A stretch of DNA of 52,542 nucleotides. Origin: Chloroflexota bacterium (GTDB lineage: Bacteria; Chloroflexota; Anaerolineae; Anaerolineales; Villigracilaceae). The stretch spans positions 1 through 52,542 of the forward strand of contig VGNE01000024.1 in assembly GCA_016866215.1 (NCBI GenBank), given 5' to 3'. The notes under the pieces are model-generated. The model did not search any database. It was not told the origin of the DNA and saw only the letters and a program-made list of their open reading frames with translations. This document shows, in pieces, positions 1 to 52,542 of the stretch; position 1 is the first letter of the stretch; the number at the start of each line of letters is the position of its first letter. A program made the translations under genes and the position numbers.

Positions 1-1
1 G

Positions 2-366
2 ATCAACCGCCTTCGCACCTATGATATTTACCACGCCCGCGTCGCAGATTGTGCCGCCTGTCCTTTACGCTCGCGCTGTTTGAGCAAGGCGCACACCTCG
101 CGCAGGTATCTTTCCATCCAAGTCGATAGCCAGCAGCCCAACCTGTTCGATGAGATGAAGGTGAAGATCGATAGTGAAGTCGGCAAGCGCATCTATGCCA
201 GACGGCTGGATCGTGGTGCCGGTCTTTGCCAACCTCTGTGTACAAATGCGGATGCATCCCTTCAGCTTGCGCTCCAAACGTAAAGTAGATGTACAATGGA
301 CGCGTACGCGGTTCGCTCTGGTTCACCATATCGGCAAGATCCACTCCTTTGGGGGGCTGATCTAGC
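2..366 (+). pseudogene. Transposase C-terminal remnant, IS1182-like
   Basis: A broken C-terminal piece of a DDE transposase, cut by the window edge. Frame 2 from base 2 reads a Cys-rich stretch (DCAACPLRSRC) followed by GKRIYARRL. Near base 205-215 the similarity jumps to frame 3, which continues with PVFANLCVQ, LRSKRKVDVQW and ALVHHIGKI before a stop at about 365. A CxxC..C cluster followed by a VFANL/RSKRKV/HNIGKI-like tail is typical of IS1182-group transposases. The frame change shows that the copy is dead. The long antisense reading frame over the same bases has no family features and was not called. Confidence 0.6.
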
Positions 367-551
367 CCATTCAGCCCTCCAACAACCGGTCCCAACCGTA
401 CTCTGGCTGTAAAGTCGGGCGCTGGCGCCCGGCGCTCGAAGGCATAGTTGGGTTTTTCGACAGTCTCGTTAGCACGCAGCGTGCAAAACGAAAGTTGCAA
501 TAAAAATCGAAGCTGAAACGAGTAAAATTAGCGGTGGAAAAAGGAGTAAAA

Positions 552-803
552 ATGACTCTCCAACAAATTACTATCGAAATTCCAGAAAAGGTACTTCTCG
601 CAGAAAAGACGGACGCTGAATCTTTTGGACGTGAAATTCTCGTTTTAGCGGCAGTCAAGTTATTTGAAATTGGCAGGCTTTCTTCTGGGCGTGCATCTGA
701 ACTCGCAGGAATGTCCAGAATTGAGTTTTTGCTCAACTTGAATCGCTACAAGGTTTTTCCTTTCGCCGCCGAACTTGATGACTTAGAAAACGCACATGCC
801 TAA
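552..803 (+). CDS. UPF0175 family protein, probable antitoxin
   Basis: Small (83 aa) UPF0175 protein. The sequence shows a short beta-like N-terminus (QITIEIPEKVL) followed by a helical region with ILVLAAVKLFEIGRLSSGRA and SELAGMSRIEFLL, the usual UPF0175 layout resembling a DNA-binding antitoxin. The ATG at 552 was chosen because AAGGAG lies at 541-546 with a 5-base gap; an in-frame ATG 18 bases upstream has no such site. The stop overlaps the next gene by 8 bases. UPF0175 genes are regularly paired with DUF3368 PIN-like proteins, so this is most likely the antitoxin of a type II pair that controls its own promoter. The antitoxin role is inferred from family pairing. Confidence 0.8.
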   Translation: MTLQQITIEIPEKVLLAEKTDAESFGREILVLAAVKLFEIGRLSSGRASELAGMSRIEFLLNLNRYKVFPFAAELDDLENAHA

Positions 804-1281
804 AGCAATCAGCAATACTTCCCCGCTGCTTTATCTTTACAAGATTGGCGCAATAAATTTGCTTCCAAAAATGTTCGATGAAGTTTGGACAGCCGAACCC
901 GTCAAGAACGAATTATTGACGGGACGTAGTAAAGGCTATGATGTTCCAAATCCAGCAGATTACGCTTGGCTAAGTATTGTTAATCCAAAATCCATGCCTT
1001 CTGAATGGCTTGCATTAGATTTAGGCGCAGGTGAACTTGGCGCAATGGCTTTAGCGTTGGAAAATCCAGACCATATTGTTTTACTGGACGATATGCTTGC
1101 ACGCCGAACGGCTCAAGTAGCAGGCTTGCAGGTTTGGGGAACTTTGAAAGTTTTACTGGAAGCAAAATCTCAAGGTTTGATTGAAAAAATTGAACCTTTC
1201 ATATCAAAATTAAGTGAGGCAGGCATGTGGATTTCTGCCGAAGTAAAGCAGCGCATTCTTATTTTGGCGGGCGAGTCTTAA
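796..1281 (+). CDS. DUF3368 PIN-like protein, probable toxin
   Basis: 161-aa DUF3368 protein. PIN-like acidic positions are visible: SNTSPLLYL at the N-terminus (residues 6-14), a central LGAGELGAMALA (about 76-87) and VLLDDMLARR (about 94-103), consistent with a PIN-fold ribonuclease active site. The C-terminal part includes GTLKVLLEAK and a helix carrying AGMWIS. It overlaps the UPF0175 gene by 8 bases, so the two are translationally coupled. Expected role: RNA-cleaving toxin held in check by the UPF0175 protein. It is full length and intact, unlike the transposase debris around it. Confidence 0.78.
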   Translation: MPKAISNTSPLLYLYKIGAINLLPKMFDEVWTAEPVKNELLTGRSKGYDVPNPADYAWLSIVNPKSMPSEWLALDLGAGELGAMALALENPDHIVLLDDMLARRTAQVAGLQVWGTLKVLLEAKSQGLIEKIEPFISKLSEAGMWISAEVKQRILILAGES

Positions 1282-1294
1282 GGCTACAAGCGTG

Positions 1295-1316
1295 CCACCG
1301 ATTAACAGCAGTGTCA
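1295..1316. repeat. Direct repeat, copy 1 of 2
   Basis: 22 bases beginning CCACCGATTAACAG, repeated at 3050-3071 with one mismatch (21/22) in the same orientation. Each copy lies some 190-290 bases beyond the stop codon of an IS110 fragment, so it may mark the 3' end of that element. Confidence 0.7.
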
Positions 1317-1352
1317 AGGGGGGAGAGAGTCCAATTTCCTGGGTGATCTTCC

Positions 1353-1378
1353 ACGGCTGTGAAGGCGGCCGTTTTTTT
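1353..1378 (+). terminator. Possible terminator after the toxin-antitoxin pair
   Basis: A 5-bp stem (ACGGC/GCCGT, 10-base loop) followed by a run of seven T. The stem is short and lies about 70 bases past the toxin stop, so the call is weak. Confidence 0.3.
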
Positions 1379-1600
1379 CTTTTTCACCCCGGGAGTTCTT
1401 TTTTGGGGAAACGCTTCGCCATCCCCGATCGTCTCTTTTTTCAGAAGGGGTTCAAGTCCTGTTTTTGATTCAACTCGATCTTTGGGAATTCCCCGCTGCA
1501 TGAAAACGAGAACAGCCGCTGAAGGAGCGCCGTTCCCGTTTGGACTTGGGGGTAAGCCTATTTTACCCGAAGTTCGACGCGGGAGTGCGCCTTGGCTGTC

Positions 1601-2314
1601 CTACGCGGGAATGCCCAATTCCTCCATCCGCGCCAGAACTTCCTCTCTCGAAGCCACCCGCCGCGGCACATTCCTGCGCACGAAGCGCGTGATGTCGGTC
1701 TCGACGCCCAACTTCATCAGGGCGTACTTGGCGAACTGCTTGTAGGTCAAACCCAGGCGCGCAGTTTCATCCATATCCCAGGACAACACCAGCATTTTAT
1801 AAGCCAGGTCTTCTTCGTTCGCATGTTCGTCGGTCTCGTCCTTCGTCAACACGTGCCAGACCGCCACCAGCAACTTCCGCGCGATCACCACGATCGCCTG
1901 ATTCGGTTTGCGCATCCGTCGCAGGTACTTCTCGTACTGTTCTTTCCAGTACGACGAGCTGCGCACCGCACGCCAGGCGGCTTCCACCAGCGCCCAGCGC
2001 AACTCTTTGCGCCCGCTCTTGGTGATGCGTTTCTCGATGTGTTCCTTCCCGCTGTCATGCACGCCCGCTCCCAAGCCCGCATGGCCCACCAACTTCTTCG
2101 CTTCCGGGAAACGGCGAATGTCGCCGATCGCCGCATACACGGTCATGGCTGTGATCACTCCAAAACCAGAGATGTGCAGAAAGCGACCGATCTCTTCGTC
2201 TTCTGCCGCGATGCTTGTCATCTCTTTCTCGATCCGCGCTTCCTGCCCTTCGGCAAATTGCAGTGTTTCCAGGTCGCTTTGCATATTTAGCTTTTCCAGT
2301 TTGCACAGCCTCAA
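1601..2314 (-). pseudogene. IS110-family transposase, C-terminal part only
   Basis: The 237 residues correspond to the C-terminal Transposase_20 half of IS110-type transposases: FLHISGFGVITAMT, AKKLVGHAGLGAGVH, RITKSGRKELRWALVEAAW, and the tail MKLGVETDITRFVRR. The N-terminal DEDD catalytic half is absent. Upstream (higher coordinates) the sequence runs directly into the promoter of the DUF1801 gene, so the 5' half is deleted. The ATG at 2314 or 2281 is therefore only an ORF boundary. IS110 enzymes need both halves, so this copy should be inactive. A second, shorter fragment of a related element lies at 3259-3486. Confidence 0.75.
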
Positions 2315-2342
2315 TGGCGCGTGGCAATTGTTATCAAAGCTG

Positions 2343-2371
2343 CTGAAATTTTAAAACATGCGTGCTATAAT
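2343..2371 (+). promoter_or_regulatory. Promoter for the DUF1801 gene
   Basis: A perfect -10 box TATAAT (2366-2371) preceded by TGC, an extended -10. A CTGAAA hexamer (4/6 match to -35) lies 17 bases upstream at 2343-2348. The start codon follows about 55 bases downstream. Confidence 0.55.
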
Positions 2372-2425
2372 TTCTGCTAGGGTGTCTTTCGGCACACTAA
2401 TTCAAACAAATGGAAGGAGATTCTC

Positions 2426-2923
2426 ATGAACCAAGGTAAGAGCACCACCAAGAAGACCGCGCAGAAGTCTGCCAAGGAGAGCACCACCGCGATCGGCAAG
2501 ACGTCCAAGGGCTTCACGGACGAGGAACGAGCCGCGATGAAAGAGCGCGCCCAAGAGCTGAAGGCGGCCGCGCGCGCGGACAAGGACAAAGCGGACGGGG
2601 AAAGCGCCGTGCTCGCGAAGATCGCCGAGATGCAGGAACCGGATCGCGCCATGGCCAGGCGGCTCCATGCGATCATCAAAGCCAGCGCGCCAGCCCTCTC
2701 GCCGACAACCTGGTACGGGATGCCCGCATACGCCAGGGATGGCAAAGTCATCTGCTTCTTCCAAAGCGCGCAGAAGTTCAAATCGAGGTACGCGACCTTC
2801 GGATTCAGCGACAAGGCGAACCTGGATGAAGGCGCCATGTGGCCGACGGCTTTCGCGCTGAAGGAATTGATTGCCTCTGAAGAGGCAAGGATCGCCGCGC
2901 TCGTGAAGAAAGCGGTGAGCTGA
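2426..2923 (+). CDS. DUF1801 / YdhG-like protein
   Basis: 165-aa protein with a Lys/Ala-rich charged N-terminal tail (residues 1-70) and a C-terminal DUF1801 domain, recognisable from [39 protein letters not shown] and [13 protein letters not shown]1801 proteins (frataxin-like fold; the Bacillus member is described as an iron chaperone) are small cytosolic proteins; the function here is not known. A good ribosome site (AAGGAG, about 8 bases before ATG) and an extended -10 promoter upstream indicate a monocistronic gene. It sits between two dead IS110 fragments and inside a pair of 22-base direct repeats, so it may have arrived with mobile DNA. Confidence 0.8.
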
Positions 2924-3258
2924 GGACTGATCTCGCCACTGGCCCCCGTCCTAGGCCGGATCGTCGGTCGGGACGAGGCGTTCCCGCGTGACGAGAACGC
3001 GCACCATCGTGTGCCGAACTACAAAAGGCGTAACAAAAAATTAAACCGCCCACCGGTTAACAGCAGTGTCATGGGATAAGCACTCCGAATTTGAAAATTG
3101 ATCTCAAAATGAAAAAATGGTCCCGAATGCAAAACATTTGGAGCCGTTTTTGTTTCCTGCTTTCATGATTTTCAAGCTGGAGACGGCTTTCCATGCCCCC
3201 GCCCTATTTTTTGTTTTCAGGATGGGGTTGTTGCTGTCCAACGGAAATACTGTATTGA
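2924..3258. other. Intergenic stretch without a gene
   Basis: Holds the second 22-base direct repeat (3050-3071) and otherwise nothing I can recognise. Short open frames here have no family features. Confidence 0.4.
3050..3071. repeat. Direct repeat, copy 2 of 2
   Basis: Partner of 1295-1316 (21/22 identical, same orientation). Together the copies bracket 1.75 kb holding one IS110 remnant and the DUF1801 gene; a second IS110 remnant lies just outside. Confidence 0.7.
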
Positions 3259-3486
3259 TTATTCGATCTTCTGAAGTTCAGGCCTCAGCGCCAGCAGCTC
3301 AACTTCGCTTGCCAATCTGCGGGGATACTTTGGATTGAGCGCCACGCGTGTCAGATCATGTCCAATTCCAAGTCGCATCAAGTAGTAATGAGCAAATTGC
3401 TGCGGGTCAGTCCGTCTCGCGCTTCTTCCTTCATTTGCCATGCCCAGGTCAGGTATTTATAGGCAATCCGTTCCTGGCTAAAGTGT
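3259..3486 (-). pseudogene. IS110-family transposase C-terminal fragment, frameshifted
   Basis: A second IS110 tail. Reading leftward, one frame gives ERIAYKYLTWAWQMKEEARD, matching the AYKMLVLSWDMDETARLGLT stretch of the 1601-2314 copy. Near base 3405 the match moves to another frame giving QQFAHYYLMRLGIGHDLTRV and then PRRLASEVELLALR, which ends at 3259. The frameshift and missing 5' part make it a pseudogene. Confidence 0.65.
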
Positions 3487-3666
3487 CGATAGGTCTGCGC
3501 CTTTTCTCAAGCGCAACAATTCGTATTTCGCAAACTGTTGGGTCAGGGATGATTGTTGCCTTACTCTGAAAAAGCGACATTTCAACCGCAGACTTACACA
3601 GATAAATTGGTTTAAGAGCGATTCCGCTCAACAAGGCGGGCATCTGATAAATTCTTCAGGGAGAAC

Positions 3667-3705
3667 AAAAAAGACATCCGAAATCTGCCGGGTCTCGGAG
3701 GTCTT
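3667..3705 (-). terminator. Rho-independent terminator of the aldolase gene
   Basis: Minus-strand hairpin with an 11-base stem and one mismatch (arms 3695-3705 and 3671-3681, loop 13 bases), followed by a run of T on the minus strand. It begins 8 bases past the aldolase stop codon. Confidence 0.8.
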
Positions 3706-3712
3706 GTGTCAT

Positions 3713-4777
3713 TTACGCCACCCTTATCTTCTTATCCAAATACACATCCTGAATTGTATTCAGCAATTTCACGCCTTCCGCCATCGGGCGCTGGAAGGCT
3801 TTGCGCCCGGAGATCAGACCCTGTCCACCCGCACGTTTGTTGATGACGGCAGTCGCCGCGGCTTCAGCGAAGTCATTTTCACCCGAGGCACCGCCGCTGT
3901 TGATCAGCCCGACGCGCCCCATGTAACAGTTCGCCACCTGGTAGCGGCACAGGTCAATGGGATGGTCGCTGGTCAGGTCACTGTAGATGCGCTTGTCCAG
4001 TTTGCCGTAGGAGATGCTCTCTGCGTTCAAGGCGATGAATCCGCCATTGTTCTCCGCCAGTTTCTGCTTGATGATATCCGCTGAAATCGTGACACCGAGA
4101 TGATTCGCTTGCCCGGTCAGGTCCGCCGAGACGTGATAATCCTTGTCCTGCTTGAAGGCTGAATTGCGCAGGTAACACCACAGGATGGTCGCCATGCCCA
4201 GTTCATGCGCCAGCGCGAACGCCTCCGCGATCTCGATCAGTTCGCGATGCGAGTCGTCTGAGCCGAAATAGATCGTCGCGCCGACCGCCGCCGCGCCCAT
4301 GTCGTACGCCTGTTCCACCGTGCCGAACAGGATCTGCTCGTAACTGTTCGGGTAGGTCAGCAGTTCGTTGTGGTTGATCTTCACGATGAAGGGAATCTTG
4401 TGCGCGTACTTGCGGGACATCAACCCCAGCACACCGAAGGTCGAAGCGACGGCATTGCATCCGCCCTCGATGGCAAGTTTGATGATGTTCTCCGGGTCGA
4501 AGTAATCGGGATTCTTGGCGAAACTCGCGCCGCCCGAATGCTCGATGCCCTGGTCAACGGGCAGGATGGACAGGTATCCCGTCCCGCCGAGACGTCCGTT
4601 CCTGTACATCCACGCCAGGTTATTCAGAACACGGGGATTGCGGTCGGATTGGAGAAAGATCCGGCCCAAAAAATCAGGACCGGGCAGGTGCAGACGCTCC
4701 TTCGAGATTTTGGGAGAATTGAAACCAAGCAGGGATTCCGCCTTGGCGCCCAGCAGGGATTGTATATCGGTCGTCAT
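3713..4777 (-). CDS. fbaB: Class I fructose-bisphosphate aldolase (DhnA/FbaB type)
   Basis: 354-aa cytosolic aldolase that cleaves fructose-1,6-bisphosphate to dihydroxyacetone phosphate and glyceraldehyde-3-phosphate, or runs in reverse. It belongs to the DhnA-type class I enzymes found in archaea and many bacteria. Visible hallmarks are [13 protein letters not shown] (about 71-83), [14 protein letters not shown] (130-143), ADIIKQKL (233-240; Lys237 is the likely Schiff-base lysine by position in the family) and the phosphate-binding INSGGASG and [10 protein letters not shown] near the C-terminus. Length is normal for the bacterial family. AGGAG lies 7 bases before the start. The gene stands alone with its own terminator and diverges from the 4953 gene. 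It would act in glycolysis or gluconeogenesis with the PpdK at 32647. Confidence 0.92.
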
Positions 4778-4870
4778 TGTTTTACTCCTGAAATGAATGT
4801 GTAGGCGGGAGCCGCTTCGTAAGTGACTGCCACCTCTGTGATACAGGTTGAAACGGGAAATTTGTTTCGC

Positions 4871-4900
4871 TTGATTATAACCAGAAACTACGGCTATAAT
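4871..4900 (+). promoter_or_regulatory. Promoter for the gene at 4953
   Basis: TTGATT (4871-4876) and a perfect TATAAT (4895-4900) with 18-base spacing. A TATAAT also reads on the minus strand at 4879-4874, so the divergent aldolase may use the same region. Confidence 0.55.
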
Positions 4901-4952
4901 GGTCTGGCAAGACTAAATTCGTCGAAATGCGTATATCACGCAGGAGGCTCAC

Positions 4953-5477
4953 ATGAGTGATTTCTTTGAAAAAGTAAGTAGTCAGGTTGACCCGTTCAAG
5001 AAACTTCTTTCCTACATCCCCGGTTTCAGCGGCTATATTGAAAGGCAGAACCGCCGCGACGCAGACAAGGTTTTGCGTGATACAGTAGCGCGCCGTTTTG
5101 AAGAACTTTGGGGGCGTGCATCAAATTTGCAGGTTGAATTGGTCAGCAGCGACAGGATCAAATATGTGGACGATATGGAAAAAGCCGCGCTCGCGTTGCG
5201 CACCTTGATTGACAAGATCAGCAGAGCGGCGCGCGGATATTCCGGGCTGTTTGATGCCGTCAAGATCAACGAGAAGGAACTCGAAGCGATCTATCAATTC
5301 GATGTCGCATTCTTCACCCTCGGCGATCAAGTGAGCAGCGCGCTTGACAATGTCGAAGCCAGCCTTGGCGATGAGGCCGCCCTGCCTGCCGCGATTCGCA
5401 ATCTCACATCCCTTGCCCGCCTTGCCGTGGAGACCTTTGAGCGCCGCTCTGAGGTTGTTACGGGAAGCGGACAGTAA
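4953..5477 (+). CDS. Hypothetical helical protein
   Basis: 174 aa, not recognised. The sequence is charged and predicted helical throughout: a short hydrophobic patch near the N-terminus (KKLLSYIPGFSGYIERQNRR), a long basic/acidic helix (DADKVLRDTVARRFEELWGR) and a C-terminal helical part with ALPAAIRNLTSLARLAVETF. No signal peptide or membrane segment is visible. AGGAGG lies just before the ATG, and a good promoter lies about 50 bases upstream, so it is very probably expressed. It is a single gene between the divergent aldolase and a repeat element, so context gives no function. Confidence 0.75.
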   Translation: MSDFFEKVSSQVDPFKKLLSYIPGFSGYIERQNRRDADKVLRDTVARRFEELWGRASNLQVELVSSDRIKYVDDMEKAALALRTLIDKISRAARGYSGLFDAVKINEKELEAIYQFDVAFFTLGDQVSSALDNVEASLGDEAALPAAIRNLTSLARLAVETFERRSEVVTGSGQ

Positions 5478-5486
5478 ATTATATAC

Positions 5487-5656
5487 GTCATTGCGAGGGC
5501 GCTCTTGTTCCGCATGTTTTTGCGGCCCGAAGCGTCGCCGTGGCGCCGTGGCGATACAATCTCCAACACAACAAGGAGATTGCTTCCCTTCGACACGGTG
5601 AGCGAAAGTCGAACCGTCAGGACAGGCGTCGGGAAGAGCACCCTCCTCGCAACGAC
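5487..5656. repeat. Palindromic intergenic element, CATTGCGAGG type
   Basis: Begins GTCATTGCGAGG (5487-5498) and ends with its near-perfect inverse CCTCGCAACGAC (5645-5656). Inside is a perfect 8-bp hairpin CAATCTCC/GGAGATTG (5557-5564 and 5575-5582). It fills the gap in front of the hydroxylase operon. Confidence 0.7.
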
Positions 5657-5669
5657 ATAATCCAATCCT

Positions 5670-7169
5670 ATGTGGCACGAATACATCAACGCAACATCCA
5701 CCGATGAGGTGGTAAAAATTTTAGGGGAAAAGAAGGAACGCGCCCGCATCATAGCTGGCGGCACCGACCTCATCCTCGAACTTGAGCGCGGCGTCCGTAA
5801 AGGGATCGACATTCTTGTTGATGTTTCGCGCATCCCCAATCTCGATCAAATCACAATTGACGGAGACGATGTCATTCGCCTGGGTCCGCTCGTTACGCAC
5901 AATGATTGCACCGCATCCAAACTCATCCGCGCGAGAGCTTATCCACTGGCGCGCGCGGCTTGGGAAGTGGGCGCACCGCAGATCCGCAACCGCGGCACGA
6001 TTGCAGGCAACCTCATCACCGCATCCCCTGCGAACGACACCATCACACCCTTGATGGCGCTTGGTGCAAGTGTGACTTTAATTTCCACGCGCGGCGAACG
6101 AACGATTCCATTAAATGAATTTTATACTGGTGTTCGCAAAACGGTCATGCAGGCAGATGAAATGCTTGTTGATATTTCCTTCCCCGCGTTGACAAAGACC
6201 CAGCGCGGGACATTCATCAAACTGGCATTGCGCCGCACCCAAGCCATCTCTTTGGTAAATGCAGCGATCATCCTTGATGTTTCGACACGAAGAGCGGGAG
6301 ACGAACCGTCAACACGCGGTCTGAGAGCGGATACCGTCAAATCAGCAGTGATCACCCTCGGAGCGGTAACCCCCATCATCGTCCACGCAGAGGCGGCGGA
6401 AAATTTCCTCGCAAAGAAAAAACTCAACGAGAAGAATATCGCCCAAGCCGCAGAACTCGCCATGCAGGCCGCACATCCGATTGACGATGTACGCGGTTCT
6501 GCTGCATATCGTCTCGAAATGGTAAAGGTTATCATCGCGCGTGGGCTGCGTGCGATCCGCGACGAGAATGAACAGGCGGGTATGCCGAAGAAGCCGATCC
6601 TGCTTCAGGGCAAAAAGACCGCAGACCGTGGACGACAAACCGTCCATCGTCCATCGTCCATCGTCAATGTTATTGAGACAACGATCAATGGAAAAAAGTT
6701 TTCCTTCAAAAGCGGATACAACAAAACCTTATTGCGCCTGCTCCGTGAAGAAGGCCTGCTGACAGGCACCAAAGAAGGCTGTGCCGAGGGTGAATGTGGC
6801 GCCTGCACTGTCTTCCTGGATGGCAATGCGGTCATGTCCTGCCTTGTGCCTGCGCCGCGCGCGCATGGTGCACAGATTATCACCGTGGAAGGACTCGCCG
6901 CCCTCACCCCAACCCCTCTTCCTGAGGGAGAGCGGCAAGGGGTGAGGGAAAAACTTCACCCCATGCAGGAAGCCTTCATTCAACATGGCGCAGTTCAATG
7001 CGGATATTGCACGCCGGGCTTCATCATGTCTGGCGCAAAATTATTGGAAGAGAAATCAAAGCCAACCCACAACGAGATCGAACAAGCCATCACTGGAAAC
7101 CTATGTCGCTGTACCGGTTATTACAAGATTGTAAAAGCGATCGAAGATGCAAGTAAAACAAAAGTGTAA
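5670..7169 (+). CDS. Molybdenum hydroxylase, fused FAD (CoxM-like) and 2Fe-2S (CoxS-like) subunit
   Basis: 499-aa electron-transfer subunit of a xanthine-dehydrogenase-family enzyme. Residues 1 to about 300 are the FAD domain (IIAGGTDLILELERG; IRNRGTIAGNLITASPANDT). Residues about 331-499 are the 2Fe-2S protein with all eight cysteines: GCAEGECGACTVF and MSC for one cluster, QCGYCTPG and NLCRCTGYY for the other. These are normally two separate genes. Electrons from the molybdenum site pass through both clusters to FAD. Two repeat-derived stretches are read as protein: one at the domain junction (about 316-333) and a 16-residue one between the cluster motifs (about 411-427). The partner is the molybdopterin subunit at 7608. 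The physiological substrate is not evident. Confidence 0.88.
   Translation: MWHEYINATSTDEVVKILGEKKERARIIAGGTDLILELERGVRKGIDILVDVSRIPNLDQITIDGDDVIRLGPLVTHNDCTASKLIRARAYPLARAAWEVGAPQIRNRGTIAGNLITASPANDTITPLMALGASVTLISTRGERTIPLNEFYTGVRKTVMQADEMLVDISFPALTKTQRGTFIKLALRRTQAISLVNAAIILDVSTRRAGDEPSTRGLRADTVKSAVITLGAVTPIIVHAEAAENFLAKKKLNEKNIAQAAELAMQAAHPIDDVRGSAAYRLEMVKVIIARGLRAIRDENEQAGMPKKPILLQGKKTADRGRQTVHRPSSIVNVIETTINGKKFSFKSGYNKTLLRLLREEGLLTGTKEGCAEGECGACTVFLDGNAVMSCLVPAPRAHGAQIITVEGLAALTPTPLPEGERQGVREKLHPMQEAFIQHGAVQCGYCTPGFIMSGAKLLEEKSKPTHNEIEQAITGNLCRCTGYYKIVKAIEDASKTKV
6617..6669. repeat. In-gene repeat of the GTCCATC family
   Basis: Contains GCAGACCGTGGAC and three tandem CGTCCAT units. It is read as a linker (RQTVHRPSSIVNV) exactly between the FAD and 2Fe-2S domains. 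Related copies are at 8893-8955 (in the next large gene) and 42469-42540 (intergenic). Confidence 0.7.
6901..6948. repeat. In-gene palindrome of the CCCTCACCCC family
   Basis: 48 bases (16 codons) bounded by a perfect 10-bp inverted repeat, CCCTCACCCC (6901-6910) and GGGGTGAGGG (6939-6948). It is read in frame between the two Fe-S motifs. Relatives are at 9823-9896, 19717-19763 and 39953-40034. Confidence 0.8.
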
Positions 7170-7178
7170 GAGGCATGT

Positions 7179-7601
7179 ATGGGTAAATACGCAAGTTCAG
7201 TGAAAAAACGATCCAAACCGAAAAATGACGGTCCGCATGTGGTCTGGCGCGGCATAGGGTGTTTGATGATGCTCATCATCCCGGCCATTTCGATTGCCGC
7301 AGGTATCGAGACCATCAAGTACGGACTGGCCAACCGTTGGGCTATCCCCTATCAATTACTGGGCTATCCAAGCCTGCCTGATCTGTTCTACCAATCCAGT
7401 GGGTTGCGAATCATTTTCGAACCCATTACCCGCGTCAATCACCTGTATGCATATTCAGCCGCCAGTGTTCTATACATGATCGCAATCGGCGGAATTATTT
7501 CTTTATTGTATGGGGTTGCATATCGGATCGTTGGACCCTCTCCCTATGGGCCGATGGATGAGCCACCTCCAAAGATAAAAACCAAAAAATACACACGCTA
7601 G
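7179..7601 (+). CDS. Small membrane protein within the hydroxylase operon
   Basis: 140 aa, not recognised. A Lys/Arg-rich N-terminal tail (1-24) precedes a hydrophobic segment (CLMMLIIPAISIAAGIETIK, about 29-48). A second segment (VLYMIAIGGIISLLYGVAY, about 97-116) precedes a Pro/Lys-rich tail. Two transmembrane helices with both ends cytoplasmic is the likely topology. It starts 9 bases after the fused subunit and ends 6 bases before the molybdopterin subunit, so it is certainly co-transcribed. It could anchor the complex or be an unrelated passenger; nothing in the sequence decides. Confidence 0.75.
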   Translation: MGKYASSVKKRSKPKNDGPHVVWRGIGCLMMLIIPAISIAAGIETIKYGLANRWAIPYQLLGYPSLPDLFYQSSGLRIIFEPITRVNHLYAYSAASVLYMIAIGGIISLLYGVAYRIVGPSPYGPMDEPPPKIKTKKYTR

Positions 7602-7607
7602 GAAACC

Positions 7608-9818
7608 ATGTCAGAGAATTCTGTTGGAAAATCATACACCCGCATTGATGCCCGCGGCAAGGTCACAGGCGAAACACTTTACTCCGGTGACCTTGCCATG
7701 ACTGGCATGTTACATTTGAAAACCCTCTTTGCCGAACGCCCTCATGCGCGCGTGAAAGCCATTCACATTGAAAAAGCGCAAGCTGCAAAAGGAGTCGCGG
7801 CGGTTTACACAGCCAGGGACGTGCCGGTTAATGAATATGGTTTGCAAATCCCCGATCAACCCGTCTTGTGCGGACCTGGTTCAAGCAAACCATATACCGA
7901 CATCGTCCGCTTTATCGGAGATCAGGTTGCTGTCGTTATTGCCAATTCCGAGGCCGAGGCGGACGCGGCTCTGAAGTTGATCGAAGTGGAGTACGAAGAC
8001 CTGCCGCTCCTCACAGACCCGGTCACAGCCATGCGTCCCGACGCACCCCTACTCCACCCGGATCGAGGCGACACGAACGTTTGTGTCCACTACAAAATCC
8101 GCAAAGGAAATGTGGACGAAGCCCCCGCCAAAGCCGATGTGATTGTCGAAAGCGAATATCACACCCCGATACAGGAACATGCCTACCTACAGCCCGAAGC
8201 GGGCTTGGCTTATATAGACAGTGAAGGTCTTATCACAGTCGAATCTGGCGGGCAGTGGACTCACGCTGACCGTGAAACCATCGCGCACGCATTAGGCCTT
8301 CCCAACGAAAAAATCCGCGTGATCTACCCAGCCATCGGCGGAGCATTCGGCGGTCGCGAGGATCTGTCGGTGCAAATCACGCTGGCATTGGCGGCCATGA
8401 AATTGCGGAGACCGGTCAAGACCATCTGGTCGCGCCGCGAGTCGATCATCGGACACGGTAAACGCCACGCGGTTACATTGAAGGCAAAATGGGGCGCTAC
8501 CAAAGAAGGCAAGCTCGTGGCCGCTGAAATCGAATTGATTGGCGACGGCGGCGCGTACATGTACACCTCCAACAAAGTGCTTGGCAACTCGGCCATTACA
8601 TCCACCGGGCCTTACTTCATCCCCAATGTAAAAACGGATGTATACGGTGTTTACACAAACAACCTTCCTGGCGCGGCTTTCCGCGGTTTCGGTGCACCGC
8701 AAGCTTTGTTCATGGCAGAATCACAAATGAACAAACTGGCCGAAAAACTCGGCATGGACGCGGTTGAGTTCCGTTTGAAGAATGCGCTGAAAGACGGCGA
8801 CACCATGGGCGTAGGAACTCCGGCGCCAAACCCTGTCAGTATTATTCAATGTATTGAAGCCGCGCGGGATAAATTCAAGTGGAAGAAAAAGAGAGATCAT
8901 GGACAGAAGACCGTAGACCGTAAAAAAAATGGTCAATCGTCCATCGTCCGTGGTCGTGGATTCGCGGCCGGCTTCAAAAATGTCGGCTTCTCATTTGGGT
9001 ATCAGGAGAACTGCTGGGCGAAAGTTGAAATTCACGGCAATGGAAAAATGGAACGCGTCGTCGTTCACCATGCCGGCGCAGAAGTTGGACAAGGCACTCA
9101 CACTGTCATGGTGCAGATGGCGGCGCATGTTTTGGGTATCTCTGCAGACAAAGTGGAATTGCGGACTTCAGACTCAGCCACACAGGAAAACCCCGGCTCC
9201 GCTTCCGCATCCCGCCTGACTTTTATGGCTGGCAACTCCATCAAAGGAGCGGCGGAGTCGGCTTTGGAAAAATGGAAGGCAGAGGAACGCCCCGCGATTG
9301 CCGAGTTCAAGTATCTCGCGCCGCGTACCACGCCATTTGATAAAGAAACCGGATACTCGATGCCCAACTTCCAATATGCCTATGTCGCCCAGGCTGCAGA
9401 AGTGGAAGTGGATACCGAAACCGGTCATTTGCGTGTCATTCGCCTAGTCTCCGCTGATGACGTCGGTAAAGCCATCAACCCGGACCTTGTCATTGGGCAG
9501 ATTGAAGGCGCGGTTGTACAGGCGCAGGGATATGCCATTCTCGAAGATTACAAAACAAAAGATGGCATAGTATTGACCGACCAACTCAGCACCTATCTCA
9601 TCCCCACCATTTTGGATATTCCCGATTCGGTCGAATCGGTCATCGTTGAAGTGCCGGACCCGAATGGGCCTTGGGGCGCGCGCGGATTGGGCGAACTGCC
9701 CTTTCTGCCGGTTGCGCCAGCCATTGCCGCTGCCATTCACGATGCCACCGGAGTGTGGATCAACGAACTCCCATTCACGCCGGAGCGCGTTTTGCGGGCC
9801 TTGGGAAAGATCAAGTAA
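7608..9818 (+). CDS. Molybdenum hydroxylase, molybdopterin-binding large subunit (XdhA/CoxL-like)
   Basis: 736-aa catalytic subunit of the xanthine dehydrogenase family, which hydroxylates a carbon of an aromatic heterocycle or aldehyde using water. Visible hallmarks are GGAFGGRE (about 244-251), GAAFRGFGAPQ, the pterin-binding AGAEVGQGTHTVM, ENPGSASASR and, at the C-terminus, GARGLGELPFLP, whose Glu fits the catalytic base. It lacks the VAYRCSFR motif of CO dehydrogenases, so a purine/aldehyde-type hydroxylase is likelier. A repeat-derived insert lies at about residues 429-450. YqeB at the operon end suggests a selenium-dependent hydroxylase. The start at 7608 has AGGAAA upstream. Confidence 0.88.
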   Translation: MSENSVGKSYTRIDARGKVTGETLYSGDLAMTGMLHLKTLFAERPHARVKAIHIEKAQAAKGVAAVYTARDVPVNEYGLQIPDQPVLCGPGSSKPYTDIVRFIGDQVAVVIANSEAEADAALKLIEVEYEDLPLLTDPVTAMRPDAPLLHPDRGDTNVCVHYKIRKGNVDEAPAKADVIVESEYHTPIQEHAYLQPEAGLAYIDSEGLITVESGGQWTHADRETIAHALGLPNEKIRVIYPAIGGAFGGREDLSVQITLALAAMKLRRPVKTIWSRRESIIGHGKRHAVTLKAKWGATKEGKLVAAEIELIGDGGAYMYTSNKVLGNSAITSTGPYFIPNVKTDVYGVYTNNLPGAAFRGFGAPQALFMAESQMNKLAEKLGMDAVEFRLKNALKDGDTMGVGTPAPNPVSIIQCIEAARDKFKWKKKRDHGQKTVDRKKNGQSSIVRGRGFAAGFKNVGFSFGYQENCWAKVEIHGNGKMERVVVHHAGAEVGQGTHTVMVQMAAHVLGISADKVELRTSDSATQENPGSASASRLTFMAGNSIKGAAESALEKWKAEERPAIAEFKYLAPRTTPFDKETGYSMPNFQYAYVAQAAEVEVDTETGHLRVIRLVSADDVGKAINPDLVIGQIEGAVVQAQGYAILEDYKTKDGIVLTDQLSTYLIPTILDIPDSVESVIVEVPDPNGPWGARGLGELPFLPVAPAIAAAIHDATGVWINELPFTPERVLRALGKIK
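8893..8955. repeat. In-gene repeat of the GTCCATC family
   Basis: GACCGTAGACCG followed after an A-run by GGTCAATCGTCCATCGTCC, read in frame as a basic insert in the molybdopterin subunit. Same word family as 6617-6669 and 42469-42540. Confidence 0.65.
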
Positions 9819-9822
9819 ATAA

Positions 9823-9896
9823 CCCCTCACCCTGCCCTCTCTCTTTGGAAGAGGGGACTCCTTTCCCCTTTGGGGAAAGGCTGGGGATGAGGGCAG
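9823..9896. repeat. Intergenic palindromic element, CCCTCACCC family
   Basis: Follows the molybdopterin subunit. It contains a 9-bp perfect hairpin CCTTTCCCC/GGGGAAAGG and ends GATGAGGGCAG. A close relative lies at 39953-40034; shorter in-gene relatives lie at 6901-6948 and 19717-19763. Confidence 0.75.
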
Positions 9897-9924
9897 ATTC
9901 TACGTAAGTCCTAAAACAATCACT

Positions 9925-10800
9925 ATGCCCTTCCCTTATCTGAATGAAACCAAGGAATTAAATGAGACCGTCCGCCGGGAAATTGGCGGATCGTTTATCG
10001 CACTAAAGGATGGAGTCACACATTACGAGCTGAGTGGACCCAAAGAAGGTCGGGCTATTGTTCTTGTGCATGGCTTCTCCGTACCTTCTTTCATCTACGA
10101 TCCCACCTTTGAGTTTTTAGTGAATTCAGGCCTTCGCGTTTTACGCTATGACTTAATCGGCCGCGGATACTCAGACAAACCCCCTGCCCGATACGATATT
10201 CACCTTTTTGTAAATCAACTTAAAGACCTGCTTGATGCTCTCAAAATTTCCGAAGTGGATTTGGTTGGGCTTTCCATGGGCGCACCAGTCACCGTCGCCT
10301 TCATCGAATCATATCCGCGTTATGTACGCAAACATATGCTGATCGACCCCTGTGGCGCAAAACGCATTGAGCTATCCCGTCTGCTTGAGATTGCGAAACT
10401 GCCCATCGTTGGCGAACTGCTCATCGGTCTATTTGGAAGCGACAGCCTGCTCAAGGGTATTGCGGATGATTTCTTCGACCCAAAACTCGTGGAAATCTTT
10501 CAAACAAAATATAAAATACAAATGCAATACAAAGGTTTCAAACGCGCCATTTTATCCACACTGCGTAACGGGATGCTGGAATCATTCCTCGATACGTACC
10601 TAAAAATTGGCTTGTTGAAAAAACCAACCCTGATCTTTTGGGGCGAGAACGATAAAACCACCCCCTTTGAAGATCACAAACTGCTCCTTCAGGCACTGCC
10701 GCACGCAGAATTTCATCCCATAAAAAATTGCTCTCACATTCCACATTATGAGAAAACTGAGATCGTCAACCCGATCCTGCTGGAGTTTTTGTCGAAATGA
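9925..10800 (+). CDS. Alpha/beta hydrolase
   Basis: 291-aa alpha/beta-hydrolase-fold enzyme. The oxyanion motif LVHGFSVPS (about 48-56), the nucleophile elbow GLSMGAP (about 114-120), WGENDKTTP with the acid, and SHIPHYEK with the catalytic His form a complete triad. No signal peptide, so cytosolic. Substrate unknown (ester, lactone or C-C bond in this superfamily). It follows the molybdopterin subunit after an intergenic repeat and overlaps the next gene by ATGA, so it belongs to the same transcription unit. A hydrolase next to a heterocycle hydroxylase might open the hydroxylated ring or act on its product, which is speculative. Confidence 0.85.
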   Translation: MPFPYLNETKELNETVRREIGGSFIALKDGVTHYELSGPKEGRAIVLVHGFSVPSFIYDPTFEFLVNSGLRVLRYDLIGRGYSDKPPARYDIHLFVNQLKDLLDALKISEVDLVGLSMGAPVTVAFIESYPRYVRKHMLIDPCGAKRIELSRLLEIAKLPIVGELLIGLFGSDSLLKGIADDFFDPKLVEIFQTKYKIQMQYKGFKRAILSTLRNGMLESFLDTYLKIGLLKKPTLIFWGENDKTTPFEDHKLLLQALPHAEFHPIKNCSHIPHYEKTEIVNPILLEFLSK

Positions 10801-11291
10801 ACAAACAAGATATTCAATTACTTTACAAATACAACAACTGGGCGAGCTCCCGCATTTTGGATGCCGCTGAAAATTTGATCGAGGAACAATTCCTTGCGCC
10901 GGCCTCCTACCCGCATGGCGGATTGAGAAGCACGCTCACGCACACCCTGTTCGCCGAATGGCTCTGGCGCAAACGCTGGCAGGGCAATCCGCCTACTGTG
11001 TGGATCAAGCCTGAAGAATTCCCCACTTTCGATTCCCTCCGCACGCGCTGGAAGGAGGAGGAAAAAACGTTGAGTGATTTTGTGGCATCCCTCAGCGATG
11101 AAAAACTGAACGCCGTCTTTCATTACAAAACCACAAGCGGAGAGGCAAGGGAAAATATTCTCTGGCATGTTATGGCGCATGTCGTAAATCACGGCACGCA
11201 GCACCGCAGTGAAGCCGCCGCCATGCTCACGGAGTTGGGACACTCCCCCGGCGATATTGATTTAATGCTATTCCTGCGGGAAGGATCGTGA
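10797..11291 (+). CDS. DinB family protein
   Basis: 164-aa DinB/YfiT-type four-helix-bundle protein. Metal-binding histidines are visible in LRSTLTHTLFAEWLW (about 42-56) and MAHVVNHGTQHRSEAA (about 123-138), the usual His..His-x3-His arrangement. The family includes thiol-dependent transferases and uncharacterised damage-inducible proteins; the exact role is unknown. The start overlaps the hydrolase stop (ATGA) and the stop overlaps the next start by one base, so it is translationally coupled on both sides. Confidence 0.85.
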   Translation: MNKQDIQLLYKYNNWASSRILDAAENLIEEQFLAPASYPHGGLRSTLTHTLFAEWLWRKRWQGNPPTVWIKPEEFPTFDSLRTRWKEEEKTLSDFVASLSDEKLNAVFHYKTTSGEARENILWHVMAHVVNHGTQHRSEAAAMLTELGHSPGDIDLMLFLREGS

Positions 11292-12040
11292 TGTTTAAAA
11301 AACTAAAGAACTTCATCAACGACAACAGGTATAACATAGCCGTCTTTGTACTACTGAACACGGCCTGTTTGGTTTGCATTCTGCTCGTCGTGGCACGGAT
11401 CGCATATAGCGATTCAAACCGTCACACGGGCTTGATCTGGAATCTCTTCCTCGCCTGGATTCCCTTCATTCTGGCGTACATCGCCCATGCTGTCTCATGG
11501 AGGCGTATCTGGTTGTACCTCGTCATTCCAGTCATTGCCTTCCTCTGGTTGATTTTTTTCCCCAACGCGCCTTACATGTTGACCGACCTGCAGGACCTGG
11601 CGCGCCGCACAAGCGATGCGCCGCTTTGGTACGACGTACTCATTGTGGTTTGGTTCTCCTGGACGGGCATGCTGCTCGGTGTTATCTCACTCTATCTCAT
11701 GCAGGATATTATTTTTCGCACCTTTGGGCGTGCAGCGGGCTGGGTTTTCGTTTTTGCGATCTCAGGGTTGAGCAGTTTCGGTATTTATATCGGACGTTTT
11801 GTGCGCCTGAATTCATGGGATATTCTGCAAGACCCGGCAGAGACAGCCATGGAAATCCTCGGTCTCGCGGTTGACCCAAGCAGGCGCCTGGCGGCCTTCA
11901 CTCTCCTGTACACATTCTTCTTCATGTTCGTCTTCCTGCTTTTATATTCTTTCAGCCACATGTTGCAGGAACATCATGTCAAGGCGCAGAACACTCCCGA
12001 ACAGCTTGCCTCCACCCAACCTTCCAATGTCGTTCAATAA
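11291..12040 (+). CDS. DUF1361 membrane protein
   Basis: 249-aa integral membrane protein of the DUF1361 family, function unknown. About seven hydrophobic segments are visible, for example AVFVLLNTACLVCILLVVA, LVIPVIAFLWLIFFP and LYTFFFMFVFLLLYSF. The signature FFPNAPYMLTDLQDL lies after the third helix and FGIYIGRFVRLNSWD near the fifth. The ATG at 11291 overlaps the DinB stop by one base; the in-frame GTG at 11288 is an alternative. It overlaps yqeB by 14 bases. There is no clear functional link to the hydroxylase. Confidence 0.82.
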   Translation: MFKKLKNFINDNRYNIAVFVLLNTACLVCILLVVARIAYSDSNRHTGLIWNLFLAWIPFILAYIAHAVSWRRIWLYLVIPVIAFLWLIFFPNAPYMLTDLQDLARRTSDAPLWYDVLIVVWFSWTGMLLGVISLYLMQDIIFRTFGRAAGWVFVFAISGLSSFGIYIGRFVRLNSWDILQDPAETAMEILGLAVDPSRRLAAFTLLYTFFFMFVFLLLYSFSHMLQEHHVKAQNTPEQLASTQPSNVVQ

Positions 12041-12890
12041 CTTTCCCCTCATCCTCATTCGCGGCGGCGGCGACCTTGCCAGCGGTGTAGCCCTGCGCCT
12101 GCATCGCGTCGGTTTTCAGGCTGCCATTCTTGAATTGCCTGCTCCTCTCGCTGTCCGCCGCAAGGTTTCTTTTTCAGAAGCCGTTTACGAAAGCGTACAC
12201 ACTGTCGAGGATGTCACTGCACGCCTCGTTTCGGCCGACCAGTTTCAGGTCGCGTTGGAGGCGGGTGAAATCCCCGTGTTGATTGACCCCGAGGCAAATA
12301 TTCTGCGCAACCAATTTCTGACCAGTCCCAAATCCACTTTTGTAGTGGATGCGCGGCTGTTGAAGTCTGCTCCTGAACCACTGTTATCGGATGTCGCGCT
12401 TCACATCGGACTGGGGCCTGGATTCCGCGCAGGAGATAATTGCCACGCTGTGATAGAGACTTGCCGCAGTCATACCCTAGGCCGGGTGTTGTGGAGCGGA
12501 GAGACTCTACCCGATAGCGGACAACCCGAAGGCGACCCGCGGCGTGTGCTGCGCGCGCCAATCTCTGGCTGCGTAAAACCTCTCAAACAAATTGGCGATC
12601 ACTGCGTCGAGGGCGAGGAAATTGCGGAGATTCAATCATCAATACCCTTCGGGCACGATGTCGAAAATCGTAAATCCCCTTCGGACACGATGTCGAAAAT
12701 CGTCAGTCCATTCTCCGGCGTCCTGCGAGGGCTCATTCATCCGCGTGTGGAAGTGGCTGAAGGTATGAAGATCGGCGATATTGACCCGCGCGACGACTCC
12801 AGCATCTGTTTCCTTGTTTCAGATAAAGCCTTATCCGTCGGCGGCGGCGTGCTCGAAGCAATCCTGATCAAATTGAAAGAGATGGAATAA
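12027..12890 (+). CDS. yqeB: Selenium-dependent molybdenum hydroxylase accessory protein (EF2563/YqeB family)
   Basis: 287-aa protein of the EF2563/YqeB family. It starts with the Rossmann-type LILIRGGGDLASGVALRLHR and carries LLSDVALHIGLGPGFRAGD and RAPISGCVKPLKQIGDHC; the C-terminal KIVSPFSGVLRGLIHP is also typical. In other bacteria the gene accompanies selenium-dependent molybdenum hydroxylases and is thought to help mature their cofactor. Its place at the end of this operon therefore hints that the enzyme at 5670-9818 uses labile selenium. No selD or yqeC is in the window. The ATG at 12027 was chosen by homology; upstream in-frame sequence lies inside DUF1361. A two-copy 32-base repeat at 12646-12710 is read in two different frames and adds about 20 unusual residues. 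Confidence 0.85.
   Translation: MSFNNFPLILIRGGGDLASGVALRLHRVGFQAAILELPAPLAVRRKVSFSEAVYESVHTVEDVTARLVSADQFQVALEAGEIPVLIDPEANILRNQFLTSPKSTFVVDARLLKSAPEPLLSDVALHIGLGPGFRAGDNCHAVIETCRSHTLGRVLWSGETLPDSGQPEGDPRRVLRAPISGCVKPLKQIGDHCVEGEEIAEIQSSIPFGHDVENRKSPSDTMSKIVSPFSGVLRGLIHPRVEVAEGMKIGDIDPRDDSSICFLVSDKALSVGGGVLEAILIKLKEME
12646..12710. repeat. Two tandem 32-base units inside yqeB
   Basis: CCTTCGGGCACGATGTCGAA and CCTTCGGACACGATGTCGAA start at 12646 and 12678. Because 32 is not a multiple of three, the two copies give different peptides (PFGHDVENRK and PSDTMSKIV). Confidence 0.75.
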
Positions 12891-12921
12891 ATATTTCTCT
12901 ATCGTACCAATATCAAAATTA

Positions 12922-12985
12922 AACCGCGATGCTCCCAACATCTGCATCCCGAAAGAGCTTCGGGACGTTGCGTGGCTTTGCGGTT
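12922..12985. repeat. Intergenic palindromic element
   Basis: Outer arms AACCGC (12922-12927) and GCGGTT (12980-12985), inner hairpin CCCGAA/TTCGGG. Lies after yqeB and may serve as a weak transcription end. Confidence 0.45.
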
Positions 12986-13065
12986 CAAAAATTTTGTCTG
13001 TGCAAATAAAAAGACCTCTGGGATACTTCTAAAATCCAAAACTCAAACCTCAAATTGGAGACAAA

Positions 13066-13530
13066 ATGTACATTCGAATATTTCACCTAATATCCAGCGG
13101 ACTCGTTCTCCTCTCACTGCTCTCAGCCTGCGCGCCCAAAGCCACCCCCATTCCCGTGGATTTGGTCGGCACACGCGCGGCGGATCTGGCTTCCATGATG
13201 ATGACCCAAACCGCGGCCGCCTATTCCCCCACACCCCCGCCCACTTTCACGCCTGAGCCAACTGCAACTGCAACCATCGAACCCACCTCTGTAGTAATCA
13301 GACCTCCCACAATTAAAAATGGACCAGCAGCCTGTTATGTCAAACCTTCCACCTCATCCGCGCTCACCAGTAACATCACAGATACAAAGGTTGTGGAACT
13401 GCTTGCCATAGGAGCCACACCCGGCTGGTACAAAATCTTGAACCCATATTTCTACTCCCCTTGTTGGGTTGCTGAAAATAATTTAGATCTTGATAACAAC
13501 ATGGACCTTTCCACTTTTCCAACTGAGTAG
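13066..13530 (+). CDS. Secreted lipoprotein with SH3-like C-terminus
   Basis: 154-aa predicted lipoprotein. A type II signal peptide (residues 1-21) ends in the lipobox LLSAC (Cys21 lipidated). A Thr/Pro/Ala-rich linker (about 45-80: TPPPTFTPEPTATATIEPT) is followed by a compact domain (about 85-145) containing CYVKPSTSS, GWYKI and SPCWVAENNL, the pattern of bacterial SH3-like domains, with two Cys that could pair. It would be anchored on the outer face of the cytoplasmic membrane. GGAGA lies just before the ATG. Single gene; ligand unknown. Confidence 0.8.
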   Translation: MYIRIFHLISSGLVLLSLLSACAPKATPIPVDLVGTRAADLASMMMTQTAAAYSPTPPPTFTPEPTATATIEPTSVVIRPPTIKNGPAACYVKPSTSSALTSNITDTKVVELLAIGATPGWYKILNPYFYSPCWVAENNLDLDNNMDLSTFPTE

Positions 13531-13599
13531 CGGTTTTTATGGAGGTTTACTAAGCGAGCGGATGGAAGACTTTGGCTTTCAACTGCTCACTTTTTTATA

Positions 13600-13627
13600 A
13601 AGGATTTCTTCATTTGTATAAATCCTT
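13600..13627. repeat. Small inverted repeat
   Basis: AAGGATTT and AAATCCTT, an 8-bp perfect stem with a 12-base loop, downstream of the lipoprotein. No T-run follows, so a terminator role is doubtful. Confidence 0.4.
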
Positions 13628-13720
13628 ATTTGTCGGAGATTTCATGACCCAAGTGCAAAATATGAAAATGATGCCAGCCATGAACATTGCATCCACTTTA
13701 CTCATTTTTAAGGAGATTCA

Positions 13721-14395
13721 ATGCAACCCTACGTCCTTTCACTAAAAACCCTCTTCAAACAAAACGCGAACCCCGCGCAGGCGGGACCAATGAAGAAATA
13801 CATGCGTGACCAGTTCGATTATCTGGGAATAAAAACGCCGCTAAGAGTGGCGCTGCAAAATGAATTTATCAAGGAAAATGGACTTCCCCCACTTGATGAA
13901 CTCGATTCAATTTCACGCGATTTGTGGGGTTTGCCCCAGCGTGAATTTCAATACACAGCGACAAGTTTGATAGGGAGACTCGAAAACAAACTCGAACCCG
14001 AATTCATAACCACCCTTGAATATCTGCTCGTTACCAAATCCTGGTGGGATACGGTGGATACGATTGCGGGTAACGCAGTGGGCACTCATTTCAAACGTTT
14101 CCCCAAAGTACGCGAAAAATATCTCAAGAAATGGCGCAAGGCCGATAATTTCTGGCTGCGCCGCACGGCGCTGCTTTTTCAACTCGGCTACAAAAAAGAC
14201 ACCGACTTCGATCTGCTGTGCGAGATCATCCACGAAAATCTCGGCTCGGATGAATTCTTCATCAACAAGGCGATTGGCTGGGCGTTACGTCAATACGCAT
14301 GGACAGACCCCAAACCTGTGAAGAAATTTGTGAAAGCCACAAAGGAACTACATCCATTAAGTCGGCGCGAGGCGTTGAAGAATATTGGGGACTGA
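13721..14395 (+). CDS. DNA alkylation repair protein, AlkD-like
   Basis: 224-aa HEAT-like-repeat protein of the AlkD family, DNA glycosylases that remove bulky or cationic alkylated purines without base flipping. Family marks are the N-terminal AQAGPMKKYMRDQF, YLGIKTPLRVAL, LWGLPQREFQYTA, TKSWWDTVDTIA (the conserved Trp-Trp/Asp region), NFWLRRTALLFQL, FINKAIGWALRQYAW and the terminal HPLSRREALKNIG. Full length. AAGGAG lies before the ATG. Its last 100 bases overlap, on the opposite strand, the 3' end of a truncated haemoglobin relic. Confidence 0.9.
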   Translation: MQPYVLSLKTLFKQNANPAQAGPMKKYMRDQFDYLGIKTPLRVALQNEFIKENGLPPLDELDSISRDLWGLPQREFQYTATSLIGRLENKLEPEFITTLEYLLVTKSWWDTVDTIAGNAVGTHFKRFPKVREKYLKKWRKADNFWLRRTALLFQLGYKKDTDFDLLCEIIHENLGSDEFFINKAIGWALRQYAWTDPKPVKKFVKATKELHPLSRREALKNIGD

Positions 14396-14664
14396 TCACG
14401 CTCGATCTCGCCGATGGAAAAAGGGTTGTGCCTCTGGCGCAAACGGGGATGACCATATTTCTCGATATACAATGCAGGTCCGCCCGACCAGCCGGAGAGG
14501 AACATAAAAAGTTTCTCACGTGGCTGACTCAAACTCTTTGCATGAAGAGCACGGATATCTTTGGCTTCGGACGAGGTGTCCATGATGTCGTAAAAACGGT
14601 CAACAAGGGCGCGAAGTTTTGTTTCACCGCCGATCAGGTCATAGAGGGAGTTCAGTTCATTCAT
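14290..14664 (-). pseudogene. Group II truncated haemoglobin, C-terminus lost
   Basis: The first ~90 residues are a group II (GlbO-type) truncated haemoglobin: LYDLIGGETKLRALVDRFYD with the B-helix Phe-Tyr, KLFMFLSGWSGGP, YIEKYGHPRLRQRH with the proximal-His region, and PFSIGEIERDQ. The family continues with a conserved Trp (G8) and the G and H helices. Here, right after ERDQ, the frame instead reads the antisense of the alkD 3' end (about 14395 downward). The last ~30 residues are thus not haemoglobin, and Trp G8 and the distal helices are missing. Most likely a deletion joined the gene to alkD. A functional haem protein is doubtful. Confidence 0.65.
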
Positions 14665-14694
14665 GAATAAATTTTACCTTACCAAATCAGGAAT

Positions 14695-14710
14695 GCGGAC
14701 TGAAGTCCGC
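14695..14710. repeat. Short palindrome
   Basis: GCGGACTGAAGTCCGC, a perfect 7-bp stem. The core GACTGAAGTC recurs at 49984-49993. Confidence 0.5.
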
Positions 14711-14851
14711 GCTCCGCTAAACAAATACGAAAGCGGGTGCTGGATTAAATTATAAACTTGCATCAGTCCGCGTGAAAATTGCAGATTGAAGTTTGTACCC
14801 CACTTCACATATCAGGCTTTATAATTGCCGCACCACCTACAGGAGAAACCC

Positions 14852-16051
14852 ATGAACAAAGAAAATGAGGCAGTGATCTTAAGTGCAGCGCGCACAGCCG
14901 TTGGAAAATTTCAGGGCGGGCTGAGTAGTGTCTCCGCTGTAAAACTTGGCGCGGTCGCCGTCAAAGCCGCAGTGGAGCGCGCGGGCATTGACCCGAAAGA
15001 TATCGAAGAAGTTTTGATGGGCAACGTCGTTCAAGCAGGCAATGGGCAGGCCCCCGCGCGTCAGGCGGCGATCTTTGCGGGTATACCCGCAACTGTCGGC
15101 GCTACGGCTGTTAATAAAGTTTGCGGATCAGGCCTGAAGGCGGCCATGATGTCGGCGCAAGCCATCCGCGCTGGCGATGCCGATTTGTTCGTCGCAGGCG
15201 GAATGGAGTCCATGAGCCGCGCGCCGTATTTGGTCAGCGGGCGTTCGGGCGAACTTAAATTCGGCAATCAAACACTCACCGACGCATTATTAAACGATGG
15301 CTTGTGGGATCCTTTTGAAAATTGGGGCATGGGCAACGCCGCAGAATTCATCGCGGACGAATATGAGGTCACACGCGAGGCGATGGATGAATTCGCGCTT
15401 CGCTCGCATCTGAAAGCTGTTGAGGCTCAAGAAGCGGGACGCTTCAAGCTGGAAATTGTTCCCGTCCAAATCCCTGGACGAAAAGGTGAAGTGACCCTCT
15501 TTGACAAAGACGAGGGCCCGCGCAAAGACACCTCACTGGAGTCACTCGCGAAACTTAAACCCGCCTTCAAAGCAGACGGCAAAGTGACACCGGGCAATGC
15601 CTCATCCATGAACGATGGCGCGGCGGCAGTTGTGATTTCGTCTCGTGCTTACGCAGAAAAAAATAATCTCAAGCCCATGGCTCACATTATTGGCTACGCG
15701 CAGGCGGCTTTGGAGCCGAAGTATTTATTCGCTGCGCCTGCCTATGCCATGCCAAAGCTATTAAAGAAAATCGGCTGGACGTTGAAAGATGTTGACCTGA
15801 TCGAACTCAACGAAGCCTTCGCTGCCCAAGTCCTCGCGGACGGTCACGCCCTCGCCGATCAAGGCTGGGATTGGGACAAGGTCAACGTCAACGGCGGCGC
15901 GATTGCACTCGGTCACCCACTCGGCGCAAGCGGCGCGCGTGTGTTGACGACACTCATCTACGCATTGAAAGATCGCGGCTTGAAACGCGGTCTTGCGTCA
16001 TTATGTCTCGGCGGCGGTGAAGCTGTGGCGATGGCAGTGGAAGTGGAGTAA
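14852..16051 (+). CDS. Acetyl-CoA acetyltransferase (thiolase)
   Basis: 399-aa thiolase that condenses two acetyl-CoA to acetoacetyl-CoA or runs in reverse. All catalytic parts are present: [10 protein letters not shown] with the nucleophilic Cys (about 90), [19 protein letters not shown] with the His, and CLGGGEA with the second Cys. The start at 14852 has CAGGAGAAACCC before it; an in-frame ATG 27 bases upstream lacks such a site. It lies upstream of a DinB-like gene and a 3-hydroxyacyl-CoA dehydrogenase on the same strand. The two enzymes perform successive steps of short-chain acyl-CoA metabolism (butanoate or polyhydroxybutyrate type). Confidence 0.93.
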
Positions 16052-16105
16052 GAGAGCAGAGACTAGTGACTAGAGATTGAGAATTGGAGAATTGGAGGAT
16101 TGAGG

Positions 16106-16600
16106 ATGGATAAAACTGAACGCGAATCGAAGATCGAACTCTACGGGCGTGGATTCGACTTGTTGAAAGCGGCATTGGCCGAGGTCCCGCAGGAGGCGAT
16201 GAAGTTCAAGCCTGAGCCGAAGGAGTGGAGCGCCCACGAGATCATCATCCACATCGCGGACTCGGAAACCAATGCGGCATTGCGCGCGCGAAAGTTGATC
16301 GTCGAACCCGGCGGCATGTTGATGGGCTATGACCAGGATCAATGGGCAAGCGAGTTGAATTATCACGAGCACGACCTCGATGATGCACTTGAGGCGACGC
16401 GCATTGCGCGGAAAACAACCTACGAGTTATTGAAGCGCCAGCCAGAGGAAGTGTTCACGCATTGGATCAAGCACCCCGAAATGGAAGGGCAATATACTTT
16501 TGATAAATGGCTCGACATTTATTCGCGGCATATCCCCGGGCATATCGAGCAGATAAGAGAGAACGTAAAAAAGTATACAGGTACACAAGTAGACAGGTAA
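16106..16600 (+). CDS. DinB-like protein
   Basis: 164-aa DinB-superfamily protein. [15 protein letters not shown] (about 43-57) and HIPGHIEQI (about 142-150) supply the metal-binding His pattern. The ATG at 16106 follows GGAGGATTGAGG; a TTG two codons earlier is less likely. The last residues (KYTGTQVDR) and the stop are encoded by a repeat element (16570-16645), so the natural C-terminus has been rewritten by the repeat. Function unknown; it lies between the thiolase and the hydroxyacyl-CoA dehydrogenase. Confidence 0.8.
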
Positions 16601-16645
16601 ACAAGTTCCTTGTATACGTGGGTACGTGTCTACCTGTTTACATCA
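16570..16645. repeat. Palindromic repeat, GTAGACAGGTAAAC family
   Basis: Left part contains ACAGGTACAC and GTAGACAGGTAAAC; right part contains GTGTCTACCTGTTTAC, the inverse. It covers the end of the DinB-like gene and the gap before the dehydrogenase. A relative lies at 39304-39366. Confidence 0.7.
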
Positions 16646-16659
16646 CCCAAGGAGACAAA

Positions 16660-17505
16660 ATGACCATCAAACACATCTTCATCATCGGCGCAGGGACAAT
16701 GGGCAACGGCATCGCGCAGGTCGCGGCGACATCGGGCTATCAAGTCACCTGCATGGATGTGATGCCCGCCGCGTTGGAAAAAGCCAAAGCGACGATTGCC
16801 AAATCCACGGCGAAACTTTTGGAAAAGGGCACGCTCACCCAGGAACAAAAGGCTTCGGCAGATGCGATCCAATTCATGGGGAACATGGACACGATGAAAG
16901 ACGCGGACCTCGTCATCGAAGCCGCAACCGAAAACCCCGAATTGAAATTCAAGATATTCAAAGACATGGACGCCAACGCGCGCGAAGGCGTGATACTGGC
17001 TTCCAACACATCCTCCATTTCGATCACGAAAATCGCCGCACAGACCAAACGTCCCGAAAGAGTGATCGGGATGCACTTCATGAATCCCGTGCCGTTGATG
17101 AAACTCGTCGAAGTTATCCGCGGACTTGGCACATCCGATGAAACCACAAAAACGATTATTGAACTTTGCAAAGTGATGGGCAAGGAACCCGTCGAAGCCA
17201 ATGACTCGCCTGGGTTTATCTCAAATAGAATTTTGTGCCCGATGATCAACGAAGCTATTTTTGCCTTGCAGGAAAATGTCGGCACACCCGAAGCGATTGA
17301 CCAGGTGATGAAGTTGGGAATGAATCATCCCATGGGTCCGCTGGCGCTCGCGGATTTGATCGGCTTGGATGTGGTGCTGTCCGTGATGGAAGTTTTACAA
17401 AGAGATTTAGGTGAGGATAAGTATCGCCCCGCGTATTTGTTGAGAAAAATGGTGGATGCGGGATATTTGGGGAGGAAGACGGGGAGAGGGTTTTATAGTT
17501 ATTAG
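16660..17505 (+). CDS. 3-hydroxyacyl-CoA (3-hydroxybutyryl-CoA) dehydrogenase
   Basis: 281-aa NAD(P)-dependent dehydrogenase interconverting acetoacetyl-CoA and 3-hydroxybutyryl-CoA. The Rossmann motif [16 protein letters not shown] (about 7-22), the catalytic [15 protein letters not shown] region and the [11 protein letters not shown] signature are present. The C-terminal domain has [16 protein letters not shown] and ends [16 protein letters not shown], the standard end of the family. Length is typical of the single-domain bacterial enzyme. The start follows AAGGAGACAAA; in-frame sequence upstream is repeat and was not used. It should work with the thiolase at 14852. Confidence 0.92.
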
Positions 17506-17614
17506 AGACTGGAGATTAGAGATTAGAGAATAGTGAAGACCCGAATTGAAATTGATCTCTTTTTGACTTATCATGAATCCAGAGGATTGAAGCTTTCCAC
17601 CTGAGGAGGTAGAC

Positions 17615-18388
17615 ATGTTTCGAAAAGTCTTCGTGCGGATATTAGCTCTCGCCTTGATCGTGCTTAGGCTATTTGCCATCCCGGACGGGGTCCAGGCAGG
17701 AGGCGTGTGCGGCGGCATGTATGTCGTCGAAACCGGGGACACAATCGACATGCTGGCAGCGATGTGCGGAACCTCGGCAAATGCGATTTATGCAGCCAAC
17801 CCCGGAATCAGTGGAAGGCTGTACGCTGGCCAGGTGTTGACGATTCCCGGTCTCAATTACACCACTCCGAGTACGCCAGTCGTCAACTACGATCCCCCAG
17901 CCAGCAATACAGGCACATATATCGTCCAATATGGTGACACGTTCTCAATGATTGCGAACCGCTACGGAGTTAGTTTGTATGACTTGTGGGGGGCGAATCC
18001 GCAAATCTGGGATATCAACCTGTTGTATGCTGGGCAGGTTATATATATTCCCGCTCCCTACTCGGTTGTGACATCTCCCATCTCCACCGGGGAGCCAACC
18101 GCGCTTTCTTATAGCGGGGATATTCCCAAAAACGCCCCGCGGGGAAGCGTCAGGCTGGTCAACAAAGCGGGGGCGGATGTATACATCTCCCTGCGCACCG
18201 CTCGCGCGGATGGGACAAACGCCGTCAACGAATATCCCGTCAATGGGACGGTGCACGCGGAGATCCCATCCGGTTGGATCGATTATGTCGCCTGGGTCGG
18301 CGGAGTGAAATACACCGGCGGATTCCAACTCCAAGAAGGATCCATTCACACTATCACGTTCAACAAGAGCAAGGTGGTCGTGGATTGA
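17615..18388 (+). CDS. Secreted protein with two LysM domains
   Basis: 257-aa exported protein. A signal peptide (residues 1-28) ends near GVQAGG. Two LysM peptidoglycan-binding modules follow: about 35-73 (VVETGDTIDMLAAMCGTSAN ending LYAGQVLTIP) and about 97-145 (GTYIVQYGDTFSMIANRYGV ending LLYAGQVIYIP). The C-terminal domain (about 165-257) is beta-rich with NAPRGSVRLVNKAGADVYIS and is not recognised. AGGAGG lies 5 bases before the ATG. It probably binds the cell wall. Single gene, followed by a hairpin. Confidence 0.87.
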   Translation: MFRKVFVRILALALIVLRLFAIPDGVQAGGVCGGMYVVETGDTIDMLAAMCGTSANAIYAANPGISGRLYAGQVLTIPGLNYTTPSTPVVNYDPPASNTGTYIVQYGDTFSMIANRYGVSLYDLWGANPQIWDINLLYAGQVIYIPAPYSVVTSPISTGEPTALSYSGDIPKNAPRGSVRLVNKAGADVYISLRTARADGTNAVNEYPVNGTVHAEIPSGWIDYVAWVGGVKYTGGFQLQEGSIHTITFNKSKVVVD

Positions 18389-18439
18389 TAAATTAAAATC
18401 GCCTATTCTGGAACTACTTTCCAAATTAAGAATGCAAAA

Positions 18440-18471
18440 ACACATCCTTCGAGTCCTTTCGGGGGATGTGT
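18440..18471. terminator. Hairpin terminator after the LysM gene
   Basis: ACACATCC/GGATGTGT (8 bp, 16-base loop), preceded by an A-run and followed by TTC. Could work weakly in both directions. Confidence 0.5.
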
Positions 18472-18521
18472 TTCAAACAGGGAAACATAAATCAATCACG
18501 GGTAAAATATATCCATGAGCA

Positions 18522-18663
18522 CCGTCCATCCACGGATATCCACGAACACCTGCACTGCACCACACCTGCCCTGGCGGGCGGTGCCAGGGAACGCAGCGCG
18601 GTGCAAGTGTAAACGAATATCCGCGTCCTCCATTCGTGCATTCGTGACCCCATTCGTGGACGG
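18522..18663. repeat. Intergenic palindromic element
   Basis: Outer arms ACCGTCCA and TGGACGGT; inner related words GGATATCCACGAA and CGAATATCC, and a GC-rich core. It fills the gap between the LysM gene and the toxin-antitoxin pair. Confidence 0.6.
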
Positions 18664-18689
18664 TTTCTTCACCACCAAAAGCGGACACC

Positions 18690-18782
18690 ATGCCCCATGA
18701 CCAAGCCTATCTCCAAGCAGAAAACAAAATCGAACAAGCGCGGCTCTCGGCAAATCAATTAGAGGTAAAATATCGTTTATAG
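18690..18782 (+). pseudogene. Short relic resembling the N-terminus of leucine-rich-repeat proteins
   Basis: 30 codons reading MPHDQAYLQAENKIEQARLS and then ANQLEV before a stop. This resembles the conserved lead-in (xAYxxAExKIEEARxSGATxLDL) of some bacterial leucine-rich-repeat proteins, but the repeats are missing. Probably the 5' stub of a deleted gene; low certainty. Confidence 0.3.
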
Positions 18783-18796
18783 AAGGAGCAACCCCT

Positions 18797-19003
18797 ATGA
18801 CTACAACACAAGCAACCGCAGAAGTTTTTTGGACCGCATTCAACGTTCTCCCTGCTGAAGAAAAGCGCGCTGTGATCCAACATATCATTCAAGACGAGAA
18901 TCTTCGCCGAAACCTGATGGATTTATCCATTATCGAGGAACGCCGCAACGAACCTGGGCGTCCGTTGCGCGAGTACTTGAAGGAGCAGGCAAAGAGGAAA
19001 TGA
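18797..19003 (+). CDS. Probable antitoxin of a RelE-type pair
   Basis: 68-aa acidic/basic helical protein with EVFWTAFNVLPAEEKRAVIQ and RRNEPGRPLREYLKEQ. Small proteins of this pattern commonly precede RelE/ParE-type toxins and act as their antitoxins. AAGGAG lies just before the ATG. Its stop codon overlaps the toxin start (ATGA), so the two are coupled. It appears intact although its toxin partner carries a nonsense codon. No DNA-binding motif is obvious to me. Confidence 0.7.
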   Translation: MTTTQATAEVFWTAFNVLPAEEKRAVIQHIIQDENLRRNLMDLSIIEERRNEPGRPLREYLKEQAKRK

Positions 19004-19254
19004 CTTACCAGGTCATCATCCAACGTCCCGCCGAAAAAGAGTTGGACGCGCTTTAAGTGCCTGTTCACAAGCGTATTGTCACGCGCTTGCTCGCGCTGGA
19101 GGAAAATCCCCGCCCGACGGGAGTCAAGAAATTACAAGGACAGGAAAGTTATCGTTTGCGAGTGGGGGATTATCGAGTTCTGTACACGATTGACGACAAA
19201 AGCAAAAAAGTATTTATAGTGGCGGTTGGACATCGCCGCGAAGTGTATCGTTGA
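19000..19254 (+). pseudogene. RelE/ParE-family toxin interrupted by an in-frame stop
   Basis: The frame opens at ATG 19000, overlapping the antitoxin stop, and reads MTYQVIIQRPAEKELDAL. It then meets TAA at 19054-19056 and continues in the same frame with VPVHKRIVTRLLALEENP, ESYRLRVGDYRVLYTID and VGHRREVYR to 19254. Joined, the two parts make a normal ~84-residue RelE-fold mRNA interferase. GTG directly follows the TAA, so restart could give a 65-residue piece lacking the first beta strand and helix. Most simply it is a disabled toxin whose antitoxin persists. Confidence 0.72.
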
Positions 19255-19264
19255 AATTCCTATG

Positions 19265-19360
19265 AGACCTGACAGGTTTTCACGTGACCCACACAATCAC
19301 GAATCCACATCCACGCACACGACTCGGTCAACAGCGGCGCGGATAAAACCTGTCAGGTCT
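19265..19360. repeat. Intergenic palindrome, ACCTGACAGGT family
   Basis: Perfect 16-bp inverted repeat: AGACCTGACAGGTTTT (19265-19280) and AAAACCTGTCAGGTCT (19345-19360). The same family lies inside the helicase-like gene at 44213-44278. The element ends 6 bases from the GGT stop codon. Confidence 0.85.
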
Positions 19361-19365
19361 GGTAT

Positions 19366-21036
19366 TTAAACCAAAGTCATCGCACATCCATCCGCACGCG
19401 GATCACTCCCAGCGCACAAGACTCCTGTAACTGGATCGCGCAGAATCACCTGTCCTCTTCCAAACAAGGCACGTTCATAACCAGTGACTTCATAAATGGG
19501 ATGTCCCATTTCCTTCAAGCCATCCATTGTCTTATTTGGCATACCTTCTTCAATTGCAACGCCTCCGCCTGCTTCATCCACGTCAATGCAGAAGCGTGGG
19601 AGGTCTAGTGCGGCTTGCGGATCAAGTCCATCATCCACTAAAGCAGATAGCACTTGCACATGTCCCTGCGGCTGCATGAATCCGCCCATCACGCCATAGG
19701 AAGCATACAAGGTCTCGCCCTCACCCTGTCCTTCGGACATCCCTCTCCCGGCGGGAGAGGGGAGTCGCGTCACCATGGCGGGAATGATGGTGTGATAGGG
19801 TCTCTTGCGCGGCGCGAGCGCATTGGGGTGATTTGGGTCGAGGCTGAAGTTATGTCCGCGGTTTTGCAGGGTAAAGCCCCAGCCCTTCGGAACCATGCCC
19901 GTACCAAAGCCCATGTAATTGCTATTGATGAATGAACACGCATTCCCAAATTTATCCACCACACTGAGATAAACCGTATTCGACGAAGCCACGGGCGTGC
20001 CGCGCTTCGGGTCAATGCTGGCGCGCTTTCTGTTAATTAATTTACGGCGTTCATTTGCATATTCCTTCGATAACAATTCTTCAACAGGGGGTTTTGAAAA
20101 GGCAGGGTCGGCTACATACCAACGCGCATCCGCAAAAGCGAGCCGCATGGCTTCGATCATCAAATGCAATCTTTCAGTTGAAAGCGATGGCAATGATGAA
20201 AGGTCAAAGCCTTCCAAAATATTCAACGCGATCAACGCGGTGATCCCCTGTCCATTCGGCGGGCATTCAAAAACGCGCAATCCGCGATAGTCCACGGATA
20301 TCGGGTTTTCCCAGGTGGACACATGCGACGCGAGATCATCTTCTGATAAACATCCGCCCGCCTCTTTTATCACGGTGGCAATTGCTTCTGCAATTTGACC
20401 TTGATAGAACCCTCGTTTATTTTCCCGCGCAATCACTGACAGTGTCTTCGCCAACCCCGGGTTGCGGAAAATTTCGCCTGCCTTTGGTGCACGTCCATTG
20501 ATCGTTAATTCATGTCCGTTCAATGAAGACTTTAATTGTCTGTCCGCGCCGCGCGCCCAAAAATAAGAGGTCAACGGCGCAACGGGAAAGCCTTCATCCG
20601 CGAGTCGAATGGCGGGTGCAAGGATTTCTGACATTGAAAGTGAGCCGTGTCTTTCGATCAGGTCACACCAGCCTGCGCACGCGCCAGGGACAGTCACTGT
20701 ATGCGCGTGGAACGGAGGCAATCCATCAGAGGTGAGTCCCTCTTTCTTTAGCCGATCAATTGTCAGCGCGGAAGGAGCGCGGCCCGATCCATTCAAAGCC
20801 GTGACGTGTTTTGTGCGCGAGTCGTAATACAAAGCGAACATGTCCCCGCCAATCCCAGTGGACGTTGGCTCGGTCACATTGAGCGCGGCGGCGGAAGCAA
20901 CCGCGGCATCTGCGGCATTGCCTCCCTTTGAAAGAATTTCAAGCCCCGCGGAAGTTGCCAGCGGCTGTGACGTGGAAACAATTCCACTCCGACCATAAAC
21001 AGGAGAACGACGTGAATTGAAAATTGGGGTTGTCAT
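19366..21036 (-). CDS. Gamma-glutamyltransferase family protein
   Basis: 556-aa member of the Ntn-hydrolase gamma-glutamyltranspeptidase family, which cleaves or transfers gamma-glutamyl groups after self-processing. Seen: GGNAADAAVASAAALNVTEP, STGIGGDMFALYYD, the processing site SSNTVYLSVVD whose Thr becomes the new N-terminal nucleophile, NSNYMGFGTGM and GVMGGFMQPQGH. No signal peptide is visible, so it is probably a cytosolic GGT-like enzyme and the substrate may not be glutathione. The ATG at 21036 follows CAGGAG. A 17-residue repeat-derived insert (about 424-440, LPSPAGRGMSEGQGEGE) splits the VTR/TLYASYG region. Confidence 0.87.
   Translation of the reverse strand: MTTPIFNSRRSPVYGRSGIVSTSQPLATSAGLEILSKGGNAADAAVASAAALNVTEPTSTGIGGDMFALYYDSRTKHVTALNGSGRAPSALTIDRLKKEGLTSDGLPPFHAHTVTVPGACAGWCDLIERHGSLSMSEILAPAIRLADEGFPVAPLTSYFWARGADRQLKSSLNGHELTINGRAPKAGEIFRNPGLAKTLSVIARENKRGFYQGQIAEAIATVIKEAGGCLSEDDLASHVSTWENPISVDYRGLRVFECPPNGQGITALIALNILEGFDLSSLPSLSTERLHLMIEAMRLAFADARWYVADPAFSKPPVEELLSKEYANERRKLINRKRASIDPKRGTPVASSNTVYLSVVDKFGNACSFINSNYMGFGTGMVPKGWGFTLQNRGHNFSLDPNHPNALAPRKRPYHTIIPAMVTRLPSPAGRGMSEGQGEGETLYASYGVMGGFMQPQGHVQVLSALVDDGLDPQAALDLPRFCIDVDEAGGGVAIEEGMPNKTMDGLKEMGHPIYEVTGYERALFGRGQVILRDPVTGVLCAGSDPRADGCAMTLV
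19717..19763. repeat. In-gene palindrome of the CCCTCACCC family
   Basis: Contains GCCCTCACCCTGTCC and the 9-bp hairpin CCCTCTCCC/GGGAGAGGG (19741-19761). Read in frame within the GGT gene. Confidence 0.75.
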
Positions 21037-21060
21037 TTTTATCTCCTGAACGGTGGTCAA

Positions 21061-21122
21061 TTAGTCCCGAGGGACTAAAATAGCCCTCATCCCCCATTTG
21101 CGATCTTCAAATGGGGGATGAG
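21061..21122. repeat. Two intergenic hairpins between the DUF35 and GGT genes
   Basis: TTAGTCCC/GGGACTAA (21061-21078) and a perfect 15-bp stem, CTCATCCCCCATTTG (21086-21100) with CAAATGGGGGATGAG (21108-21122). They may end transcription of the thiolase/DUF35 pair. Confidence 0.65.
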
Positions 21123-21148
21123 TCTCGTAGGGGCTGTGGGAGTCGGGG

Positions 21149-21697
21149 TCACTCACTAGGCACAAAATAAACATCCGTCGGCTTCAACTTGGAGTTGCGC
21201 AGGAAGCGCGGCTTGACCTCCATGCCGATCCAATCGAGCGCGGGCGCGGCGGGGTCAACGCCCATGAGGCGGGTCAGCAATAAAGTATTCACGCCCTCGA
21301 ACTCAATCAGTGCCAGCACGAACGGACATTCTGGCAGGAACTCCTCCGAGCCGAAATAACAAACCGTAAACGCGTGTATGTGCGCGGGCGTTTCGGTGAT
21401 GTCAATCCACTTCGTCTCCGCGCCCGAGTACATGTCGTGGCCGCGCGGGTTGGCGGTGGTGTATCCGCTTTCGGGGTCGCGCGAAGCGAGCAGCCGTTTA
21501 TTCGTCAGCGCCGCGAACCACGGGCTGTCCTGTCCGTACGAATGCAGGTACTTGATCTTATATTCCTGCTCGATCTGGATCGGCGCCATGCGCTTGAGAA
21601 ATTCCAGCGACTCCTCGTCGGTGCTGATCGGGAACGGAATGCCGTGGACGATGTAACCGCCAAGTGTTTCTTCTCTTTGATTTGGTAATTTAGCCAT
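21149..21697 (-). CDS. DUF35 OB-fold protein, partner of the thiolase-fold protein
   Basis: 182-aa protein of the DUF35 (rubredoxin-like ribbon plus OB-fold) group that pairs with thiolase-like enzymes. The C-terminal OB-fold is clear: ETPAHIHAFTVCYFG, FVLALIEFEGVNTLLLTRL and GMEVKPRF. The N-terminal ribbon normally has four Cys binding zinc; here the equivalent region (NKRLLASRDPESGYTTANPR) has none, so it is a zinc-less variant. It follows the thiolase-fold gene on the same strand with a 67-base gap. In known cases the pair forms one complex in which DUF35 helps position the acyl-CoA. Confidence 0.82.
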   Translation of the reverse strand: MAKLPNQREETLGGYIVHGIPFPISTDEESLEFLKRMAPIQIEQEYKIKYLHSYGQDSPWFAALTNKRLLASRDPESGYTTANPRGHDMYSGAETKWIDITETPAHIHAFTVCYFGSEEFLPECPFVLALIEFEGVNTLLLTRLMGVDPAAPALDWIGMEVKPRFLRNSKLKPTDVYFVPSE

Positions 21698-21764
21698 AGT
21701 TGATTTTCCTTATTCGGTGGTCGAGTAGTCCCGCATGATCTTAGCGGGACGTATAGAGACTACC

Positions 21765-23129
21765 TTATCCTTCTCTTTCCAACACAGACACCGAGACATA
21801 AGTCCCCGTGCCCGCGTGGGAATGGATCGCGCCTCGCTTCGCATCCTTGACCTGTAGCTGGTCGTCGCGGAAATGGGTTTTGATCGTCCCTTGAAGTTGC
21901 CAGATGGCGAACACGCCTTGCATGAGTCCCGTCGCGCCAACGGGATGTCCGCAGGCGATCAGTCCGCCCGAGGGATTCACCGCGCAGACGGGTTTGTCTT
22001 TTAACTTGAGACCATAGTCAATGTTTGGCAGGAAGGCTTTGCCCGATTCCGCAAACGGACCGCCTTCGCCGTAGCGACACAATCCCAAATCTTCATACGT
22101 CTGGATTTCAGATGACGTGTACGCGTCGTGCAACTCGATGAAGTCCAGTTCGTGCAGAGGATCTTTGATGCCCGCGTGTTTCCAGGCCATGTTGCCCGCC
22201 GCGCGACCTGCGCGGAACGAATGGACTCCAGGGTAGCGCGTGCCGTGATCCCAAAGTTTCTTGTAATAAGCGCGTGTCTCGTCAGACGACTTCTCCAGTT
22301 CAGTCGCATAATTTTCCATGAAGTAATCGTAATCCACATGCGGACGGTCGGCCATGCGCATGGCGTCTGTGCCGCGCCCGATGCCTGTCACCTTCACGAG
22401 CGGACGAGTCACTTTCGCTCCGGCAGCTTCGAGTTTTTTCAATCCCTCCTCCGAGCAAAGGATCACCGCCGCCGCGCCGTCAGACATCACACAAATGTCG
22501 AGGCGGGTCAGGGGCCACGCCACCATCGGCGCGTTACGCACATCCTGAATCGTAATCCGCTGACTTTTCTGCGCGTACGGATTGTGGAACGCGTTGATGT
22601 AGTTCTTCACGCTGACGTGCGCCATCTGCTCAACGGTCGTGCCGAATTCCTTCATGTGGCGCGTGACCATCATGGCGTAATAGCCCGAATAAAAACCCCC
22701 AACGGGATAGTCGAACGACACGTCGGAGGCTAAAGCTATGAACTCATTTCCTTTCCATGTTTCCACGTGGGACATGGTCTCGAAGCCGTAAGCCACACAA
22801 ACATCCATGTGACCCGAAGCGACAGATTTCCATGCTTCCTGGAAGCATAATCCGCCCGTCGCGCCGCCGCCCTCCACGCGGTGTCCGGGTTTGGGGCACA
22901 GCCCGAGGTAGTCCTGTGCCATGATGCCGGCCATCAACTGTCGGGTGAAATGATCCGAGAAGTATGAGGCTACCGATCCATCCACGATGCGCGTGAACGT
23001 CGGGAAGTCCAGCCCAATATCCTTGATGGCATAATCGTACGCCTCCTTGATAATCGCCTGGAAAGTCTTATCTGGTCTTGCTTTTGCGAACTTTGAAACT
23101 CCGCCTGAAATTGCGTAAACTGGTCTCAT
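21765..23129 (-). CDS. Thiolase-fold protein (SCP-x type) without the usual active-site cysteine
   Basis: 454-aa thiolase-superfamily protein of the SCP-x/lipid-transfer type. The fold is shown by SVASGHMDVCVAYGFETMSH, LDICVMSDGAAAVILCSEEG, LDFIELHDAYTSSEI and GLIACGHPVGATG. Where thiolases have the nucleophile (VEAACATGG), this reads VEGGGATGG, so the Cys is Gly; the late CxxGGG motif is replaced by SHAGTG. Claisen chemistry via a Cys-acyl intermediate is therefore unlikely. Thiolase-fold proteins with a DUF35 partner and no catalytic Cys include the steroid side-chain aldolase Ltp2, so a retro-aldol role is possible. AAGGAGGT precedes the ATG at 23129. Confidence 0.85.
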   Translation of the reverse strand: MRPVYAISGGVSKFAKARPDKTFQAIIKEAYDYAIKDIGLDFPTFTRIVDGSVASYFSDHFTRQLMAGIMAQDYLGLCPKPGHRVEGGGATGGLCFQEAWKSVASGHMDVCVAYGFETMSHVETWKGNEFIALASDVSFDYPVGGFYSGYYAMMVTRHMKEFGTTVEQMAHVSVKNYINAFHNPYAQKSQRITIQDVRNAPMVAWPLTRLDICVMSDGAAAVILCSEEGLKKLEAAGAKVTRPLVKVTGIGRGTDAMRMADRPHVDYDYFMENYATELEKSSDETRAYYKKLWDHGTRYPGVHSFRAGRAAGNMAWKHAGIKDPLHELDFIELHDAYTSSEIQTYEDLGLCRYGEGGPFAESGKAFLPNIDYGLKLKDKPVCAVNPSGGLIACGHPVGATGLMQGVFAIWQLQGTIKTHFRDDQLQVKDAKRGAIHSHAGTGTYVSVSVLEREG

Positions 23130-23448
23130 CAACGAACCTCCTTGAAAGGTTGGAATGGGTTGATTTTACTGGAAAACGTGTAAACTCATGATTAATGTTT
23201 TCATCGGATTGTAAGTCGCATGGTGAGGTAGTTGTAGCGATCAGGTTGTCAGTTTTTCATAGGAGCATCGTTCCATCATATAAAGAGCGGAGTTTGCGGA
23301 TGCGGAGATGATAATAATGATGATACAAGTTGCTATGGCTGTTTGAGAAGTTACAGAAATCAATTTGCCCATCAGCACTTAAAACGCGGACCAGTAAAAC
23401 GTTATTTGGAAGGAATACTTACAGAATTGTAATAGCAATAATTATTAT

Positions 23449-23520
23449 TTCCGACGCGCCCTCCTCTACATGCCAGGCGATGCTCAAAGGATTGCCTACA
23501 CCCATTCCCGGCTGTCAAAT
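23449..23520 (+). pseudogene. 5' relic of a CitE-like gene
   Basis: Reads FRRALLYMPGDAQRIAYTHS, matching RRALLYMPGDNWKMI at the start of the intact CoA-ester lyase at 24976. At DNA level CCGACGCG, TCCT and ATGCCAGGCGAT are shared at the same spacing. The similarity fades within about 70 bases and there is no start codon. The ATPase gene lies exactly between relic and intact gene. Confidence 0.5.
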
Positions 23521-23541
23521 ACAAAGTCCAGAAAGATGCGC

Positions 23542-23586
23542 AAACTGTCAGTTGTGGTTGACAGTTTTCCTATTCGGGTGTAAATT
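23542..23586 (+). promoter_or_regulatory. Promoter with overlapping operator-like dyad
   Basis: TTGACA (23558-23563), 17-base spacer, TAAATT (23581-23586). A perfect 9-bp dyad, AAACTGTCA (23542-23550) and TGACAGTTT (23559-23567), overlaps the -35 box and could bind a repressor. The ATG at 23593 lies 7 bases after the -10 box, so the transcript may be leaderless. Confidence 0.55.
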
Positions 23587-23592
23587 ACCCGC

Positions 23593-24951
23593 ATGGAACC
23601 TACTCAAATCGAAATTTTGCTTCAAAAGTGGAACCCCCACTTTCAAAACCCGAATAAGGGGCTATGGATTGGGACGGTGCCGCGCGAAAAGTACCTTGAC
23701 CGTTTGTGGCAGATGATGAACCTGCGCCACATCCTGATCCTGACCGGCGTAAGAAGGTCGGGAAAATCCACACTGATGCAACAAATGGTGGGAAGACTGC
23801 TCTTGGAAGGCGTACGCCCGAACAACGTTCTTTTCCTGTATTTCGATGACTTGCTGGTGCGTCCGTATTTACAGCGCGGCGCGGAACTGCTGGAACAAAT
23901 TTACACGTTTTACCGCGAACGCTTCAATCCGCAAGGAAGGGTCTACCTGTTCCTGGATGAATTGCAGGGCGTGCGGGATTTCAATCACTGGCTGGCTTCC
24001 TATTACGAACGCAGGGAGGATGTCAAGTTTATCGTGTCGGGTTCGAGGCGTTCGCTCATGCAGTCGGAGACGGCAACCGTATTGACAGGCAGGAATATTC
24101 AGTTCGATATTTACCCGTTCAACTTTTATGAATACCTGCTGATCAAGAAGTTCGATTTTCAGGAATCGGGAACACTGGCTGAACTGAGAAGGGCGAATTT
24201 CGATCAAACGTCCGCCATTCTTCATCACCTGGGAAATTTCCTGTACGAGGGCGGGTTCCCTGAAATTGTTTTGACCGAAAGCCAGGAAGCAAAAGCGGCC
24301 ATTGCCAGCAATTATTACCGGGACGTGTTGAGCCGCGATATAACAGTGTCGCGCACGATCCGCAACGCGAGGGATGTGGAGGTGCTGGGACTGCAGGTGC
24401 TGGCTGATTTTACGAAGCAACACACCTACCGAAGCCTGGGGCGGCCCTTGCATTTGTCTGTGGACACGGTCAAATCCTACCTTGAGTATTTTTATGACGC
24501 GTATCTGTTCTTCGAGAGCCAGTTTTTTTCGTACAAGACCAAAGAGACGCAGGATGCCCAGAAACCGCGCAAATTATACGTCGTGGATAATGGGTTGAGA
24601 AATTTCAATATCATTAACGTCAGGCCCGACCTGGGACAGCGCGCGGAAAACGCCGTCTTCATGGAACTCAAAAAGGGCAACGCTGCGATCCATTACTGGA
24701 AGGGAAAACGGGAAATTGATTTCGCAGTCCTCAACCCCGACCTCACACTTTACAATGTCTCCTATACCGACACCCTGCCCGAACGGGAATTGGATGGGAT
24801 GATCGAAGGCTTGACGGAATTTGGCCTTAAGCGCGGCGTGATCCTGACAAAGAATTATTTTGAAACAAAGGAAGTTGACGGAAAGCATTTGGAATGTGTG
24901 CCGTTATGGGCTTGGCTCATTTTGAACGGAAAGAGTTTTTTCAAGGCCTGA
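23593..24951 (+). CDS. AAA ATPase with DUF4143 domain
   Basis: 452-aa ATPase of the AAA_14/DUF4143 family. The Walker A motif GVRRSGKSTLMQQ (about 55-67), Walker B VYLFLDELQGV (about 115-125) and sensor KFIVSGSRRSLMQSE are intact. The C-terminal half is the DUF4143 domain (SRDITVSRTIRN to KLYVVDNGLRNFN and GKREIDFAVLN), which resembles a restriction-endonuclease-like fold. These abundant proteins are of unknown role and often mobile. No ribosome-binding site precedes the ATG; with the promoter 7 bases upstream the message may be leaderless. It seems to have been inserted between a citE 5' relic and the intact citE-like gene. Confidence 0.87.
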   Translation: MEPTQIEILLQKWNPHFQNPNKGLWIGTVPREKYLDRLWQMMNLRHILILTGVRRSGKSTLMQQMVGRLLLEGVRPNNVLFLYFDDLLVRPYLQRGAELLEQIYTFYRERFNPQGRVYLFLDELQGVRDFNHWLASYYERREDVKFIVSGSRRSLMQSETATVLTGRNIQFDIYPFNFYEYLLIKKFDFQESGTLAELRRANFDQTSAILHHLGNFLYEGGFPEIVLTESQEAKAAIASNYYRDVLSRDITVSRTIRNARDVEVLGLQVLADFTKQHTYRSLGRPLHLSVDTVKSYLEYFYDAYLFFESQFFSYKTKETQDAQKPRKLYVVDNGLRNFNIINVRPDLGQRAENAVFMELKKGNAAIHYWKGKREIDFAVLNPDLTLYNVSYTDTLPERELDGMIEGLTEFGLKRGVILTKNYFETKEVDGKHLECVPLWAWLILNGKSFFKA

Positions 24952-24975
24952 TGCCACAGACAGGAAACCCGCAAC

Positions 24976-25848
24976 ATGCCCTCCCGACGCGCTCTCCTAT
25001 ATATGCCAGGCGATAACTGGAAAATGATCACGAAGTCCATCACCCTCGGTGTGGACTGCATCTGCATGGACATGGAAGACGGCGTGGCAATTAACCGCAA
25101 GGCTGAAGCGCGCGCCACGATTGCCAAAGCTTTGCAGGAATTGGACTTCGGCAAATCCGAAAAACTGGCGCGCATCAATTCGATTGGTTCAGGTTGGGAA
25201 AAGGATGACATCGCCGCCGTCCTGCCATTTCATCCCGATGGAATTGTGATTCCCAAAATCGAATCGCCAGACCAAATCCAATGGGCAAGCGAGATCATCG
25301 AAGCCGCGGAACTCAAGTATGGCTGGCGGATCAACTCCATTCGCATTTTGATCGGCGTGGAGACCGCCAAAGGGATTTTGAATCTCAAAGAAATCGCGGC
25401 GCATCCTCGGTTGGACGCGATCATCTTCGGCGGGGAGGACTTCGCCGCCAGCGTTGGCGCGACGCGGACGAAGGATGCGGTGGAGTTGATATATGCGCGG
25501 CAGGCGGTCGTTGTCGCTTGCGCGGCAAATGATCTGCAGGCAATTGATATTGTCACGATTGACTTCAAGGATATCGAAGCCCTGCGGGTCGAATCCGAAT
25601 TCGGCGCGCGGCTTGGATTCAGCGGCAAGCAGATCATTCATCCCGCGCAGGTGGAACCAGTCCAAACTGCATTCACGCCAAACGAAGAGGCGATTGCAAA
25701 TGCAAAACGAATCGTTGAAACATTTGAAGCCAGTCAAAAGGAAGGCCGGGGCGCGTACTCACTTGATGGGAAGATGATTGACATGCCGCTGGTGAAGAAC
25801 GCGCGGAAGGTTTTGGAGCGCGGACTGAAGCCCGCAATCCGAAACTGA
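24976..25848 (+). CDS. CoA-ester lyase, HpcH/CitE family
   Basis: 290-aa TIM-barrel lyase of the HpcH/HpaI-CitE group, which cleaves or forms beta-hydroxyacyl-CoA esters such as citryl-, malyl- or citramalyl-CoA with Mg. Seen: RRALLYMPGD, the metal-ligand strand CICMDMEDGV, IVIPKIESPDQI, IGVETAKGILN with the metal Glu, and AIIFGGEDFAASVGATRT with the second acidic ligand. GFSGKQIIHPAQVEPVQ closes the barrel as in the family. The exact substrate cannot be told. It starts 24 bases after the ATPase and is followed after 10 bases by a small unknown gene, probably one transcript. Confidence 0.87.
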   Translation: MPSRRALLYMPGDNWKMITKSITLGVDCICMDMEDGVAINRKAEARATIAKALQELDFGKSEKLARINSIGSGWEKDDIAAVLPFHPDGIVIPKIESPDQIQWASEIIEAAELKYGWRINSIRILIGVETAKGILNLKEIAAHPRLDAIIFGGEDFAASVGATRTKDAVELIYARQAVVVACAANDLQAIDIVTIDFKDIEALRVESEFGARLGFSGKQIIHPAQVEPVQTAFTPNEEAIANAKRIVETFEASQKEGRGAYSLDGKMIDMPLVKNARKVLERGLKPAIRN

Positions 25849-25858
25849 GGAGTTCAAA

Positions 25859-26197
25859 ATGAAATCATCCCTCTCTCAATTGGCAGTAATGAACGTGGAC
25901 AAAGGCGAAGAAATCGTCGGTGGATGGGCCACCGTGCGAATTTCTCAAACAGGCATCTATAAACTTCTCGCCAAAAAACGTAAAGATGGCGTCATTGAAT
26001 GGGCGCATTTCATTCAGCGGGATGATGGAACAAGAGACCGCGTGATGCGCGGTGAAGTTAATTCGCGTGAGCAGCTGGATGAAGTCGTTGAAATTGCCAA
26101 CCGAAACCTCCAAAAACTTTTTGGCGCAAAACTGCAAGCCGTGGAATACAACATGTACAACCTCGACGGTTCAAAAATATCAGATACCAAACAATAA
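25859..26197 (+). CDS. Hypothetical protein after the CoA-ester lyase
   Basis: 112 aa, not recognised. It is a soluble mixed alpha/beta protein: VGGWATVRISQTGIYKLLAK, WAHFIQRDDGTRDRVMRG and a helix LDEVVEIANRNLQKLFG. No signal, membrane segment or metal motif. GAGGAG lies 9 bases before the ATG and it starts 10 bases after the lyase stop, so it is co-expressed with it. Confidence 0.7.
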   Translation: MKSSLSQLAVMNVDKGEEIVGGWATVRISQTGIYKLLAKKRKDGVIEWAHFIQRDDGTRDRVMRGEVNSREQLDEVVEIANRNLQKLFGAKLQAVEYNMYNLDGSKISDTKQ

Positions 26198-26227
26198 CAA
26201 AAAAATCCATTTAAAAAGCGGACTGAT

Positions 26228-26250
26228 GCTTCGACAGGCTCAGCACAGGC
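26228..26250. repeat. CTTCGACAGGCTCAG repeat
   Basis: GCTTCGACAGGCTCAGCACAG. Variants lie at 37020-37041 (CTTCGGCAGGCTCAGTGCAG) and, more loosely, 27162-27180 and 33424-33448. Confidence 0.5.
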
Positions 26251-26274
26251 ATCCACAATCCGCAGGAGTAATAT

Positions 26275-27126
26275 TTGCTATCCATTCTTTTTGGTCTTGG
26301 CGCCGCGCTTGGTTGGGGCGCAGGCGATTTTACGGGCGGGCTTGCCGCGCGAAAAACAGGCGCATATCGCGCGGTTTTTTATAGTGAGGTGGTTGGCATT
26401 TTCCTTCTTTCTGCCGTTGTGGGAATCTCAGGCGAGTCTCTTCCCAATCTCAAAGTATGGCTGCTTGCCATGCTGGCAGGTGCAGTAGGTACTGTAGGCT
26501 TAATGCTGCTATATCATTCCATGACACTTGGTTTGATGAGCGTTGCCACACCGGTCTCGGCTTTATTAGCGGCATCTATTCCGGTTTTGGTCGGCATCTT
26601 CAAGGAAGGCCTGCCCGAGATCCCGACTGTCTTTGGATTTGGATTTGCGCTCTTTGCGGTTTGGATGATCTCCCAGGTCGAAGGCGGCGTGACGAATGCG
26701 CTTCGCGTCGCGCATCTTTCCGACTTGAAACTGCCCCTGCTTGCAGGCCTTGGTTTTGGCTTTTACTTTGTCCTCATACACGAAGCCACCAGCGCAGGCG
26801 CAGTCATCTGGCCGATGGTCGCCTCCCGATTTGGCGGCATGATCCTGATCGTCACGTATATACTCATCACCCGCGCCTCTTGGAAAGTGGAAGACGCCTC
26901 CGCCTGGCCCACGATCACACTCAATGGAATACTTGATATTTCTGGAAATTTATTCTTTATCCTCGCCGGTCAAACAGGTCGTTTGGATGTTGCTGCTGTA
27001 TTAAGCTCCCTCTTTCCTGGAGCAACCGTCATGCTCGCATGGATCTTTCTCAAAGAACGCCTCTCGCGCAACCAGTGGATCGGGATCCTCGCCGCTTTGA
27101 TCGCCATTGTTTTGATGACGATTTAA
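26275..27126 (+). CDS. EamA/DMT-family transporter
   Basis: 283-aa inner-membrane permease of the drug/metabolite transporter superfamily with about ten hydrophobic helices in two EamA halves (LFGLGAALGWGAGDFTGG at the start of half one; PLLAGLGFGFYFVLIHEA at the start of half two; the end WIGILAALIAIVLMTI). The start is a TTG: AGGAG lies at 26264-26268, 6 bases before it, and no ATG fits the first helix. The substrate is unknown. A strong terminator lies about 100 bases downstream. Confidence 0.85.
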   Translation: MLSILFGLGAALGWGAGDFTGGLAARKTGAYRAVFYSEVVGIFLLSAVVGISGESLPNLKVWLLAMLAGAVGTVGLMLLYHSMTLGLMSVATPVSALLAASIPVLVGIFKEGLPEIPTVFGFGFALFAVWMISQVEGGVTNALRVAHLSDLKLPLLAGLGFGFYFVLIHEATSAGAVIWPMVASRFGGMILIVTYILITRASWKVEDASAWPTITLNGILDISGNLFFILAGQTGRLDVAAVLSSLFPGATVMLAWIFLKERLSRNQWIGILAALIAIVLMTI

Positions 27127-27226
27127 TCCAAATTCTGTGGTAAACTCTCGTTCGGTCTCTCCTTCGACTACGCTCAGGATGGAGAGCAAATATTTTGGGA
27201 AATTGTTTTGATCACTCTAAACTGTA

Positions 27227-27256
27227 AGCCCGATGAACACTACTCGGGCTTTTTTG
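27227..27256 (+). terminator. Rho-independent terminator
   Basis: AGCCCGA/TCGGGCT (7 bp, 10-base loop) followed by T6. Ends the EamA transcript. Confidence 0.8.
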
Positions 27257-27329
27257 TTGGGCGAGTTTACTTGCAAAAGTAAACTTTGTTGGCAAGAAGG
27301 AAGTTAAACGGAGTCATTGAAACATACCC

Positions 27330-27373
27330 AGTCGAATAGTCGAATAGTCAAATAGTCGCATAGTTTCGTAGTC
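27330..27373. repeat. AGTCGAATAGTCG simple repeat
   Basis: Imperfect tandem units of about 8 bases (AGTCGAAT, AGTCAAAT, AGTCGCAT). The inverse occurs inside hemW at 31509-31548. A looser series of GACTAG words follows up to the helicase start. Confidence 0.7.
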
Positions 27374-27446
27374 AAAATTCTTGACAGACAAACTTGCTGA
27401 TAAACAGACTAGGAGACTAGCAAACTAACAGACTAAAGGACTAGCA

Positions 27447-29129
27447 ATGACAACCGAATTTACTTCTCTAAACCTGCGCCCCGAACTGGAGCAGGCCATT
27501 CTCGAGCTTGGCTATGTAACGCCAACCGCCATTCAAGCCGATATGATCCCGCTCATGCTGACAGGCGTGGATGTAATTGGCCAGGCCCAAACCGGCACAG
27601 GCAAAACGGCCGCCTTCGCACTCCCCATTCTTCATAATTACATACATCAAAGATTGCCGCAAGCGCTTGTGCTTGCGCCCACGCGTGAACTTGCTGTTCA
27701 AGTAGCCGCCGCCATAAACGATTATGGCAAGCATCTTAAAGTGCACGTGCTGGCGGTCTATGGCGGCCAACCTTACGGTCCGCAGGTCAACCAGCTCAAA
27801 CGTGGTGTGGATATTATTGTTGGCACACCCGGCCGCATCATTGACTTGATGGCCCGCAAAGTTTTGGATCTGAGTATGGTTAAGTCGGTTGTGTTGGATG
27901 AAGCCGATGAAATGCTCAACATGGGTTTCATTGAACCTGTGGAGGAAATTCTCTCTGCGACTCCCGCCACCCGGCAGACTGCCCTCTTTAGTGCGACTCT
28001 GCCCGTGCGCATTCGTTCGCTTGCAGACCGCTTCATGCGTGACCCTCAATCTGTCACTGTTAAAAAGTCAACTCTCACTGTTTCCTTGACCGAGCAACGC
28101 TACTACCTTGTCCACGAAGGCGACAAATTATCAGCGCTGACAAATCTCTTCGAGATCGAACCTATTACCAGCGCGTTAATATTCGTCCGCACGCGTATTG
28201 AAACGGGACAGCTTGCAGGTCAACTTTCTGCGCGTGGATTCCCAGCCGAAGCTATCAATGGTGACCTTGAACAAAACGCCCGCGAACAGATCCTTGGAAG
28301 ATTCCGCGCAGGCCAGATTAAAGTATTGGTCGCCACAGATGTTGCCGCGCGCGGTTTGGATATTGATAATATTTCGCATGTCTTCAATTATCACCTGCCT
28401 GATGATGCCGAAGTGTATGTCCACCGCATTGGACGCACCGGCCGCGCAGGCAAGACCGGCATTGCCATTTCATTATTCGCGCCGCGTGAGAAGCGCCGTT
28501 TGCGCGAGATCGAACATATGACCAAGCAAGCGCTCACGCTTGGGAAACTTCCCACCGCGGCGGATATTCATCACCATCGGGAGAATCAAGTCTTGGAGCA
28601 AATGAAAATCTGGCTGGGCCGCGGACGTTATCAACGCGAGCGTGAACTCGTGGCGCGTTTGGTTGAAGATGGTCATGACGCCATGGAAATCGCTGCCGCC
28701 GCTTTGAAGTTATCCCGCGCAGATGAGAAACAACGCCCTGTGGCCAACGTTACCGATGTGGTAGCTTCCGAGAGTCGTTCCTCTTACCGCGGCGACCGTG
28801 AGTTTGGTCGCGGTAAACCACAGGGTAAAGATGGGAGGCGTGATCGCTTTGCGGCCAGACGCGGTGACTCGGGAAATAAAAGGGTTTCGCATGAGGCTGG
28901 CATGATCCGTTTGAAGTTGAACAAAGGCAAGGAGCATGGTGTCCGCCCGAATGATATAGTCGGTACGATTGCGCATCACGCGGATATCTCTGGAAGTTCC
29001 ATTGGCAAGATCCGCATCGAAGAAAAATTCACCTATGTGGATGTGCCCGAAGAGTTGGCAGAGAAGGTGTTGAAGCACAATGGCAATTACCGAATCGGGA
29101 AAGATAAATTCAATTTGGTGAAGTCGTAA
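27447..29129 (+). CDS. DEAD-box RNA helicase (DeaD/CsdA-like)
   Basis: 560-aa ATP-dependent RNA helicase. Motifs in order: Q-motif region TPTAIQADMIPLML, motif I AQTGTGKTAAF, motif Ia LAPTRELAVQ, GTPGRIID, motif II VLDEADEMLN, motif III SATLP, VATDVAARGLD and motif VI HRIGRTGRAGK. After a linker the C-terminus (about 485-560) is a DbpA-type RNA-binding domain (MIRLKLNKGKEHGVRP, FTYVDVPEELAEKVL). The basic Gly/Arg-rich linker (about 430-480) adds RNA affinity. This build fits cold-shock helicases acting in ribosome assembly and RNA decay; the cold-shock protein gene 300 bases downstream fits. A repeat field separates it from the EamA gene. Confidence 0.92.
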   Translation: MTTEFTSLNLRPELEQAILELGYVTPTAIQADMIPLMLTGVDVIGQAQTGTGKTAAFALPILHNYIHQRLPQALVLAPTRELAVQVAAAINDYGKHLKVHVLAVYGGQPYGPQVNQLKRGVDIIVGTPGRIIDLMARKVLDLSMVKSVVLDEADEMLNMGFIEPVEEILSATPATRQTALFSATLPVRIRSLADRFMRDPQSVTVKKSTLTVSLTEQRYYLVHEGDKLSALTNLFEIEPITSALIFVRTRIETGQLAGQLSARGFPAEAINGDLEQNAREQILGRFRAGQIKVLVATDVAARGLDIDNISHVFNYHLPDDAEVYVHRIGRTGRAGKTGIAISLFAPREKRRLREIEHMTKQALTLGKLPTAADIHHHRENQVLEQMKIWLGRGRYQRERELVARLVEDGHDAMEIAAAALKLSRADEKQRPVANVTDVVASESRSSYRGDREFGRGKPQGKDGRRDRFAARRGDSGNKRVSHEAGMIRLKLNKGKEHGVRPNDIVGTIAHHADISGSSIGKIRIEEKFTYVDVPEELAEKVLKHNGNYRIGKDKFNLVKS

Positions 29130-29144
29130 TCCCAGTTTACTATT

Positions 29145-29247
29145 GTCACCCTCAGCGACACTGCACCGCACTGCGTTTGTTGCAGTGCAGGTGTAGCGAA
29201 GGGTCTCTGAGATAATGTTCGAGATTCTTCACTACGCTCAGAATGAC
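29145..29247. repeat. Intergenic palindromic element
   Basis: Outer arms GTCACCCTCAGCG and CGCTCAGAATGAC (imperfect inverse). An inner hairpin is built from GACACTGCACCGCACTGC and GCAGTGCAGGTGTAG. Located just after the DEAD-box helicase. Confidence 0.65.
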
Positions 29248-29259
29248 ATTGCTTAATCA

Positions 29260-29288
29260 TTGACACATTCCCACCCCCATGATAAAGT
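29260..29288 (+). promoter_or_regulatory. Probable promoter of the cold-shock gene
   Basis: Perfect TTGACA (29260-29265), 17-base spacer, TAAAGT (29283-29288). This leaves a transcribed leader of about 135 bases before the csp start. Confidence 0.5.
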
Positions 29289-29295
29289 AGTGCCT

Positions 29296-29370
29296 TACAC
29301 GGATACCAGTAAGTTCGCTTTGGAAGTACTACCATCGGCTCATGGGTTCAATCCATGAGCCGTTTTGTTT
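29296..29370 (+). ncRNA. Structured leader with terminator-like hairpin upstream of the cold-shock gene
   Basis: A perfect 9-bp hairpin GGCTCATGG/CCATGAGCC (29337-29345 and 29353-29361, 7-base loop) followed by GTTTTGTTTT has the form of an intrinsic terminator. It lies between the promoter and the start codon. Before it, GTAGT/ACTAC and CTTAC/GTAAG can pair in a nested stem. It could be an attenuator, a temperature-sensitive leader or a small RNA ending there. Confidence 0.45.
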
Positions 29371-29430
29371 TATCTGTTCTGGCGAAAAACCGGGTCCTCC
29401 AAATTTTTTATTTGCCATAGGAGGCAAACA

Positions 29431-29643
29431 ATGTCAGAACGTATTTCAGGTACAGTCAAGTGGTTCAACGGAAGCAAGGGCTATGGCTTTCTTGCTCGCG
29501 ATGGCGGCGCGGATGTTTTCGTGCATTTCTCCGCGATCCAGGGTGATGGTTTCAAAAACCTCGAGGAAGGCCAGAAGGTTGAATTCACCGTTGAGGCAGG
29601 CCCCAAGGGTCCGCAGGCTAGTAATGTAGTTGTGGTCAACTAA
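29431..29643 (+). CDS. csp: Cold-shock protein (CspA family)
   Basis: 70-aa single cold-shock domain, an RNA/DNA chaperone that loosens RNA structure. The nucleic-acid-binding motifs SKGYGFL (RNP1) and VFVHFSAI (RNP2) are intact, followed by [20 protein letters not shown] and NVVVVN. The ATG at 29431 has TAGGAGGC 7 bases upstream; the in-frame ATG at 29365 overlaps the leader hairpin and has no such site. A strong terminator follows. Confidence 0.95.
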
Positions 29644-29660
29644 TTCGCGCTGAATACAAA

Positions 29661-29695
29661 AAAACTCCCTGAGATGAAAGTCTCGGGGAGTTTTT
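29661..29695. terminator. Rho-independent terminator of the cold-shock gene
   Basis: ACTCCCTGAGA and TCTCGGGGAGT (11 bp with one G-T pair, 6-base loop), an A-run on the left and TTTTT on the right, so it may act both ways. Confidence 0.88.
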
Positions 29696-29834
29696 GATTC
29701 ATTGCTGCCGTACAAAAACCGGATAGGGTAATCAATTATAAATCTTGTTTTTTGCCCATATTTCCACATTTTAAATTTATGAGACAAACAGTAAAAGTAA
29801 GGTTAAAATCTAGCATTATCTACGAGGAGATTCC

Positions 29835-30126
29835 ATGACTGAAAATATTAACGACTTAAACGAGGAAACCCACCAAAGTCTCAAATTACATGACACCCTC
29901 CCACCAGCGCGGACTCGCCTTGCGCAACCAGCCCAAGCCGCAAGTCTATTTTGACTACCCTCTTCAATATTATCTATACCTCGGCTCCCAAAATGGATTC
30001 GCACTCGACGGCTTTGAAGAACGCATCCTTCCTCCTGAAACGCCGCAGACCTTTCCGCTTGGCTGGGGCGGAAAATTCAGCGAACTGCCGCCTGTCATTG
30101 TTGCTCGAATGCGTTTATTGAAATGA
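29835..30126 (+). pseudogene. Deleted methyltransferase, start and C-terminus left
   Basis: A good start (GAGGAGATTCC before ATG 29835) opens a frame MTENINDLNEETHQS that stops after 39 codons at 29952. In another frame, from about 29890 to 30126, the sequence reads YFDYPLQYYLYLGSQNGFAL, DGFEERILPPE and PPVIVARMRLLK. This is the typical C-terminal region of class I SAM methyltransferases (type 11). The SAM-binding half is missing, so an internal deletion plus frameshift is likely. Its stop overlaps the start of the MFS gene (ATGA), suggesting they once formed an operon. Confidence 0.55.
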
Positions 30127-31298
30127 GTTTTGTTTATCTCCTCATAGAATCTCTCGACGAATTGATCTACGGCATCAGCGGAGCCGCCTGGCCCCTGATC
30201 CGTGATGACCTGCATCTTAATTACATTCAAATTGGAATCGCGCTTTCCCTGCCCGGCTTTCTTTCCAATTTCATCGAGCCTTTTCTTTTCACTCTCGGTG
30301 ATGCGTGGAAGCGCCGCGCCGTGATTCTCGCAGGCGGAATCTTCTTCACCATCTCGCTTGCCCTGACAGGCATTAGTTATTCCTTCCTCTTTCTGCTTTC
30401 ATCTTTCATTTTATTCCATCCATCATCGGGCGCATTCGTCAGCCTCTCGCAAGCCTCACTGATGGACTTACAACCCGAACGCCGTGAGCACAACATGGCA
30501 CGCTGGACTTTCGCAGGTTCGCTCGGCGTTTTCATCGGTCCCATTTTATTAAGCGGCGCGGCATATATCGGCTTCGGCTGGCGCGGCATTTTCATTGCAC
30601 TTGCGCTTCTTTCCACACTCATTCTTGTTTTCGCGTGGAATAAAATCCCAAAAGAGGCGAACGAAACAAAACCGCCCGTCCCGCGCATCTCTGACTTCAT
30701 CGCCCAATTACGCATCACGCTTCACGCATTACGTAATCGAGCTGTGCTCCGCTGGCTTATTTTGCTTGAATTCTCAGACCTCATGCTCGATGTGCTGTAT
30801 GGCTTCCTCCCGCTATATTTCGTAGACGTTGCAGGCTTCTCCCCTGCGCAAGCCGCCCTCTCCGTTGCCGCGTGGACAGGCGTTGGTCTGCTCGGCGACT
30901 TCCTGCTCATTCCTCTCGTCGAGCGCATGAAAGGTCTCGATTATCTTCGCATCAGCGTTATCATTGAACTCATTCTCTTTCCCCTCTTTCTTCTTTCATC
31001 TCAAGCATGGCTCAAGCTTATCATCATCGCTTTCATGGGATTTTTCAACTCAGGCTGGTATGCCATCCTCAAAGCAAATCTATTCGATGCCATGCACGGT
31101 CAAAGCGGTGCGGCATTAACCCTCGACAATGTTTCAGGATTGTTTGGTAAACTCATCCCCTTCGGCATTGGCGTCGCCGCGTACAACTTCGGCATCGGCA
31201 CAGCCATGTGGCTTTTGCTTGCGGGACCTATCGCGCTTTTTATTGGATTACCGCGGAAGGGTCAAAAGTCAAAGGTCGAAAGTCAACTTGACCTTTGA
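30123..31298 (+). CDS. MFS transporter
   Basis: 391-aa major-facilitator permease with about twelve hydrophobic helices. The loop between helices 2 and 3 reads LGDAWKRRAVILAGG, the usual G..D..GRR-like MFS signature. ELILFPLFLLSSQAWLKLII and VSGLFGKLIPFGIGVAAYNF mark later helices. The family looks like drug-export or sugar-efflux types, but the substrate is unknown. It starts within the stop of the methyltransferase relic. The final residues (KGQKSKVESQLDL) and the stop come from a palindromic repeat, so the natural C-terminal end has been replaced. Confidence 0.87.
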   Translation: MSFVYLLIESLDELIYGISGAAWPLIRDDLHLNYIQIGIALSLPGFLSNFIEPFLFTLGDAWKRRAVILAGGIFFTISLALTGISYSFLFLLSSFILFHPSSGAFVSLSQASLMDLQPERREHNMARWTFAGSLGVFIGPILLSGAAYIGFGWRGIFIALALLSTLILVFAWNKIPKEANETKPPVPRISDFIAQLRITLHALRNRAVLRWLILLEFSDLMLDVLYGFLPLYFVDVAGFSPAQAALSVAAWTGVGLLGDFLLIPLVERMKGLDYLRISVIIELILFPLFLLSSQAWLKLIIIAFMGFFNSGWYAILKANLFDAMHGQSGAALTLDNVSGLFGKLIPFGIGVAAYNFGIGTAMWLLLAGPIALFIGLPRKGQKSKVESQLDL

Positions 31299-31334
31299 CT
31301 TTTGACCTTTGACCTGACACTTTTGACACATGAC
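31261..31334. repeat. Palindromic repeat spanning the MFS end and the HemW start
   Basis: Perfect 17-bp inverted repeat: GTCAAAAGTCAAAGGTC (31261-31277) and GACCTTTGACTTTTGAC (31290-31306), followed by GACACTTTTGACACATGACACC-like words. It supplies the stop of the MFS gene and the start codon of hemW. Confidence 0.85.
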
Positions 31335-32643
31335 ACCTGACACCTCGGTTTACCTCCACATTCCCTTTTGCAAACACCGCTGTGCATACTGCGACTTCAA
31401 CACCTACGCAGGCCAGGAAGATTCGATTCCCGATTATGTCAACGCATTGGTACGAGAAATTGACTTTGTAGGGAGTCGGCGATTCAGCGATTCAGCAAAT
31501 CAGCGAGGCGACTATTCGACTACCGAACTAAGCGACTATCGGACTATCCACACTGTTTTCTTTGGAGGAGGGACGCCCTCGCTTCTTTCCGCGCCTCAAT
31601 TTGATTCTGTGCTACGAGCCTTGCGCGCCGCCTTCACATTCACCGCTGACGCGGAGATCAGCATCGAAGCCAACCCGGGCACGACCTCGCCCGAAAAGTT
31701 AAACGCCATCCGCAAGGCAGGCATCAACCGCATCAGTTTTGGCGTGCAATCCGCCAACACAGAAGAACTCCGTATGTTGGAGCGCGTGCATGATTTTTTC
31801 ACCGTCATCGAAGCCGTATCCACTGCCAGAAAAGCAGGCTTCGATAATCTCAACCTTGACCTGATCTACGGTCTCCCTGAACAGACATTATCCACATGGC
31901 AAACCACACTTCAACGCATCGTTGATTTGCATCCCGAGCACATCTCCGCTTACGCATTGACTCTCGAACACGGCACACCTTTTGGAAAATGGTCATCCAA
32001 AGGCTTGCTCCCTCTCCCAGACCCCGATCTCGCCGCTGAAATGTATGAGTATGCCGAGGAGTTTTTAGCCAGTAATGGATATGTTCATTACGAAATATCG
32101 AATTGGGCGAGGAACAAGGATGAAGGAGAAAGGATGAAGGATGAAAAAAAGATTCATCCTTCATCCTTCATCTCTCATCCTTTTTTTGCCTGCCGCCACA
32201 ACCTTCAATACTGGCGCAGTCTCCCCTACCTGGCCTTTGGCGCCGGTGCGCATGGCTACGCCAATGGCTATCGTTATTCCAACGCCTTGCGAATCAAAAC
32301 CTATATTGAGCGACTTTCTCATCCTTCACGCGAAGCGTTCATCCTTCATCCTTTCCCCCTGTCCCCCGCCACCGTCAACCAGCACATGCAAACGCCCGCA
32401 GATGATATGTCTGAATATATGCTGAACAATCTCAGGCTAACGAATGCCGGGGCCGCAGAATCAGATTTCAGGTTAAGATTCGGAAGCGGACTTTTGGATG
32501 TCTATCCAAAGGAAATAGAGGAACTTATCCATAATGGTCTGCTTGAAAAAAAGACTTCCGAATTCTTTGAGAATTCGGAAGTCTATCGACTCACTAAACG
32601 CGGAAGACTATTGGGGAATCAAGTCTTTATGCGGTTTGTGTAA
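31330..32643 (+). CDS. hemW: HemW-like radical SAM protein
   Basis: 437-aa radical SAM protein of the HemW/HemN-like group; HemW is regarded as a haem chaperone for respiratory proteins. The 4Fe-4S motif IPFCKHRCAYCDF places Cys at 14, 18 and 21. FFGGGTPSLL, IEANPGTTS, ISFGVQSANTEELRML and NLDLIYGLPEQT follow, and the C-terminal domain has HYEISNWAR and RHNLQYW. Usual length is about 380; the excess is three repeat-derived inserts, at about residues 48-74, 262-285 and 331-342. Its start codon lies inside a palindromic repeat and lacks a ribosome site. Confidence 0.88.
   Translation: MTPDTSVYLHIPFCKHRCAYCDFNTYAGQEDSIPDYVNALVREIDFVGSRRFSDSANQRGDYSTTELSDYRTIHTVFFGGGTPSLLSAPQFDSVLRALRAAFTFTADAEISIEANPGTTSPEKLNAIRKAGINRISFGVQSANTEELRMLERVHDFFTVIEAVSTARKAGFDNLNLDLIYGLPEQTLSTWQTTLQRIVDLHPEHISAYALTLEHGTPFGKWSSKGLLPLPDPDLAAEMYEYAEEFLASNGYVHYEISNWARNKDEGERMKDEKKIHPSSFISHPFFACRHNLQYWRSLPYLAFGAGAHGYANGYRYSNALRIKTYIERLSHPSREAFILHPFPLSPATVNQHMQTPADDMSEYMLNNLRLTNAGAAESDFRLRFGSGLLDVYPKEIEELIHNGLLEKKTSEFFENSEVYRLTKRGRLLGNQVFMRFV
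31473..31549. repeat. In-gene repeat 1 of hemW, AGTCGAATAGTCG family
   Basis: GCGATTCAGCGATTCAGC, then GCGACTATTCGACTACC and GCGACTATCGGACTATCC. The second half is the inverse of the intergenic series at 27330-27373. It sits just before FFGGGTP. Confidence 0.7.
32116..32183. repeat. In-gene repeat 2 of hemW, GGATGAAGGATGAA palindrome
   Basis: Perfect 16-bp arms AAGGATGAAGGATGAA (32130-32145) and TTCATCCTTCATCCTT (32153-32168). Read as a charged then His/Pro/Ser-rich insert between ISNWAR and RHNLQYW. Confidence 0.85.
32319..32354. repeat. In-gene repeat 3 of hemW, CATCCTTCATCC words
   Basis: CATCCTTCACGCGAAGCG followed by TTCATCCTTCATCCTT. Same words as repeat 2, without the second arm. Confidence 0.6.
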
Positions 32644-32646
32644 TTT

Positions 32647-35481
32647 CTATTTCTTGCTTTTCTTTACAATCTTCTTCGCTTCCGTCTTCACAACTTTCTT
32701 GGCAACGGTTTTCTTCACAGCCTTCGGACGATATTTCAACGCGGCATGGGCCGCCGCCAAACGCGCAATCGGCACGCGGAACGGTGAGCAGGAGACATAG
32801 TTGTTGCCGATCATGTGACACCATTCAATTGAATCCGGGTCGCCGCCGTGTTCACCGCAGATGCCCACCTCAAGGTTCGGGCGGGTCTTGCGGCCCTCGT
32901 CAATTGCCCATTGCATGAGTTTGCCTACGCCGTCGCGGTCAATTGTCTGGAAGGGATTCTTGACGAGAATGCCCTGCTCCTGATACGTGATGAGAAAGTT
33001 GCGTTCGGCATCGTCGCGTGAATAGCCATAGGTCATTTGCGTAAGATCGTTCGTGCCAAAGGAGAAGAACTCCGCCTGATTCGCCACTTCCTGTGCAGTG
33101 ACTGCCGCGCGTGGAATCTCGATCATCGTGCCGAACTTATACTCAAACTTTATTCCTTTTTCCTGCATCACAGCGGATGCGATACGCAAGAGGCGCGGCT
33201 GGATCCATTCCAATTCCCTGACCGTGCCAGTCAGCGGGATCATCACTTCGGGTTTCACCACAACGCCGCGTTTCGTGCAATCTGCCGCAGCTTCAAAAAT
33301 GGCGCGAACTTGCATTTCCACGATCTCAGGCATCACAATGCTCAAGCGCACGCCGCGCAAGCCCATCATGGGATTTGATTCGTGCATTCCTTTGATTGCG
33401 GCAAGCAATTTCTCTTTTTCAGCGAGTCCCTGCCCTGACCCGAAGGGTGTCGAAGGATCGCCTTTGACGCGCATGGTAACCACTTCTTCAAATAGTTTTT
33501 CTTCGTCGGGCATGAATTCATGCAGAGGCGGGTCAATCAAACGGATGATGACAGGATAACCATTCATCGCCTCGAAGAGACCGTCAAAATCCTTGCGCTG
33601 ATGCGGGAGCAGTTCATTCAATGCGGCCGTGCGTTCCGCTGAAGAAACTGCGAGGATCATTTTCTGAACGATAGGCAAACGTTCGGGTTCAAAGAACATG
33701 TGCTCGGTGCGGCAAAGACCGATGCCCACCGCCCCGTAAGAGCGCGCGCGCCGCGCATCCTTCGGGTAATCTGCATTCGCCCAGACTTGTAATCCGCGGG
33801 TTGGCGAGCCTTTGGGAGCAACGCGCATATCTTTGCGCGCGCAGATTTCATCCGCCCATTTGAGCAAGGTCATCAATTCGACTTGTTCTTCAATCGAAGG
33901 TGTGGTCATGGGAATCCTGCCGACGAAGACATTTCCCGTTGTGCCATCCACAGAGATCCATTCGCCTTCTTTTACTACGGTCTCGCCGACATTCATCAAT
34001 CGTTTGTCAAGATCGATCTTGATCGCAGAAGCGCCCACGACACATGGGATACCGAACTGGCGAGCCACAACCGCTGCGTGAGATGTGGCGCCGCCTTCGC
34101 TGGTCAACACGCCTCTTGACGCGATCATGCCATGCACATCGTCCGGTTTGGTGAACGGACGCACCATGATGGTTTCCTGTGTATGTTCTTTCGCCATCTT
34201 CTCGGCAGTATCTGCATCAAAATAGACCCGACCAACAGCCGCGCCCGGAGAAGCGTTTACGCCTTTCGCGATCAATGTGCCAGTTTTCTCTGCTTCCTTT
34301 ATTGCTTCTTCATTAAACTGGGGATGTAAAAGCGTATCCACATTTTCAGGAGTGATACGCTCCACCGCTTCATCTTTCGTGATCAGCCCTTCTTTTGCCA
34401 TATCCACGGCGATCTTCACCGCGGCTTGCGCTGTGCGCTTGCCGTTACGGGTTTGTAACATCCACAATTTGCCGCGCTCGATGGTGAATTCAACATCCTG
34501 TATATCTTTATAATGTTTTTCCAATCTTGCGGCGATCTTCATGAATTCATCATAGGCTTTGGGCATGCGCTTCATCAACGTTTCAATTGGGTTTGTGTTA
34601 CGGATGCCCGCAACCACATCCTCGCCTTGCGCGTTGAATAGAAAATCGCCCAGCATCTTTTTATCACCGCTTGAAGGGTTGCGGGTAAACGCCACCCCTG
34701 TCGCTGAGTCTTCTCCCATGTTGCCGAAAGCCATCGTTTGAATATTGACTGCCGTTCCCAGATTATGTGAAATACCGGTCGCATTACGATAGTCAATGGC
34801 GCGTTTTCCATTCCAGGATTTGAAAACCGCCTCGGTTGCCAGTTCCAATTGTTTATACGGGTCCTGTGGAAAATCAATCCCCTGCACTTGCCTGATGACA
34901 GCCTTGAACGCATCAACAATGTGCATCCAGTCTTCGGCAGTCATATCCGTATCGAACTTATAGCCCTTCTTATTTTTATATTCCTTTAAGGGATGTTCAA
35001 AAGCTTCATCTGGAATCCCCAATACCACCGAGCCAAACATCTCCACCAGGCGGCGATATGAGTCGTACACAAAACGCGCGTTCCCTGTCAACTTGACCAT
35101 GCCGGCGGCAGTCATATCTGTCAATCCCAGATTCAAGACCGTATCCATCATACCCGGCATGGAGAACTTGGCACCGGAACGGCAGGAAACCAATAATGGA
35201 TTCTTTGGATCGCCAAATTTTTTACCTGTTTTCCTTTCAACTTCCATCAATGCTCTGAGTTCCTGTTCCCATAGCCCCGCAGGAAATTTCCCCAATTTTT
35301 GATATGCGTTACATGCTTCGGTTGTCACAGTAAAAAACGGTGGGACTGGCACACCCGCTCGCGTCATATCCAACAAACCCGAGCCTTTGCCACCCACCAA
35401 GGCTTTCACTGCATCCCACGAACCCAGGGCAACTTTCTCAACCTCTTTTACTTCATTGAATAAATAGACCCATTTTTTCAT
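32647..35481 (-). CDS. ppdK: Pyruvate, phosphate dikinase
   Basis: 944-aa enzyme interconverting pyruvate + ATP + phosphate and phosphoenolpyruvate + AMP + pyrophosphate. Nucleotide-binding N-terminal part: GGKGSGLLDMTRAGVPVPPF, ARFVYDSYRRLVEMFG, GEDSATGVAFTRNPSSGDK. Central phosphohistidine domain: GGATSHAAVVARQFGIP (His near 466). C-terminal PEP/pyruvate barrel ending in the catalytic NNYVSCSPFRVP (Cys near 893). The usual length is about 875-890. The excess is a Lys-rich tail (about 920-944) and a repeat-derived insert near 678-692 (STPFGSGQG). Ribosome site TGGAGGC precedes the ATG. It fits gluconeogenic or pyrophosphate-based glycolytic metabolism with the class I aldolase. Confidence 0.95.
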   Translation of the reverse strand: MKKWVYLFNEVKEVEKVALGSWDAVKALVGGKGSGLLDMTRAGVPVPPFFTVTTEACNAYQKLGKFPAGLWEQELRALMEVERKTGKKFGDPKNPLLVSCRSGAKFSMPGMMDTVLNLGLTDMTAAGMVKLTGNARFVYDSYRRLVEMFGSVVLGIPDEAFEHPLKEYKNKKGYKFDTDMTAEDWMHIVDAFKAVIRQVQGIDFPQDPYKQLELATEAVFKSWNGKRAIDYRNATGISHNLGTAVNIQTMAFGNMGEDSATGVAFTRNPSSGDKKMLGDFLFNAQGEDVVAGIRNTNPIETLMKRMPKAYDEFMKIAARLEKHYKDIQDVEFTIERGKLWMLQTRNGKRTAQAAVKIAVDMAKEGLITKDEAVERITPENVDTLLHPQFNEEAIKEAEKTGTLIAKGVNASPGAAVGRVYFDADTAEKMAKEHTQETIMVRPFTKPDDVHGMIASRGVLTSEGGATSHAAVVARQFGIPCVVGASAIKIDLDKRLMNVGETVVKEGEWISVDGTTGNVFVGRIPMTTPSIEEQVELMTLLKWADEICARKDMRVAPKGSPTRGLQVWANADYPKDARRARSYGAVGIGLCRTEHMFFEPERLPIVQKMILAVSSAERTAALNELLPHQRKDFDGLFEAMNGYPVIIRLIDPPLHEFMPDEEKLFEEVVTMRVKGDPSTPFGSGQGLAEKEKLLAAIKGMHESNPMMGLRGVRLSIVMPEIVEMQVRAIFEAAADCTKRGVVVKPEVMIPLTGTVRELEWIQPRLLRIASAVMQEKGIKFEYKFGTMIEIPRAAVTAQEVANQAEFFSFGTNDLTQMTYGYSRDDAERNFLITYQEQGILVKNPFQTIDRDGVGKLMQWAIDEGRKTRPNLEVGICGEHGGDPDSIEWCHMIGNNYVSCSPFRVPIARLAAAHAALKYRPKAVKKTVAKKVVKTEAKKIVKKSKK
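33424..33448. repeat. In-gene repeat of ppdK, CTTCGACACCCTTCGGG type
   Basis: On the minus strand CCTTCGACACCCTTCGGGTC, read as the STPFGSGQG insert. Word-level similarity to the yqeB repeat (CCTTCGGGCACGATGTCGAA). Confidence 0.5.
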
Positions 35482-35670
35482 AATGCCTCCAGCAAGGATT
35501 AAATTATTTTCACATATTGATTGTGAAATATTTTACCAAAAACGGTCTAAATTCCATATGACAAATATCACCAGAACAACGGATTTCAATCCACTGTTTT
35601 ATAAATTATTCAAGTCAAGTTGTAAACCCATTGCAATGTACAGTTTGATATAAATCAGGGATAATACGGT

Positions 35671-36105
35671 ATGGAAAAAAGTATGTCAACTAGAATCCTT
35701 GTAATTGATGATGACCTGGCAATCACAGAATTAATGAGCATTTTGCTCAAAACGTACGGCTTTGAAGTATTTACAACCAACATCAGCGTCGAGGGTGTTA
35801 AATTGGTTGAGGAAAAAAGACCCAGTGTTGTGCTTCTTGATCTGATGATGCCAGATATGGATGGATGGCAGGTCTGCAAAGCTGTCCGCAAATTCAGCAA
35901 GGTGCCTATCCTTATTCATTCAGCTATCAACGATCCGGGCATGGTTGCCAGTGTTTTGGATGCTGGCGCGGATGGTTTTCTTGTCAAACCTGTGCCCAGC
36001 AGTGTGATTGTCGCACATATCCGAAAGATGGTCAGGCAGACGGGCGCGCTGGATACATCCGTGCTAAAAAATAATGGCACACAGCCTCTTCGATCCCAAC
36101 TTTAG
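35671..36105 (+). CDS. Response regulator, receiver domain only
   Basis: 144-aa protein made of one CheY-like receiver domain. The acidic pair in LVIDDD, the phosphoacceptor Asp in VVLLDLMMPDMDGW, the switch Ser in LIHSAIND and the Lys in FLVKPVPSS are all in place. There is no output domain, so it acts through protein contact or phosphotransfer. No kinase gene is nearby. The ATG at 35671 has AGGGA about 9 bases upstream; the ATG four codons on is an alternative. It diverges from ppdK and is followed by two hairpins. Confidence 0.9.
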   Translation: MEKSMSTRILVIDDDLAITELMSILLKTYGFEVFTTNISVEGVKLVEEKRPSVVLLDLMMPDMDGWQVCKAVRKFSKVPILIHSAINDPGMVASVLDAGADGFLVKPVPSSVIVAHIRKMVRQTGALDTSVLKNNGTQPLRSQL

Positions 36106-36127
36106 CCTTTAGTCTTGCTCACGAAGT

Positions 36128-36212
36128 CCCGATTTTTTTTCGGGAGAAATAGCCTGTTTCTGTTTAAGAAATAATGCCCGCCACTTTCGCAAAGCGAGTG
36201 ACGGGCATTATT
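36128..36212. terminator. Terminator hairpins after the response regulator
   Basis: CCCGA-T8-TCGGG (36128-36144), then a stronger hairpin with arms AATAATGCCCG (36170-36180) and CGGGCATTATT (36202-36212), which carries ATTATT on both sides and may act both ways. Confidence 0.65.
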
Positions 36213-36295
36213 ATTTCACTTCAACATTTTCAATGCACTGGAAGTTTCCAACGCAAACTCCATCATCGGCATATGACCCGCGCCTTTCAACTTTC

Positions 36296-36832
36296 TCATT
36301 TCCACTTTACATCTACTTTTAATTTACTGCCCAATTTTGATTTATAAAAAATATGACCGTGATCCCGCCCGAATTCATACACGCGGCGGGTGATGTCCAC
36401 GTCTGCTTTGCAGTATTCGGCGACTTTGTCGAATTCACCCGCGCGGAACCATTCCACTGATTGCACGCCGTCTGCTGTTTTAGTCAGGCCGAGGCTGGCA
36501 CTTGCAACGCTATCAAGGCTGATGCAAAAGCCAAGGATCTTATGCAGGTCAAAGAGCAGGTCAAGGGTGGGGAGAGAGGCAAAGCGTGTTTCAGGCGCAT
36601 ACGGTTGAAGTACTCGATAATCAAATCCGCGCAGGTTGAATCCAATCACCTTTGTTGCTGATTTCAATTCTTCGATCAAAGCAGGGACATCCTTTTCCCA
36701 GTAGACTGAAAAATCATTGGTTTGTATTGACCATGTCACGCCGCAGGCAACGCGAAGTTTTTCGATATTTTCACGCCCGCCAACATCTTGAAATAAGTTT
36801 TGCGTTTCCAGATCAAAGAATACATAGTTCAT
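36296..36832 (-). CDS. Predicted 3'-5' exonuclease, RNase H-like (DEDD)
   Basis: 178-aa protein with the DEDD exonuclease motifs: YVFFDLETQN (Asp7, Glu9), VIGFNLRGFDYRVL with the second Asp, and AEYCKADVDITRRVYEF with the last Asp. This is the YprB-like RNase H-fold group, often fused to DEAD-box helicases or SF1 proteins; here it stands alone. Substrate (RNA or DNA) unknown. The gene is followed on its own strand by a hairpin at 36170-36212. Upstream is a repeat-rich gap. Confidence 0.78.
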   Translation of the reverse strand: MNYVFFDLETQNLFQDVGGRENIEKLRVACGVTWSIQTNDFSVYWEKDVPALIEELKSATKVIGFNLRGFDYRVLQPYAPETRFASLPTLDLLFDLHKILGFCISLDSVASASLGLTKTADGVQSVEWFRAGEFDKVAEYCKADVDITRRVYEFGRDHGHIFYKSKLGSKLKVDVKWK

Positions 36833-36873
36833 GATTCACCTATCTTCAGTAGATCGCGAAAACCTCGCGTAGA

Positions 36874-36891
36874 TTGCGCTCTCTAGCGCAA
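36874..36891. repeat. Short hairpin
   Basis: TTGCGCT/AGCGCAA, 7-bp stem with a 4-base loop, between the exonuclease and cca genes. Confidence 0.45.
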
Positions 36892-36949
36892 CGCTTTGCG
36901 TGGCGTAAGAGAACGCCAATTACGCGCTTTCGTGAAGTACTGATCTTTT

Positions 36950-37053
36950 TTAACACAAAGGTCACGAAGCGCACAAAGTATACAAAGGTTTAAGATTTCC
37001 TTTGTGTTCCTTTGGGGACACTTCGGCAGGCTCAGTGCAGGCTTTGTGTTTAA
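36950..37053. repeat. Palindromic element at the end of cca
   Basis: TTAACACAAAG (36950-36960) and CTTTGTGTTTAA (37042-37053), with internal ACAAAG/CTTTGT words and a CTTCGGCAGGCTCAG repeat. The cca stop codon lies in its right edge. Confidence 0.6.
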
Positions 37054-38711
37054 GCAATCTTTGCAAGTTCTTCGCGTGCAAATAACAATGCCTGTTCGCG
37101 ATTCTCGATTTTGCCTGCGGCTTGATTCTCACGAATGGATTCCAGCAACTGACCAACGACAGGACCCGGCCTGAGGTTTAATTCCTTCATCAATTCATAC
37201 CCATCCAGCAAACGCGGCGGAGCAACGACTTCTTCGGGCCGTTCCCAGTAATTCTCCAGCAGAATGCGGGCAAGATCAAGATAGGCAGTCCATGTTTCAA
37301 TTGTAAGTTCGTTGGCGCGCGTGGCACGCAGATCGGCCAAACCGAGCAGGATCAAGTCAATGCCTGCCCTGCCGCTATCGCGGAAGAAGCGGTAAATGGC
37401 TTTGCGTGAGGGTGTTTGTTTGTCAAATTCCATGCGGCTGGCAAACGAATGAATCCGCATGTGATGTTTGATGATGGCGTGTAATCGTTCAATCTCATCA
37501 TTACTGAGGTTGAAAGCCTGCGCGCGCTGCGCGGCCGCCTCCGCTCCTTTCACATCATGATCAAAAAAGCGAATGCGACCGGTTTCATCAATCGTTTTTG
37601 TTTCAGGTTTACACACGTCGTGATACAGCGCGGCAAAGAAAAGCAGGGAACGATGGGAACGATCCACATTCAAAGGCACGGCAAAATGATCTCCGATTTG
37701 CTGGCGGAAGCGCCCCAAACGCAAGCCAAGCAGACCGGTGAACATGTCGTTCGTTTTTTCCGCATCATACCCGACGCGCAAACCGGAAATGACTTGATCG
37801 AGGTGATCCAACACAGCCAGGGTATGCGTCCAGACATCGTAGACATGCGGCGGGGATTGCTCCACGCCTTTCATGGCAAGCAGTTCAGGCATAAAGTGAG
37901 AAAGAGCGCCGAGCATCTCCAGCGCGCGGATGGATGTGCTTGCTTTTGGCCCGTTAAGGATCTTGAAAATTTCATCCCGCAGACGCTCCGGGGAAATATG
38001 TTCTATCTGGCTAACGGCCTGCTTCATCAATTCACGTGTGTTCTTCTCTATCTTGAATCCAAATGCCGCGGCTTGCCGAACGCCCCTTAAAATACGGACG
38101 GGGTCGTCTGATAATGAAGTTGGTGAGCAGGCGCGGATGACCTTGGCGTGAATGTCGTTTGCGCCGTCCATGGGGTCTATGATCGTGTTATCGCGCAGAT
38201 TGTAGGCAATCGCGTTGATGGTGAAATCGCGGGCGCGCAGGTCTTCCTCTAAGTTTGTGCCGCGATAGGTGGCGAAATCAAGGAAGATACGCTTGCCATC
38301 TTGATCGGTTAGAATGACACGGCCTGTGTCGCGTTCATCGTCCAGAGGCATGAAGGCTGCGCCGAGACTGTTGGCTACTTTCCGAGCGACGGAAATGCCA
38401 TTCGAGGGCAGGGCAAAATCAAAGTCCGGTGCGAGGCGGGAAGTTAATAGGTCACGCACTGCGCCACCGACAAGGTATATTTCCTGATCGGCAGGCAATG
38501 CGTCTTTTATTTTATCTATTAAAGGAGAAAAGGAAAAAGGGAGAGGCATAAAAATGATCTCTGGTTTTTCTTTATAGCGGCTGGACTGTGATGCGCGCAA
38601 AGCCTGTTCGGGTGTGCCGCCTTGCGCTATGACACGTCCGCGCACAAGAGCCACCCAACGACCTGCATAGGACGAATGGAGTCTTTCAGGATTGACAGGC
38701 GCTTGGTCCAT
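37050..38711 (-). CDS. cca: CCA-adding tRNA nucleotidyltransferase family protein with N-terminal extension
   Basis: 553-aa class II nucleotidyltransferase that adds or repairs the CCA end of tRNA, or polyadenylates RNA. The N-terminal ~50 residues (SYAGRWVALVRGRVIAQG) form a small DUF5678-like domain. The catalytic head has YLVGGAVRDLLTSR and DFDFAL, then RARDFTINAIAYNL and DPVRILRGVRQAAAFGF. An HD domain follows (FFAALYHDVCKPETK, IKHHMRIHSF), as in multifunctional CCA enzymes. It follows hpt by 24 bases. The stop codon lies at the edge of a palindromic element. Confidence 0.9.
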   Translation of the reverse strand: MDQAPVNPERLHSSYAGRWVALVRGRVIAQGGTPEQALRASQSSRYKEKPEIIFMPLPFSFSPLIDKIKDALPADQEIYLVGGAVRDLLTSRLAPDFDFALPSNGISVARKVANSLGAAFMPLDDERDTGRVILTDQDGKRIFLDFATYRGTNLEEDLRARDFTINAIAYNLRDNTIIDPMDGANDIHAKVIRACSPTSLSDDPVRILRGVRQAAAFGFKIEKNTRELMKQAVSQIEHISPERLRDEIFKILNGPKASTSIRALEMLGALSHFMPELLAMKGVEQSPPHVYDVWTHTLAVLDHLDQVISGLRVGYDAEKTNDMFTGLLGLRLGRFRQQIGDHFAVPLNVDRSHRSLLFFAALYHDVCKPETKTIDETGRIRFFDHDVKGAEAAAQRAQAFNLSNDEIERLHAIIKHHMRIHSFASRMEFDKQTPSRKAIYRFFRDSGRAGIDLILLGLADLRATRANELTIETWTAYLDLARILLENYWERPEEVVAPPRLLDGYELMKELNLRPGPVVGQLLESIRENQAAGKIENREQALLFAREELAKIA

Positions 38712-38735
38712 ATTGATCCCCAGCCAGATGAATCA

Positions 38736-39293
38736 TCAAGAGGTTGGTTTGTATTTATTCAGGTCAACCACGCCGACGAAAGGCAGGTTGCGATAATACT
38801 CGTCCAGGTCCAGCCCATAACCAAATACAAATTTATTCGGAATGGTGAATCCAAGATAATGAATAGGGACATGCGCTTCGCGTCTTTCGGGTTTATCGAG
38901 CAGCGCACAAACTTTCAAGGTCTTTGGCTGGCGGGTTTCGAGCATTTGCAAGACGGCGGAGATGGTATGTCCGCTATCTACAATATCTTCAACCAACAGA
39001 ACATTCCTGCCGCGAATATCCGTTTGCAGATCGAGAGTGACACGCGCAGAGCCTGCCGTTTCACGCCTGCCCACGCCATAAGCTGAGACCGCCATGAAAT
39101 CCATCATATGTGGAATGGTAATTTGCCGGCTGAGGTCAACCATGAACGACACGCCGCCGCGCAAAATGCAAATCAGCAAAAGGTCTTCAGCGGAATAATC
39201 CTTGCTGATCTGAGTACCCAATTCTTTGACGCGCGCCTGGAGGATGTCTGCATCTATTAAAATTTCAGCTAGTACATCTTTGTAGTCTTGCAT
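38736..39293 (-). CDS. hpt: Hypoxanthine phosphoribosyltransferase
   Basis: 185-aa purine salvage enzyme making IMP or GMP from hypoxanthine or guanine and PRPP. The PRPP motif VLLVEDIVDSGHTI, the ILRGGVSFMVDL loop, and the C-terminal FVFGYGLDLDEYYRNLPFVG are all typical. The ATG at 39293 was chosen because upstream in-frame residues (VYIYTGTHVDRYTG) are encoded by the repeat at 39304-39366. It lies between tdk and cca on the minus strand. Confidence 0.93.
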   Translation of the reverse strand: MQDYKDVLAEILIDADILQARVKELGTQISKDYSAEDLLLICILRGGVSFMVDLSRQITIPHMMDFMAVSAYGVGRRETAGSARVTLDLQTDIRGRNVLLVEDIVDSGHTISAVLQMLETRQPKTLKVCALLDKPERREAHVPIHYLGFTIPNKFVFGYGLDLDEYYRNLPFVGVVDLNKYKPTS

Positions 39294-39303
39294 ACATTTA
39301 TTT

Positions 39304-39366
39304 CCTGTGTACCTGTCTACGTGTGTACCTGTGTAAATGTAAACAGGTAGACACGTAAACACGTAG
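39304..39366. repeat. Palindromic repeat, GTAAACAGGTAGACA family
   Basis: CTGTGTACCTGTCTACGTGT facing GTAAACAGGTAGACACG. Same family as 16570-16645. Fills the gap between tdk and hpt. Confidence 0.7.
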
Positions 39367-39373
39367 AAAAGAA

Positions 39374-39943
39374 TTAGCGCGGAACCTCGTGATGCTGACG
39401 GCAACGCGCTTCATATAATTCGGATGCGCCGACGATCACGATCGGCTCATCATAACGGGCTGGCTTGCCATTGACCAGGCGCTGGGTCCGGGAGGCATTA
39501 TCGCCACAGACCATGCAAATGGCATGCAGTTTCAAGACATCCTCCGCTTCAGCCATCAGGGTCGGCATGGAACCAAATGGTTCACCCCGAAAATCAGTAT
39601 CCAGGCCGGCGACGATCACCCGCACGTCACGCGAGACCAATTCCCGGGCGACAGTCACCACTTCGGGGTCAAAGAATTGCGCTTCGTCTATGCCGACAAC
39701 GGTTGTGTCTTTATCAAGTTTCGAACGAATGTCTGCGGCTTTTTCAACGGGAATGGCTTCAAAAGTGGAGCCGGTGTGGGAAGCCACTTTTTCAATCGTA
39801 TAACGCACGTCAACGGCGGGCTTGAACACCTGAACTTTTTGCTTGGCAATGGTTGCTCTCACAAGCCTGCGGATCAATTCATCCGTCTTGCCGCTGAACA
39901 TTGAACCACAGATAACTTCAATCAAACCATGGGTATGCTTCAT
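39374..39943 (-). CDS. tdk: Thymidine kinase
   Basis: 189-aa type II thymidine kinase that phosphorylates thymidine to dTMP. P-loop [14 protein letters not shown] (about 13-26), Walker B-like [11 protein letters not shown] (about 81-91), lasso region with the zinc-binding [11 protein letters not shown] and the final CRQHH. Length is normal. It is the first gene after the rpmE terminator and is followed by hpt, giving a nucleoside/base salvage pair. Confidence 0.95.
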
Positions 39944-39952
39944 TCAAATTCT

Positions 39953-40034
39953 CCCAAACTCCCTCACCCTATTCCTCTCCCAAAGGGAGAGGGGACTCCC
40001 TTCCCCTTTCGGGGGAAGGGCTGGGGACGAAGGC
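39953..40034. repeat. Intergenic palindromic element, CCCTCACCC family
   Basis: CCCTCACCCTATTCCTCTCC, then CTTCCCCTTTCGGGGGAAGG, then GGGACGAAGGCG. Very close to 9823-9896. Confidence 0.8.
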
Positions 40035-40041
40035 GAATTAT

Positions 40042-40074
40042 GAAAACAGGCAGACGCTTTATGCATCTGCCTGT
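40042..40074 (-). terminator. Terminator of the rplU-rpmA-rpmE operon
   Basis: Perfect 9-bp stem ACAGGCAGA/TCTGCCTGT (40046-40054 and 40066-40074), 11-base loop, followed on the minus strand by TTT. Lies 54 bases past the rpmE stop. Confidence 0.75.
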
Positions 40075-40127
40075 CTAGTTTACCTGAGAAACCTTTCTCT
40101 GACAAAGTTCCTGCAAAGGAAAAAAAC

Positions 40128-40634
40128 CTACTTGCCTGCTTCAGGCTCAGCGGCTTTTTCGGATTTACGAGACTTGAGCACTTCCGGAATTTCAAAGCCC
40201 AGGGAGCGAAGTTTCTTCTTGGCCGCAGTCAATGAAGATTGGCCAAAGCCAGCGATCTCCAGCAAAGAGGCATCCCCTTCGGCGAGTTTTGCTGTGATCT
40301 GCCCAAAGGTCAAAACGCCGGCTTTCTTGAGTGCATCCAATGCGCGAGGTGCGAGGCCGAGGTCGTCAATCGAGCGGTCTGGAGAAGTCAATGACTCTTC
40401 CTTGGTTTTTTGCTGTTCTACATAGGTCTGGCGGGCGGAAAGTTTCTTGTAGAAGCGGTCCACCTGACCTTCAACATCAAGAAGTCTGGAGGACTCGCCC
40501 GTAAAGAACGGGTGGCAATTCGAACATACGTCAATGCGCAATTCCTTTTTTGTGGAAGTGGTCACCCATGTTTTGCCACAGGAAGCGCACGAGACGTTCG
40601 CTTCATAAACTGTAGGATGGATTTCTGCTTTCAT
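40128..40634 (-). CDS. rpmE: Ribosomal protein bL31 fused to a helix-hairpin-helix domain like the RNA polymerase alpha C-terminus
   Basis: 168 aa. Residues 1-70 are bL31 of the zinc type: [30 protein letters not shown] (four Cys) and the end VDRFYKK. After a short linker, residues about 88-152 ([61 protein letters not shown]) match the RpoA C-terminal domain pattern (two helix-hairpin-helix motifs). Ordinary bL31 is 66-90 aa. A charged tail ends the protein. The start follows the rpmA stop by 1 base. The domain may add RNA or DNA binding; this is inference. Confidence 0.88.
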
Positions 40635-40635
40635 C

Positions 40636-40896
40636 TTATTCGACCTCAGCGGGGACGATATTGACACGCTTGCGGCCATGCACAACATCGAACACCACGA
40701 TCCCATCCGCAATCGCGAACAAGGTATCATCTTTTCCAACCAATACATTAATGCCTGGCTTGATCCTGGTACCGCGTTGGCGCACAAGAATATTGCCGGA
40801 AAGAACAAATTGACCGGCATAACGCTTTACACCCAGGCGCTGGGCATTACTGTCACGGCCGTTGCGGGTTGATCCGCCACCTGTTTTATGTGCCAT
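40636..40896 (-). CDS. rpmA: Ribosomal protein bL27
   Basis: 86-aa large-subunit protein whose N-terminus reaches the peptidyl transferase centre. [40 protein letters not shown] and [16 protein letters not shown] are standard. It begins AHKTGGG directly, so no N-terminal cleavage extension of the Firmicutes type is present. It lies 11 bases after rplU and one base before rpmE. Confidence 0.97.
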
Positions 40897-40907
40897 TTCT
40901 ACCTCAC

Positions 40908-41477
40908 TTACTTCTTTACAGTCTTCTTGTTTGCAGACGACTTGGAAGGCGATTTTTTTGCTGCCGCAGGCTTCTTCGCCGGTGCTTTTTCAGACTTCTT
41001 CACGGGCGCTTTTTCAGACTTCTTCCCCTTCGGGGACGATGTAGCCGCTTCTTTCGGCGCCCTGGCCTGCTTCTTGACCTTGGCAGCTTCCTTCACCTCG
41101 GCCGCTTCGGCTTTTTCAAGCGTGACTGCGATTTCTTTCCTGGCAACTTTGCGTTCTTCACCAGGCTTGCCAATGAAATCGATCATCAAACGCGTATATT
41201 GATGACGATGCCCACCCCTAACGCGGATGCGCTTCTTGGGGCGATATTTTTTAGAGGTAACCTTGGGGCCTTTGACGTGTTCCACAACTGTGGCAGAGAC
41301 CTTGATCTCACCTACTGTGGGAGTTCCAACCATGACCACGTCTTCGTCAATCATCAGGAAGACACGTTCAAAATCGAACTTTTTGCCTGCTTCAGAGGCA
41401 AGGCGATCCACATCAATCGTGGAGCCTTCGACGACACGGTATTGTTTGCCGCCACTTTCAACAACAGCTGTTCTCAT
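40908..41477 (-). CDS. rplU: Ribosomal protein bL21 with a long Lys/Ala-rich tail
   Basis: 189 aa. Residues 1-103 are normal bL21 ([34 protein letters not shown]-like region, [20 protein letters not shown]). Residues about 104-189 are an extension of Lys, Ala, Pro and Glu ([20 protein letters not shown]), probably disordered and RNA-binding. A typical bL21 has about 103 residues. First gene of the rplU-rpmA-rpmE operon, with a strong promoter and a structured leader. Confidence 0.95.
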
Positions 41478-41626
41478 TACTTATGATCTCCAGTCATTCA
41501 CTTCGCCGCGCGTTCCGCGGACCCTTACACCCATTCAATGAACTCAGAGCAGGTCTACGCCGAACTGTGGGGAAGCTGGGTTATTTACAAGCAACTGCCC
41601 CGGTTCTAACCTCCGGGGCTGAAGCG
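41478..41626 (-). ncRNA. Leader RNA of the rplU operon
   Basis: About 150 transcribed bases before rplU. A 7-bp GC hairpin GCCCCGG/CCGGGGC (41597-41603 and 41613-41619) lies just after the start of transcription, and a second stem CCGCG/CGCGG (41506-41510 and 41516-41520) lies near the gene. Ribosomal protein operons often carry such autoregulatory leaders; no T-run follows, so translational control is likelier than attenuation. Confidence 0.4.
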
Positions 41627-41632
41627 AACGAT

Positions 41633-41662
41633 ATTATACATGTGAGGGGGTACACCTGTCAA
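41633..41662 (-). promoter_or_regulatory. Consensus sigma-70-type promoter of the rplU operon
   Basis: On the minus strand TTGACA (41662-41657), 18-base spacer, TATAAT (41638-41633): both boxes match the consensus exactly. Confidence 0.85.
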
Positions 41663-41720
41663 CGGTTTTCGAGTGGAAAATTATCGAAGAGTCGCCCTCC
41701 TGTTTCCAACCACGACATCG

Positions 41721-41749
41721 TTGACAAGACTGTTTTTTCACTGTATCCT
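41721..41749 (+). promoter_or_regulatory. Promoter of the dienelactone hydrolase gene
   Basis: Perfect TTGACA (41721-41726), 17-base spacer, TATCCT (41744-41749). Diverges from the rplU promoter. Confidence 0.65.
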
Positions 41750-41783
41750 GAATTACCTTGTTTAAAAAATAGGAGAAAACCTG

Positions 41784-42455
41784 ATGAACGCACCCATTCA
41801 ATTTGGCACAGTAAAAGGACATCTCGCAAGACCTGAGGGCAGTGGACCCTTCCCTGCCGTGATCGTCATTCAGGAATGGTGGGGATTGGACGCACAGACC
41901 AAATCCATTGCAGATCGTTTTGCAAAGGAAGGTTATCTTGCTTTCGCGCCCGACCTTTATCATGGTGAAATCGCCCAACTCGGCGATAGCGATACTGCCA
42001 CGAATCTTGTGCAGAAGTATGCTCCCAACGCGCCCAAAGATTTGGAGTCGCTTTTTGATGCATTGAAATCCCACCCCGATTGCAGCGGCAGGATCGGAAG
42101 TGTCGGATTTTGCTTTGGCGGACGCATGTCGCTTCTCTTAAGCACTACGCGACCCCTCCATGCGGTTTGCACTTTTTACGGAGGCGGAATGCAAACCGTC
42201 TTCGATCAACTGCTCAGGAATCTCAAAGCGCCGGTGCTTGGATTTTTCGGCGACGCAGATGTTTCCATTCCCGCCGGAACAGTAGGGCAATTTGATAGAT
42301 TGCTTGATGAAATCGGCGTGGAACATGAGATCATCATGTATCCAAATTCAGGCCACGCCTTCTTCCGCGACAGCGACCCGCAGGTTTACAAACCCGAGGC
42401 CTCAAAGGATGCATGGGAACGCACGAAAAAATTCTTTGCAAAGCATTTGAATTAA
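41784..42455 (+). CDS. Dienelactone hydrolase family protein
   Basis: 223-aa alpha/beta hydrolase of the dienelactone hydrolase group. The Cys nucleophile elbow GFCFGGRMS (Cys near 112), the acid in FFGDADVSIP and the His in NSGHAFF form the Cys-Asp-His triad. VIVIQEWWGLDAQTKSIADR with the substrate-binding Glu is also seen. Full length, cytosolic. The family hydrolyses dienelactones in aromatic ring breakdown, but many members act on other small esters. It has its own promoter and is monocistronic. Confidence 0.9.
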   Translation: MNAPIQFGTVKGHLARPEGSGPFPAVIVIQEWWGLDAQTKSIADRFAKEGYLAFAPDLYHGEIAQLGDSDTATNLVQKYAPNAPKDLESLFDALKSHPDCSGRIGSVGFCFGGRMSLLLSTTRPLHAVCTFYGGGMQTVFDQLLRNLKAPVLGFFGDADVSIPAGTVGQFDRLLDEIGVEHEIIMYPNSGHAFFRDSDPQVYKPEASKDAWERTKKFFAKHLN

Positions 42456-42468
42456 AGTTTTGACGAGG

Positions 42469-42540
42469 GACAATTGACCACGGACCATGGATGATGGATC
42501 GTATGCGGTCTATCGTCCATTGTCAGTGGTCTTCCAATTG
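42469..42540. repeat. Intergenic repeat of the GTCCATC family
   Basis: GGACAATTGACCACGGACC, ATGGATGATGGATCG, then CGGTCTATCGTCCATTGTC. The two halves are inverse to each other. In-gene relatives lie at 6617-6669 and 8893-8955. Confidence 0.7.
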
Positions 42541-42572
42541 ACAAAACCCCTCGCATCCTTTACCCTCGCTTC

Positions 42573-44696
42573 ATGTTTAACCCCAACCTGCTTCAGCGTC
42601 AGATCATTGAATCTCCCCTTGACCTTAAACTCTTCGTCTCCGGTGCCGCAGGGACGGGGAAAACTACAGCAGGAGTTGAGCGGATGCGATACTTGCTCGC
42701 CCAGGGTATCCCGGCCGATTCCATTCTTCTGCTCACACCCCAGCGGACTTTGCAGGAGCCATATCTGGACCTGCTCTACAGCCCCAAACGGCGCGCGGGC
42801 GGAGAGGTCACAGCCGCTACGATTGGCGGCCTTGCCAAACGCATGTGTGACTTATTCTGGCCGATCGCGGCGGAAGCGGCTGGATTCAAAATCCCTGAAC
42901 TTCCCCCAATCTTTCTCACACTTGAAACCGCGCAATATTACATGGCACATCTTGTGCGCCCATTGCTCGAAGAAAAGGGATACTTTCAATCCCTGACCAT
43001 CAATCGCAACCGTCTATATTCCCAGATCCTCGACAATTTAAATAAATCCGCAGTGGTTGGCTTTCCATATAAAGAGATCGGCTCACGACTGGACTCAGCC
43101 TGGTTTGGCGACCCAGCCCAACGCCGCATTTACGCGGACGCTCAGGAATGCGCAACTCTCTTCCGTGAATACTGCCTGGATCATAACCTGCTGGATTTTT
43201 CACTTCAACTTGAAATCTTTACAAATATTTTGTGGCCGCGGGAACAAGTCCGCGCATATCTCGTCAATACGTATCATCACCTCATTTTTGACAACGTGGA
43301 AGAAGATATCCCGTGCACACATGACATCATCGGCGCTTGGCTCCCGGATTTTGACTCGGCGCTATTGATCTACGACAACAATGCGGGCCACCGGAGTTTC
43401 CTTGGAGGTGATGCAGTTACAGGCGCGGCATTAAGCGAAGGGTGTGGTCAAATCATCGAGTTCAACGAATCGTTCGTCTCATCAGAAAATGTCGTCCAAT
43501 TATCCAACTCGCTTGTCTCTGCGATAAGAGGCGAATCCTTTCCAGCTATGGATACAAACCATACCCTGGAATTCATCCTTTCGCATTTTTACCCTGAAAT
43601 GCTGGATGAGATCACAAGCAAGGTTAAATCATTGATAGAAGAGCATGGTATTTCACCTTCAGAGATCGTAATTCTGGCGTCCTATCTATCAGACGCGTTA
43701 CGATTTTCAATTACAAATCGCCTCGAGCAAGCAAAAATTCCCTGGCGCACACATCGACCGTCGCGATCTTTGCGTGATGAAGCCGCGAGTAAAACTTTAC
43801 TCACACTTTCTGCGCTCGCGCATCCGCACTGGAACATCCCCCCCACAAAATTTGACCTGTCTCACGCGCTCATGTTCGCCTTGAAAACAGATTTAATCCG
43901 CGCACAACTCTTGACGGAAATCGTTTATCGCACAAAAGATTTTCGGATGTCAACCTTCGACGAAATCAAAACCGAAACACAGGAACGCATCACCTATTCT
44001 CTCGGCTCCCGCTATACAAATTTACGAAACTGGCTGGAAGAATATCGTTCAAGCAATCCCCTGCCCCTGGATTTCTTCCTGCGGAAATTATTTGGCGAAG
44101 TGATCTCGCAACCTGGCTACGGCTTCCATTTAAACTTGGATGCAGTGCGTGTGGCCGCGAGTTTGATCGAATCCATTAAGAAGTTCCGCAATGCAATGGA
44201 ACCTTCAATGACAAACCTGACAGGTCTCACCAAAACGGCTTCGATCCGTAATTCCTCACCCGAAGACCTGTCAGGTTTCGATCTTGGCCGCGAATACCTC
44301 GCCATGCTTGCAGGCGGCGTGATCGCCGCTCAATATTTGGAATCATGGCGAAACGAAGATAAAGATGCAGTTCTGATTGCGCCTGCGCATACCTTCTTAA
44401 TGATGAACCGATCTGTGACAGTTCAATTCTGGCTCGACCCTGGTTCAAACGGATGGGTGCAACGCCTCTCGCAACCGCTCACACAGCCTTATGTGTTATC
44501 CCGTCATTGGGAGGCAGGCCGCCCCTGGATGGACACAGATGAAGTGAATGCAGAAACAGAATCACTGGCGAAATTGGCGGGCGGGTTACTCTCCCGCTGT
44601 CGCAAAAAAATTTATCTGGCCATATCAGACCTCGGCGAAACGGGGTTCGAACAACGCGGGACTTTGTTAAAGGCTTTTCAGAAGGTGATAAATTAA
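42573..44696 (+). CDS. SF1 (UvrD/AddB-like) helicase-type ATPase without nuclease domain
   Basis: 707 aa. The N-terminus has the P-loop VSGAAGTGKTTAGVERMRYL (about 21-40) and LLLTPQRTL (motif Ia-like). A motif II-like strand reads LIFDNVEED, with Asn where active SF1 enzymes have Glu. The C-terminal GGLLSRCRKKIYLAISDLGE resembles motif VI of UvrD-type helicases with the Arg kept. No C-terminal PD-(D/E)xK nuclease or Fe-S Cys cluster is seen. It may be a degenerate recombination helicase or a DNA-binding scaffold. A 22-residue palindromic-repeat insert lies at about 548-569. Confidence 0.7.
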   Translation: MFNPNLLQRQIIESPLDLKLFVSGAAGTGKTTAGVERMRYLLAQGIPADSILLLTPQRTLQEPYLDLLYSPKRRAGGEVTAATIGGLAKRMCDLFWPIAAEAAGFKIPELPPIFLTLETAQYYMAHLVRPLLEEKGYFQSLTINRNRLYSQILDNLNKSAVVGFPYKEIGSRLDSAWFGDPAQRRIYADAQECATLFREYCLDHNLLDFSLQLEIFTNILWPREQVRAYLVNTYHHLIFDNVEEDIPCTHDIIGAWLPDFDSALLIYDNNAGHRSFLGGDAVTGAALSEGCGQIIEFNESFVSSENVVQLSNSLVSAIRGESFPAMDTNHTLEFILSHFYPEMLDEITSKVKSLIEEHGISPSEIVILASYLSDALRFSITNRLEQAKIPWRTHRPSRSLRDEAASKTLLTLSALAHPHWNIPPTKFDLSHALMFALKTDLIRAQLLTEIVYRTKDFRMSTFDEIKTETQERITYSLGSRYTNLRNWLEEYRSSNPLPLDFFLRKLFGEVISQPGYGFHLNLDAVRVAASLIESIKKFRNAMEPSMTNLTGLTKTASIRNSSPEDLSGFDLGREYLAMLAGGVIAAQYLESWRNEDKDAVLIAPAHTFLMMNRSVTVQFWLDPGSNGWVQRLSQPLTQPYVLSRHWEAGRPWMDTDEVNAETESLAKLAGGLLSRCRKKIYLAISDLGETGFEQRGTLLKAFQKVIN
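44213..44278. repeat. In-gene palindrome of the ACCTGACAGGT family
   Basis: Perfect 15-bp arms AAACCTGACAGGTCT (44213-44227) and AGACCTGTCAGGTTT (44264-44278). 66 bases, exactly 22 codons, read in frame as TNLTGLTKTASIRNSSPEDL and a few more residues. The intergenic relative is at 19265-19360. Confidence 0.88.
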
Positions 44697-44751
44697 ATAG
44701 GAAGGGAATTAGGGAATTAGGTAATGGGGATTAGGGGTCATGAGAGCCAAA

Positions 44752-44796
44752 AGGTTTCCTTGACCTGACCCGCAAACCTGTGCCAGCAAAACCATC
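44752..44796. repeat. Direct repeat left of the island
   Basis: AGGTTTCCTTGACCTGAC, then CCTGTGCCAGCAAAACCATC. It matches 49735-49777 at about 36 of 45 positions with a two-base gap, same orientation. Confidence 0.6.
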
Positions 44797-44822
44797 CCGT
44801 CAGAGATAACGAAGGTTCGCAC

Positions 44823-44828
44823 TATAAT
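44823..44828 (+). promoter_or_regulatory. Possible -10 box upstream of the island
   Basis: A perfect TATAAT about 135 bases before the first island gene. No good -35 box is visible at the right distance, so this is weak. Confidence 0.3.
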
Positions 44829-44964
44829 AATCGCTTCCAAAGCGTTTCATCTCTCTTGTTTTATTCTGTTTCCGATGGTAAGTACTCCCGGCTTTTCATT
44901 GCCCTTGACCCAAATCTATCAAGTAACTAGAATAGTCACTATAGATGAAATTGGAGCAACGATA

Positions 44965-46215
44965 ATGACAAAACTAAGTTACAGCACTTTCGGATTAACA
45001 AATTTAGGGTTTTTGGATGCAATTGACGCTGTAGATAAGGCGGGGTATCCAGGAATTGAACTTTCCTTTCATCGTGATCAGTTTAATCCATTCGAAATAA
45101 CCGACAAATATCTTGCAAAAATAAAACAACGATTTGAAACAACCAATGTAAAACCTGCCTGCGTTGCAACCGCCTCGCATTTTTTCACACCTTCCAGGCC
45201 CCACGAACCTTCCTTGATGTGTATTGACATGGCCGGAAGAAAACGCCGCATCAACCTGGTCAAGAGGGGCATTGAAGTCGCCAGGAAATTGGATGTTCCG
45301 CTCGTTACATTTGGCAGCGGTTTTATAAGGGACGAACATGTTGTCAACCCATTGATAAATCCAAAAGAATTGCTGATGGACAGCATCCGCCAGTGTTTGC
45401 GGGAAATCAGGAAGGATGATGACATTACTTTGTTAATCGAGCCGGAACCAGGAATGTTTATTGAAACTCTGGACCAGGGCATTGATCTGGTCAACGAAGT
45501 TAATTCGCCTAACTTTAAATTGCATTTGGATTTGTGCCATAATTATTGCTCGGAAAACGACTATATTTCCGCTTTGGCAAAGGCCGCTCCCCATGCGCGG
45601 TACCTGCATGTTTCCGACGCCAAAGAGGGCTATAATTTAAAAATTATCAAGATGTCCGAAAACATGGCAATTGACTTGAATTTTGCAGGTTATTTGGTAT
45701 ATTCCCCTGAAAACGCCGATTTTCTATTGCTTGACAGGCAAAACCCAATTTATTTTTATGACGATCAACCCACCAAAGAACAGAAGAAAAGGATCGAAGA
45801 GACGGTGGATAGGACAAACATTAAAGAGGCTGTCGTTTATGTTGATTACAACAGCTTATTCGCTGGCTCAACCGAATTCGATAATGAAATTTTTACCTAT
45901 TTAATCTCCGTCCCCGGGTTGAGTTTTGACGTTTTGGAAAGAGCAAAACCGATCATTAGTTATTTAAGGGGAACTAAAAATTCAGACGGCAAAATATTAA
46001 TGGATAAGATGGTGGCAAACACGATTACAGGCATCGTTCATTTTCATGAAATTCCAGGGGAAGGCAGCCTAGATTTTGAGGCGAGCTTCAAAGCCTTAAA
46101 CGAAAACGGCTTTTCAGGGTACGCATCCGTTGAGTTGTATCACCATGTAGCTTCATGGGAAAAAGCCCTGGCGGATAGTTTTAAACACCTGTCTCAATAC
46201 GTCGAAGGAAATTAA
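44965..46215 (+). CDS. TIM-barrel sugar isomerase/epimerase-like protein with a large internal insert (EboE-like)
   Basis: 416 aa. The xylose-isomerase-type barrel is seen from YSTFGLTNLGFLDAID through LLIEPEPGMFIE (Glu159), KLHLDLCHNYC (Asp189) and RYLHVSDAKEGYN (His215), and resumes at VHFHEIPGEGSLDF (about 359) to ASVELYHH (Glu390); these four residues fit the metal site. Between about 225 and 352 lies a ~125-residue insert of unknown kind (YDDQPTKEQKKRIEETVDRT; IKEAVVYVDYNSLFAGST). GGAG precedes the ATG at 44965. It is the first gene of the AT-rich island. TIM-barrel proteins of this class are the EboE component of ebo clusters; identity is by context and fold. Confidence 0.8.
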   Translation: MTKLSYSTFGLTNLGFLDAIDAVDKAGYPGIELSFHRDQFNPFEITDKYLAKIKQRFETTNVKPACVATASHFFTPSRPHEPSLMCIDMAGRKRRINLVKRGIEVARKLDVPLVTFGSGFIRDEHVVNPLINPKELLMDSIRQCLREIRKDDDITLLIEPEPGMFIETLDQGIDLVNEVNSPNFKLHLDLCHNYCSENDYISALAKAAPHARYLHVSDAKEGYNLKIIKMSENMAIDLNFAGYLVYSPENADFLLLDRQNPIYFYDDQPTKEQKKRIEETVDRTNIKEAVVYVDYNSLFAGSTEFDNEIFTYLISVPGLSFDVLERAKPIISYLRGTKNSDGKILMDKMVANTITGIVHFHEIPGEGSLDFEASFKALNENGFSGYASVELYHHVASWEKALADSFKHLSQYVEGN

Positions 46216-46246
46216 GACCCAAACGACGAAGGTGTCCTGGAAATAA

Positions 46247-46405
46247 ATGATTACAAACAAGCTACTTGATCACAACAAGCGCCGGGGCATTCCAGCAATC
46301 TGCCAAATGCGCAAAATAAAACAACAACGCAATCAGACACATCAGCGCGAACAGGCTTTCATCAATTGGTTATTCAAATTGAATCTAGGAGTTAATAATG
46401 TTTAG
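46247..46405 (+). CDS. Doubtful small ORF between the TIM-barrel gene and luxS
   Basis: 52 codons (LLDHNKRRGIPAICQMRKIK), ending 8 bases inside luxS. LLDxNKxxGIPAIC faintly recalls the start of tagatose-bisphosphate aldolase GatZ-type proteins, so it may be a relic. No ribosome site. Otherwise this 180-base gap holds only the luxS ribosome site. Confidence 0.22.
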   Translation: MITNKLLDHNKRRGIPAICQMRKIKQQRNQTHQREQAFINWLFKLNLGVNNV

Positions 46406-46877
46406 TCTTGAACAATTGGGCTGGGAAGTCCATACAGTGGGGGAACTTGATCATAGAAAATTAAAAGCGCCTCATGTAAAGTTACGGTCTCTCACTAACG
46501 GTAAAAACGGTGACGCGGTTTATTCCGTTGACCTGCGCATCAATCAGCCAAATACAAATTATTTGTCGACAACTGAACTGCATTCATTTGAGCATTTTTT
46601 GCTTGCGGGTTTTAGAAAATACATGCCAGAAAATTTTATCTGCGTGGCTCCAATGGGCTGCCAGACGGGGTTTTACCTTGTATTGTTGAATGAAGGCAAT
46701 GCGCATAAAATTTGCAGTGTGTATGAGTCCATTTTAAACGATATTTTAATTGCAGAGGAAGTGCCCTACGCCAATATACGGGAGTGTGGCCATTTTGAGA
46801 ACCACAATTTAGACCTGGCAAAAGATATTGCCAGGAGGCTGTTGGATTCCAAATCCAGTTGGCGGCAGGTTTTATGA
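46398..46877 (+). CDS. luxS: S-ribosylhomocysteine lyase (LuxS)
   Basis: 159-aa LuxS, which splits S-ribosylhomocysteine into homocysteine and DPD, the precursor of autoinducer-2. All active-site elements are present: HSFEH gives the metal ligands His62 and His66 and the base Glu65; PMGCQTGFY gives the catalytic Cys88; RECGHF gives the third ligand Cys130. The N-terminal ELDHRKLKAPHVKL also matches the family. Length fits (E. coli LuxS is about 170). TAGGAG precedes the ATG. Its stop overlaps the start of the cyclase gene (ATGA). In this setting it may recycle the by-product of the methyltransferase two genes downstream, or supply a C5 unit; a stand-alone quorum-sensing role is less obvious. 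Confidence 0.92.
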   Translation: MFSLEQLGWEVHTVGELDHRKLKAPHVKLRSLTNGKNGDAVYSVDLRINQPNTNYLSTTELHSFEHFLLAGFRKYMPENFICVAPMGCQTGFYLVLLNEGNAHKICSVYESILNDILIAEEVPYANIRECGHFENHNLDLAKDIARRLLDSKSSWRQVL

Positions 46878-48019
46878 CACACGAAATGCGTAAATGGCAT
46901 ATCTCATATCAACGAACTATTGAATATGAGGTTGTCAGCTGCCCCAATCTTTTTCATCCACAGAATGGAGCTTTGTTATCTATAGGTAAAAAAGAGAATA
47001 CCCGTAGGTTTGTTGTTGTAGACAGCAACATAGAAAAGTATTACTCAACCGAGATAAAGGATTTTTTTAAGTACCACAAAATTGACGCAAAGATCCTAAC
47101 CTTCCCAGCGGGTGAAAAAAACAAATCCATAGATAATTACCTCTGGATTTTGCGCGAATTGGATATGTTTCCCATCAATCGCAGGGATGAGCCGATCATC
47201 GCCATTGGCGGCGGCGTTCTTACTGATGTGGTTGGGTTTGTCGCCAGCAGTTACCGTCGCGGAGTACCGCATATTAAAATACCGACAACCTTGATGGGGT
47301 ATGTTGATGCCTCGGTGGGAATCAAGAGCGGGATCAATTTCAACAGCAACAAGAATCGGCTGGGCTCATTTGAACCCCCCAAAAAGGTCTTTTTAGACAG
47401 GACTTTTCTGACAACCCTGCCAAAACGCCATATCCTGAATGGCGTTTGCGAAATTCTAAAATTAGCCATCATTAAAGATACCTCATTATTCGAATTATTG
47501 GAATCGCATGGGGCTGAATGTGTTAATTCAAAATTTCAAGATGAAATTGGCGCATTGATCCTTGACCGTGCTGTCGGGGCAATGCTAGAGGAGTTGGAAC
47601 CTAATTTATTTGAAGATGACCTGGCACGCAGGGTTGATTTCGGGCACACTTTTAGTTATGGATTTGAAACCTTCCACGATACGCAACTACTTCATGGCGA
47701 AGCGGTCCTTATCGACATGGCAATCTCGGCAATACTAGCCGCATCCAGGGATTTATTATCCAAACAGGAATTGAACAGGATATTCGATCTAATCACCAAG
47801 CTGGGCGTCGTTCTAATTGACGATCTTGTAAACCCCGATCTGTTATGGAAAACACTGAATGAACGCAAGTACCATAGAAATGGGTTGCAAAGAGTCCCAT
47901 TGCCTGACGGGTTGGGAAAATGCGTCTTTGTAAACGACATAAAATTCGAGGAAATACAATCTGCTTGCAAAAATCTGGAAAACTGGACGGAAATCAATGA
48001 CACAATTCACGAATACTGA
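46874..48019 (+). CDS. Sugar-phosphate cyclase, 2-epi-5-epi-valiolone synthase-like (EboD-like)
   Basis: 381-aa member of the 3-dehydroquinate-synthase superfamily. It carries the signatures of C7 cyclases rather than of dehydroquinate synthase: GGGVLTDVVGF (112-122), PTTLMGYVDASVGIKSGINF (137-156), NKNRLGSFEPPK (159-170), LNGVCEILKLAIIKD (188-202) and DFGHTFS (His258) with LLHGEAV (His274). Such enzymes cyclise sedoheptulose-7-phosphate to valiolone- or gadusol-type products using NAD and a metal. Dehydroquinate synthase usually reads GGGVVGDLAGF and KNLIG. The ATG at 46874 overlaps the luxS stop. The cyclase member of ebo clusters (EboD) belongs to this superfamily. Confidence 0.87.
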   Translation: MTHEMRKWHISYQRTIEYEVVSCPNLFHPQNGALLSIGKKENTRRFVVVDSNIEKYYSTEIKDFFKYHKIDAKILTFPAGEKNKSIDNYLWILRELDMFPINRRDEPIIAIGGGVLTDVVGFVASSYRRGVPHIKIPTTLMGYVDASVGIKSGINFNSNKNRLGSFEPPKKVFLDRTFLTTLPKRHILNGVCEILKLAIIKDTSLFELLESHGAECVNSKFQDEIGALILDRAVGAMLEELEPNLFEDDLARRVDFGHTFSYGFETFHDTQLLHGEAVLIDMAISAILAASRDLLSKQELNRIFDLITKLGVVLIDDLVNPDLLWKTLNERKYHRNGLQRVPLPDGLGKCVFVNDIKFEEIQSACKNLENWTEINDTIHEY

Positions 48020-48719
48020 TTCCAAAGAGATAAAGAAGTTCGATAAGGTTGCCCAAATTTGGTGGGACCCAAAAGGCTCCATGGGCACTTTGCACACCAT
48101 CAACCCTCTGCGCATGAAATTCATCACCGAAAACCTGAATATGACTAATTGCAAAATTTTGGACGTGGGCTGCGGAGGCGGCATTTTAGCCGAAGCTATT
48201 GCAAGGTCCGGCGCGCGAGTAACAGGAATTGACTTGTCTGAAGCATCCCTTGAAGCGGCAAGACAGCACGCTAGAGAACAAGGCTTGAATATTGAATATC
48301 GTTATGAAAACATTGAAGAAGTTGCAGAAAAACATGCGGGTGAATTCGACGCAATAACCTGCATGGAAATGCTGGAGCATGTTCCAGAGCCAAATAAAAC
48401 CATCACAGCTTGCTCGCGGTTGTTAAAACCTGGCGGCCACGCCTTTTTTTCGTCGATAAACCGTACCCCCAAGGCATTTCTATTCGCAATCATAGGCGGT
48501 GAATACATTCTGCGCCTGTTGCCAAAAGGCACTCATACCTATAAACAATTAATTCGCCCAAACGAATTGAAAAAATGGGCACAGGAAAACGGTCTGGAAT
48601 TCCTGCGTCTTTCCAGTTTAATTTACAATCCATTCAACGGGATATTTAAGGTTGAGGAAAAAGAAGACATAAACTACATGGCGCATTTCGTTAAAAAACA
48701 ATCGTCGGATAAGGCGTAA
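47997..48719 (+). CDS. UbiG-like SAM-dependent O-methyltransferase
   Basis: 240-aa class I methyltransferase strongly resembling UbiG, the ubiquinone 3-O-methyltransferase: KKFDKVAQIWWDPKGSMGTL, LHTINPLRMKFI, LDVGCGGGILAEAIARSGAR (SAM site, about 55-74), AITCMEMLEHVPEPNK, FFSSINRTPKAFLFAIIGGE and GTHTYKQLIRPNEL. Chloroflexota use menaquinone and no other ubiquinone genes are here, so another substrate is likely. It overlaps the cyclase gene by 23 bases. SAH from this reaction could be recycled via LuxS once the adenine is removed. The proteobacterium-like sequence suggests transfer. Confidence 0.85.
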   Translation: MTQFTNTDSKEIKKFDKVAQIWWDPKGSMGTLHTINPLRMKFITENLNMTNCKILDVGCGGGILAEAIARSGARVTGIDLSEASLEAARQHAREQGLNIEYRYENIEEVAEKHAGEFDAITCMEMLEHVPEPNKTITACSRLLKPGGHAFFSSINRTPKAFLFAIIGGEYILRLLPKGTHTYKQLIRPNELKKWAQENGLEFLRLSSLIYNPFNGIFKVEEKEDINYMAHFVKKQSSDKA

Positions 48720-48722
48720 CAT

Positions 48723-49634
48723 ATGAAACGTTTTTTTGCGTTGTCGAGAACTACCCATGGTATTTTGGATCTGGCCACACCTGCCTTTTGTGCTTTACTA
48801 TGGCTGGGCGGCTTTCCGCAATTGAGGGTAATATTACTTTCGTTATTTACAGCTTTTGCAGGATACACTGCCGTATATGCTCTAAATGATTTGGTTGGTG
48901 TAAAAGATGACAGGGAAAAATTTGCTGAGAATGGCATTAATCCGGGTTATTCAGTTGAGGCTTCCGAGCAGCGGTATCCTCTGGCGCGGAATTTATTAAG
49001 TTTAAAAAACGGCTGGCTTTGGGCGGGAACCTGGTTTATATTGGCCCTAATAGGTTCGTATTTGCTTAATCCCGTTATCGTTTTTATCCTTCTTACTGCT
49101 GCCGTTTTGGAGATCATTTATTGTCTTTTGCTTAAAGTCACCTACCTGAGAACCCTTGTGAGCGGGGTTGTTAAGACGAGCGGTCCCATTGCCGCAGTTT
49201 TTGTCGTGGATTCTAATCCTTCACCATATTTTTTGTTATTGCTGTTTGTCTGGTTATTCATGTGGGAAATAGGTGGGCAAAATGTACCGGCGGACTGGAA
49301 TGATACAATTGAAGACAGGCGTGTTAATGCAATAACAATTCCTATTCGATTTGGCGTTGAAAAAGCAGGGTTTATCGTTATAGCAACATTAGCGCTTACG
49401 GTTATCGCAAGTTGTTTTTTACCATTAGTTTCTCCTGCCAACCTTGGCCTGCCTTATATTTTAGCAAGTTTGCTTCTTGGATTTGTTTTTCTTTTAAAAC
49501 CGGGTTTTAAACTTTATAAATTTAATGAAGGGCGTTATGCAGCTAGACTGTTCGACATGGCCAGTCATTATCCCTTAGCACAATTAGTACTAATATCTAT
49601 TTCCCTGGTTATATCTAATTTTATTGGTCAATAA
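48723..49634 (+). CDS. UbiA-family prenyltransferase (EboC-like)
   Basis: 303-aa integral membrane prenyltransferase with about eight to nine helices. Both Asp-rich motifs that bind the prenyl diphosphate through Mg are present: YALNDLVGVKDD (about 52-63) and ADWNDTIEDRR (about 190-200; Asp191, 194, 198). It starts 3 bases after the UbiG-like stop. In the ebo clusters of cyanobacteria and pseudomonads the UbiA-type EboC is the membrane component. It probably attaches an isoprenoid to the product of the preceding enzymes; the acceptor is unknown. Confidence 0.88.
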   Translation: MKRFFALSRTTHGILDLATPAFCALLWLGGFPQLRVILLSLFTAFAGYTAVYALNDLVGVKDDREKFAENGINPGYSVEASEQRYPLARNLLSLKNGWLWAGTWFILALIGSYLLNPVIVFILLTAAVLEIIYCLLLKVTYLRTLVSGVVKTSGPIAAVFVVDSNPSPYFLLLLFVWLFMWEIGGQNVPADWNDTIEDRRVNAITIPIRFGVEKAGFIVIATLALTVIASCFLPLVSPANLGLPYILASLLLGFVFLLKPGFKLYKFNEGRYAARLFDMASHYPLAQLVLISISLVISNFIGQ

Positions 49635-49734
49635 CGGGTGAACTGGTGCAGGATACTCCGAGCATGATTGTGATGTGGATTCTGGGGAAGCAAAATAAGC
49701 GTCGGGTAAGTTCAAGACCTTTACCATAGGAACT

Positions 49735-49777
49735 AGGTTTCTTTGTCCTGACACACGAGCCTGTCAGCAATACCATC
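49735..49777. repeat. Direct repeat right of the island
   Basis: AGGTTTCTTTGTCCTGAC, then CCTGTCAGCAATACCATC. Partner of 44752-44796. Confidence 0.6.
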
Positions 49778-49958
49778 ATTACCGTACCAGGTTATTTTTG
49801 CAGCCAATCCCTATTGATTGTTGCAGGCTGGTGTTGCTGCAAGGTCCGCACACAGATCGAAGATGTGGGCTCCTACAAAAGTAAGTCAATGATTACATTT
49901 CACACTTAATTTACACAGGGTCAATAATCAGTACTTCACAAAAGTGCCACTTAATGGC

Positions 49959-49993
49959 GACTTTAGTCTGTTTTTAACCGAACGACTGAAGTC
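49959..49993. repeat. Inverted repeat
   Basis: GACTTTAGTC (49959-49968) and GACTGAAGTC (49984-49993), inverse with one mismatch. Core shared with the palindrome at 14695-14710. Confidence 0.5.
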
Positions 49994-50070
49994 GTCACAT
50001 CGTTTTCGTGACCTGCTGATTATAGGAACTTCATAGTGTTATGGATGTGACAAGGCCTCGAAGTTAAACG

Positions 50071-50103
50071 AACCGTCCGCAGGCTCATCGCCTGCGGACG
50101 GTT
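50071..50103. repeat. Strong hairpin upstream of the DUF4926 gene
   Basis: Perfect 14-bp stem AACCGTCCGCAGGC/GCCTGCGGACGGTT with a 5-base loop. No T-run follows, so it is more likely a repeat or a leader element than a simple terminator. Confidence 0.65.
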
Positions 50104-50178
50104 TGGATTATTGAAACTGGCGATGACATTCCAAGGTTGGTCACCGCTCATCCGCTGGATTAGAACAGGAGTAAGAAA

Positions 50179-50409
50179 ATGTTTAATGAACTTGAGACTG
50201 TCGTTTTGGCCCACGATCTGAAAGACCACAACCTTACACGCGGCGATGTAGGTACAGTTGTGCATTGCTACGCGGGTGGAAAAGCATACGAAGTGGAATT
50301 TGTCACTGGCGAAGGAAAAACCGTTGCGGTTGTCACACTGGAAAAATCGGATATTCGTCCAATGCAGCGCCAGGAAATACTGCATGTTCGCACGTTTGCA
50401 GTAGCATAA
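50179..50409 (+). CDS. DUF4926 protein
   Basis: 76-aa small beta-rich protein with LETVVLAHDLKDHNLTRGDV, GTVVHCYAGGKAYEVEFV and a closing strand, which is the DUF4926 pattern. Function unknown; such genes are common in genomes with many toxin-antitoxin genes. ACAGGAG lies 8 bases before the ATG and a strong terminator follows, so it is a single-gene unit. The segment before it holds a 14-bp hairpin. Confidence 0.85.
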   Translation: MFNELETVVLAHDLKDHNLTRGDVGTVVHCYAGGKAYEVEFVTGEGKTVAVVTLEKSDIRPMQRQEILHVRTFAVA

Positions 50410-50430
50410 GAAAACATTCATTGCACTTCA

Positions 50431-50456
50431 GCGGCGGATAATCCGCCGCTTTTTTA
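50431..50456 (+). terminator. Rho-independent terminator after the DUF4926 gene
   Basis: GCGGCGG/CCGCCGC (7 bp, loop ATAAT) followed by TTTTTTATT. Confidence 0.9.
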
Positions 50457-50691
50457 TTCGCAGCGTCATCCGTTTCGCAGACGGGCTTGGGAGTTGGGAC
50501 AGGAAGGTGTTGAAGTCCATTGTTTTATGGAATAATACAGCAGGGGGAGATTATGCGGTAATTAAAAATCTTCACGCTTAATCAAGGCGGAGGGTATAAC
50601 ATCACCTTACATTCTGGTTTCGGTTGAGTTACAATGTCAATTGAAATATTTGGCAATATGTATAATGATTGTCAGATTTCACGAAACTCCA

Positions 50692-52446
50692 ATGGCCTCC
50701 ATATACCGGCTTCGTATCATCGCCTTCTCCTTTCTACTATTGCTCTTTCTGGCAGCCATACTCCTCTCCTTTATCATTCTGGACAGGCAGCAATATGATG
50801 CGGCGTTGATCAACATCGTCGGCCGCCAGCGCATGTTGGCGCAGCAAATGACCCTGGAGGCGGTGCTCGTGCAGACCTTCCCTCAGACAGAATACCGTCA
50901 GGCTTTGAGCAACACAACCTACGAGAGTTTCGAAAAGACATTGATCGCCCTGACCGAAGGCGGTCAAATCATCCTGCCAACAGGGGAAACGTTTATTGTC
51001 CGGTCCTCCTCCGATGCAGAGATCCAGAAACAATTACTGGTCATACACGGCGGTTGGGAAGAAATAGATCAGGCGATTCACGTCGTTCTTGAGGAAAATC
51101 CGCAAAGAGGGGATTTAAACGCAGGCATCGAAAAAATCATTGGTCTCACTCCGCGCCTGATCCTTGAATTGGACAAAGCGGTGCAGCTGTACGAGACCGC
51201 ATCCAACCGCAACACCGCCAGACTGCAAGCAATTCAAATTGGCTTTTTAGCCGCCGCAGCGCTTATGCTGGGCGCGCTCATTGTGATTACCAACCAGCGC
51301 GTCCTGCGCCCTATCCAGTTGTTGGGTGACGCGGCGACACGCATTGGCAAAGGAGACCTAAAAACTCCGCTCGCGGTGGCGGGGCTGGAGGAGATCAACC
51401 TGCTGGCAAAAAACCTGGACGATATGCGGGAGAAATTGAGAACAGCCATGCAAACACAGACAGCGCTGGTTACCCTTTCCCAATGCCACCTGAAGGTAAC
51501 CGAGGAGGAAAAAGCCATCGAGTGCGCGGTAAGAATTGCCGCGCAGGTGCTGGAGGCTGACTACAGCGCAGTGGCGCTGCTTGATCCTGATGACCGCTTG
51601 ATTCTAAGAGCAGCCTGGGGGCAGGCCACAAAACGCGTCATTGGCATGGAACTGGAACAGGGTGACAAATCCCAGACTGGTTACACTATATTACGGGAAG
51701 AACCGGTGCTGGTACAGGATTACAGCCAATTGACGGAGTTCTCTGTGCCGCCGCTTGTATCCCAATACAAATTATCTTCCGGGTTGAGCGTCCCCATGCT
51801 TTCGCGCGGAAAAGTCATCGGCGCCATGCTGGCGCATTCCAAAACACCGCGCCATTTCGACCAGGATGCCATCCCGAAACTTTCGTTGATCGCCAACCAG
51901 ACTGCGATTACGGTGGATAAGATCCGCCTGCATGACGAGACCAGGCAGCTTGCTTTCACCGATGAATTAACCGGGTTGTACAACCGCCGCCACTTTATCA
52001 AACTGGCCAGTATGGAAGTTGATCGAGCATTCCGCTACAAGCATTCTCTCGCCTTTATGATATTCGACCTGGATCGCTTTAAACAGGTTAACGATACGTA
52101 CGGCCATCCAGCAGGCGACCAGGTTCTAAAAACCGTTGCTTCGTTGGCTCACCAGGAACTAAGAGACATTGACCTGCTCGGGCGTTATGGCGGGGAGGAG
52201 TTTGTCATTCTTTTGGTGGAGACCGGACGAAAAGACGCGCGAGCGATCGCAGAGCGTATACGCAAGCGGATCGCACGAACACCGATAACTGTAGCTCAGG
52301 ATAAGATTTCCATTACGATCAGTCTGGGTGTTTCCACATTATCATCTCGCTGCAACAGCCTGACCAGCCTGATTAAAGCCAGCGACAGGGCTCTCTACAT
52401 CGCCAAAGAAACCGGACGTAATAAAACAATTTTTGCCGGTTCTTAA
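50692..52446 (+). CDS. Membrane-bound diguanylate cyclase with HAMP and GAF domains
   Basis: 584-aa sensor enzyme making cyclic di-GMP. A first membrane helix (AFSFLLLLFLAAILLSFIIL), a periplasmic helical sensor beginning VGRQRMLAQQMTLEAV (PilJ/nitrate-sensor-like) and a second helix (FLAAAALMLGALIVITNQ) are followed by HAMP (LRPIQLLGDAATRIGKGDL), GAF (about 255-405) and GGDEF. The active-site loop is RYGGEEF; the inhibitory RxxD site (RDID) lies five residues before it, so product feedback is likely. The start at 50692 is preferred because a TATAAT at 50661-50666 would put transcription start just before it; ATG 50665 and TTG 50641 are alternatives. No ribosome site is obvious. Confidence 0.88.
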   Translation: MASIYRLRIIAFSFLLLLFLAAILLSFIILDRQQYDAALINIVGRQRMLAQQMTLEAVLVQTFPQTEYRQALSNTTYESFEKTLIALTEGGQIILPTGETFIVRSSSDAEIQKQLLVIHGGWEEIDQAIHVVLEENPQRGDLNAGIEKIIGLTPRLILELDKAVQLYETASNRNTARLQAIQIGFLAAAALMLGALIVITNQRVLRPIQLLGDAATRIGKGDLKTPLAVAGLEEINLLAKNLDDMREKLRTAMQTQTALVTLSQCHLKVTEEEKAIECAVRIAAQVLEADYSAVALLDPDDRLILRAAWGQATKRVIGMELEQGDKSQTGYTILREEPVLVQDYSQLTEFSVPPLVSQYKLSSGLSVPMLSRGKVIGAMLAHSKTPRHFDQDAIPKLSLIANQTAITVDKIRLHDETRQLAFTDELTGLYNRRHFIKLASMEVDRAFRYKHSLAFMIFDLDRFKQVNDTYGHPAGDQVLKTVASLAHQELRDIDLLGRYGGEEFVILLVETGRKDARAIAERIRKRIARTPITVAQDKISITISLGVSTLSSRCNSLTSLIKASDRALYIAKETGRNKTIFAGS

Positions 52447-52497
52447 TAATGACTGGATAAACACTTTTCTACTTCCATCTCTTCACAGGAGCAGAAC

Positions 52498-52542
52498 ATG
52501 ATCAATCGGACATCTCGCTCAAGAACCCACCCACGTGATTTT
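52498..52542 (+). CDS. Start of an unidentified gene, cut by the window edge
   Basis: ATG at 52498 preceded by CAGGAG (spacing 7). Only MINRTSRSRTHPRDF is visible; basic and not identifiable. It follows the diguanylate cyclase by about 50 bases. Confidence 0.5.
   Translation, partial: MINRTSRSRTHPRDF

What the first reader, a model, noticed from the sequence alone, without database searches (positions are those of the whole stretch)
44965..49634. Ebo-like island with added LuxS and UbiG: a possible undescribed prenylated-cyclitol pathway
Five genes: TIM-barrel isomerase-like protein, LuxS, C7 sugar-phosphate cyclase, UbiG-like methyltransferase and UbiA-type prenyltransferase; the last four are coupled by overlaps or a 3-base gap. 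Three match EboE, EboD and EboC in family. A complete LuxS inside such a cluster is unusual. Two ideas: LuxS recycles SAH made by the methyltransferase, or S-ribosylhomocysteine/DPD chemistry contributes to the product.
Basis: partly seen in the sequence, partly recalled or inferred. Interest (0 to 1): 0.82.

Follow-up and report, generated by a model that had tools for sequence, protein, structure and literature searches.

The report
Repurposed LuxS in cyclitol-making operon
Bacteria from several phyla carry the same five-gene operon in which a relative of the signal-molecule enzyme LuxS, altered where it should hold its usual substrate, sits beside a seven-carbon sugar cyclase and prenyl- and methyl-adding enzymes, which points to an undescribed lipid-linked natural product and a new job for LuxS.

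Summary
The five genes are real, at the stated coordinates, in one tight operon. The neighbourhood is conserved. Of 43 loci found with this LuxS type, TIM-barrel is adjacent in 43, cyclase in 42, UbiA in 41, methyltransferase in 40. Hosts are Anaerolineae, gammaproteobacteria, Desulforadius and Mycobacterium. The flanks differ.

Two first-reader points fail. It is not an ebo variant: the cyclase groups with sedoheptulose-7-phosphate cyclases of EEVS type, not EboD, and the EboE family model finds nothing in the host genome. SAH recycling is unlikely: SAH hydrolase is in 41 of 41 genus genomes, and the nucleosidase that feeds LuxS does not track the operon.

New facts: the operon LuxS is a separate clade. 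It keeps the catalytic and metal residues, but all 42 sequences counted lost Ser6, Phe7 and Asp78. In two hosts LuxS is fused to the TIM barrel. In five mycobacteria the operon lies between an Rv0986-0988-like exporter and a polyprenyl synthase.

Best reading: LuxS and TIM barrel act in turn on the cyclase product, which is then prenylated and methylated. Substrates are inferred.

The parts
44965..46215 (+). TIM-barrel sugar isomerase/epimerase-like protein (P0001, 416 aa) with an extra segment of about 140 aa (222-360); fused to LuxS in two other hosts
   Evidence: Pfam AP_endonuc_2 8.3e-37; AlphaFold2 model pLDDT 91.7; VIA-align Z 27.6-29.8, rmsd 2.1-2.8, 250-275 residues aligned, to ketose 3-epimerases and xylose isomerases; E159, D189, H215, E390 identical in 30 of 30 rows
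46398..46877 (+). LuxS-type protein (P0002, 159 aa) of a separate subfamily
   Evidence: Pfam LuxS 3.6e-35, below the cut-off of all 10 NCBIfam LuxS equivalogs listed; fold as H. pylori LuxS, TM 0.86-0.87 by query length; residues; clade 100/100
46874..48019 (+). C7 sugar-phosphate cyclase of EEVS type (P0003, 381 aa)
   Evidence: closest solved structure 4p53 (ValA) 317 bits, then 5tpr 251 bits; inside the SH7P-cyclase side of the tree; D255 and H334 as in ValA
47997..48719 (+). UbiG-family O-methyltransferase (P0004, 240 aa)
   Evidence: TIGR01983 275 bits, cut-off 103; conserved in 11 aligned operon rows
48723..49634 (+). UbiA-superfamily prenyltransferase (P0005, 303 aa) with invariant NDxxGxxxD in place of NDxxDxxxD
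   Evidence: PF01040 6e-27; motif in 11 of 11 rows; three EboC copies have NDxxDxxxD
44965..49634 (.). five-gene operon of low G+C, probably acquired as a unit
   Evidence: 42.1% against 50.9% G+C; different flanking genes from genome to genome

Best explanation
A mobile or patchily inherited biosynthetic operon for a prenylated, O-methylated compound built on a C7 cyclitol. Shown: five linked genes conserved across phyla; a LuxS subfamily with intact catalytic site but changed substrate-binding residues; TIM barrel and LuxS fused in two hosts; a cyclase of EEVS type by sequence. Inferred: (1) the cyclase turns sedoheptulose-7-phosphate into 2-epi-5-epi-valiolone or a close relative; (2) the TIM-barrel and LuxS-like proteins, acting in turn, shift the carbonyl, epimerise and/or eliminate water from this cyclic keto-polyol. 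That is the enediol and beta-elimination chemistry of LuxS moved from S-ribosylhomocysteine to a cyclitol; (3) UbiA attaches a prenyl chain; (4) the UbiG-type enzyme methylates a ring hydroxyl. In mycobacteria the product is probably exported by the neighbouring Rv0986-0988-type transporter.
For: Conserved linkage: TIM 43 of 43, cyclase 42 of 43, UbiA 41 of 43, MT 40 of 43 loci. All 12 LuxS found in 400 Chloroflexota genomes lie in it. In 9 of 9 hosts outside Chloroflexi tested LuxS is single-copy. LuxS residues: His11, Arg39, HxxEH, Cys84, Cys126 kept in 42 of 42; Ser6 to V/I/L, Phe7 to G, Asp78 to S/C in 42 of 42; 58 comparison LuxS have Asp78 in 55 and Arg65 in 58; L097 and four mycobacterial copies agree. 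One clade 100/100. TIM-LuxS single ORFs in L103 (592 aa) and L108 (535 aa). Cyclase: 42% to two EEVS-type cyclases, 30% to EboD; tree and D/H residues. UbiG above cut-off. Two of four EEVS loci looked at also have a TIM-barrel or sugar isomerase/epimerase gene near the cyclase. Mycobacteria: exporter and polyprenyl synthase flank the operon in 5 of 7 genomes with a close copy of the exporter's lipocalin.
Against: No substrate or product was measured. Arg65 is still Arg in 8 of 42 operon LuxS, the window's own among them. Three comparison LuxS have Tyr at position 78, so Asp78 is not absolute. 49 of the 58 comparison sequences come from one scan whose best hits are mostly Bacillaceae. UbiA lacks an Asp of the usual first motif, so prenyl transfer is not certain. 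MT is absent from L022 and L103 and broken in L207; UbiA is absent from L103, and no relative of it was found in that genome or in the Zooshikella genome. The exporter link is seen only in mycobacteria: no FtsX-, lipocalin- or polyprenyl-synthase-like gene at E 1e-4 in the 58 other stretches searched, and exporter and synthase also stand without the operon in L208. Seven of 20 operon-bearing genus genomes do have a nucleosidase over the cut-off. EboD rows share the D/H pair with ValA, so this pair alone does not prove EEVS.
Confidence: 0.6

Rival explanations
1. LuxS is an ordinary S-ribosylhomocysteinase placed in the operon to recycle the SAH left by the methyltransferase.
For: Catalytic residues intact; a methyltransferase is usually in the same operon; a nucleosidase over the cut-off exists in 7 of 20 operon-bearing genomes of the genus.
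Against: SAH hydrolase in 41 of 41 genus genomes and 8 of 9 other hosts; nucleosidase does not track the operon (7 of 20 against 6 of 21, p 0.74); the window's genome has PNP, MTAP and only a nucleosidase relative below cut-off; LuxS kept where MT is lost; Ser6, Phe7 and Asp78 replaced; fusion with the TIM barrel.
Confidence: 0.08
2. LuxS makes DPD from S-ribosylhomocysteine, and DPD or a relative becomes part of the product.
For: LuxS fold and catalytic site intact; operon context suggests that it serves this pathway.
Against: Same residue losses and same patchy supply of S-ribosylhomocysteine as above.
Confidence: 0.08
3. LuxS still cleaves a thioether, but of another thiol attached to a C7 sugar or cyclitol, releasing the thiol after carbonyl migration.
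For: LuxS chemistry as known is thioether cleavage (PMC3907816, passages); substrate-binding residues are changed while catalytic ones are kept (PMC2656534, passages). That the changed residues read the amino-acid end of the substrate is recalled.
Against: No sixth gene family is shared by more than 7 of the 28 stretches compared, so no thiol-handling partner is conserved beside the operon.
Confidence: 0.1
4. A divergent ebo cluster making the same product as other ebo clusters.
For: Same three superfamilies (TIM barrel, sugar-phosphate cyclase, UbiA) as EboE, EboD and EboC (PMC5133447, section 3.4 part 1).
Against: TIM_EboE model finds nothing in the window's genome while scoring 468-480 bits in five other Chloroflexota genomes; no blastp hit to EboC; cyclase 30% to EboD against 42% to EEVS-type; separate place in the tree; UbiA motif differs.
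Confidence: 0.04

Closest known systems
ebo cluster (EboA-F)
   Same: UbiA-type prenyltransferase, sugar-phosphate cyclase and xylose-isomerase-like TIM barrel in one operon; patchy spread across phyla (PMC5133447, abstract and section 3.4 part 1; PMC9235831, passages)
   Different: other branches of the cyclase and TIM-barrel families and no detectable EboC match; LuxS and UbiG instead of EboA, EboB and EboF; cyclase of EEVS type
EEVS pathways (validamycin ValA, gadusol)
   Same: cyclase groups with EEVS-type and DDGS cyclases and has the D/H pair of ValA; a methyltransferase-oxidoreductase gene goes with EEVS in gadusol synthesis (PMC4426668, passages); two of four EEVS loci looked at have a TIM-barrel or sugar isomerase/epimerase gene nearby and one a methyltransferase gene
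   Different: no LuxS or prenyltransferase is annotated in the four EEVS loci looked at
S-ribosylhomocysteinase LuxS
   Same: fold, metal ligands, Cys84, Glu57, Arg39, His11
   Different: Ser6, Phe7 and Asp78 replaced in the operon copies; separate clade; linked or fused to a TIM barrel; no sign of a link to the SAH pathway
Rv0986-0988 island of Mycobacterium tuberculosis
   Same: ABC ATPase, FtsX permease and CrtC/AttH-type lipocalin beside mscL and, by recalled gene order, polyprenyl synthase and galU
   Different: the published account read describes no biosynthetic genes in the island (PMC3982062, passages); G477 here shows that order without the operon; no M. tuberculosis sequence was compared

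Membership tests
ebo cluster | EboE family TIM barrel (NF035939) | tested here: not met
   no match at E 0.001 in the window's genome; 5 of 251 Chloroflexota genomes over the cut-off, none of them among the 12 with LuxS; blastp to EboE 25% over 67 aa, E 3e-4
ebo cluster | EboD clade cyclase | tested here: not met
   five EboD-type rows form a clade (100/100) apart from the operon cyclases; R162, S261, R335, Q339 differ
ebo cluster | EboC-type UbiA | tested here: not met
   no EboC model among the 13 NCBIfam matches of P0005 at E 0.001 (that the library holds one is recalled); no blastp hit to EboC at E 1; motif NDxxGxxxD against NDxxDxxxD
ebo cluster | EboA, EboB or EboF partners | tested here: inconclusive
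   no sixth gene shared by more than 7 of the 28 stretches compared; not searched with their own models
S-ribosylhomocysteinase (LuxS) | LuxS fold, HxxEH and Cys metal site, Cys84, Glu57 | tested here: met
S-ribosylhomocysteinase (LuxS) | Asp78 and Arg65 substrate-binding residues, Ser6, Phe7 | tested here: not met
   Ser6, Phe7, Asp78 lost in 42 of 42; Arg65 lost in 34 of 42, kept in the window's copy
S-ribosylhomocysteinase (LuxS) | score over an NCBIfam LuxS equivalog cut-off | tested here: not met
   0 of 10 models listed; best 133.4 bits, cut-off 208; 123.8, cut-off 158
S-ribosylhomocysteinase (LuxS) | supply of S-ribosylhomocysteine by an MTA/SAH nucleosidase in the same genome | tested here: inconclusive
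   over the cut-off in 7 of 20 operon carriers of the genus; only a sub-cut-off relative in the window's genome
[quoted passage not shown]
   which two positions these are is recalled (Kean et al. 2014), that such fingerprint sites exist is stated in PMC4426668 (passages); EboD rows have the pair too
[quoted passage not shown]
   needs enzyme assay
UbiG O-methyltransferase | TIGR01983 cut-off | tested here: met
   275 bits against 103
UbiA prenyltransferase | PF01040 and two Asp-rich motifs | tested here: inconclusive
   PF01040 met; first motif NDxxGxxxD, second DWNDxxED present
ketose 3-epimerase-like TIM barrel | fold and Glu-Asp-His-Glu metal site | tested here: met
   Z 27.6-29.8; E159, D189, H215, E390 in 30 of 30; assignment of these four as metal ligands by analogy, recalled

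The most novel reading that the evidence does not exclude
A shikimate-independent route to an aromatic lipid head group: LuxS and the TIM barrel walk the carbonyl round the cyclase product and remove two waters without any redox cofactor (2-epi-5-epi-valiolone C7H12O6 minus 2 H2O gives C7H8O4, a trihydroxybenzyl alcohol). UbiA then prenylates this phenol and the UbiG-type enzyme methylates its catechol oxygen, giving a ubiquinol-like compound in bacteria that are not known (recalled) to make ubiquinone. In mycobacteria it is the cargo of the Rv0986-0988-type exporter, so that the tubercle bacillus kept the exporter of a pathway that it lacks.
Probability: 0.2. Interest if true: 0.93.

Novelty: new variant of a known kind. 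Interest (0 to 1): 0.78.

Why it matters
LuxS is generally read as an AI-2/SAH-pathway enzyme. Here is a clade with the catalytic centre kept and the substrate-holding residues changed, bound by operon and by gene fusion to a sugar-isomerase barrel and a C7 cyclase. If right, it is a second function for the LuxS fold, a warning against calling quorum sensing from luxS alone (all 12 luxS genes found in 400 Chloroflexota genomes belong to this type), and a new class of prenylated C7 natural product. The mycobacterial copies place the operon between a transporter of the type of Rv0986-0988, whose cargo I know of no report on, and a polyprenyl synthase, which makes a concrete, testable guess at that cargo.

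Tried and rejected
Ebo membership: tested with NCBIfam, blastp, tree and motif, rejected. LuxS for SAH recycling: tested by SAH hydrolase and nucleosidase distribution, judged unlikely. Low G+C as a general mark of transfer: the window's operon is 9 points lower than its surroundings and L075, L095 and L103 are 6-9 points lower, but 17 of 20 loci differ by less than 5 points, so this is not general. Exporter or polyprenyl synthase beside the operon outside mycobacteria: none found at E 1e-4 in 58 stretches searched, some of them the same place held twice, L095 left out. Plasmid-borne copies: 30 plasmid records have a LuxS, all under 60% identity to ours. A 2018 paper on horizontal transfer in Mycobacterium mentions Rv0986-Rv0987 in one place and neither LuxS nor valiolone (passages). 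Literature: ten searches. The only printed mention of the five genes together that they brought up is a gene table beside nirS in SURF MAG 42 (PMC8756737, Table A1, passages); the words LuxS and valiolone occur once each in that text, in the table. The library holds open-licence PMC papers only.

Rows dropped before counts: L097 was left out of the 42 by oversight and checked. Plasmid hit H9 (L175) was fetched and left out because its LuxS match is in two pieces. 10 of 30 plasmid LuxS hits were fetched, 9 used. In one search one comparison row had unreadable N-terminal positions and one was read as E/K at positions 6/7, probably by a false match of the pattern. In one search, 14 of 29 operon cyclases were used, 11 rows each. 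In one search, 22 comparison rows. L093 and L031 LuxS are nearly identical and not independent. Seven weak lipocalin matches were not followed.


Full report
1. The observation. Searches confirm five ORFs on the + strand at 44965-49634: TIM barrel, LuxS, cyclase, methyltransferase and prenyltransferase, with overlaps of 4 and 23 bases and a gap of 3 bases linking the last four, and 182 bases between the first two. Pfam and NCBIfam give AP_endonuc_2, LuxS, DHQ_synthase, UbiG (TIGR01983, 275 bits, cut-off 103) and UbiA. The stretch has 42.1% G+C against 50.9% in the rest of the window.

2. Is the neighbourhood conserved? LuxS of this kind is in 19 of 37 genomes of the genus sampled and in 0 of 24 others of the order. 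In all 18 other loci TIM-LuxS-cyclase-UbiA lie in the same order and strand (some cut by contig ends); the methyltransferase is missing from one (L022), and one cyclase is split over frames (L027). PF02664 finds LuxS in 12 of 400 Chloroflexota genomes, all in one family; all 12 lie in the operon. The TIM barrel is found in 20 of 41 genus genomes, the 19 with LuxS plus one whose contig ends inside the TIM gene; a 21st match is weak, 35% over 57 aa. L108 has TIM and LuxS at a contig end. In the other 49 none of the four partners is found in the flanks held. Hosts outside Chloroflexi, by record title, are Mycobacterium angelicum, Spongiibacteraceae, Thermomonas, 'Xanthomonas sp.', Lysobacterales and other proteobacterial MAGs, Desulforadius tongensis and Zooshikella. 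Together 43 loci: own, 18, 8, 15 named records not among these plus L108. Adjacent genes: TIM 43, cyclase 42, UbiA 41, methyltransferase 40. Beyond the five, no gene family is shared by more than 7 of the 28 stretches compared: the unit is the five genes.

3. The LuxS is a separate subfamily. In 42 operon sequences His11, Arg39, the HxxEH motif, Cys84 and Cys126 are always kept (B. subtilis numbers, anchored on motifs, recalled), while Ser6 is V/I/L, Phe7 is G and Asp78 is S or C in all 42, and Arg65 is lost in 34. In 58 comparison LuxS (49 from the scan, mostly Bacillaceae by title, and 9 from plasmid records) Arg65 is kept in 58 and Asp78 in 55, with Tyr in the other three. L097 and four further mycobacterial copies show the operon pattern. 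Glu57, Arg65 and Asp78 are reported as important for substrate binding, and the conserved Phe as stacking on the active-site core (PMC2656534, passages); Cys84 moves the protons in the modelled carbonyl shift (PMC3907816, passages). The 42 form one clade (100/100) on a long branch against 22 comparison sequences. The model (pLDDT 93.9) matches solved LuxS, TM 0.77-0.87 by query length. None of the 10 NCBIfam LuxS cut-offs is reached.

4. Gene fusion. In Desulforadius (L103, 6699-8477, 592 aa) and Zooshikella (L108, 6837-8444, 535 aa) the TIM barrel and LuxS are one open frame. Desulforadius has the cyclase next to it and no relative of P0005 in its genome at E 0.001. Zooshikella has the cyclase cut by the end of another contig, followed by an MFS transporter gene, and no relative of P0005 found either. 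So TIM, LuxS and cyclase look like the core; prenylation and methylation look like additions.

5. The cyclase. Closest solved structures are ValA 4p53 (317 bits) and 5tpr (251 bits; deposited as 3-dehydroquinate synthase, recalled to be DDGS), far above the next DHQS entries (150 bits and less). It is 42% identical to two plasmid SH7P cyclases, 36% to a Nostoc DDGS-type protein (called 3-dehydroquinate synthase in its record) and 30% to EboD. In the tree 14 operon cyclases form a clade (100/99) on the side of EEVS and DDGS; EboD and DHQS are on the other side. The two positions recalled as telling EEVS from DDGS read D and H as in ValA, in all 14 rows; the two DDGS rows read A and T. EboD also has D/H, but differs at R162, S261, R335 and Q339. 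Long branches in this tree are flagged by the program, and the root is a midpoint.

6. The TIM barrel. Model pLDDT 91.7; VIA-align Z 27.6-29.8 (rmsd 2.1-2.8, 250-275 residues aligned) to ketose 3-epimerases, IolI and xylose isomerases among the 50 rows shown, many tied. E159, H187, D189, H192, H215, D218 and E390 are identical in 30 of 30. Residues 222-360, outside Pfam's best-scoring stretch, are somewhat less conserved (0.71 against 0.78 and 0.82). Family and fold fit an isomerase, epimerase or dehydratase of ketones; which one cannot be told.

7. Methyltransferase and prenyltransferase. The former is UbiG by NCBI's cut-off, which suggests a prenylated phenol with a free hydroxyl as substrate (inference). 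The latter has NDxxGxxxD invariant in 11 of 11 rows where three EboC copies have NDxxDxxxD; this is unexplained.

8. SAH pathway. SAH hydrolase is in 41 of 41 genus genomes and in 8 of 9 other hosts. The window's genome has PNP, MTAP and a nucleosidase relative below the cut-offs. A nucleosidase over the TIGR01704 cut-off is in 13 of 41 genus genomes: 7 of 20 operon carriers and 6 of 21 others (Fisher p 0.74). Two carriers given as single contigs and 99% complete (G020, G025) have none over the cut-off. In 9 of 9 non-Chloroflexi hosts LuxS is single-copy. LuxS here therefore does not look like part of SAH recycling.

9. Mycobacteria. In M. angelicum the operon starts 16 bases after the stop of a lipocalin (CrtC/AttH-like) gene that follows an FtsX permease and an ABC ATPase, and its UbiA gene overlaps by 8 bases the end of a convergent polyprenyl synthetase gene. 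mscL (PF01741) and genes that I read as FmdB-like, 5-FTHF cyclo-ligase and galU flank it; this is, by recall, the order around Rv0986-0989c of M. tuberculosis, which was not itself compared. The lipocalin is found in 14 of 248 mycobacterial genomes, 7 of them at 59-100% identity over nearly the whole length. Of these 7, five (G454, G575, G485, G526, G665) have the whole operon between exporter and synthase (the methyltransferase is broken in G665; the TIM match of G485 is in two pieces), one (G477) has exporter and synthase without the operon, and one (G488) has the exporter without synthase or operon in the stretch held. In G477 the five proteins give no match better than E 0.56. Exporter and operon are lower in G+C than the flanks in M. 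angelicum: 58.9% and 55.3% against 66-67%. Rv0986-0988 is described as a transferred 5.6-kb island of 53% G+C, with host-cell-binding and phagosome phenotypes (PMC3982062, passages). This suggests, but does not show, that the exporter's ancestral cargo is the product of this operon.

10. How it most likely works. See Best explanation; the enzyme order is inferred. Why cyclitol rather than S-ribosylhomocysteine: the catalytic residues of LuxS are kept, the substrate-binding ones largely are not, and the partner in the fusion and the third core gene both belong to sugar/cyclitol enzyme families. Confidence 0.6 for the general reading, 0.2 for the aromatic version.

11. Known or new. The five genes appear together in print in one gene table (SURF MAG 42, PMC8756737 Table A1), with no discussion of them in the passages seen. 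I found no other mention in ten searches of an open-licence library. I file it as a new variant of a known kind (C7-cyclitol biosynthetic operon), with a LuxS subfamily whose function would be new.

Noticed in passing
L204, L205, L206, L207, L095 (mycobacterial loci): The operon sits between an Rv0986-0988-like ABC/FtsX/lipocalin exporter and a polyprenyl synthetase in 5 of 7 mycobacterial genomes with a close copy of that exporter; L208 has the same order without the operon.
   Followed up: yes
L103:6699-8477 and L108:6837-8444: TIM barrel and LuxS in one open reading frame.
   Followed up: yes
window 48723-49634: UbiA-type protein with NDxxGxxxD instead of NDxxDxxxD, invariant in 11 operon copies.
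   Followed up: partly
L073:952-1632 (strand -): MTA/SAH-nucleosidase-like protein of 226 aa below the NCBIfam cut-offs, next to a CinA-like ORF and near a cytochrome oxidase subunit II-like ORF (last two by reading); similar low-scoring nucleosidase matches occur in many genomes of the genus.
   Followed up: partly
L027:8640-9764: Cyclase gene split over three frames in G016, while its neighbours match whole; may be sequencing error.
   Followed up: no
L165:2913-10358: Ketogulonicigenium vulgare plasmid carries an ebo cluster (cyclase, EboE, UbiA, phosphodiesterase, EboA) preceded by two Gfo/Idh/MocA oxidoreductases.
   Followed up: no
L163:5881-11724: Rhizobium rhizogenes plasmid has an SH7P cyclase with a ROK family protein, a TIM-barrel protein and a methyltransferase nearby.
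   Followed up: no
window 40128-40820 (strand -): Ribosomal protein bL31-like ORF with an extra C-terminal domain that reads like a helix-hairpin-helix/RNA polymerase alpha C-terminal type; by eye only.
   Followed up: no
L188:8582-9751 (strand -): MFS transporter gene directly after the operon-type cyclase in Zooshikella.
   Followed up: partly
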